Origin: a virus
IMG/VR virus record: IMGVR_UViG_3300009183_000038
Coordinates: 1 to 29,715 of that record
DNA length: 29,715 nt
Direction: 5' to 3' (one strand)
The notes under the pieces were generated by a model, which saw only the letters and a program-made list of their open reading frames with translations, made no database searches and was not told the DNA's origin. The stretch's first letter is position 1; each line of letters begins with the position of its first letter. Positions 1 to 29,715 of the stretch are shown one piece after another. The position numbers and the translations under genes were made by a program.

Positions 1-171
1 TATTCCCGCAATACCAACGGCCACAAGTGATTTGACAAATGACGGTGAGGATGGTGTTAATCCATTTATAACCGCCAATGATATTCCCGCAATACCAACG
101 GCCACAAGTGATTTGACAAATGATGGGGAGGATGGTGTTAATCCGTTTATAACCGCCAATGATATTCCCGC
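1..171 (+). repeat. 81-bp in-frame tandem repeat at the circular join
   Basis: Copies of an 81-base unit begin at 23 and 104 here and at 29593 and 29674 at the other end of the window. Each unit encodes 27 residues. The copy starting at 104 carries a few substitutions and diverges after about 171. Bases 1-64 equal 29652-29715 exactly, so the ends are probably an assembly overlap within the repeat, giving about three copies if closed at that overlap. The real copy number could be higher because an assembler can collapse such repeats. Confidence 0.9.
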
Positions 172-1849
172 TCAAGTTAACGCAGATTGGGACGCGGTAA
201 GTGGCGTAGCTGAGATATTAAACAAGCCTAACATTTCGGGTTTTGGTGATATGTTTAAATCTGTTTACGACACCGATAATGATGGTATTGTAGATAAAGC
301 AGAGACTATTCAAATAATCGTGCGTAACTCAACGGGAAGCACATTAACGAAAGGACAAGTCGTATACTTAAGCGGCGCAACGGGCAATCGACCAAACGCC
401 GTTCTTGCTCAAGCTAATTCAGAGGCGACATCGGATAAAACCATTGGAATTGTAACCGCAAATATTGCAAATAATTCAGATGGAAATATTGCCGTTAACG
501 GTACGCTTCATGACTTAAATACATCTTCATTTGCTGACGGTGATGCAGTATGGTTAAGTGCGACAACGCCAGGGGGAATAACCGCAACACCACCCGCTGA
601 ACCAAATCACACGGTGTTCATTGGCTACATCGCAAGAGCGCATCCGACACAAGGTCGTTTGGTTATTGCGATTCAAAATGGTTATGAGTTAGATGATATT
701 CACGGAGTCTTAATTTCTAGTCCCGCAAATAATCAAGGCTTGATCTACAATTCAACTTCTGGTTTGTGGGAAAATAAAAACATTCCAAACGTTGACTTAT
801 CATTAATATCAGTAACAAGCACAAACGCTAGGGAAGATAATTGGTCTCCGACTGGTTGGTCGGCAAGTACAATTAAAGTTATTGATTTTACCCCAAACAA
901 TACGAACAACATTATAAGTCTAGGAGGATTAGCGAATCCATCGGCGGGTAAAATAGTTACAATAGTAAATAGTTCGACAAATAACCTCGTTATTATTGAG
1001 AATGAAGCTACCACGTCTACCGCTGCGAATAGATTTAAGTTGGCTCAAAAATCCCCTTACTTCTTGATGCCCGAAAGAGAGATAACATTTCTTTATACGG
1101 GAACAAGGTGGGTTCAGTTTAACACCCATCCAAATCAAGGAGGGTTTGATTTTTATGATGACTTTGAAAATTTAAATCCTACTGCGGGTTCTCAAGCTAC
1201 TAAAATGTTTTACGGAGTGACTTCGGGAACGGGGTCGGGCTTAGCGTCGGGGGCTGAAAACAATACCGATTGGGGAGTAATGAGATTGACTGCGGGAACT
1301 ACATTAACAGGGTTTATATATGCGAGTGTAGACTATAGAAGGTTTGGAGGAAATACTATATTTGGACTAAATGGTATGTGTCCTCAGTTATGGGTTTCAA
1401 AAGTAAAAATTGATACAATACCTACTGCCCTACAAGATTGGAATTTTAATGCGGGACTAAACGCCTCAACATCCTTAGTGGCAACAAATGGACAAACAGG
1501 GTTAATGTGGGAGATGCCAACATTTGCTTCGGGCGGAGTTACACCCGCTTTTTGGAATATCAGAATCACAAACGTAGTTAACTCTTTAACTATACTGACA
1601 ACGACTTCCGTACCTATTACTACAAGCTACATATATCTAGGAATATTTATTACCTCATCAAATAGTGGTGATGCTATCTTCTTTTACTCAACAGACGGCA
1701 TAACCTACTCCTTTGCTTATAGATTTACAAGGACGGCGGGAAGTTATGGAGGGTTGCCTTTTTATAGACTAGCGGGAAGTGTTGGTCTTTTAGCCTCTAG
1801 GTCTGCGTCAGTTGATTGGTGCGGCGAATCCTTTAATTTAAAACGATGA
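2..1849 (+). CDS. Tail fibre / receptor-binding protein, C-terminal part (continues from 28486-29715)
   Basis: This is the 3' part of a gene that starts at 28486 and runs through the circular join; joined at the 64-base overlap it encodes about 1004 residues. The segment opens with 27-residue repeats (TSDLTNDGEDGVNPF...) and then the linker NADWDAVSGVAEILNKP, a motif common in phage fibres. Next is a domain containing NSTGSTLTKGQVVYLSGATG and HPTQGRLVIAIQNGYELD, which I recognise from many Bacteroidota phage fibres. The last 230 or so residues begin FYDDFENLNP, are rich in Thr, Ser, Gly and aromatics, and look like a beta-sandwich, probably the host-binding tip. An ATG exists at position 32, but the frame is open upstream and matches the gene at the window end, so 32 is not the true start. 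The stop overlaps the next start (ATGA). Role as fibre is strong by motif; receptor is unknown. Confidence 0.85.
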   Translation: MPAIPTATSDLTNDGEDGVNPFITANDIPAIPTATSDLTNDGEDGVNPFITANDIPAQVNADWDAVSGVAEILNKPNISGFGDMFKSVYDTDNDGIVDKAETIQIIVRNSTGSTLTKGQVVYLSGATGNRPNAVLAQANSEATSDKTIGIVTANIANNSDGNIAVNGTLHDLNTSSFADGDAVWLSATTPGGITATPPAEPNHTVFIGYIARAHPTQGRLVIAIQNGYELDDIHGVLISSPANNQGLIYNSTSGLWENKNIPNVDLSLISVTSTNAREDNWSPTGWSASTIKVIDFTPNNTNNIISLGGLANPSAGKIVTIVNSSTNNLVIIENEATTSTAANRFKLAQKSPYFLMPEREITFLYTGTRWVQFNTHPNQGGFDFYDDFENLNPTAGSQATKMFYGVTSGTGSGLASGAENNTDWGVMRLTAGTTLTGFIYASVDYRRFGGNTIFGLNGMCPQLWVSKVKIDTIPTALQDWNFNAGLNASTSLVATNGQTGLMWEMPTFASGGVTPAFWNIRITNVVNSLTILTTTSVPITTSYIYLGIFITSSNSGDAIFFYSTDGITYSFAYRFTRTAGSYGGLPFYRLAGSVGLLASRSASVDWCGESFNLKR

Positions 1850-2121
1850 TATACTACAAGTACACATACACGTTTAACGACGACGACTCTAAGAAGGCGG
1901 TTATATCTATCACCCAAAAATGTGAGGACATTGACTATGCCGCAAGTTTGCGAGACACCAAATTGATAGTGCAACAACAGATGTACTTAAACTACAACAC
2001 AACCTTTGTTGGCACGGAAGACACTACAATACTTACTCTTACCCAGTACAACGCAATTGTAAAGGGTGTAGATATTTTAGAGCCAATACCTGACCTAGAA
2101 ATTCCACAAGATGGACTTTAA
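1846..2121 (+). CDS. Conserved-looking small virion-region protein
   Basis: The product has 91 residues with many Tyr, Asp and Thr and no membrane segment. It begins MIYYKYTYTFNDDDSKKA. The start overlaps the fibre stop as ATGA and the end overlaps the next start by 11 bases, so it is translationally coupled within the tail operon. The short beta-rich N-terminus resembles small proteins that follow fibre genes in other Bacteroidota phages, but I do not recognise a function. A fibre chaperone or small tail component are both possible from position; neither is shown by the sequence. Confidence 0.7.
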   Translation: MIYYKYTYTFNDDDSKKAVISITQKCEDIDYAASLRDTKLIVQQQMYLNYNTTFVGTEDTTILTLTQYNAIVKGVDILEPIPDLEIPQDGL

Positions 2122-2626
2122 CAAACTACTTGAAGAAATTGCGGATGAAGTGATTGAGGTTGCTCAAAAAAACTTGGGAGCTTATCGATCGGTTAAAGGC
2201 GCGAATGGAAAGACATATAAACGTCGGGCCGTGGCAAGTGGTAACCTTAAAAACAATTTGGGTTATTCGATTAAGACAGTTGGCAATATTAGTAAAGTAG
2301 TTTTCGGGGCGGGTGGAAAGGCAAAACAATATTACTTATCAGTCAACAACGGCCGCGCTAAAGGAACAATGCCACCAACGTCAGCTATTGAGAATTGGAT
2401 GCGGATTAAACCGGTTCGATTAAGAGGGCCAAATGGATTTATAAAACAAACGCCGAAAGGAATGGCACGGGCGGCTTTTGCGATTGCAAAGAGTATTCAG
2501 AAAAGAGGCATTTCACCTTTTCCATATTACACGGACGCAATTAACGAAGTCCTGGAAAGACGGATGCCTGAGTTTACAGAGGAAATAATTAAACAGTTAG
2601 ACATAAGCATTCAAACATGGCAATAA
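2111..2626 (+). CDS. HK97 gp10-like tail completion / neck protein
   Basis: The product has 171 basic residues. The N-terminal helix (MDFNKLLEEIADEVIEVAQ) is followed by a stretch on making Lys/Arg-rich product (RRAVASGNLKNNL), and the end contains AIAKSIQKRGISPFPYYTDA. This layout, an early helix, 'R-T-G-N-L'-like segment and a 'GI-P-P(F/Y)...A' helix near the end, is typical of the HK97 gp10 / neck family that joins head and tail. Length is within the usual 110-170 range. It overlaps the gene before by 11 bases and the gene after by 10, so it is co-translated with tail proteins. The assignment rests on pattern and position, so the precise step (tail completion or head closure) is inferred. 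Confidence 0.6.
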   Translation: MDFNKLLEEIADEVIEVAQKNLGAYRSVKGANGKTYKRRAVASGNLKNNLGYSIKTVGNISKVVFGAGGKAKQYYLSVNNGRAKGTMPPTSAIENWMRIKPVRLRGPNGFIKQTPKGMARAAFAIAKSIQKRGISPFPYYTDAINEVLERRMPEFTEEIIKQLDISIQTWQ

Positions 2627-3948
2627 CGATAACAGATCAACCAACGAATTTCGCAAAGGTTGGGCAAAAATTAATGGTAGTTGCGACATCAACAGAAGTG
2701 GCGCAGCCTAATTTTAGGTATGTGGTAAGGGTTGGTAATGCAATAACTTCTGAAACAACAGAAATTCTTGTGCCGCCAAATCCGTCAAATGTTTTGATGT
2801 TTGATTTAAAAGACATTCTTAAAGCTTCTTTAACTCAAAACGGATATTTAGAAAATAGCACAGGAATAAATTTTATAACCAACGGAGCATCATCTCAATG
2901 GTGTACTAATGACGGGTCGGTAAATTCATTTACTTACGGAGTAGATGTGTTAGAGGGATATGATATCGGAGGGGTGTTTACTATTGACGAAGAAAGTTCG
3001 GTAAGTATAATTGGCAATGAGAATCAATTTATTGTAATAAACGCGCACTATAAACTTGCCAACGGTTACAAGCCTGATCCGAATTTAACCTACTCACTAA
3101 CTAGCACAACGTCTTTAATGATGGGTTCAAGAAATCCTACAACCCATTTGCATAACGGAACCGTCGTGATTAATAACTCAAGTCAAAGAGTTTTTATTCC
3201 GGTAAGGAGAAGTGAACTGGATTGGGGCCGTTTGAGTTTTATGGTTATGGGTTCAACATCGACAATTATAAATACAACCGAACCAATGACGGTTAGGTTA
3301 ACCATTATTGATTCGGCGGGTAGTCCTAATGTTGTGGAGAATTACGCGGTAAATAATAGCGGTGGCCAAAATTTAGAGATATGTTATATAGATGCCTATC
3401 CCGCAAATCTTATTGCATACGGAAATTATCTTGCACCATATCCAAATTGGAGGTACTATGAGATAGCAGTTTACAATAGTAGCGCACAGAGAAAGTCGGC
3501 TATCTACACTTTTTACCCAATTGATGACGATTGCACATTTAACAATGTTCGCCTGGCGTGGTGGGATGACGTAGTCGGAGGTTTTGACTACTTTAATTTC
3601 CAACGTAAAAATGAAATTACAGTTGAGGTTGAGCGCAAAAGAGTAAGGCCTGTGGTTGGCACTTACAATGCAACTTCATTTGCGTTCAACACATTCGATG
3701 CTGAGATACAAGAGGGAATGATTGACGCGGTGGATTACTTAGAGGTTACGAGTGGTTGGATACAGGAAGGCGAATTTGAACTTTTACAACACCTAGTTAA
3801 ATCAGAAGCGGTGTATATCGTCGGCGACGACGGAACACTTACGCCGGTATTGATGGAAACAAATTCTTTTTTGGTTAATAAAGAGCGCAACGCCAAACTT
3901 AAATCGGTTTCTTTCCGTCTTCGAATAGCACAACAAAACATTCAATAA
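2617..3948 (+). CDS. Tail-associated virion protein (443 aa)
   Basis: The product has 443 residues, beginning MAITITDQPTNFAKVGQKLM. The first 80 residues (NFRYVVRV, then a segment ending FDLKDILKASL) resemble the N-terminus of a tail structural family I have seen in Bacteroidota phages, with beta-strand-rich sequence throughout and no transmembrane segment. The C-terminal 100 residues include EVERKRVRPVVGTY and a region about a tryptophan-rich turn (DYLEVTSGWIQEG). It lies between the gp10-like gene (10-base overlap) and the large tail-tip gene (TAATG overlap), so it is probably part of the distal tail or baseplate. I cannot assign a distal-tail versus hub role from sequence alone. Confidence 0.65.
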   Translation: MAITITDQPTNFAKVGQKLMVVATSTEVAQPNFRYVVRVGNAITSETTEILVPPNPSNVLMFDLKDILKASLTQNGYLENSTGINFITNGASSQWCTNDGSVNSFTYGVDVLEGYDIGGVFTIDEESSVSIIGNENQFIVINAHYKLANGYKPDPNLTYSLTSTTSLMMGSRNPTTHLHNGTVVINNSSQRVFIPVRRSELDWGRLSFMVMGSTSTIINTTEPMTVRLTIIDSAGSPNVVENYAVNNSGGQNLEICYIDAYPANLIAYGNYLAPYPNWRYYEIAVYNSSAQRKSAIYTFYPIDDDCTFNNVRLAWWDDVVGGFDYFNFQRKNEITVEVERKRVRPVVGTYNATSFAFNTFDAEIQEGMIDAVDYLEVTSGWIQEGEFELLQHLVKSEAVYIVGDDGTLTPVLMETNSFLVNKERNAKLKSVSFRLRIAQQNIQ

Positions 3949-6704
3949 TGCAAGGTCAAGTAATACTCACGGTAACGCGCGGTGGAGAGTCGGCAATACT
4001 CGAACTTTATGAAGGTGACAACGTCGCCCTTAATGATCGGTTCTCAGACATCCAAACATTTGAGGTAGTTGGTGGTTACTCACAATCCTTTCGGATTCCC
4101 GCCGTAGAAAAGAACCAAGAATTTTTTGGGCCATTGTTTAATGCCAATTATACGGGCTACGATTTTACAACGCGCCTGGATGCGAACTTGTCGGTTGACA
4201 CAATACCAATTGCGGTGGGTTACATTCAAATTAAACGGATTTACACCAAAGGCAATGGGTGGCATGAGCTTGAGTTGGTATTTTATTCTAGTGTTCCAAA
4301 TCTTGCGGGGGCCATTGGGGACAAGAAAATAAAAGACTTGACGGATTTGCCCAACCTCAACCATGAGATGACACATGCCAACGTCGTTGATTCTCCCGCA
4401 AATACAATATGGGCGTTAATCGAGCGCGGTCAAAAGTTTACTGAGGCAGAATACAATAGTACCGTTCGGCCAATTATGTCGGTTGATGCTCCATTGTATG
4501 TCGGTGACCTAACGCCTCACGTTAATGCTCTTTATTTATTTGAGCAAATATTCGCTGACGCGGGGTTTACTTTCAGTTCGGATTTCATCAATGAGCAACT
4601 GGTTAGATATTGGATGCCTTTTTGTAACAACCGTTATGTGTTGACTGAGGAAGGCACAAACCAGGCTTTCTATTTGGACTATGAGGATGGATTAGATATT
4701 ACACTAGCACCCGCCGCTATTAAAATCAATAACGACCTTACTGAGTTTTATGACAACGGGGGCAACGTAGGCGCAACAAGTATTTTTACCGCACCATTTA
4801 CAGGGCAATTTAACTTTAGAATATTCCTAAAAGCAAGGGTGACGGTTGGTTCTCTCAATAGCGAATACATGACGGCTCGAATAGTTGACACCTCAGATTC
4901 AAGTATTATTTATTCAAAAACCTTTCAAATATACCATAGTGTTTCGGGCTTGGATTGGTTCAATTACTCAGACGACTTTTCTTTGAACTTACTAGAAGGC
5001 CAAACGGTTCAAATGAATTTTTTCAATAACGGGATTACTGGATTAAACGCAACTTATAATTTTGATAGAGGCACGGGGTGGCAGTTAATTAACACCTCAG
5101 AAGCTTGGCAAGGCGGCGTTGTAAATATGCCATTAAACGCACCCGATTACAAACAAATAGATTTTGTGCGTGACATATTAAAGATGCATAATCTTGTTTT
5201 CATTCCTTCAAAAACCTCACCATTGCAATTGGACATTGAACCATTCAACACCTTTCTAGGTAGCGGGGGAACTATTGATTGGACTGATAAACTTGATTTA
5301 ACAAACGATGTAACCATTTACCCAACAACCGATGAACAGAAACGCAATTTACTTTACACGTATGCGGCGGGTGGCGAATACCTTTCCGACTTGTTTGTTA
5401 AACAAGGTCAAAGAATATACGGAAACTATCTCATTGATAACACCGCGAATGATTTTGCCCAGGGTGATAATACGGTACAACTTGAACTAAAGTCAACACC
5501 GTGTAATGAGATTCCAAATACACCCGTTGTTGTTCCGAAATTTATCGACCAAACGGGAACATTTGTACTACCATTTGCACGGTTATTATTTAAGGCTGGA
5601 GATACATTAGTTGCATTATGGAATGAAGCCACTCCCGCCGCTGAATTTACATCTGTATTTTTGGTCAATCACTATTCAGAAGTTAATGCAACACTTGAAA
5701 GTGAAGACTTAAACTTTGCTCCCGAAACGCCGCTACAAAATATTACGGCTATTCCATTCAATACACTTTTCAATTCTTACTGGAGACGTTATTACAATGA
5801 ATTGTATAGCGACCAATCGAGAATAATGGAGGCGTTTTTTCAATTGGATATAAACGACTTTATGAATATTGATTATTCAAAGCAGATTTGGATTAAAGAT
5901 TCGTATTGGCGTTTAATTCAAGTGGATAATTTTGTTGTCGGGATGGACATCTCAACTAAATGCACATTAGCGAAAATTGTTTCAAGTGTTCAGGATTGCA
6001 CCTATACACCAATTGCGGTTGGTACAAATGGAGTAGTGATTTTTGAGGATGGGAATGGGGACGAATCAGATGGATCACAAGCTTGTTGTGAAAGATACGG
6101 ATATACTTGGACAGGTTCATTATGTTCCGCATTTGTAGGCACAGGACGACCTAACACAAATGGTCAAGGAACACCCGCTCCCGTTGTTGATTTTTCCGTG
6201 GCGGGTTTTAATCGTTCGGCCATTGCGGTTGGTCAAGATATGACCATTATTCAACGCGGAGTTCACATAGGACAATCAACCAATATTTCAGGAAGGGCGC
6301 AAGGAGGAACTATTGTGTTGAGTGGCACGGGTAATTATGCCGCAAGTGGTGACAAAATCGTAATTAGTGACCAAGGGGCGGATGTATTTTTGCCTAGTCA
6401 ATCGGTGTGGTCATGCGCGTTGTTCGTGGTAATAAATCAATATGATACGAGAACAAATGTTATTAGCAGAGTTCATGCGGCTCAGTTCAATTTTACTTTG
6501 ATTAAGAAAAACGCAACGGCTCAATATTCAACCCCCGTCATTGTTTATTCGGATGGTGATTTCAATACCGTTGGTGTTTCAATTGATGTGGCAACTGACA
6601 CTTCGCTTCATAAAATCAGAATAGGTAGCACGGGAGGTAGTGGTTACCCATTTAATAACTGTCGAATAACTGCAACCATGACTTATGCTCAATCAAGGCT
6701 ATAA
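3948..6704 (+). CDS. Large tail-tip / baseplate-like protein
   Basis: The product has 918 residues. The N-terminal 120 residues (SDIQTFEVVGGYSQSFRIPA, then KNQEFFGPLFNA) match a segment common to large tail-tip proteins of Bacteroidota phages. The centre is beta-rich and contains a DFVRDILKMHNL segment. Near residues 710-725 there is a small cysteine motif (ACCERYGYTWTG, then a further Cys) that I have seen at the junction to variable receptor-binding tips. The last 190 residues are Gly/Ser/Thr-rich and end in YAQSRL, looking like a surface-exposed beta domain. It overlaps the preceding stop (TAATG). A second host-recognition role beside the fibre is inferred. Confidence 0.65.
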   Translation: MQGQVILTVTRGGESAILELYEGDNVALNDRFSDIQTFEVVGGYSQSFRIPAVEKNQEFFGPLFNANYTGYDFTTRLDANLSVDTIPIAVGYIQIKRIYTKGNGWHELELVFYSSVPNLAGAIGDKKIKDLTDLPNLNHEMTHANVVDSPANTIWALIERGQKFTEAEYNSTVRPIMSVDAPLYVGDLTPHVNALYLFEQIFADAGFTFSSDFINEQLVRYWMPFCNNRYVLTEEGTNQAFYLDYEDGLDITLAPAAIKINNDLTEFYDNGGNVGATSIFTAPFTGQFNFRIFLKARVTVGSLNSEYMTARIVDTSDSSIIYSKTFQIYHSVSGLDWFNYSDDFSLNLLEGQTVQMNFFNNGITGLNATYNFDRGTGWQLINTSEAWQGGVVNMPLNAPDYKQIDFVRDILKMHNLVFIPSKTSPLQLDIEPFNTFLGSGGTIDWTDKLDLTNDVTIYPTTDEQKRNLLYTYAAGGEYLSDLFVKQGQRIYGNYLIDNTANDFAQGDNTVQLELKSTPCNEIPNTPVVVPKFIDQTGTFVLPFARLLFKAGDTLVALWNEATPAAEFTSVFLVNHYSEVNATLESEDLNFAPETPLQNITAIPFNTLFNSYWRRYYNELYSDQSRIMEAFFQLDINDFMNIDYSKQIWIKDSYWRLIQVDNFVVGMDISTKCTLAKIVSSVQDCTYTPIAVGTNGVVIFEDGNGDESDGSQACCERYGYTWTGSLCSAFVGTGRPNTNGQGTPAPVVDFSVAGFNRSAIAVGQDMTIIQRGVHIGQSTNISGRAQGGTIVLSGTGNYAASGDKIVISDQGADVFLPSQSVWSCALFVVINQYDTRTNVISRVHAAQFNFTLIKKNATAQYSTPVIVYSDGDFNTVGVSIDVATDTSLHKIRIGSTGGSGYPFNNCRITATMTYAQSRL

Positions 6705-6728
6705 CTATTTACAACTAACTTTACAAAG

Positions 6729-6923
6729 ATGAAAAATCTCGATTCAATCAAAATAACACTTGACCTAATTTCGAAAGGGGCCAAAGGAAAATCGGACTGG
6801 GCGAAACGTTCAACGGGTAAATATCACATCAAACGTATGTGGCTATTTTACCTTGTCAAATATTCAATGCTATTGTTCCCTTTTGCCCTCTTAACGTATA
6901 TACTATACATACTCTGTAAATAA
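6729..6923 (+). CDS. Small single-span membrane protein before the tape measure
   Basis: The product has 64 residues: a basic N-terminal half (KGAKGKSDWAKRSTGK) and one hydrophobic segment near residues 40-62 (YLVKYSMLLFPFALLTYILY) ending in Lys. It lies 24 bases after the tip gene, and its stop overlaps the tape-measure start (TAATG), supporting expression. The function is unknown. The 3' end of the gene also contains a late-promoter-like element at 6872-6905, so part of its sequence is constrained for another reason. Confidence 0.6.
   Translation: MKNLDSIKITLDLISKGAKGKSDWAKRSTGKYHIKRMWLFYLVKYSMLLFPFALLTYILYILCK
6872..6905 (+). promoter_or_regulatory. Late-type promoter candidate ahead of the tape measure
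   Basis: ATTG at 6872-6875 is followed after 21 bases by TATATACTA at 6897-6905. Between them lies GTTCCCTTTT, close to GTTACTTTT in the sites at 9615 and 27724. The tape-measure ATG is 17 bases downstream. The -33 element is imperfect (ATTG, not TTTG), so this is the weakest of the three copies. Confidence 0.4.
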
Positions 6924-8866
6924 TGGCAACAACTGAAATAGACATAACCGTCAAAGGTGGGGAACAAGTTAACTCAGTTGTTAATTCAATTGACCAAGGG
7001 GCGGCGGCAACCAATTCTCTTAAGAAACAATTAGCGGAATTAAAGACGGAACTTGCCACGCTCGATCCAAACTCTGCAAAGTTTCAAGAACTAGCGGAAA
7101 AGGCGGGGGGCGTTAAGGATCAAATGAATGATGCCGCTGAGGCAATGAGTGCCAACGCGGGTCCAGCTTTTGAAACACTTGGAAACAATGCGTCATTACT
7201 TACTCAGCGACTAGGTAATTTAGACTTTGAGGGTGTCAGCCAATCTATTAAAGGAATGGCAAGTAGTATCGGTAAGGTTTCGTTTAAAGATATTACAAAC
7301 GGAATCAAATCGATGGGTTCCGCATTTGGAGCACTTGGAAAAGCGTTACTTACAAATCCAATATTTTTAATTGCGGGTGTACTTGCATTAATAGCCACCA
7401 ACCTAGATACGGTTGCTAAAATTATTCCGGGCGTTGGAACGGCTATGGATTCATTAACTGAATCAATTACGGGTGTTAGCGCGGAAATGAATAAGGCTTT
7501 AGAGCAATCTAAAAAGTTGACTGAGGAAGCGCAAAAGCAATTAGACACTACGAGCGCAAGTGAAAATATTTTAAAGCTTCAGGGTAAAAGTGAAAAGGAG
7601 ATTTTGCAATTAAAGATTGCGCAAACAAAATCTGTCATTGATGGATTAAAGGCTCAGATCAGTTCTCAAGAAGTTATCAATAAAGCGCAAGTTGAGGCGG
7701 CAACACGAAACAAAGAAATATTAAAAGGCGTACTTCAATTTATAACCGCACCCTTACAAATTTTATTGGCTACGGTTGACCAAGTAGGTAATGCATTGGG
7801 TCAAAATTTTGGGTTGAGAGACGCATTCAATAACAATGTAGCTACTTTATTTTTTGATCCAGAACAAGTCAAAACAGATGGGGATGCCGCGCTTGAGGAA
7901 CAAAAGAAACAACTTCTGGCTCTTCAAAATAATGTCGCGGGGTATCAATTATCAATTAACGCTATTAATAAAGATGCGGCCGACAAAGCAAAAGCAACGC
8001 GTGACAAAGAATTAGAAAGTATTAAGGCCGCGAATGAAGCGGAAAGAAAACTTGCGAATGAATTATTTGAACTTAAAAAATCTATTGATAAACAGTTGAC
8101 CGAAGAACGGGCTAAAATGGATGCAGACCAAGAAGCTAGAGTTCAAAAATCAATTGATAAATATGTTCAATCAGAAATAGATCGAGAGGCCCTTCGAAAG
8201 ACATTACAACAAACCGAAATTGAGGCAGAAATTGCGGCGGTTGACGCTAAATATGTTGAGTTAAATAAACTTGCCCATGGCGACGCAGAACTTCGAAAAC
8301 AATTAGCAGAAAAAAATTCAAAAGAAGTTGCAGACATTGAGGGTAAATATGCTAAGGCCACTAGAGATACCAAAATTCAACTTGCTCAAGGTGCGGTTGA
8401 TGCTCTTTTGGCCCTCAATGACGTGTTGCAAAATGGATCAGACAAAAGTGCCAAACGTGCATTTACGGTAAACAAGGCATTGTCACTTGGAATGGCTTTA
8501 ACAAATACTTATCTAGGTGCAAGTGCGGCATTCGCTCAGACAACTGGAGGGATAGGTATTAAAACGGCGGCGGCGGCGGTTGCTACTTTATCAGGATTGG
8601 CGAACGTGGCGCGTATTGCAAAGACGAAATTTAACCCATCGGGCGGCGGCGGTGGTGCATCGGGAGGCGGTGGTGGTGGTAGTCCATCATTCAACCCGCC
8701 AAGTGAGGGCGGCGGAGGTGGGGCCCCTTCCTTTAACGCATTCAATCCCGCGTTTTTAGGTAATAGGCCGGACCAATTAACGCCAGTCCAAGCCTATGTG
8801 TTAAGTGGTAATGTGGCAAATGAATTAGAGGCATCAACGAAAATTAAAGACAAAGCAAGACTATGA
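6923..8866 (+). CDS. Tape measure protein
   Basis: The product has 647 residues. The N-terminal half is helical and begins TEIDITVKGGEQVNSVV, with an early coiled coil (LKKQLAELKTELATL). A hydrophobic segment (LLTNPIFLIAGVLALIATNL) lies near residues 140-160. Long charged coiled coils follow between residues about 190 and 480. Near residues 570-610 is a Gly-rich, low-complexity stretch, and the C-terminus (QLTPVQAYVLSG...) matches tape measures of Bacteroidota phages. It sets tail length and is probably passed to the host membrane at infection. At the usual 1.5 angstrom per residue, the tail would be near 95 nm. It is unusually far (about 9 kb) from its chaperone at 27760. Confidence 0.9.
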   Translation: MATTEIDITVKGGEQVNSVVNSIDQGAAATNSLKKQLAELKTELATLDPNSAKFQELAEKAGGVKDQMNDAAEAMSANAGPAFETLGNNASLLTQRLGNLDFEGVSQSIKGMASSIGKVSFKDITNGIKSMGSAFGALGKALLTNPIFLIAGVLALIATNLDTVAKIIPGVGTAMDSLTESITGVSAEMNKALEQSKKLTEEAQKQLDTTSASENILKLQGKSEKEILQLKIAQTKSVIDGLKAQISSQEVINKAQVEAATRNKEILKGVLQFITAPLQILLATVDQVGNALGQNFGLRDAFNNNVATLFFDPEQVKTDGDAALEEQKKQLLALQNNVAGYQLSINAINKDAADKAKATRDKELESIKAANEAERKLANELFELKKSIDKQLTEERAKMDADQEARVQKSIDKYVQSEIDREALRKTLQQTEIEAEIAAVDAKYVELNKLAHGDAELRKQLAEKNSKEVADIEGKYAKATRDTKIQLAQGAVDALLALNDVLQNGSDKSAKRAFTVNKALSLGMALTNTYLGASAAFAQTTGGIGIKTAAAAVATLSGLANVARIAKTKFNPSGGGGGASGGGGGGSPSFNPPSEGGGGGAPSFNAFNPAFLGNRPDQLTPVQAYVLSGNVANELEASTKIKDKARL

Positions 8867-9453
8867 ATAAAAAAGTAATAACCTTCGACCTAGATGAAAA
8901 CGATTGGTTGAAAGGGGTAAAGGCAATTTCGATTGTGGATATCCCCGCGATTGAATCCAACTTTATTGCGCTACGAGGCGAATTGGAAGTTAAGTTGTCA
9001 CAAGTGGACGAAGAAAAACGAATGCTATTTGGCGCGGTACTTATACCGGACAAACTTATTTTAAGACGCGACAAGGAAACTGGAGAGGAATATTATATCA
9101 AATTTCCACGCGAAGCCGTTCGCAAGATTGCTTATAATTACATGAAGCAAGGCAATCAATCGGAGGCGACATTCATGCACGAATTTAGAATTGACGGATG
9201 TACCACAGTTGAGCAATGGATCAAAGAAAGTGACGTGGACAAGTCTGTTGCAATGGGACTAAATGAGATTGACGGAACATGGTTTATCGGAATGAAAGTT
9301 GACAATGACGGCGTTTGGGAAAAAGTAAAATCGGGTGAGATTTTAGGCTTTAGCCTGGAGGGTTTATTCGATGCAGTTGACCAACAGTTGAGAGGCGTTG
9401 TAGATAATGGAGAATTTTTAAAAGAGGTTGAGAGAATATTGACAGAAGGGTAG
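8863..9453 (+). CDS. XkdF-like prohead protease
   Basis: The product has 196 residues. Signature segments are AISIVDIPAIES near residue 22, LFGAVLIPDKLILRRD near residues 55-70, FMHEF near 103, then WIKES and MKVDNDGVWEKVKSGEILGF, followed by SLEG. This order matches the XkdF / phage serine-protease family that cleaves scaffold and capsid in prohead maturation. The His of MHEF and Ser of GFSLEG are the likely catalytic residues by family. It overlaps the tape-measure stop (ATGA), then a spacer and promoter separate it from scaffold and capsid genes, an arrangement known in Bacteroidota phages. Confidence 0.85.
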   Translation: MNKKVITFDLDENDWLKGVKAISIVDIPAIESNFIALRGELEVKLSQVDEEKRMLFGAVLIPDKLILRRDKETGEEYYIKFPREAVRKIAYNYMKQGNQSEATFMHEFRIDGCTTVEQWIKESDVDKSVAMGLNEIDGTWFIGMKVDNDGVWEKVKSGEILGFSLEGLFDAVDQQLRGVVDNGEFLKEVERILTEG

Positions 9454-9465
9454 TATATTTGTGCC

Positions 9466-9479
9466 GCGCAGTTCTGCGC
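9466..9479 (+). other. Short perfect hairpin after the protease gene
   Basis: GCGCAG-TT-CTGCGC forms a 6-bp inverted repeat directly after a TATATTTG sequence at 9454-9461. A small transcript running from here to the terminator at 9512-9543 is conceivable, but no TTTG stands 19-21 bases before TATATTTG, so promoter activity is doubtful. Confidence 0.3.
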
Positions 9480-9511
9480 TACCGTCATTGGTATCTATTG
9501 TTATTTGATTA

Positions 9512-9543
9512 AAAAACCCCGAACAGAAGTGATCGGGGTTTTT
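9512..9543 (+). terminator. Rho-independent terminator
   Basis: The stem has about 11 pairs (AAAAACCCCGA with TCGGGGTTTTT), a loop of about ten bases and a T tract continuing with TTTGTTTTTT. It separates protease transcripts from the scaffold-capsid unit that has its own promoter at 9615-9647. Confidence 0.9.
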
Positions 9544-9561
9544 GTTTTTTATGTCTAAAAG

Positions 9562-9589
9562 AAACTTTCCCAATCTTCCCAATCTTCCC
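9562..9589 (+). repeat. Short tandem iterations of AATCTTCCC
   Basis: Two perfect copies of AATCTTCCC (9572-9580, 9581-9589) follow a partial copy (AAACTTTCCC). They lie just upstream of a palindrome and late promoter. They might bind a regulator, or be simple slippage product; no second set was noticed in the genome. Confidence 0.5.
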
Positions 9590-9594
9590 TAATA

Positions 9595-9607
9595 TAGAAT
9601 CATTCTA
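9595..9607. promoter_or_regulatory. Palindromic operator candidate (copy 1)
   Basis: TAGAAT-C-ATTCTA is a perfect 6+1+6 palindrome, placed 8 bases before the -33 TTTG of the late promoter at 9615. The same palindrome with longer arms occurs at 26276-26294, next to the plus early promoter. Two copies, both beside promoters, suggest a shared DNA-binding regulator. Confidence 0.5.
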
Positions 9608-9614
9608 AATAATT

Positions 9615-9647
9615 TTTGTTACTTTTTTCCTTTTGGCGTATATACTA
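9615..9647 (+). promoter_or_regulatory. Late promoter candidate for scaffold and capsid
   Basis: TTTG at 9615-9618, 20 bases, then TATATACTA at 9639-9647. The segment TTTTTGTTACTTTT (9613-9626) is identical over 14 bases to that at 27722-27735. The -33 and spacing fit the Bacteroidota consensus, while TATATACTA replaces TAnnTTTG. The gene start is 19 bases downstream. Confidence 0.6.
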
Positions 9648-9666
9648 GCGTACAAAAAATTATACA

Positions 9667-10284
9667 ATGAGCAAAACACTAATGGAGAAATTGAACGACC
9701 TAGCTTCTAAAGCTGGTTTCAAGTTCGAATCAAAAGAGGGAAAGGTTGAACTTTCCAAAATTGCTGAGGTAAAATTGAGTGCGGAAGCAAAACTTGAGGA
9801 TGGAACAATGATTGCAACCACCGCTGACGCGTGGGGGCCTGGTGTTGACATCCTTGTGGTTGATGCTGAGGGTAAAACAACACCCGCAATGGACGGTGAG
9901 TATAAGCTCGAGACGGGCGAAACTGTCGTTGTTGTGGATGGATTGGTTTCTGAAATCAGACCGATGGAAGTTGAAGTTGAAGTAGAAATGGAAGCGGAAA
10001 TTAGCGCACGTTTCGAGGCTTTGGCTGACCGAATCGCGGCACTTGAAACTCAGAACACCGAACTTTCAACTCAACTTACTTCTGTTACTGAATCAAAAAC
10101 TGAGGCAGAAACAAAATTGAAAGCAACCGAGAAAAAACTCGTTGAGCTTTCTAAAAAACCCGCTGCGTCTTCTGTCAAAGAAGTGGCATTGGGCAAAGAA
10201 AAATCAAAACAAGAAAACGCAAAAAAGCCATTGGCACAAATGTCAATGACTGAGCGCGTAATTGCTAACATGAAACACAACTAA
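9667..10284 (+). CDS. Scaffold-like head protein
   Basis: The product has 205 acidic residues. The middle contains KLEDGTMIATTADAWGPGVD and LETGETVVVVDGLVSEI, a segment found upstream of capsid genes in many Bacteroidota phages. From residue 110 the sequence is an acidic then heptad-like coiled coil (ARFEALADRIAALETQNTEL), then Lys-rich, ending with a helix (MSMTERVIANMKHN), as scaffolds commonly do. It sits between the prohead protease and major capsid genes and has its own promoter at 9615-9647 after a terminator. It should guide shell assembly and be degraded by the XkdF-like protease; this is inferred from position and sequence character. Confidence 0.75.
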   Translation: MSKTLMEKLNDLASKAGFKFESKEGKVELSKIAEVKLSAEAKLEDGTMIATTADAWGPGVDILVVDAEGKTTPAMDGEYKLETGETVVVVDGLVSEIRPMEVEVEVEMEAEISARFEALADRIAALETQNTELSTQLTSVTESKTEAETKLKATEKKLVELSKKPAASSVKEVALGKEKSKQENAKKPLAQMSMTERVIANMKHN

Positions 10285-10287
10285 GAA

Positions 10288-11190
10288 ATGGCAACAACTA
10301 CATCACTAACAACCACCTATGCGGGTGAGGTGGCGGGTGGATATATCCAGGCCGCATTCCTGTCGAATGATAGCGTGAACAACGTTACATTCAAAACAAA
10401 CATTGCTTACAAACAAAAGGTTCAACGCATTCAAGATAATGCAACAACCTTTAGCGGTCAGACTTGTGACTTTACTCCAACGGGAACAGTTACTTTGGAT
10501 GAGCGCACACTAACACTTGTTCCACTTGCTTTACAACGTCAACTTTGCAAGACTACTTTCTTCACAGATTGGGAAGCATTGGCGGCGCAAAACGATGACA
10601 TCTCAACTGTTGCGGATGCTTTGACTATTACACTTATGGGTGTAATTGGTCAGATCAACGAGACGATGATTTGGCAAGGTGTTGCGGCAACTGGTCAATA
10701 CGATGGATTTGAAACATTGATGTTGGCTGACGCAACAGTAATTGACATTGCTTCGCCGGTTGCAATTGATGCAACAAACGTTGTGGCTAAACTTCAACTA
10801 GTAGTTGCAGCGTCACCACTTCGTGTACGTCGTGGAATTGAGAAACCTCTAATCTATGTTGCATCAAACGTGGCTGAGGCTTACAGAAATGCTCAAGCAA
10901 CACTTGGAAACAACAACTTGTATCAATCAGGCTCGGCTATCTCTATGACATGGCTAGGTCAGTATGACATCGTTGAGTGTCCTGGTATGAGTACTTCAAC
11001 TGTGGTAATGGCTCAAAAGTCTAACCTATGGTTTGGAACTAACACCGGTGAAAATTGGACATCGATTCAGGTAATCGATATGCAACCAGTAAACGGTGAC
11101 AAGACAGTTCGTTTCTCAGCTGACTTCTTTGGAGCTTGTCAGTACGGATTCGGAAACGAAATCGTATTGTACCATTTGGACAACGCGTAA
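10288..11190 (+). CDS. Major capsid protein
   Basis: The product has 300 residues, three bases after the scaffold stop. It matches the Bacteroidota phage major-capsid type: an N-terminal region with YAGEVAGGYIQAAF, then LTLVPLALQRQLCKTTFFTDWEAL near residues 78-100, a central helix region and a C-terminal strand-rich end (VRFSADFFGACQYGFGNEIV). The fold should be HK97-like. Its codon use is richer in C-ending codons than flanking genes, consistent with high expression. A strong terminator 26 bases after the stop should keep it at high dose. Confidence 0.9.
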   Translation: MATTTSLTTTYAGEVAGGYIQAAFLSNDSVNNVTFKTNIAYKQKVQRIQDNATTFSGQTCDFTPTGTVTLDERTLTLVPLALQRQLCKTTFFTDWEALAAQNDDISTVADALTITLMGVIGQINETMIWQGVAATGQYDGFETLMLADATVIDIASPVAIDATNVVAKLQLVVAASPLRVRRGIEKPLIYVASNVAEAYRNAQATLGNNNLYQSGSAISMTWLGQYDIVECPGMSTSTVVMAQKSNLWFGTNTGENWTSIQVIDMQPVNGDKTVRFSADFFGACQYGFGNEIVLYHLDNA

Positions 11191-11215
11191 TCATTGAAAT
11201 AATAACTTGAAACGA

Positions 11216-11245
11216 GGGCGGTGGTCATAAGCCGCCGCCCTTTTT
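11216..11245 (+). terminator. Strong terminator after the capsid gene
   Basis: GGGCGGTGG pairs with CCGCCGCCC (nine pairs, one G-T) around a 7-base loop, followed by TTTTT. Confidence 0.92.
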
Positions 11246-11262
11246 CATAACACATAAAAAAC

Positions 11263-11808
11263 ATGGCTTGTGAACTAACATCAGGTTTACTTTTAAATTG
11301 TAAAGATGGCTTCGCGGGGATTCAAAGAATTTGGATTCAGCAACAAGCGGACTTTGCATCGGGTGTTACTTTGGACGCAACGACTTTGGAAGTTGACGCA
11401 TTACCCGAAGCAACAATATACCCTTTCGAAGTGGTAAAAGGAACGGGCGGATTTGCAGAAAGCACGTCAAGTGCAAACGGCGGAATTTTGCACACTCAAA
11501 CTGTTACCCTCGTATTAAACAAAATGACATCAGTTAAGCGCAAACAACTTGAGTTGTTGGCTAAAAATCGTGCATTGGTTGTTTTTGTATGGGACAAGAA
11601 CGGTAAAATTTGGATGGTTGGTCGTCAATTTGGTGCGGAAATCACTACGATTGAGGCAGCAACAGGATCAGCGGCGGCGGATTTGAATGGTTACACTATC
11701 ACATTCGTGGCTGAGGAACCAAGCGCGGCGGAACAATTGGAAGCTTACACGGCTATTCCATTTGACAACTTCGCGGACATCACTATTGGTTCATCCGTAG
11801 TAGACTAA
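11263..11808 (+). CDS. Tail-tube-like protein
   Basis: The product has 181 residues, beginning MACELTSGLLLNCKDGFAGI, which matches a family of small tail-tube or structural proteins next to capsid genes in Bacteroidota phages. It is beta-rich with one amphipathic helix (KMTSVKRKQLELLAKNRAL), the layout expected of a tube subunit. The gene has a terminator on each side (11216-11245, 11816-11847), as expected for an abundant product made as its own unit. No promoter could be recognised in the short gap ahead of it, so some read-through may supply it. Confidence 0.65.
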   Translation: MACELTSGLLLNCKDGFAGIQRIWIQQQADFASGVTLDATTLEVDALPEATIYPFEVVKGTGGFAESTSSANGGILHTQTVTLVLNKMTSVKRKQLELLAKNRALVVFVWDKNGKIWMVGRQFGAEITTIEAATGSAAADLNGYTITFVAEEPSAAEQLEAYTAIPFDNFADITIGSSVVD

Positions 11809-11815
11809 AATTATA

Positions 11816-11847
11816 AAAAGGGGGATAAAATCTTATCCCCTTTTTTT
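11816..11847 (+). terminator. Terminator after the tail-tube-like gene
   Basis: GGGGATAA and TTATCCCC form an 8-bp stem, extended by flanking A and T runs, then seven T. The next gene starts 14 bases later. Confidence 0.9.
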
Positions 11848-11860
11848 CTATCTTTACCAA

Positions 11861-12061
11861 ATGGCAAAACTTACACCGGTAAAACCAAATAGCGTGTTTA
11901 ACGCCAATGGTCGAGTGATTGAACTTGCAAAAGCAAGTCAAGATACTTTGAAAAAAATTCAAGCCTTTGCACCTCATTTGGTGCGTGAGGATAAAAAACA
12001 AAAGAATGCTGATATTGCAACCGAACCAGGCGAGTCAGACGGGACGGCTAACGCTATTTGA
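11861..12061 (+). CDS. Small protein of the head region
   Basis: The product has 66 residues: MAKLTPVKPNSVFNANGRVI followed by a helix and a charged C-terminus. It starts 14 bases after a terminator stem, so it is probably reached by read-through. Its 3' end overlaps the next gene in the +1 frame. Function unknown. Position after the tail-tube-like gene and before the portal suggests a structural or assembly role. Confidence 0.6.
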   Translation: MAKLTPVKPNSVFNANGRVIELAKASQDTLKKIQAFAPHLVREDKKQKNADIATEPGESDGTANAI

Positions 12062-12389
12062 GGGCAAAAGTGTCTTAGATACATTCACCCATTATCTATT
12101 GGTTCTTAACCTTGATGATAGCGGCGTGACAACCTCAAACAAGTTGGCTCAGGTTCTTGATGTAACACTCGATAATGCGCGAATAACAACCTTTACGTGT
12201 ACCACGGTGGGGCTTGATTATTCGGGGAGGTATTACTACGAGGTATACGGGCAAAATTCATCATCTAACATTGATCCATTAAACGCCGCGGTCGTTGGAC
12301 TGATAGAGCGTGGGTCTGCAATAATTTCTGACAATGGAACATACTACACCGATAACACCACAATCAACACCACCACTATCTACCCTTGA
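12006..12389 (+). CDS. Conserved virion-region protein (127 aa)
   Basis: I chose the ATG at 12006 (127 residues); an ATG at 11967 is also in frame but would lengthen the overlap with the gene before. The core is strand-rich, with THYLLVLNLD, then ARITTFTCTTVGLDYSGRYYYEVYGQ and a final VGLIERGSA. This resembles a small protein of Bacteroidota phages ('...YLF.F... GxYxYxVYEQ...NLD...VE.G') found near capsid and portal genes. It overlaps the 66-residue gene by 56 bases and the portal gene by 56. Function unknown; a minor head protein is likely. Confidence 0.6.
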   Translation: MLILQPNQASQTGRLTLFEGKSVLDTFTHYLLVLNLDDSGVTTSNKLAQVLDVTLDNARITTFTCTTVGLDYSGRYYYEVYGQNSSSNIDPLNAAVVGLIERGSAIISDNGTYYTDNTTINTTTIYP

Positions 12390-14151
12390 CGTTTCGTTAG
12401 CTAAATACGAAAGTGTCTCAACTGTTGAGATTGAAAATAAAAAGGGGTGGGTTGCTTACGGGATTGATAATTTATATCCAAATTATCTGATTGAACTAGC
12501 GCAAAACGTGCCAGTTCACGGTGCGTTGGTAAGCGGTATTGCCCAAATGGTTGCGGGGATAGGGGTTGAATCGGATAACCCAAATGCAAATAAATTTTTA
12601 AGAGCTTGGGATATAAATGAACAAATGCCATTCATTGCATTTGATTTAAAATGTCATGGCGGTTATTACTTGGATATAGTAAAACCTATTAACCAAGATT
12701 TAGCGGGATTTAAAATAGCAAAGGTTAATCATTTGCCGTTTGAAAATATGCGCCTGGCGTTTGATGAAGAAAGCGGAAAGGTGACGGGTGCATGGTATTC
12801 TAGAGATTGGGAAAACGCGAACAAAAAACGCAACAAGCCTTGCTACATTCCAATGTGGGACGATGTAAAAGATAACCCTGAGCAATCGCGCGGAATAATA
12901 TTTACGCAATTGCCAACGGCGGGTTCAATGTACTATCCAAAACCCGATTATATCGGTGGGTTACACTACATTGAAATGGCTCGACAAATTGCCGTGTACC
13001 ATTTGAATAATATTCAAAACGGATTGTTCCCTTCGTTCATTATTCAATTCAATAATGGGCAACCAGACGCAGAGAAAGCGCAAATAATGAAGCGCGATAT
13101 TGAGCGTTCAATTAGCGGTGCAAAGAATGCGGGTAAGTTCATTATGTTATTTAATGAAAGCTCACAGGAAGCGGCTCAATTCGAATCATTCCCCATCAAC
13201 GATGCGGACAAACAATATCAATTTTTAAGTGAGGAAAGTGATAAGAAAATATTTGTATCTCACCGGGTTACGACACCTTTAATCTTTGGAATTAGAGATG
13301 GAAGCGGCTTAGGTTCGAACACGGATGAAATGATGCAAGGTCTTGAGATAATGATGAATAAGGTTATTGCTCCAATGCGTAAACTTATTACACGCGATCT
13401 TCAAGGACTATTGCAAAATGAGGGCATTGATCCAAGTGTTACATTTATTGAGGATAGCCCATTAGGTGTTGAGGAAAACGCAGTTTTAGAGGCAGAAAAA
13501 AAAAAGATTTGTTGTAGCCATGCCGGTGACAAGCTCACCGCTGAATTAGAGGCAAAGTTTGTGGCTCATTTTCAAAACGTGGGCGAAATGATTGATGGAA
13601 AGGAATGGGATTTGGTTGACGAACAACCGGCGCATGACACTAGAGAGGACGAAGAAGCGGCGGTTATGAAGTGGAAAGAGGCGCAATTAGCGGGTGAGAG
13701 TTCATACGCTAACGGCGAAGAAAGAACATCAAAAGGATTAAGTATTGATGAAGGCGCGGACGTTGGATTATACAAAATACGTTACCAATGGGCGGGAAAT
13801 ACCTCAAGTAAAACGCGTGAGTTTTGTTTGATTATGGACGGCATACGCGACCAAGGTTTAGTATTCCGATATGAAGATATTGAGGCAATGGGCGACGACG
13901 GAGTAAATGGAGATTTTGCTCCACAAGGACAAAACACCTACGACATATTTTTGTGGAAAGGGGGAGTTTATTGCCACCATTTTTGGAAAAGACAAATCTA
14001 TTTCCGCAAAAGAGAGAAAGGAAAATTTTTACCTAACGACGGATTGAAAAATGATAAGCGCGTGGGCAATGTTCCATTCGTAAAAAAGAAAGGGTTTGAA
14101 TCAGTAAAACCAATCGACACACCAACACGCGGATCACTTAAATACTCATAA
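12334..14151 (+). CDS. Portal protein with C-terminal minor-head-like domain
   Basis: The product has 605 residues. Residues about 35-420 are portal-like: GWVAYGIDNLYPNYL, a central QIAVYHLNNIQNGLFPSF region, the crown segment with GIRDGSGLGSNTDEM and a long helix (GLEIMMNKVIAPMRKLI). After a Lys-rich linker, residues about 475-560 hold a separate domain (YQWAGNTSSKTREFCLIMD, then a GGVYCHHFWKRQIYF segment) that I recognise as a C-terminal extension of portals in this phage group and that loosely resembles MuF-type minor head proteins. The portal is the DNA gate at the head vertex and docks the terminase (18845-20161) and connector. Start lies inside the preceding gene. Confidence 0.88.
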   Translation: MEHTTPITPQSTPPLSTLDVSLAKYESVSTVEIENKKGWVAYGIDNLYPNYLIELAQNVPVHGALVSGIAQMVAGIGVESDNPNANKFLRAWDINEQMPFIAFDLKCHGGYYLDIVKPINQDLAGFKIAKVNHLPFENMRLAFDEESGKVTGAWYSRDWENANKKRNKPCYIPMWDDVKDNPEQSRGIIFTQLPTAGSMYYPKPDYIGGLHYIEMARQIAVYHLNNIQNGLFPSFIIQFNNGQPDAEKAQIMKRDIERSISGAKNAGKFIMLFNESSQEAAQFESFPINDADKQYQFLSEESDKKIFVSHRVTTPLIFGIRDGSGLGSNTDEMMQGLEIMMNKVIAPMRKLITRDLQGLLQNEGIDPSVTFIEDSPLGVEENAVLEAEKKKICCSHAGDKLTAELEAKFVAHFQNVGEMIDGKEWDLVDEQPAHDTREDEEAAVMKWKEAQLAGESSYANGEERTSKGLSIDEGADVGLYKIRYQWAGNTSSKTREFCLIMDGIRDQGLVFRYEDIEAMGDDGVNGDFAPQGQNTYDIFLWKGGVYCHHFWKRQIYFRKREKGKFLPNDGLKNDKRVGNVPFVKKKGFESVKPIDTPTRGSLKYS

Positions 14152-14154
14152 CAC

Positions 14155-14748
14155 ATGGCTCAAGTATTACTTATAACACCTGAATATCTTAGAAAATACA
14201 CCGCGTTTAACGATGCGGTTGAAGACAATCTAATTTATCCCGCAACAAAGTTGGCGCAAGACAAATGGGTTGAATCCTATTTAGGTACTGATCTTATTAA
14301 TAAGCTATACACGGACGTTGCCGGGGCGGGAACGGCGGGTAATTATACCGTGTTACTAGAAAACTACGTTCAACCAATGTTGATGTGGTACACGGTGGTT
14401 GAGATTATGCCAAATATCTACACAAAGTTTGTAAATGGATCACTTGTAATTCGCACCTCAGATGACACTCAGGTTGTGGACATTCAGCTATTCAATAAGA
14501 TGGTAAGTGATGCAAGAAACAATGCTCAACACTATACTCAAAGGTTGATAAACTACCTTTGCGCGAATAGTGGATTGTTTCCCCAGTATAGTTCAAATCA
14601 ATTTCCCGACGTGTCACCGAAAAGAGATAACTACAACGAAAACTCAATGGTGTTTAGTAGCGGAAACACGGCCATGAGTAACCCTCGTTTGCGTGGTGGA
14701 ATTAATAGTACATGGTGTCCAACTTGGTGCAATAATATAATCAATTGA
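14155..14748 (+). CDS. Head-tail connector protein
   Basis: The product has 197 residues and lies 3 bases after the portal stop. The helix-rich N-terminal part (VLLITPEYLRKYTAFNDAV, then LIYPATKLAQDKWVESYLG) and the YVQPMLMWYTVVEI segment match the connector proteins that follow portals in Bacteroidota phages. The middle includes VNGSLVIRTSDDTQ. The C-terminal 50 residues are less ordered and contain WCPTWCNN. It should sit beneath the portal to close the head. The role is inferred from pattern and position. Confidence 0.65.
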   Translation: MAQVLLITPEYLRKYTAFNDAVEDNLIYPATKLAQDKWVESYLGTDLINKLYTDVAGAGTAGNYTVLLENYVQPMLMWYTVVEIMPNIYTKFVNGSLVIRTSDDTQVVDIQLFNKMVSDARNNAQHYTQRLINYLCANSGLFPQYSSNQFPDVSPKRDNYNENSMVFSSGNTAMSNPRLRGGINSTWCPTWCNNIIN

Positions 14749-14749
14749 C

Positions 14750-14842
14750 ATGGCCAAAAAAACTAAGACAAATAAAGAGTTGAAGAAAGTGTATCATGAA
14801 AAGTTGAAAGCATATATTGCTAAACAAAAAACTAATCAATGA
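14750..14842 (+). CDS. Tiny basic protein (30 aa)
   Basis: The frame encodes MAKKTKTNKELKKVYHEKLK and ten further residues, about half Lys. It starts one base after the connector stop and its stop overlaps the next start as ATGA, so coupling supports translation. Function unknown. Confidence 0.55.
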   Translation: MAKKTKTNKELKKVYHEKLKAYIAKQKTNQ

Positions 14843-15195
14843 AAAGGTACGCAATATCACTAGTAATTATCGGAATAGTTACAAGCTTAATTGCTTCGCT
14901 ATGCCTTTGGTTATTTTCTGAGTTTGGGTATTTTTTTGCATCTCATTTAGAAGCCACGAACTTTTATACCATGCTCGATTCATTGAGCAAATTTGCCGTA
15001 GTCTTAGCGTTCTATATCTCCCTATCAGAGCGCGACATTTTAAAACAATTAGTTTTTTTAGTTCTCATTTATGGATTTGGTGAATTGCTCGATGAGTTAT
15101 TCTTTGATCCATGCAAGATGCAACTGAATGAAATAATATTAATAATTGTCGCTTTGATTTATGTGATTTATGGAAGAAAAACACTATCTAATTAA
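14839..15195 (+). CDS. Multi-span membrane protein, holin candidate
   Basis: The product has 118 residues with about four hydrophobic segments: residues 5-35, 50-65, 70-90 and 98-113 (IILIIVALIYVIYG). It has a Lys/Arg start and a short basic end. It overlaps the 30-residue gene before it (ATGA) and the next membrane protein by 26 bases, directly before an amidase. Location and topology suit a holin or accessory membrane factor. It could also be an antiholin paired with the protein at 15170. Confidence 0.6.
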   Translation: MKRYAISLVIIGIVTSLIASLCLWLFSEFGYFFASHLEATNFYTMLDSLSKFAVVLAFYISLSERDILKQLVFLVLIYGFGELLDELFFDPCKMQLNEIILIIVALIYVIYGRKTLSN

Positions 15196-15541
15196 TGAGT
15201 TCATGACGTTATTATCCAAGACCTGGATTTGGATAGTTACAATCATGGGCGGGATAATTGCTAAAATATCACTCGATGTTTTAAATGGCAAACAAATGAC
15301 GTTTATTGAGCGCGTCGCAACTATCGGAATTTCTTTTTTTGGAGGCTATCTAACGGCCGTGTATTGTGAAAGCAATAATATGAATGACCAAGGAAAATGG
15401 ATGGTTCCATTGGCTACCTTATTCAGCGAAACGATAATTATGTGGGTGGTTAAGAATCACAAACGAATATTTTTCCAACTGCTTACTGTGTTCACTAATA
15501 AGAACGGTGGCACACCACCAAACGATCAAATTGACCAATGA
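15170..15541 (+). CDS. Holin-like membrane protein
   Basis: The product has 123 residues with three hydrophobic segments: WIWIVTIMGGIIAKISL, IGISFFGGYLTAVYC and VPLATLFSETIIMWVV, and a polar C-terminal tail (TNKNGGTPPNDQIDQ). This fits a class I style holin of Bacteroidota phages. Its stop overlaps the amidase start (ATGA). It should permeabilise the inner membrane to let endolysin out. Confidence 0.65.
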   Translation: MEEKHYLINEFMTLLSKTWIWIVTIMGGIIAKISLDVLNGKQMTFIERVATIGISFFGGYLTAVYCESNNMNDQGKWMVPLATLFSETIIMWVVKNHKRIFFQLLTVFTNKNGGTPPNDQIDQ

Positions 15542-15948
15542 GAAATATCACGCACATAGTTATTCATTGCACGGCAACTGGACAGGACGCAACCGTTGAT
15601 GCAATCAAAAGATATTGGAAAGAAAAACTAGGATGGAAACAAGTAGGTTACCATCACATTATTGATGCAATTGGCAAGGATAATCAATTGCTATCAATTG
15701 CCCATCCATCCAATGGCGTTAAAGGTCACAACGCGTCCATTATTAACCTTTGTTACATTGGCGGGGTTGATAAATTTGGGAAAGCAATTGACAACCGCAC
15801 ACCCGCGCAAAAGGAAACCTTGTTAAAGCTTATTAAAAGTTACAAGAAAATGTTTCCAAGTGCAATTGTTCAGGGACACAAAGACTTTCCGAATGTCGCA
15901 AAGGCTTGTCCTTGCTTCGATGCAAAATCGGAATATAAAAATATCTAA
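15538..15948 (+). CDS. N-acetylmuramoyl-L-alanine amidase (endolysin)
   Basis: The product has 136 residues and matches the amidase_2 / T7 lysozyme family. Zinc ligands are predicted as His10 (HIVIHCTAT), His114 (QGHKDF) and Cys124 (KACPCFD); catalytic Tyr38 (VGYHH) and Lys122 match T7 Tyr46 and Lys128. Usual CPGF has become CPCF, an uncommon Cys for Gly. There is no signal peptide and no cell-wall binding domain, so release depends on the holin. It cleaves the amide bond between MurNAc and the peptide stem. It is coupled to the holin gene and followed by a terminator. Confidence 0.93.
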   Translation: MRNITHIVIHCTATGQDATVDAIKRYWKEKLGWKQVGYHHIIDAIGKDNQLLSIAHPSNGVKGHNASIINLCYIGGVDKFGKAIDNRTPAQKETLLKLIKSYKKMFPSAIVQGHKDFPNVAKACPCFDAKSEYKNI

Positions 15949-15974
15949 AGGGGCGTTTGCTCCTTTTCTTTTTT
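15947..15974 (+). terminator. Terminator after the amidase gene
   Basis: AAAGGGGC and GCTCCTTT (one G-T pair) form an 8-bp stem around GTTT, followed by TCTTTTTT. The stem begins at the stop codon of the amidase gene. Confidence 0.75.
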
Positions 15975-15998
15975 CTTGATTACTTAAATAAATTTACA

Positions 15999-16955
15999 AT
16001 GACGAACGCGCCAAAATGGGAAGAAATTTTCAAGATTGAAACACAACTTGAAGGTGAAAAAATTAATGATTTCAAAAAAAGAATGGCCAAAAAGTATAAC
16101 ACTACTTTTGGAAATATTGCTTCGAAATATCATCGATACGTTACGGTAAAAAATAGCCCGAAGAAGTTTGATGAATCAATTCCAGTTGCCCATCATTTAC
16201 CCAAGTCAGACACTAAAGAAAAAAACATTATTGATATTGAGGGTAAAAAGATTCTTGGGTTGTTTGATATTCACATTCCCTACCACGACATTAAAGCATT
16301 ACACCTAGCCATCGACAAAGGGGTAAAGGAAAACTGCGATACTATTTTATTGGGCGGTGATTATATCGATTGCTACGAAATTAGTAGCTTTGAGAAAGAT
16401 AGAACCAAACGTTCATTCAGATCAGAGATTCAGCTCACGAAACAATTCTTTTCTTTTCTTCGTTTCAAATTCCCAAAGGCAAAAATTTATGCGAAAATGG
16501 GGAACCACGAGGAACGATACGAAAGGTATATTAGAAAGAACGCAAGTGCATTGGATGGCATCGAAGATTTTGAACTTTGCAATCTTTTAGGTTTTGATAA
16601 GTTTGGAATTGAATTGATCCAAGGAAAGCAATTGGCACGAATAAACTCATTGGCCGTTGTTCACGGACATGAATTTGGCAAATCTACATTCTCACCGGTG
16701 AACGTAGCCAGAGGTCTTTATATGAGGGCTAAATCTTCTGCGATTTGTGGACACTCTCACCAAACAAGTGAACACACCGAAAAGGATATCAATGGTAAAC
16801 TTACAACCTGTTGGAGTGTTGGATGCTTAAGTGAACTGAATCCTGAATATGCACCGTTCGCAAAATATAATCATGGCTTTTGTATAATAACAAAACGTGG
16901 TAGTGATGGGTTTAATGTTCAAAATTTTAGAATACATGAGGGAAAAATATTGTAA
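15999..16955 (+). CDS. Calcineurin-like metallophosphoesterase
   Basis: From the ATG at 15999 the product has 318 residues (an ATG at 15957 would add 14 hydrophobic residues overlapping the terminator). It has the full metallophosphoesterase motif set: DIHIPYHD, LLGGDYID, KMGNHEER, VVHGHE and CGHSHQ. A basic, helix-rich N-terminal 70 residues resembles a DNA-binding extension. The family hydrolyses phosphodiesters with two metals; substrate is unknown, with DNA repair or removal of a host signalling nucleotide both possible. It is odd to find it inside the lysis region. Confidence 0.85.
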   Translation: MTNAPKWEEIFKIETQLEGEKINDFKKRMAKKYNTTFGNIASKYHRYVTVKNSPKKFDESIPVAHHLPKSDTKEKNIIDIEGKKILGLFDIHIPYHDIKALHLAIDKGVKENCDTILLGGDYIDCYEISSFEKDRTKRSFRSEIQLTKQFFSFLRFKFPKAKIYAKMGNHEERYERYIRKNASALDGIEDFELCNLLGFDKFGIELIQGKQLARINSLAVVHGHEFGKSTFSPVNVARGLYMRAKSSAICGHSHQTSEHTEKDINGKLTTCWSVGCLSELNPEYAPFAKYNHGFCIITKRGSDGFNVQNFRIHEGKIL

Positions 16956-16968
16956 GCAAATTTGCTTA
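16953..16968. other. 16-base perfect palindrome after the phosphoesterase
   Basis: TAAGCAAATTTGCTTA spans the stop codon. It could be an operator or a weak terminator; no T tract follows. Confidence 0.4.
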
Positions 16969-17002
16969 TTATAACCATCATAAATACTAAAAACAATGAG
17001 CA

Positions 17003-17209
17003 ATGACTGATTTAACCATCAAAGTAAAATACAGAATTGGCGACGTAGTCTATTCCCGATCTGACATTGAGGATAGAGTTCGATTCGTAACTGGTTACTT
17101 GGTCAGAAAAGGTGCATTAATTTATATTGTATCTTTGGAGGGCCAAGAAACTTTTTACTACGACTTTGAGTTAATAAGTGACAATGAAAAAATGTTTGGA
17201 AACAACTAA
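17003..17209 (+). CDS. Small conserved-looking protein
   Basis: The product has 68 residues beginning MTDLTIKVKYRIGDVVY, with a small SH3-like beta pattern (RIGDVVYSRSD, then FVTGYLVRKGALIYIVSL and a final FYYDFEL). Similar short proteins occur in Bacteroidota phages, but their role is not known to me. It precedes the putative spanin by ten bases. Confidence 0.6.
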   Translation: MTDLTIKVKYRIGDVVYSRSDIEDRVRFVTGYLVRKGALIYIVSLEGQETFYYDFELISDNEKMFGNN

Positions 17210-17219
17210 TAGAAAACAA

Positions 17220-17738
17220 ATGAAAAACATAATTATCCTTTGTGCAATTATTGCACTTTCCAGTTGCGGTAAACTAAAGCGAATTACTCAAATCAACGAC
17301 ACGGTTGATAAAGTAAAAACAGAAAGCACCACAACCGCTGAGGCAACCATTGTCGAAACAATCGACACGACAATTACACTACGCCCAATCGAAATTAATG
17401 TCGAAAATTCAATCATTGATTTAGTTGATAGTTCACAAATTGTAATCGATACGGACGAACTAGAAGTAAAGCTATCCATTGACACATTGACCAAAAAAGT
17501 AAAGACACAAGCACGGATAAAAGAGCGAATTATACCTGTTAAAAAGACAAAAGTGAGTAGTATTAAATGGGGAGAGGAAAAGAGTTCTAGTATAGTCCAC
17601 AAGGATAATAGTGAAAGGAAAGAAGTTGAGAAACCCAAGGTGACTACCTCATTTACTTGGTGGTTAATCATTGCGTTAATTGCGGCGGGTGGTTTTTTAT
17701 TCCTACGGTTTATGCCTTTTCGAATCACAAGACTATAA
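17220..17738 (+). CDS. Putative unimolecular spanin (lipoprotein with C-terminal TM)
   Basis: From the ATG at 17220 the product has 172 residues. An ATG at 17178 exists, but the later one places a lipoprotein signal at the start: MKNIIILCAIIALSSCGK, lipobox LSSC with Cys16. The middle is polar and Thr/Glu/Lys-rich (residues 25-140), and one membrane segment lies near residues 142-163 (WWLIIALIAAGGFLFLRF) before a short basic end. Outer-membrane lipid anchor plus inner-membrane TM is the layout of T1 gp11-type u-spanins, which fuse the membranes in the last step of lysis. It is the last gene of the lysis cluster, before a terminator. No homology is claimed. Confidence 0.6.
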   Translation: MKNIIILCAIIALSSCGKLKRITQINDTVDKVKTESTTTAEATIVETIDTTITLRPIEINVENSIIDLVDSSQIVIDTDELEVKLSIDTLTKKVKTQARIKERIIPVKKTKVSSIKWGEEKSSSIVHKDNSERKEVEKPKVTTSFTWWLIIALIAAGGFLFLRFMPFRITRL

Positions 17739-17746
17739 AACAAAAA

Positions 17747-17773
17747 CCCCCACAGTTACGCGGGGGCTTTTTT
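17747..17773. terminator. Bidirectional terminator between late and early units
   Basis: CCCCC (17747-17751) pairs with GGGGG (17762-17766). On the plus strand CTTTTTT follows; on the minus strand TTTTTGTTTT follows. The convergent genes end at 17738 (+) and 17792 (-). Confidence 0.85.
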
Positions 17774-17791
17774 CTTGTCGGGTTTTCTGAC

Positions 17792-18829
17792 CTACTTATC
17801 AAACGGCGACTGCATTACTTTGCCAGTCTTTAAATTTAAATAACTGTGGAACCTTTCGTAGTGACCATTTGGTGTTCCATTCGCTGCGCTAACCTCAATG
17901 TGAAATCCTAGCACCGCGTTTTCTTTGGTCAAATCAAAGTCAAATATAAAAGACTTTGCCTCGGTTTCAGTTTCAAACCATTGCGCTTTACATTCGCCAC
18001 CGTCGCCCATAGAGGCCGCGTCGCTTACTTGTTGAGCGGGAACAGGACAATCATTGTAAGCAATCATTTCGATGTCGTAATCTTTTAAAGACTTCATACC
18101 GGTATTGCTTATCATGTTTTTAAAATCAACCAAGTCAGCTCTCATTCCGTTGATGTATGCGCTAAATTCCGTTGGGCTTTCAATAACGGGGAAAATACTT
18201 GTGATATAAGTTGACGGATCGCGTTCCTCACACACCCAATAGTCCGCTTCTTGCGCCTCAACCGTTTCAACTGTCGCGTTCAAATGCCCCGCAATTTGTT
18301 CCTTTGTAAACGGTGTTAGTTCGCCATTAACGGAATAGTATTGAACGGGTACATTGTCGCTTTGCATCACTATCCATTTGCCATCCTGGTTAAATATTTT
18401 CACATTGATTTCAATGTTCTCATAAACAACCATGTCGGATGCCGTGTAATTCTCATAAAATTTGGTAAAGTGAAATTCATTTGCAACCTTTCCCTTGTAT
18501 TCGAAACCATACTCCCAAATCAAATCTTTCACATAGTTTAGGATGTAAACTCCAAAACGCTCCGTTCTTTGGATTGGTGTGAACTTGGTAACGAATCGAT
18601 AAAACGTCGGTACCGGAACACTTGACCTAGGCTTTCCCGCAAATGCCGCCGCGCGTAAGTCGGCTTTGTACTTATCGTTAATTGCTTTTTGCTCGGCCGC
18701 GCTCACTCTTACAAGTTGCTTTGCCGCCGTGTAACTGCCCGTAATTTTCGTGTGGGCAACCACGTTTTTTAGCGCGTCGAACACCTCACTTGGTATTCCG
18801 ATCATTTGCGCGGTTAATTGTTCTGTCAT
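17792..18829 (-). CDS. Unrecognised protein at the end of the early operon (345 aa)
   Basis: The product has 345 residues and I do not recognise it. It starts MTEQLTAQMIGIPSEVFDAL. Residues about 40-60 are charged helix (AAEQKAINDKYKADLRAA); residues 80-200 are aromatic- and strand-rich; the end includes ETEAKSFIFDFDLTKENAVL. There is no signal, TM or known motif. It lies 15 bases after terL and before the terminator, the most promoter-distal gene of the unit. Because it sits after the packaging gene in a unit otherwise made of replication genes, a late or host-takeover role is possible; nothing supports one over the other. Confidence 0.75.
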   Translation of the reverse strand: MTEQLTAQMIGIPSEVFDALKNVVAHTKITGSYTAAKQLVRVSAAEQKAINDKYKADLRAAAFAGKPRSSVPVPTFYRFVTKFTPIQRTERFGVYILNYVKDLIWEYGFEYKGKVANEFHFTKFYENYTASDMVVYENIEINVKIFNQDGKWIVMQSDNVPVQYYSVNGELTPFTKEQIAGHLNATVETVEAQEADYWVCEERDPSTYITSIFPVIESPTEFSAYINGMRADLVDFKNMISNTGMKSLKDYDIEMIAYNDCPVPAQQVSDAASMGDGGECKAQWFETETEAKSFIFDFDLTKENAVLGFHIEVSAANGTPNGHYERFHSYLNLKTGKVMQSPFDK

Positions 18830-18844
18830 TATTGGTGGATTAAA

Positions 18845-20161
18845 TTATTTACTACCTAGTAAAACATAGTTGCCTCGGTTGGGCTTTAAATCAAAGTAAG
18901 CTCTCATCATCATGCTATCTGCTATATCGGGGCTAAAGCCGTGAATACGTTTGATTTCCTCTTTTGGAGTAACGCGGTTCTTTGAATCCGCATCCGACCT
19001 ATACCGCTTTATTGTTTCCAACTCTTTGATAATACGTTCTTTATTTGATGCGGCTAATATACTCAACTTTCCGTTTTCAATAACCTCAGCCAACTTATAA
19101 TAGCACTCTGTTTTTAAATTCACATACTTATCCGCGTGGACGGCTTTTGATCCATTCATAAAACCACGGGCCTTAGTGATGTCCACCGCCCCGCCGCCTA
19201 CCCCATCTTCATCCAGGAGTACATTGGAAAGGCGAACATTGTATTGTTTAACCAAATCTTGTATCTTGGTGCTAGTGTCCACTAAACTACTTCGAACAAG
19301 CTCTATCATATCAACCACCGTCCATCCATTCCAAACAATTAGAATGGTTTTATCGCGGCCAAAACGGGCAACGTCACCTGTAATATAGAACACCCCATCC
19401 CCGATAATTTCATTTCGGAACATTTGATTTAGGTTGAAGGTGTTGAATAGCTTGTCGCTATCGTCATCAAATTCCCAATTGCCCTCGTAAAGACGTTTTC
19501 GGTCATACTCTGGCAATCGTTGTAACGCCTCTAAATAGGATGGGGGCAATTCAGGATTATCGGTTGGCAAGGCTTGAACAAATGCGCGGTGTATTGGCAA
19601 TTCAGAGTTCTTGTTTTTCAAATAAAACTCATTGTATATCCATCCTTTGGAAGGGTTACAGGTCATCAACCCTTTGGGCTTGAGTTGATATTCGTTCAAC
19701 TTGAAACGGCAACGGCTATGGACTATGGACACCGCCTTTTCACTAATTTCGGAAACTTCGTCTAGGAAATAGTCTGTAATCTCAAGGCTTCCCAAATCTT
19801 CGAAATTTGGATCTGATGGGTAACTGAATAAGTCCATCAAATAAATCTCACTTTTATTGAAAAAAGTAATTGTGTTGGATTGCATATTAATAGTGTAATG
19901 CTTTCCGACTTTCAAATCAAGATACTCAGCAACTTCAAAAAATGTTTTAAGAGTTGTTTTTTTAAGGGTGTCTAGTTTACTTCGACCAATGAGCGAACGT
20001 GTGCCTGGATATTTTAGGCGGCGTAAGATTTGCCATGTACACCCAAGACGTGTTTTTCCCGATCCCGCGGAACCGCCGTAAAGAACTTGCTCGACATCAT
20101 TTTCGGTTGCTAGAAAGTCAAGGGCAATTTGCTGACGCGGGAAAAAATTTGGTTCAATCAT
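18845..20161 (-). CDS. terL: Terminase large subunit
   Basis: The product has 438 residues. The ATPase half shows Walker A GGSAGSGKT (29-37), Walker B with Asp134-Glu135 (YFLDEVSE) and the coupling motif around 167-169 (MTCNPS). The nuclease half shows Asp263 (ITGDVARFGRDK), Asp317/Asp319 (VLLDEDGVGGG) and Asp412/Asp415 (SPDIADS), matching the RNaseH-like metal site. It cuts and pumps DNA through the portal (12334-14151). It is on the opposite strand from all structural genes, in the replication operon, which is unusual for timing. It overlaps the winged-helix gene by 8 bases. Confidence 0.95.
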   Translation of the reverse strand: MIEPNFFPRQQIALDFLATENDVEQVLYGGSAGSGKTRLGCTWQILRRLKYPGTRSLIGRSKLDTLKKTTLKTFFEVAEYLDLKVGKHYTINMQSNTITFFNKSEIYLMDLFSYPSDPNFEDLGSLEITDYFLDEVSEISEKAVSIVHSRCRFKLNEYQLKPKGLMTCNPSKGWIYNEFYLKNKNSELPIHRAFVQALPTDNPELPPSYLEALQRLPEYDRKRLYEGNWEFDDDSDKLFNTFNLNQMFRNEIIGDGVFYITGDVARFGRDKTILIVWNGWTVVDMIELVRSSLVDTSTKIQDLVKQYNVRLSNVLLDEDGVGGGAVDITKARGFMNGSKAVHADKYVNLKTECYYKLAEVIENGKLSILAASNKERIIKELETIKRYRSDADSKNRVTPKEEIKRIHGFSPDIADSMMMRAYFDLKPNRGNYVLLGSK

Positions 20162-20432
20162 TCGTTTTTAATTTCCAAACGTGTTCTCTTTTGCCATACA
20201 ACCCAAGTCTTTTTTCTTCTGTCTTAATCAAATGCCCCGCGCTTGTTAGGTCGGTCAAGGTGCGACGAATAGAAGTTATCGGGTATTTACCTAGCAATTG
20301 GAAAATGTGAGAAGGTTGCCACTCCGCAACTCGTTTAAATAGGGATAAGACAATTGTTTCTTGCTTATCGTTTGTTTTAATAGACGCGGACAATTCCGCG
20401 CCTATCTCATTGGTAGTGTTGTAGTAACTCAT
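20154..20432 (-). CDS. Winged-helix DNA-binding protein, terminase small subunit candidate
   Basis: The product has 92 residues. An N-terminal MSYYNTTNEIGAEL is followed by a compact winged-helix: ETIVLSLFKRVAEWQPSHIF, ITSIRRTLTDLTSAGHL (recognition helix) and a wing (GLYGKREHVWKL). Such MSYYNT... proteins are widespread in Bacteroidota phages next to terminase or replication genes. Overlap with terL suggests it may be the small terminase, but a plain transcription regulator is possible. Another TerS candidate is at 27321-27623. Confidence 0.65.
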   Translation of the reverse strand: MSYYNTTNEIGAELSASIKTNDKQETIVLSLFKRVAEWQPSHIFQLLGKYPITSIRRTLTDLTSAGHLIKTEEKRLGLYGKREHVWKLKTND

Positions 20433-20686
20433 TTGTCACCTCCAGTTAGTTCTATTTCTTGTTTTACTTCTTGCCAATAACTTTTAAAATCAGTACAATC
20501 ATTAAAATATTCTTTATAATTTAAATTTTCATTAGCTAATTTATTAATTTCTAATATCTCATCAACTGCTATCAATGCACATTGGATAGCTTGCTCCTTA
20601 CTCATTGATGGCTCTTTTAAGGTATAGTCTTTTGCTTCTGTCCAAAAAAGTTCAATTATGTTCAACGCCTTTTCTTTTGGTTTCAT
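20429..20686 (-). CDS. Small early protein of unknown function (85 aa)
   Basis: The product has 85 residues, mostly helical, with the stretch QAIQCALIAVDEI and an acidic C-terminus. Similar short proteins (KQCALIAVDEI) are common in early clusters of Bacteroidota phages, without known role. It overlaps each neighbour by 4 bases and is translationally coupled. Confidence 0.65.
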   Translation of the reverse strand: MKPKEKALNIIELFWTEAKDYTLKEPSMSKEQAIQCALIAVDEILEINKLANENLNYKEYFNDCTDFKSYWQEVKQEIELTGGDK

Positions 20687-20922
20687 TTGTCACCTCCGTA
20701 TGTTTCGTTGTAGTATTGTTCTGCTGATAACCATATAATCACTTCATCCCACTCTCTTGCAGTTTTATAACCATCACTTTTACCTTCATCAAATGAATTA
20801 ATTATCTGCTCCTTCTCCATTGCTTTGGCTTGTTCAAATGCGTTCAAGGCTTCATTTAAAGTTGCTTCTTGATTATCATTTATCCATCTATAAAGCCATT
20901 CAACCGCAGTTTGTTTTTTCAT
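20683..20922 (-). CDS. Small early protein beginning MKKQTAVEWL
   Basis: An ATG at 21006 would give 107 residues but overlaps the upstream gene by 80 bases; I chose the ATG at 20922, giving 79 residues, because MKKQTAVEWLYRWI is the usual start in this Bacteroidota phage family. It continues with FEQAKAMEKEQIIN and ends SAEQYYNETYGGDK. Helical and acidic; function unknown. The end overlaps the next start by 4 bases. Confidence 0.7.
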   Translation of the reverse strand: MKKQTAVEWLYRWINDNQEATLNEALNAFEQAKAMEKEQIINSFDEGKSDGYKTAREWDEVIIWLSAEQYYNETYGGDK

Positions 20923-20926
20923 TTTG

Positions 20927-21727
20927 TTATTTGATTTGTGATTTAATAAACCATACATAAGCCAGGCGTTTTTGTTCGGAGACGATATAGCCTTGGTACT
21001 TTTCAAAGTTTGTCGGTTGTTGCTTAATCAACTCCCACTTTGTTTTTGTCAACCTATGTTCGTCAAAAACATTTGCCTTGGCTTTACGTCGCCATTCGGC
21101 AACAAGTGTATCGGGGATGTCTTCATCTTTTACGATGCCCTCTTTTACAATCCAGTTCCACATCCTAGGTGCAAACAATTCCGAGCTAAAGTAAATTCCT
21201 TTTTTCGCTTGTTCTAAATGGTCGTTGTAGATTGTGCGTGTAATACTATTGTCCAATGGGATTTCCAATAATGCAACCGAATGATCCTCATGGACAGTTT
21301 TTAAAGCTTGTTGGTTGGCCTTGCGTTGCATTTCAAAATAATTCGACAACACATCCCCGATAAATGATGCGTCGAAGCTTCCGTAGTGATTAGTTTTTGT
21401 GGGCATTGATCCCGCCGCGTTCAATCCAAAAGCATACTCAAACCCCTTGGCGGTAATGCTCATGTAATTGTCGCAACACCATGCGAATAGTTGCGCCGCT
21501 GATTCAGGGCTAGGCAATGCACATCCTATTAACGCGCACACCCGGAGAACGATTTGGTTAAACTCATATTGGTCGCATTCCAATAATAGTTTGTTGTTCT
21601 TTGCCTCTAAGATTTTGCGCTCAATTCCTTTTACCGACGGCGGAATTGAGCAAGGCAGCTGCGTCTTGTCTTGAGATTTTTGAGGTAAGTTTTCCATTTG
21701 TGTCGTTTGATTTAAGTTTGTCTTCAC
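20927..21727 (-). CDS. Early protein of unknown function in the replication module
   Basis: The product has 266 residues (a start at 21697 is also possible). The N-terminal 30 residues are Gln-rich; the middle is helical, with NQIVLRVCALIGCALPSPES, and the end has KANVFDEHRLTKTKWELIKQ. No nuclease, helicase or HTH motif was found. It overlaps the helicase-loader-like gene by 77-107 bases, so the two are coupled. A role in replication is inferred only from this neighbour. Confidence 0.65.
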   Translation of the reverse strand: MKTNLNQTTQMENLPQKSQDKTQLPCSIPPSVKGIERKILEAKNNKLLLECDQYEFNQIVLRVCALIGCALPSPESAAQLFAWCCDNYMSITAKGFEYAFGLNAAGSMPTKTNHYGSFDASFIGDVLSNYFEMQRKANQQALKTVHEDHSVALLEIPLDNSITRTIYNDHLEQAKKGIYFSSELFAPRMWNWIVKEGIVKDEDIPDTLVAEWRRKAKANVFDEHRLTKTKWELIKQQPTNFEKYQGYIVSEQKRLAYVWFIKSQIK

Positions 21728-22109
21728 TTGAGGTAATCCAATTCCGAGCGGCGGCTTTCCAGTCTTTCATTTTATTTTTGCCAACCATCCAACCTTTCGA
21801 TTCGTAAAAGTTAAAAAACTTTTGTCCCTCGGCGGGTAAAATGGTCATGCTAAAATACTCATTTACTTCCTTTAGCGTTGGATTTTTGAATTGTTTGGAA
21901 CCGTTCTTAATGTACCAATCCATTGTCCACTTACCATCTTTCACCTCAAAGATTGCTTTCATTTGCCCCGACATCGGATCAATCATTACATCTTCGTCAT
22001 CCGCCTGGCCATTGCCATCAATTATCAATTGTGCGATGAATAAGTATGTCAGTCGAAATTGCGCCGGTATTACTTGCGCTTTTAAATACATCATTGCTTG
22101 GTTTGTCAT
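21621..22109 (-). CDS. Replication protein, helicase-loader-like C-terminus
   Basis: The product has 162 residues. The C-terminal third contains FFNFYESKGWMVGKNKMKDW followed by KAAARNWI, the 'F..YY...GW.VGK..MKDWKAA.R.W' motif found at the end of phage replication-initiation and helicase-loader proteins. The N-terminal part lacks a recognisable winged helix, so this is a short form. It overlaps the DnaA-like gene (92 bases) and the 266-residue gene. Together they look like an origin-recognition and loading module. No helicase or polymerase is encoded in the window, so the host replisome must be recruited. Confidence 0.6.
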   Translation of the reverse strand: MTNQAMMYLKAQVIPAQFRLTYLFIAQLIIDGNGQADDEDVMIDPMSGQMKAIFEVKDGKWTMDWYIKNGSKQFKNPTLKEVNEYFSMTILPAEGQKFFNFYESKGWMVGKNKMKDWKAAARNWITSSEDKLKSNDTNGKLTSKISRQDAAALLNSAVGKRN

Positions 22110-22509
22110 CTAATATCGATTTGAATTGTTCATATTGTTCTTTAAATGTCTTGTCTGTTTGATACCACCCGTCAAACACTTTAATGGCATTTAAGACGGT
22201 TGCGTGGTCTTTGCCGAATACACGCCCCGCCCTTGTATTTGACCATCCTAACTCTCGAACGGCGTAAACATAAACAAACATTCGGGCGTTTACAACTTCG
22301 CGTTTTCTTAGCTTAGTGAACATTTCCATCTCAAGGCATCCAAAGGTATTGGCCGCTTGTCGGCAAATGCGATACACCGGGCTATCCCCTAGTATCTTGT
22401 TAAACCTCTCCCGTTCCGTTGCAAAATTAGTTACTTTGTTTAAAAGAACAGAGGCTAATTCCCTCTGTTCTTTTGGTATAAGTTGCATCAACTCAATTAG
22501 TGCCGCCAT
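22018..22509 (-). CDS. DnaA domain-IV-like origin-binding protein
   Basis: The product has 163 residues. Residues 70-110 match the DNA-binding domain of bacterial DnaA: NARMFVYVYAVRELG, then RAGRVFGKDHATVLNA with the signature FG(K)DHATV at 98-105 (RDHTTV in DnaA). There is no AAA+ ATPase domain. Residues 1-65 are a helical region with CRQAANTFGC. It probably binds DnaA-like boxes in the phage origin, or blocks host DnaA at its own boxes. Placement beside the helicase-loader-like gene supports an initiator role. No obvious DnaA-box cluster was seen by eye. Confidence 0.75.
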   Translation of the reverse strand: MAALIELMQLIPKEQRELASVLLNKVTNFATERERFNKILGDSPVYRICRQAANTFGCLEMEMFTKLRKREVVNARMFVYVYAVRELGWSNTRAGRVFGKDHATVLNAIKVFDGWYQTDKTFKEQYEQFKSILDDKPSNDVFKSASNTGAISTDILIHRTIDN

Positions 22510-22741
22510 TACTTGCCCCCTTTATCGTTTCATTTAAGATGGATAGTACCTCTTTGGATGATTTGCCTGATGCTTCCATTATTTTTAGTAGGTAAGCAAT
22601 CTTTCCCCCCATCATTGCCAATGGTTCGTGCTTGAGCTTGTCGCCAGTTGGTCGGGATATACCCAAGGCGTTGCAAAAGTCGCCTTGGGTTTTGAATGAA
22701 CTGTTGATTAGATCAGTCCATGGTGTTCGTCTTCTTGTCAT
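22493..22741 (-). CDS. HTH DNA-binding protein
   Basis: The product has 82 residues with one helix-turn-helix near residues 17-37 (KTQGDFCNALGISRPTGDKL), basic N-terminus MTRRRTPW. It could be a transcription regulator of the early promoters or operators at 24066 and 26316; this link is inference. It overlaps the DnaA-like gene by 17 bases. Confidence 0.65.
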   Translation of the reverse strand: MTRRRTPWTDLINSSFKTQGDFCNALGISRPTGDKLKHEPLAMMGGKIAYLLKIMEASGKSSKEVLSILNETIKGASNGGTN

Positions 22742-22750
22742 TTGATTAGG

Positions 22751-23416
22751 TTAAAAAGGTAAATCTGAATAGTCATCCTCAGCCGTTGGTAGTTCTTGAG
22801 GTTTCATAGGTTGAGCAGTTGCAACGCTACGATTTTGCGCTGCCATAGCTGCTTGAAGTCGTCCGTATTCAGGTGTTGCCGCCATTTGGTTTTGTAGAAA
22901 TTCGGGTAAGGAATTGTAAATCTCCCAATCGAACGCGTCGTAACTCAAAATCTTATTCGGGTTGATTTGATCGGGGCAACTCATATTTTTCATTACTGGA
23001 GCAACACTTGAGATGTTCGAAAATGTTTTACCGTCTTTCTCCGTGTGAACTATGGTTAAAGTACATGGCGCACCAAGTAAGTTCGACACATCAAAACGCT
23101 TTGCCTCATCCTCACTAAATGCCTTGCCTCTCCATTGCTCTAAAAACTTTCGAAGTCCCGCCTTTTCGTGCATCGACAAAGTAAATGTTTTTGAGATGGA
23201 CATTGGTTGTTCGCCGTTTTCCGGCTTGAACACACGAAGTTCATTTGGTAATTCAAACGTCAACCGAACCTTTTTGGAGTTCTTAGATTGGCCCTCCCAC
23301 GTTTCGGATACAGTCCCAATTTCTAACATAGAGTAGCATCTAGCCACTTGTAATCCACTTGGGATTAATTCCCTTTCGAAGTTTCCCCCTCCGTTGTTTT
23401 CTGCGATAATTGCCAT
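22751..23416 (-). CDS. Single-stranded DNA-binding protein
   Basis: The product has 221 residues. The N-terminal 160 residues are beta-rich, beginning with ELIPSGLQVARCYSMLEIGT and including KVRLTFELPNELR and GAPCTLTIVHTEKDGKTFSNI, as in phage SSB-like proteins. The C-terminus is disordered and ends DDYSDLPF, the acidic-hydrophobic SSB tail that recruits replication partners. Position near the start of the replication operon fits. It does not look like a bacterial SSB at the N-terminus, so it belongs to a phage type. Confidence 0.8.
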   Translation of the reverse strand: MAIIAENNGGGNFERELIPSGLQVARCYSMLEIGTVSETWEGQSKNSKKVRLTFELPNELRVFKPENGEQPMSISKTFTLSMHEKAGLRKFLEQWRGKAFSEDEAKRFDVSNLLGAPCTLTIVHTEKDGKTFSNISSVAPVMKNMSCPDQINPNKILSYDAFDWEIYNSLPEFLQNQMAATPEYGRLQAAMAAQNRSVATAQPMKPQELPTAEDDYSDLPF

Positions 23417-23444
23417 TTTGTTTTACTTTTTTTTGGGTTATTAT

Positions 23445-23708
23445 TTATGATTCAAATTGTTTCCAAGTTTGGTCGTAGGCTATCACACCCAGGCCCGTTC
23501 TTAATTTTTTCACCGCCGCGTCATTGAGATTGATTCCCTCAAATACTGCGACCTTCATTGTTGGACAAAGCTCACTTAGTTTTTCGATGCGTTGTTCTTT
23601 GGTTAGGTTTTTAGTTGACCAAGTCAAGTTGAAAGCATCAAAGGCGTGTTGTGCCGTGTACCAATTGTGGAGGCTTAGTAAGCCAAACCATTCAGCGCGT
23701 GTTCTCAT
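23445..23708 (-). CDS. Small early protein of unknown function (87 aa)
   Basis: The product has 87 residues, starting MRTRAEWFGLLSLHNWYTAQ and rich in Trp and Leu, with no known motif. It overlaps the gene upstream by 4 bases, and its neighbours are co-oriented. It is early by position. Function unknown. Confidence 0.65.
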   Translation of the reverse strand: MRTRAEWFGLLSLHNWYTAQHAFDAFNLTWSTKNLTKEQRIEKLSELCPTMKVAVFEGINLNDAAVKKLRTGLGVIAYDQTWKQFES

Positions 23709-24037
23709 TTTCGTAACCCCGCTTTAATTTGGTTGTCAAGTAATAATGGAGAATCGGAAGCTAAAAAGTCCTCAACATTTTGTGACCATTTAATAAATAG
23801 TTGGTCGTAGCCGTCACAATCAAAATCGATAGGGCAAGAAAAACCTATCTCGGTAACAATGCTTGATCCCGATGGGATTAATTGAATACGGCAAAATGTA
23901 GGATATTGGCCGAATGTTACCGAAGTTTCGCTAATAATGTGAATACCATTGAATGGTTGAATTTTTGGTGACTTTTCGTAAGTTGCGTCCAACACTACTT
24001 GAGCAAGTTGGACAAATTGTTGAATTGATGTTTTCAT
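23705..24037 (-). CDS. First gene of the minus-strand early operon, unknown function
   Basis: The product has 110 residues, helical at the start (MKTSIQQFVQLAQVVLDATY) then strand-rich (VTFGQYPTFCRIQLIPSG). It follows the early promoter at 24066-24098 and so is expected to be the most strongly expressed product immediately after infection. No family recognised. Small first-transcribed phage proteins often act on the host, but nothing in the sequence says so here. Confidence 0.65.
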   Translation of the reverse strand: MKTSIQQFVQLAQVVLDATYEKSPKIQPFNGIHIISETSVTFGQYPTFCRIQLIPSGSSIVTEIGFSCPIDFDCDGYDQLFIKWSQNVEDFLASDSPLLLDNQIKAGLRK

Positions 24038-24065
24038 TGTGTATCTTTGTTTGTTATTGATAGGG

Positions 24066-24098
24066 CAAATGTAAAGTAAGTTTTATGTTTATTCCAAA
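24066..24098 (-). promoter_or_regulatory. Early promoter of the minus-strand operon
   Basis: On the minus strand TTTG (24095-24098) is followed after 21 bases by TACATTTG (24066-24073), a full match to the Bacteroidota TTTG/TAnnTTTG promoter. Arms TGTAAA and TTTACA (24104-24109 and 24070-24075 on this strand) flank it with a 28-base gap, as at 26305-26344. Confidence 0.85.
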
Positions 24099-24143
24099 TT
24101 TATTTTACATCAAAGCCTAATTTATACGCAATCTAAATAAGGA

Positions 24144-24518
24144 ATGCTGAAAAAAAAGATAGTCAAGGTAGGAAGTGAGGCGGCGGTACAAATGGCCATT
24201 GTTCGTTATATCCGTTTTCAATACCCTCACGTTCTATACTGCGCCACGGCGGGTGGGGTAAGAACATCGTTTATGCAATCCGCCCGTCTTAAGATGACTG
24301 GCTATGTCGCGGGTGTTCCTGATCTACTAATATTTGAACCATCCAATGGTTTTCACGGATTAATGATAGAGGTAAAAAAAGATAAGAACAGTTATCCGAC
24401 TAAGCAACAAAAGGAATGGATTGAGAATTTAAATAAACGAGGATATTCGGCACACGTCGCTAAATCTTTTGAGGATGCAAAAAACGTCATCGATAATTAT
24501 TTCAGCCGCAGTATCTAA
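24144..24518 (+). CDS. VRR-NUC domain nuclease
   Basis: The product has 124 residues, almost all of it one VRR-NUC domain: Glu12-x-x-x-Gln16 (SEAAVQ), GGVR at 37-40, GVPDLLIF with Asp60, then LMIEVKK with Glu76 and Lys78, and a later QQKEW. This is the standalone phage form of the family that nicks or resolves structured DNA. It starts the plus-strand unit divergent from the early operon. No clear plus-strand promoter was found in the 106-base gap, so part of its expression may come by other means. It overlaps the sigma-like gene by 50 bases. Confidence 0.85.
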   Translation: MLKKKIVKVGSEAAVQMAIVRYIRFQYPHVLYCATAGGVRTSFMQSARLKMTGYVAGVPDLLIFEPSNGFHGLMIEVKKDKNSYPTKQQKEWIENLNKRGYSAHVAKSFEDAKNVIDNYFSRSI

Positions 24519-24987
24519 ACACTACGAGTATTGGCTCGGATGTGCTATTAAGATAACGCGAACCCGGGAGGAAGCCACCGAACTACTTCACGAAGTTATC
24601 GTGTCATTATACGATTCAGAATCATTTGCAAGGGTTTGCAATAAATCAGATGCCAGGCCTTATGTGTGCGCGGCCCTGTCGATGCAGTACTATTCCAAAG
24701 ATTCAAGGTACTATCGAAAGCTCAAAGACTTTAGCGCACGAACGGTTGAGATAACGAATACTAATTATTGCCAGGAAGATTGGCTGGGTGCAAGGGTTGA
24801 CAATGAACAAGCCGCCATTCTAGTAAGTAGATTACCCGACTTTGAACGCGATCTATTTATGCTCTACATTCAGCCCGATTTTAAACTCAAGAAATTAAGC
24901 GACGAAACCGGCATCCCGGAAAAGTATTTAAAACGAGTTATTCAATTTTCAAAAGAAAAAATAAGAAATCATGTGGTTTGTAAATAG
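24469..24987 (+). CDS. Sigma-factor-like regulator, likely late transcription
   Basis: The product has 172 residues. The first half resembles sigma-70 region 2 (YWLGCAIKITRTREEATELL, then VIVSLYDS), and the end has a region 4 helix-turn-helix: RLPDFERDLFMLYIQ, LKKLSDETGIPEKYLKRVIQ. Both parts are typical of small ECF-type sigma factors. Its start (24469 or 24475) lies in the VRR-NUC gene. A phage sigma could read the three TATATACTA sites at 6872, 9615 and 27724; this is inferred, since those sites keep a host-like -33 element. Confidence 0.65.
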   Translation: MRMQKTSSIIISAAVSKHYEYWLGCAIKITRTREEATELLHEVIVSLYDSESFARVCNKSDARPYVCAALSMQYYSKDSRYYRKLKDFSARTVEITNTNYCQEDWLGARVDNEQAAILVSRLPDFERDLFMLYIQPDFKLKKLSDETGIPEKYLKRVIQFSKEKIRNHVVCK

Positions 24988-25384
24988 TAAATTAAAGTTG
25001 GAACGCCTGGAGATATGCAAAGGGTGCGAACATTATTCAAGTGTCGGTACTTGCGGACGGCCCATTATTGGAAACGAGGTTGAGGTGAATGGTGAGGTGT
25101 TGCACACTTGCGGGTGTGTGATGACGGCTAAGGCTTCATTAGCGGCCGAACATTGCCCTTTAGGCAAGTGGTCAAGTGAAAGGTTACCAAAGGTCGACGG
25201 ATGCGCTTTAAAGGAGTTTATATTGAGCCTAGACGAATACCACGTCAGCAATGAGCAGTTACAAAAGCTATTTGCCTACAAGTCTAAGATTAGTGGAAGG
25301 CACGAACAAGTCAGTACTTGCTCTGATTGCGTGAAAGATTTGATTCAAAATTTAAAAAAACAAGTAAGAAATTTGGAATGTTAG
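24971..25384 (+). CDS. Cysteine-rich zinc-binding-type protein
   Basis: The product has 137 residues. The Cys pattern is C16-x2-C19, C28, C47-x-C49, C62 then C117-x2-C120, with the N-terminal CKGC and CGC(V)M segments widely found in Bacteroidota phage proteins. It probably binds zinc, perhaps as a small transcription or recombination factor. It overlaps the sigma-like gene by 17 bases and is the last gene before the RNA locus. Confidence 0.7.
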   Translation: MWFVNSKLKLERLEICKGCEHYSSVGTCGRPIIGNEVEVNGEVLHTCGCVMTAKASLAAEHCPLGKWSSERLPKVDGCALKEFILSLDEYHVSNEQLQKLFAYKSKISGRHEQVSTCSDCVKDLIQNLKKQVRNLEC

Positions 25385-25402
25385 AAAAGTTGTATATATT
25401 TG
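25372..25402 (+). promoter_or_regulatory. Promoter for the structured RNA
   Basis: TTTG (25372-25375), 19 bases, TATATTTG (25395-25402). This fits the Bacteroidota consensus. It overlaps the end of the cysteine-rich gene, and the transcript would start near 25405-25410, at the base of the RNA's first stem. Confidence 0.75.
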
Positions 25403-25403
25403 C

Positions 25404-25517
25404 CATCACATAAAAGCTTACCCCTTGTTTGAACGACGACCGAACAAGGGTTAAGCAATCAGAAGTGAAAGCTTTTGACCTTAGCCCTGAGAGTCGTCGC
25501 TCAGGGCTTTTTTTTTT
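25404..25517 (+). ncRNA. Compact structured RNA with complementary hairpin loops
   Basis: Expected transcript of about 110 bases. P1: AAAAGCTT (25412-25419) with AAGCTTTT (25469-25476). P2 inside it: CCCTTGTT (25422-25429) with AACAAGGG (25443-25450), loop of 13 bases. P3 is a terminator: AGCCCTGA (25483-25490) with TCAGGGCT (25501-25508), 10-base loop, T tract. The loop of P2 contains CGACGAC (25434-25440) and the loop of P3 GTCGTCG (25493-25499), exact complements over seven bases, so a loop-loop contact is possible. Preceded by a consensus promoter. There is no plausible reading frame. Function unknown; known classes were not recognised. Confidence 0.7.
25483..25517 (+). terminator. Terminator of the structured RNA
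   Basis: Eight-pair stem (AGCCCTGA/TCAGGGCT) with 10-base loop followed by ten T (25508-25517). Confidence 0.93.
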
Positions 25518-25575
25518 GATTCATTTGGGCGGGAGTATATACGTTGGCGAATGAATTGTAATGGCTACCAAGAGG

Positions 25576-25782
25576 TACGGATCAGCCAAACTGCGGTGTA
25601 AAGGAATGAGCAGTATATCCGTAGGCAATTGCACATTGTCTTTAAGTAGATTCCAAGTGTTAGGACGTGCAAGTTCACTAACATATCCGACAGGCGACGA
25701 ATGGCTCCATAAAGCAAAACGTTAAGCCAAAAGGTTCACGACAACTTTACTTCATTTTGAAGTGATGTAAGGTTACTCGTGT
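25576..25782 (+). other. Further structured, gene-poor segment ahead of the HNH gene
   Basis: After the terminator there is no convincing gene until 25815, but several complementary arms: TACGGAT (25576-25582) with ATCCGTA (25617-25623), inside it ACTGC (25590-25594) with GCAGT (25610-25614); TTGCAC (25629-25634) with GTGCAA (25667-25672); TGGCT (25702-25706) with AGCCA (25725-25729); and CACGA (25737-25741) with TCGTG (25777-25781), containing ACTTTAC (25744-25750) with GTAAGGT (25767-25773). A 54-codon frame at 25561-25725 overlaps these arms and is probably chance. The segment may be a structured 5' leader of the HNH gene or a second RNA. Confidence 0.4.
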
Positions 25783-25814
25783 TATCCTTTAAGCTCAGAA
25801 ATCACCAAAAGCAA

Positions 25815-26270
25815 ATGATACAGATACTAACGTACAAAGAAGTAAAAAACAAATTCATGTTTTCAATGAAAATTGAATTAGTGAATAAAGGTTACCGGTT
25901 AGGAAAATTACACCAGGACACATCAACTTATTGTGAATTGCATTCAATACCATTTAACCGGATAAACCTTAAAAGAATAATCAATGATCTTGTAATAGAG
26001 TATGCAGTCACTTATGGAATCAAAATAATAAATCCGGATATAAAGAAAGGCAAACATTTAACCGGTGTTCTTTGGATGGAATTACGCACCCGGTTATTTG
26101 CTGAACATAAAAATGAGTGCCGGTGTTGTGGTGCTACTAAATTTTTACAAGCAGATCACATTTACCCGGTTAGCATTTATCCGGAACTTCAATTAGAATA
26201 CTCAAACCTTCAGATACTTTGCCGGGGGTGTAACATACGGAAGGGCAACCGGTACGTAAAAAAATACTAA
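25815..26270 (+). CDS. HNH endonuclease, foreign codon use
   Basis: From the ATG at 25815 the product has 151 residues (a GTG at 25779 is also in frame, adding 12 residues and overlapping a hairpin). The C-terminal domain is HNH: ECRCCGATKFLQADHIYPVS, then YSNLQILCRGCNIRKGNR, with Asp-His, Asn and paired CxxC cysteines for zinc. The N-terminal 90 residues are basic and helical, possibly DNA binding. The gene has ten CCGG in 456 bases, about one per kb elsewhere by eye, and uses CGG for six Arg codons. It looks like a homing or mobile nuclease recently gained. Confidence 0.85.
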   Translation: MIQILTYKEVKNKFMFSMKIELVNKGYRLGKLHQDTSTYCELHSIPFNRINLKRIINDLVIEYAVTYGIKIINPDIKKGKHLTGVLWMELRTRLFAEHKNECRCCGATKFLQADHIYPVSIYPELQLEYSNLQILCRGCNIRKGNRYVKKY

Positions 26271-26275
26271 ATGTT

Positions 26276-26294
26276 ATTTAGAATGATTCTAAAT
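26276..26294. promoter_or_regulatory. Palindromic operator candidate (copy 2)
   Basis: ATTTAGAAT-G-ATTCTAAAT is a perfect 9+1+9 palindrome, 21 bases before the -33 element at 26316. Its core equals the palindrome at 9595-9607. Confidence 0.55.
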
Positions 26295-26315
26295 TAAGGC
26301 AATTTGTAAAATAAA

Positions 26316-26348
26316 TTTGGATTGGTATTAAAGTTTGTTTTACATTTG
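26316..26348 (+). promoter_or_regulatory. Early promoter of the small plus-strand gene cluster
   Basis: TTTG (26316-26319), 21 bases, TACATTTG (26341-26348). It shares TGTAAAATAAATTTGG and the downstream CTATCAA...ATAACAAA with the minus-strand promoter at 24066-24098. TGTAAA (26305-26310) and TTTACA (26339-26344) form an inverted repeat with the same 28-base gap. The first gene starts 32 bases downstream. Confidence 0.85.
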
Positions 26349-26380
26349 CTCTATCAAAATAACAAAATATTAGAAACTAA

Positions 26381-26524
26381 ATGAAACATTACAATTACAC
26401 TCACAACGGTCAAACAATTTCGAAATCAATTTTTATTGCTGCTGTTCCACTTAATTGGGAAAACGAACTAAACGAATATGGTGAATATTCATACGGATAT
26501 TTTAAAGCTATACTAAGAGACTAA
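26381..26524 (+). CDS. Small early protein (47 aa)
   Basis: The frame encodes 47 residues, Tyr- and Asn-rich, beginning MKHYNYTHNGQTISKSIFIA. It is the first frame after the early promoter at 26316-26348, ATG preceded by an A-rich leader typical of Bacteroidota starts. Function unknown; it would be expressed at once after infection. Confidence 0.55.
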   Translation: MKHYNYTHNGQTISKSIFIAAVPLNWENELNEYGEYSYGYFKAILRD

Positions 26525-26544
26525 AATTAATAACACATAGACCA

Positions 26545-26757
26545 ATGAAAAAATTTATAATCAACCTTGGTTGCTTTACCCTAGGGGTAATAACGGTAAG
26601 CCTAATGTATTCAGAAATTACCCAACACCACCAGGCGCAATATGACAAATGCCTAAGCTCTCAAGACTATTCACGCGAATGGGATTGCCATTGTTTTGAA
26701 AAATGGTATCTTGCGCATCCAGTAATGAAACAAAATGAGCGAACCAAAAGCAATTGA
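26545..26757 (+). CDS. Small membrane-anchored protein
   Basis: The product has 70 residues with an N-terminal hydrophobic segment (INLGCFTLGVITVSLMY) and a polar, Cys-containing rest (KCLSSQDYSREWDCHCFEKW). The segment may be a membrane anchor, leaving the rest in the periplasm. Function unknown. The end overlaps the next small gene. Confidence 0.6.
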   Translation: MKKFIINLGCFTLGVITVSLMYSEITQHHQAQYDKCLSSQDYSREWDCHCFEKWYLAHPVMKQNERTKSN

Positions 26758-26860
26758 ACTTCTACGCGACGTAGAAACCGAAATTAACATAAGCGGTATT
26801 ATCTCAAATCACACCTATTCGGAAATAGTAAAGATCCTAAAAACCATTGACGGCAAATGA
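26735..26860 (+). CDS. Small protein (41 aa)
   Basis: The frame encodes MSEPKAIELLRDVETEINIS and 21 further residues, an amphipathic helical peptide. It overlaps the gene before by 23 bases and the NinB-like start as ATGA (26857-26860), so coupling supports translation. Function unknown. Confidence 0.6.
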   Translation: MSEPKAIELLRDVETEINISGIISNHTYSEIVKILKTIDGK

Positions 26861-27294
26861 TAATCAAAATTAGTGGCACGGTTGGCGCGGATGGCGCGTT
26901 AAGACTTCACAAGCGAAGTGAATTTGATAGGCTGATAAAAGACTTTCAGGGATCAGACGTAACATTAACCGTCACCAAACGAATTAAACGCCGTAGTGAT
27001 AACCAAAATGCGTATTATTGGGGTGTTGTGGTTGCCGACATACGTGACAGGCTTATTGACTTAGGCCACAAGTGTACTCTCGACATGGCTCACGAAATGT
27101 TAAAGGCTAGGTTTAACTTTGACGAATGGGTAAATGAAAAGACTGGAGAGGTAATAAGCTTTCCTAAATCAACCGCAGACCTATCCACGGAACAATTTTG
27201 CGAATACATTGACAAAATCATTATCTTTGCCCGTGAGGTATTGGAAATAAGTATCTTATTGCCGAACGAACAATCAGAATTGTTTGAAAGTTAA
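26857..27294 (+). CDS. NinB-like recombination protein
   Basis: The product has 145 residues. The segment TKRIKRRSDNQNAYYWGVVV near residues 40-58 and the later KSTADLSTEQFCEYIDKI near 108-125 match a small family of Bacteroidota phage proteins related in outline to NinB recombination proteins ('R-S-x-x-Q-N-x-Y-Y/W'). Length suits NinB. It may handle single-stranded DNA during recombination; this is by analogy. It is coupled to the preceding 41-residue gene. Confidence 0.55.
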   Translation: MIIKISGTVGADGALRLHKRSEFDRLIKDFQGSDVTLTVTKRIKRRSDNQNAYYWGVVVADIRDRLIDLGHKCTLDMAHEMLKARFNFDEWVNEKTGEVISFPKSTADLSTEQFCEYIDKIIIFAREVLEISILLPNEQSELFES

Positions 27295-27320
27295 TTTGTA
27301 AATAAGAAAAATTTTAAAAA

Positions 27321-27623
27321 ATGGGTTTACCTAAAGGTCGGACAAATAATCCTGGAGGCAGAACGGTTGGGAGTAAGAATGAAAAGACTATCCAATGGGA
27401 GAATTTTGGGGATTCGATAACGGGCAAGTTGGCTGAGGGTTACGACGTTTTAATGAAGCAACTTTTAGATCGGGCCATTGCGGGGGACGATGACGCGGTT
27501 GAGATTTACTTGAATAACTACGCGAAAATGTGCGAATACTTCAAGCCGAAACACGCTAGGACAACGATAGTTGGGGACAATGATAGTCCACCGGTTCAAA
27601 TTGTAATCAAATCAAATCTTTAA
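27321..27623 (+). CDS. DNA-binding protein, second terminase-small-subunit candidate
   Basis: The product has 100 residues, beginning MGLPKGRTNNPGGRTVGSKN, a basic Gly/Pro-rich arm, then a helical region (IQWENFGDSITGKL, DDDAVEIYLNNYAKMCEYF) and a final KPKHARTTIVGDND. Proteins of this shape ('GRPKGxxN...YFKPK') precede large terminases in other Bacteroidota phages and may be small terminase subunits. Here terL is 7 kb away on the other strand, so the claim is weak. It ends the early cluster before hairpins and a terminator. Confidence 0.5.
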   Translation: MGLPKGRTNNPGGRTVGSKNEKTIQWENFGDSITGKLAEGYDVLMKQLLDRAIAGDDDAVEIYLNNYAKMCEYFKPKHARTTIVGDNDSPPVQIVIKSNL

Positions 27624-27661
27624 TTAGTGAAACAAACGAACTAATTTCACAATAAGTGAAA
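27623..27661 (+). other. Paired hairpins after the early cluster
   Basis: ATTAGT (27623-27628) with ACTAAT (27640-27645), and TTTCAC (27645-27650) with GTGAAA (27656-27661). The second arm also repeats near 27626-27632, so alternative foldings exist. They precede the terminator by about 40 bases. Confidence 0.4.
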
Positions 27662-27698
27662 TGGTAATCATAGAAAGTTGGCATACGGTTTAAAAAGG

Positions 27699-27726
27699 AA
27701 GCTACTCAACGGAGTGGCTTTTTTTT
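27699..27726 (+). terminator. Terminator between early cluster and tail operon
   Basis: AGCTACTC pairs with GAGTGGCT (one G-T pair) around AACG, followed by a run of T that also forms the start of the late promoter at 27724. Confidence 0.88.
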
Positions 27727-27757
27727 GTTACTTTTACAACCAATAACTTATATACTA
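27724..27757 (+). promoter_or_regulatory. Late promoter candidate for the tail operon
   Basis: TTTG (27724-27727), 21 bases, TATATACTA (27749-27757). It shares TTTTTGTTACTTTT with the site at 9613-9626. The start codon at 27760 is only two bases downstream, so transcripts would be leaderless or nearly so if TATATACTA is the -7 box. Confidence 0.5.
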
Positions 27758-27759
27758 AT

Positions 27760-28407
27760 ATGGAGATTAAGACGGCCGCCGTTGCGGGGAAATATTCCGA
27801 CATTACTTTGGGAGAATACGTTGCCTACAAAAAGGCGGGTATATCCGAGATAATGAAATTACAAGCGGTAACAGGTTTATCAAAACAAGATGCGTTAAAA
27901 GTTTCAAGTGACAAGGCCGCGTTTGCATTGGCAAAGTTTGAGGATGCTTTGAATAACCCAAGCGCACCCCAGGCCCTTTTCAAAATAGAGTTAGGCGGGA
28001 AAGATTACGGGTTCATTCCCGATCTGAGCAAGATTACTTTAGGAAATAAAGTGGACATCATGACCAACGTCGAATCGGGTGACCTAGCGAATTGGCCAAA
28101 GGTTATGGCAATGCTATACCGTCCAATCATTGCGAACCTGGGTAGCAAGTATGAAATTGAACCTTACGACATCGACAAGGTGCATGATAGAGCTGAGTTA
28201 TTTAAAACCTTGCCCTTACCAGTTGCGGACGGGGCGTTGCTTTTTTTTTCGACTATCTCAAACGAACTAAGCGCCAATTTGCAATTATCTTTGGTGAGGC
28301 AGATGAGGAAGGAGATGAGCGAACCGACGGAGAAAAAAAAGTTGCTGAGGGCTTGGCGAAGTGGGGGTGGCTTCTTTTTGTCGAGGAAATGTGCGGATGG
28401 GATTTGA
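27760..28407 (+). CDS. Tail assembly chaperone (short form, G-like)
   Basis: The product has 215 residues. The N-terminal half (SDITLGEYVAYKKAGISEIM) matches a tail-assembly chaperone type of Bacteroidota phages that often starts 'DITLGQY'. It should bind the tape measure during tube assembly, as lambda G does. At 28335-28341 the sequence A AAA AAG lies in the right phase for a -1 shift; the -1 frame stays open to 28520 and gives a longer G-T-like form of about 253 residues. After the slip site, the unshifted frame runs 22 codons (LLRAWRSGGGFFLSRK...). The tape measure is 7.6 kb further on across the join. Confidence 0.75.
   Translation: MEIKTAAVAGKYSDITLGEYVAYKKAGISEIMKLQAVTGLSKQDALKVSSDKAAFALAKFEDALNNPSAPQALFKIELGGKDYGFIPDLSKITLGNKVDIMTNVESGDLANWPKVMAMLYRPIIANLGSKYEIEPYDIDKVHDRAELFKTLPLPVADGALLFFSTISNELSANLQLSLVRQMRKEMSEPTEKKKLLRAWRSGGGFFLSRKCADGI
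28335..28341 (+). other. Programmed -1 frameshift site A AAA AAG
   Basis: The heptamer is in zero-frame phase (codons AAA AAG at 28336-28341), as in E. coli dnaX. The run is eight A followed by G. A purine-rich AGGAAGGAG lies 20 bases upstream (28306-28314), which may act as a stimulator. No strong downstream stem was evident. Confidence 0.8.
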
Positions 28408-28520
28408 CCAAAATGGATTACATTTTAAATATGAGGGCGCATGATGTTTATACTCACGCGTGTATAAAAAAGGATAAAGACAACCATGATAGACAACAGT
28501 TATTACATCATCTTAAATAG
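28341..28520 (+). CDS. T-like extension of the tail chaperone, read after -1 shift
   Basis: In the -1 frame the codons from GTT at 28341 to the TAG at 28518-28520 encode 59 residues, starting VAEGLAKWGWLLFVEEMCGW and containing DLTKMDYILNMRAHDVY. Trp-rich short extensions like this are the T parts of tail chaperones in Bacteroidota phages. It has no obvious independent start for the whole segment. Its end overlaps the fibre start at 28486. Confidence 0.75.
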   Translation, partial: VAEGLAKWGWLLFVEEMCGWDLTKMDYILNMRAHDVYTHACIKKDKDNHDRQQLLHHLK

Positions 28521-29715
28521 GCTCAAGGCATTTGCCAACGGCCATTATTTAATTAACACTTTCACATATCATGAGATTGCGAACTTTGATATAACAAAGA
28601 ATCCGCAATACCCGATAATGCACGTTGTGCCGGTATCGATGAATCCAACCAAGGGGGCAATCGATTACTCGTTCAATATTACTTTTGCGGATTGGGTTAG
28701 AGCAAAAGAGGAAAAGCAAGAAAACGAGGTAACCGTTATAAGTGATCTACACAGATGCGCTTTGGACTTATGCGCTGAGATAACCAACGGTAATATTTTA
28801 TTCGGGGACGAAGTGTCTATAAACGGCGACGCGGTAATTGAACCGTTCATCGACGAATTTGCCAATGTGTTAAGTGGAGTTACACTTCAAATAACTATCC
28901 GAGTTCCTTACGATTGGTCGGCTTGTGACATTCCCGCGAACTGGGTTGAGGGTACCGGTGACATTCCTGATTTCGGCGGACGTTCTTTGACGATGGACAT
29001 TTACGACGAAGGTGACTTTATTGTTTCCGCGCGTGAAATGGATTTTGTTGGTGAGGGCGTTACTGTAACTTATACGGGCAACCGCGCGATAGTGACAATT
29101 ACGGGCGGTGGAGGTGGTGGCGCGGGTACGCTCCAAGAAACAACCGACAACGGTAACACCACAACCAACGACATCGAGTTCATTGACGCGGCTGAGGTAA
29201 GATTTGGTGCGGGTGGTGGCGTGTTGTTGGACAATGCTTCAAGGCTTCGTGAGGGTACTATCGATGCCAATACGGGTGGATCAAAAGGCATTGCTCAAAT
29301 ATGTGGAGTTGGCTATGAATTGAAGTGGGAGGCGGGAAGCCAATACGCAATGAATGGCAACGGTGACGCTATCCGCGTTGTTGATTATAAGTTTAACATT
29401 GCGCCCGTAGTTACTGACGATAGTTCATCGGGCTTTTACGTTGGCTCACGATGGATACTTGATAACGGGGATTCTTATGTTTGCACGGATGCAACTATCG
29501 GTGCTGCGGTTTGGGAAATTGAGACCTATGCCGATTGGAATGCAGCAAGTGGCTCACGTGAGATAGCTAACAAGCCAACCATTCCAACACTAACAAGTGA
29601 TTTGACAAATGACGGTGAGGATGGTGTTAATCCATTTATAACCGCCAATGATATTCCCGCAATACCAACGGCCACAAGTGATTTGACAAATGACGGTGAG
29701 GATGGTGTTAATCCA
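28486..29715 (+). CDS. Tail-terminator-like domain fused to tail fibre (N-terminal part; continues at 1-1849)
   Basis: The frame runs open from the ATG at 28486 to the window end (410 codons) and continues in the frame of the segment at 2-1849. Residues 1-155, beginning MIDNSYYIILNRLKAFANGH and including DYSFNITFADWVRAKEEKQE, resemble the small tail terminator / completion proteins found after tail-tube genes. Residues about 170-240 form a Gly-rich linker. A later domain includes VGYELKWEAGSQYAM and SGFYVGSRWILDNGDSYVCT, then ADWNAASGSREIANKP before the 27-residue repeats. It starts inside the chaperone T extension, so tail chaperone and fibre are coupled. The terminator reading is from pattern only. 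Confidence 0.8.
   Translation, partial: MIDNSYYIILNRLKAFANGHYLINTFTYHEIANFDITKNPQYPIMHVVPVSMNPTKGAIDYSFNITFADWVRAKEEKQENEVTVISDLHRCALDLCAEITNGNILFGDEVSINGDAVIEPFIDEFANVLSGVTLQITIRVPYDWSACDIPANWVEGTGDIPDFGGRSLTMDIYDEGDFIVSAREMDFVGEGVTVTYTGNRAIVTITGGGGGGAGTLQETTDNGNTTTNDIEFIDAAEVRFGAGGGVLLDNASRLREGTIDANTGGSKGIAQICGVGYELKWEAGSQYAMNGNGDAIRVVDYKFNIAPVVTDDSSSGFYVGSRWILDNGDSYVCTDATIGAAVWEIETYADWNAASGSREIANKPTIPTLTSDLTNDGEDGVNPFITANDIPAIPTATSDLTNDGEDGVNP
29593..29715 (+). repeat. 81-bp tandem repeat at the right end, with 64-bp terminal overlap
   Basis: Copies begin at 29593 and 29674; the second is cut by the window end. Bases 29652-29715 equal bases 1-64. See the repeat at 1-171. Confidence 0.92.

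Follow-up and report, generated by a model that had tools for sequence, protein, structure and literature searches.

A 29.7-kb virus record (IMG/VR IMGVR_UViG_3300009183_000038; 29,715 nt, here called the window) encodes a small RNA in which the loop of an intrinsic terminator is complementary to the loop of an upstream hairpin. Contact between the two loops is strongly supported by sequence comparison with relatives. The RNA class is absent from Rfam, and the searches made did not detect it in isolated phages. Its carriers appear to be viruses of Bacteroidota-like bacteria, and it resembles a control element of a kind not described before. The features of the locus are as follows.

24971–25384, plus strand: cysteine-rich protein gene, directly upstream of the RNA
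25372–25402, plus strand: Bacteroidota-type promoter, assigned from the sequence (TTTG 25372–25375, 19-nt spacer, TATATTTG 25395–25402)
25408–25517, plus strand: kissing-loop terminator RNA (fold z −6.8; covariance-model matches in relatives)
25416–25456, plus strand: hairpin P1 of the MFE fold (5 bp, 1x1 mismatch, 10 bp; loop 25432–25440)
25434–25440, plus strand: P1 loop segment CGACGAC, exact complement of 25493–25499
25459–25478, plus strand: hairpin P2 (UCAGAAGU, GAAA loop, GCUUUUGA; stem 25459–25466/25471–25478)
25483–25508, plus strand: intrinsic terminator hairpin P3 (9 bp, 25483–25491/25500–25508; 8-nt loop 25492–25499)
25493–25499, plus strand: P3 loop segment GTCGTCG, partner of 25434–25440
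25508–25517, plus strand: terminator T-run, from the sequence
25518–25814, plus strand: second structured non-coding element of about 300 nt, between the terminator and the HNH gene and separate from the kissing-loop RNA
25815–26270, plus strand: HNH endonuclease gene, the first downstream gene (ATG at 25815; Pfam PF01844, PHROG phrog_144)

The initial annotation placed a consensus Bacteroidota promoter ahead of the RNA. TTTG, a 19-nt spacer and TATATTTG, which we take to be the Bacteroidota promoter form, are present, and TAnnTTTG is kept, with equal or similar spacing to the RNA, in L026, L040, L032, L033, L035, L042 and many loci of a second group, B. The transcript would start approximately 5–7 nt past TATATTTG. 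The three-hairpin fold (P1, P2 and P3) scored better than 200 of 200 shuffles. In P1, positions 25416–25420 pair with 25452–25456 and positions 25422–25431 with 25441–25450, with a single C.U mismatch between them. The terminator hairpin was also correctly recognized, as P3 and its T-run are found in the window and the terminator is conserved. The 8-bp closing stem proposed in the same annotation (AAAAGCTT/AAGCTTTT) can be drawn in the window at a cost of 8.1 kcal/mol relative to the three-hairpin fold. It was rejected as a conserved structure, being interrupted or shortened in L026, L040, L032 and L033. Another alternative stem, AAAAGCUU/AAGCUUUU, opens the base of P1 along with P2, leaves P3 in place, and is without conservation.

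The CGACGAC/GTCGTCG complement between the P1 and P3 loops is exact over 7 nt in the window. For one RNA taken alone, the chance of such a complement is roughly 4 × 10^−4 (about six registers over 4^7). The evidence from relatives is more extensive. The first close contigs were reached through a neighboring gene (L002/L022 and L003/L023), and L023 carries an RNA identical to that of the window followed by unrelated DNA past the terminator. L026 was found by a pattern of the P2 region that did not include the loops; its loops (CGACAAC/GTTGTCG) differ from those of the window by one change per side with all seven pairs kept, and the protein adjoining the RNA has only 34% identity. A covariance model lacking the loop-loop contact was then run over 80 loci of a nearby gene. 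L040 (UCGAGAC/GUCUCGA), L032 (CGGAAUC/GAUUCCG), L033 (CAAUCAC/GUGAUUG), L035 (CUGCAACC/GGUUGCAG) and L042 (GUACAAG/CUUGUAC) each have 7–8 exact loop pairs built from mutually unrelated loop sequences, and this set was not selected for complementarity. P1 is rebuilt from different sequence in L032, L033 and L042. Of note, the end of contig L178 (3436–3470) lies inside a probable further group A RNA (TATCTTTG ... GGCTTGCCCCTTGT).

A descriptor script for a terminator hairpin whose loop complements that of an upstream hairpin over at least 7 nt gave 13 matches in 1.04 Mb of related loci versus 2, 0 and 1 in dinucleotide shuffles. This search added groups B (L100, L084 and L090), D (L098, with 10 nt) and E (L101); complementarity was the selection criterion for D and E, each represented by a single locus. 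More group B loci came from a pattern without the loops and were then recognized with the descriptor. Replication-initiator loci yielded a family F with a different stem architecture (CTCACTAC/GTAGTGAG, CTCTCGAC/GTCGAGAG and GTTCTCAC/GTGAGAAC), and GTAGGAGT loops are common to many phages. Groups A to F may be homologous or convergent.

In total, 18 loop-pair types from metagenomic phages were collected, each complementary over 7–10 nt within its own RNA with duplex energies of −6.7 to −15.4 kcal/mol. Mismatched loop combinations had a mean complement of 2.7 nt, none of the 306 reached 7, and no permutation out of 200,000 equalled the observed complement total. Since some types were picked by complementarity (B1–B3, D and E, plus the B4–B6 and F types), what the 18-type matrix demonstrates is orthogonality; evidence free of selection bias comes from the group A/C set together with the compensated stems and loops. 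In a group B alignment of 21 sequences (A6), 97.7% of cells were paired and 13 of 32 pairs were doubly compensated, values equalled by none of 500 shuffles on every measure and with slid controls far lower. P1 of group B has two-sided changes at 9 of 11 pairs, and the loop-loop helix has two doubly compensated pairs with up to three pair types. The check across related phages suggested in the initial annotation returned compensatory changes in both stems and loops. The seven-base complement noted in that annotation is real and was understated, and the kissing contact it raised is strongly supported by compensatory change over the 18 loop types.

The RNA and its surroundings have different histories. 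Between the window and L026, the RNA is 95% identical, but identity over the upstream kilobase is 62%, no higher than for unrelated DNA in this comparison. Among L026, L040, L032 and L033, the upstream DNA is 89–91% identical, the RNAs are 70–83% identical and the loops are different. The same is seen when L037 is included, with neighboring DNA 88–91% identical across L026, L032, L033, L037 and L040, RNAs mostly 70–83% alike and loops that differ. From this mismatch between RNA and flank identity, the RNA moves and diversifies independently of its neighbors. This exchange of alleles is accounted for by recombination at a hot spot and requires no special selection; the loops may also be under selection to diversify.

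The cysteine-rich protein gene precedes the RNA in groups A and C. In the window, this gene closes an operon (24144–25384) with VRR-NUC and sigma-like genes, and the VRR-NUC and sigma pair also occurs in Nonlabens phage P12024L. Downstream of the RNA, groups A and C present a recombination hot spot occupied by HNH, phosphoesterase, methylase or GIY-YIG-like genes, of which the last two kinds were assigned by eye. The second structured element of the window (MFE −79 kcal/mol over 25509–25815; no Rfam match) is 91–94% identical in L033/L035 and is replaced by unrelated elements in L023/L040 (77% identical to each other) and in L026. A 119-nt tRNA-like gene directly follows the RNA in L026 (11572–11690); it matches the Rfam tRNA model at 37.6 bits, has an odd anticodon arm and was not called by ARAGORN. 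Elsewhere in the window, two intergenic, promoter-like regions (24031–24140 and 26274–26370) carry inverted copies of a stretch of some 95 bp that are 77% identical. Long open frames at both ends of the window (1–160 and 29526–29715) encode the same short repeat, PTATSDLTNDGEDGVNPFITANDI, which suggests a circular genome cut within a repeat.

The position of the RNA is most regular in the other groups. In 30 of 31 group B and D loci, the first ORF starts 7–17 nt past the terminator hairpin; in the larger subgroups, the terminator ends approximately 7–19 nt ahead of the start codon, usually that of a replication-initiator gene. Downstream of the RNA, groups B and D encode proteins of several unrelated kinds, among them Lin1244_N initiators, HNH nucleases, small unknown proteins, an HTH replication initiator and a weak DnaD_N match. 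Since a gap of 7–17 nt leaves no space for a second promoter, expression from this region needs read-through. A scan anchored on the Lin1244_N-type gene only covered 80 loci, of which 62 scored automatically versus 106 of 800 shuffled leaders (13%). After a check by eye, in which L234, L256, L275 and L296 were added and L292 was moved, the RNA lies directly upstream in about 65 of the 80. Eight further loci have it 150–480 nt upstream with extra sequence between the RNA and the gene. The RNA was co-directional with the downstream genes in the loci examined. An attenuator-type layout, consisting of a promoter, a structured leader and an intrinsic terminator just before a start codon, occurs in groups B and F and in the single group D locus.

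An operon leader is the preferred reading of these data, at about even probability. Transcription from its own promoter would give a leader of some 100 nt with three hairpins. At P3, most polymerases would terminate, freeing a stable small RNA, and some would continue into the downstream operon. Pairing of the P1 loop with the terminator loop (7–10 bp) would set the frequency of termination, the stability of the released RNA, or both. Partial termination and its tuning by the loop contact are presumed. For group A, to which the window belongs, the leader model is proposed by architectural likeness, with a second structured element standing before the HNH gene. The distance to the next gene in group A (approximately 245–370 nt, and about 300 nt in the window) argues against the model. 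No antiterminator pairing or conserved helix competing with the P3 stem was found, so classical attenuation is only a possible mechanism. The T-run ahead of the start codon could in part be an AU-rich translation enhancer. Of the roles offered in the initial annotation, control of late read-through stands in part: relatives do have an operon leader with a terminator that needs read-through, but the genes downstream are replication and accessory genes with no sign of late genes. A host-regulator mimic and a nuclease-resistant RNA received no specific support from the present results.

The main competitor, which is somewhat unlikely, is a stand-alone small RNA acting in trans. The contact would then do no more than build a stable compact fold, a host or phage partner would bind at the conserved P2 region, and the gene-proximal position would be incidental. 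Among close group A members, P2 and its linkers are the best conserved part of the RNA and nearly invariant, which suggests a trans partner as well. The succession in group A of the RNA and other structured elements or a tRNA-like gene resembles an RNA gene cluster, and the RNA is swapped as a cassette, as the window and L026 illustrate. A free RNA gene has no need, however, of the fixed position before the start codon of the same gene class that is found in most group B and F loci. The loop contact may form in cis or between molecules. In the second case, which is doubtful, terminated RNAs would form dimers or bind nascent leaders, the resulting feedback would depend on dosage as with the copy-number RNAs of plasmids, and hypervariable loops would make phage systems orthogonal. 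By a rigid-helix estimate, a coaxial contact in groups A and B puts the hairpin bases 87–90 Å apart while the linkers reach approximately 68 Å, such that a cis contact would require the helices to meet at roughly 100 degrees or less. The position ahead of replication initiators also fits, as do the differing loops of L026, L032, L033, L037 and L040 beside flanks that are 88–91% identical. The angle estimate is crude though, and the P1 mismatch could bend; the long linkers of group E permit a cis contact easily, co-transcriptional folding favors cis pairing, and GTAGGAGT loops are shared across many phages. A self-recognition RNA, in which a released leader pairs loop-to-loop only with nascent leaders or RNAs made by its own phage, is likewise doubtful. 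If true, it would provide dosage-sensitive replication control and allele-specific interference between co-infecting phages, with loop alleles diversifying like plasmid incompatibility groups.

A structural or packaging RNA of the phi29 pRNA kind is very improbable. The complementary loop pair, which covaries from phage to phage and could join molecules, recalls such a role; the lack of a conserved helix linking the 5' end to the 3' end, the presence of an ordinary terminase large subunit and the location ahead of replication or accessory genes speak against it. Least probable, to the point of being negligible, is that the RNA-like look is incidental and reflects chance or some feature of the DNA itself, for instance a recombination site. 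The locus is a mosaic boundary, but the compensatory stem and loop changes, the conserved promoter and terminator, and shuffles far below the observed values are against it, and it is already contradicted by the covariation.

The claim that no known phage RNA class has this layout holds against Rfam 15 and limited literature searches. No Rfam 15 family reached its gathering score for the window RNA or the group representatives; at a relaxed E-value, L10_leader (21.4 bits, gathering 44) and rnk_leader were below half of the gathering score, rested mainly on the terminator and were dismissed. The window RNA had no blastn match in isolated phages and plasmids, and the group B, C and F leaders had short chance matches only in isolated phages. 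Among GTDB genomes, the exact group B pattern had no matches; the exact group A pattern had 10, none with the architecture, and the seven that were read closely look like chance. Weak matches in the isolated Bacteroidota phages 11b, phi10:1, P12002L, 6H and P12024L were judged to be chance, and host MAGs gave low-scoring covariance-model matches. Among phages with related initiators, the upstream genes overlap in those of Vibrio, and one of Enterococcus has a gap of about 45 nt, in both cases with no space for a leader. A search of openly licensed papers identified no matching RNA.

Several known systems invite comparison. The pRNA of phi29 contains a pair of loops that are complementary to each other and covary across phages. 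The RNA described here likewise has two such loops; it differs in having no end-joining helix or three-way junction, 7–10 rather than 4 pairing bases, and an ordinary terminase. The ColE1 RNAI/RNAII and pT181/pMV158-type copy-number RNAs of plasmids combine loop-loop recognition, compensating loop alleles and a link to the replication initiator. All three are shared by the phage RNA, but both of its loops are within one RNA and there is no evident antisense transcript; by direct reading of 25517–25620 for the TAnnTTTG promoter type only, no CAAANNTA (minus-strand TAnnTTTG) was present. GOLLD and ROOL are reported to be large homo-oligomeric non-coding RNAs with loop-loop contacts and a link to phages (PMC12286853). 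The non-coding nature, the loop-loop contacts and the phage link are shared, and the RNA described here differs in its length of about 100 nt and in matching no Rfam family model. The other nearest papers concern RNA dimers (PMC7357161) and orthogonal attenuators (PMC3753616). The loop-paired terminator RNA may be considered a variant of leader/attenuator RNA. Like transcription-attenuation leaders, it has its own promoter, a structured leader, a terminator near the start codon and a need for read-through. It differs in that no competing antiterminator helix was found and the loop of an upstream hairpin pairs with the terminator loop, which is its hallmark and is accompanied by exceptionally clear covariation. 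Its location before replication-initiator genes in many phages may reveal how these phages time or dose replication, and the 18 natural loop pairs make the mechanism directly testable by loop swaps and are possible parts for synthetic regulators.
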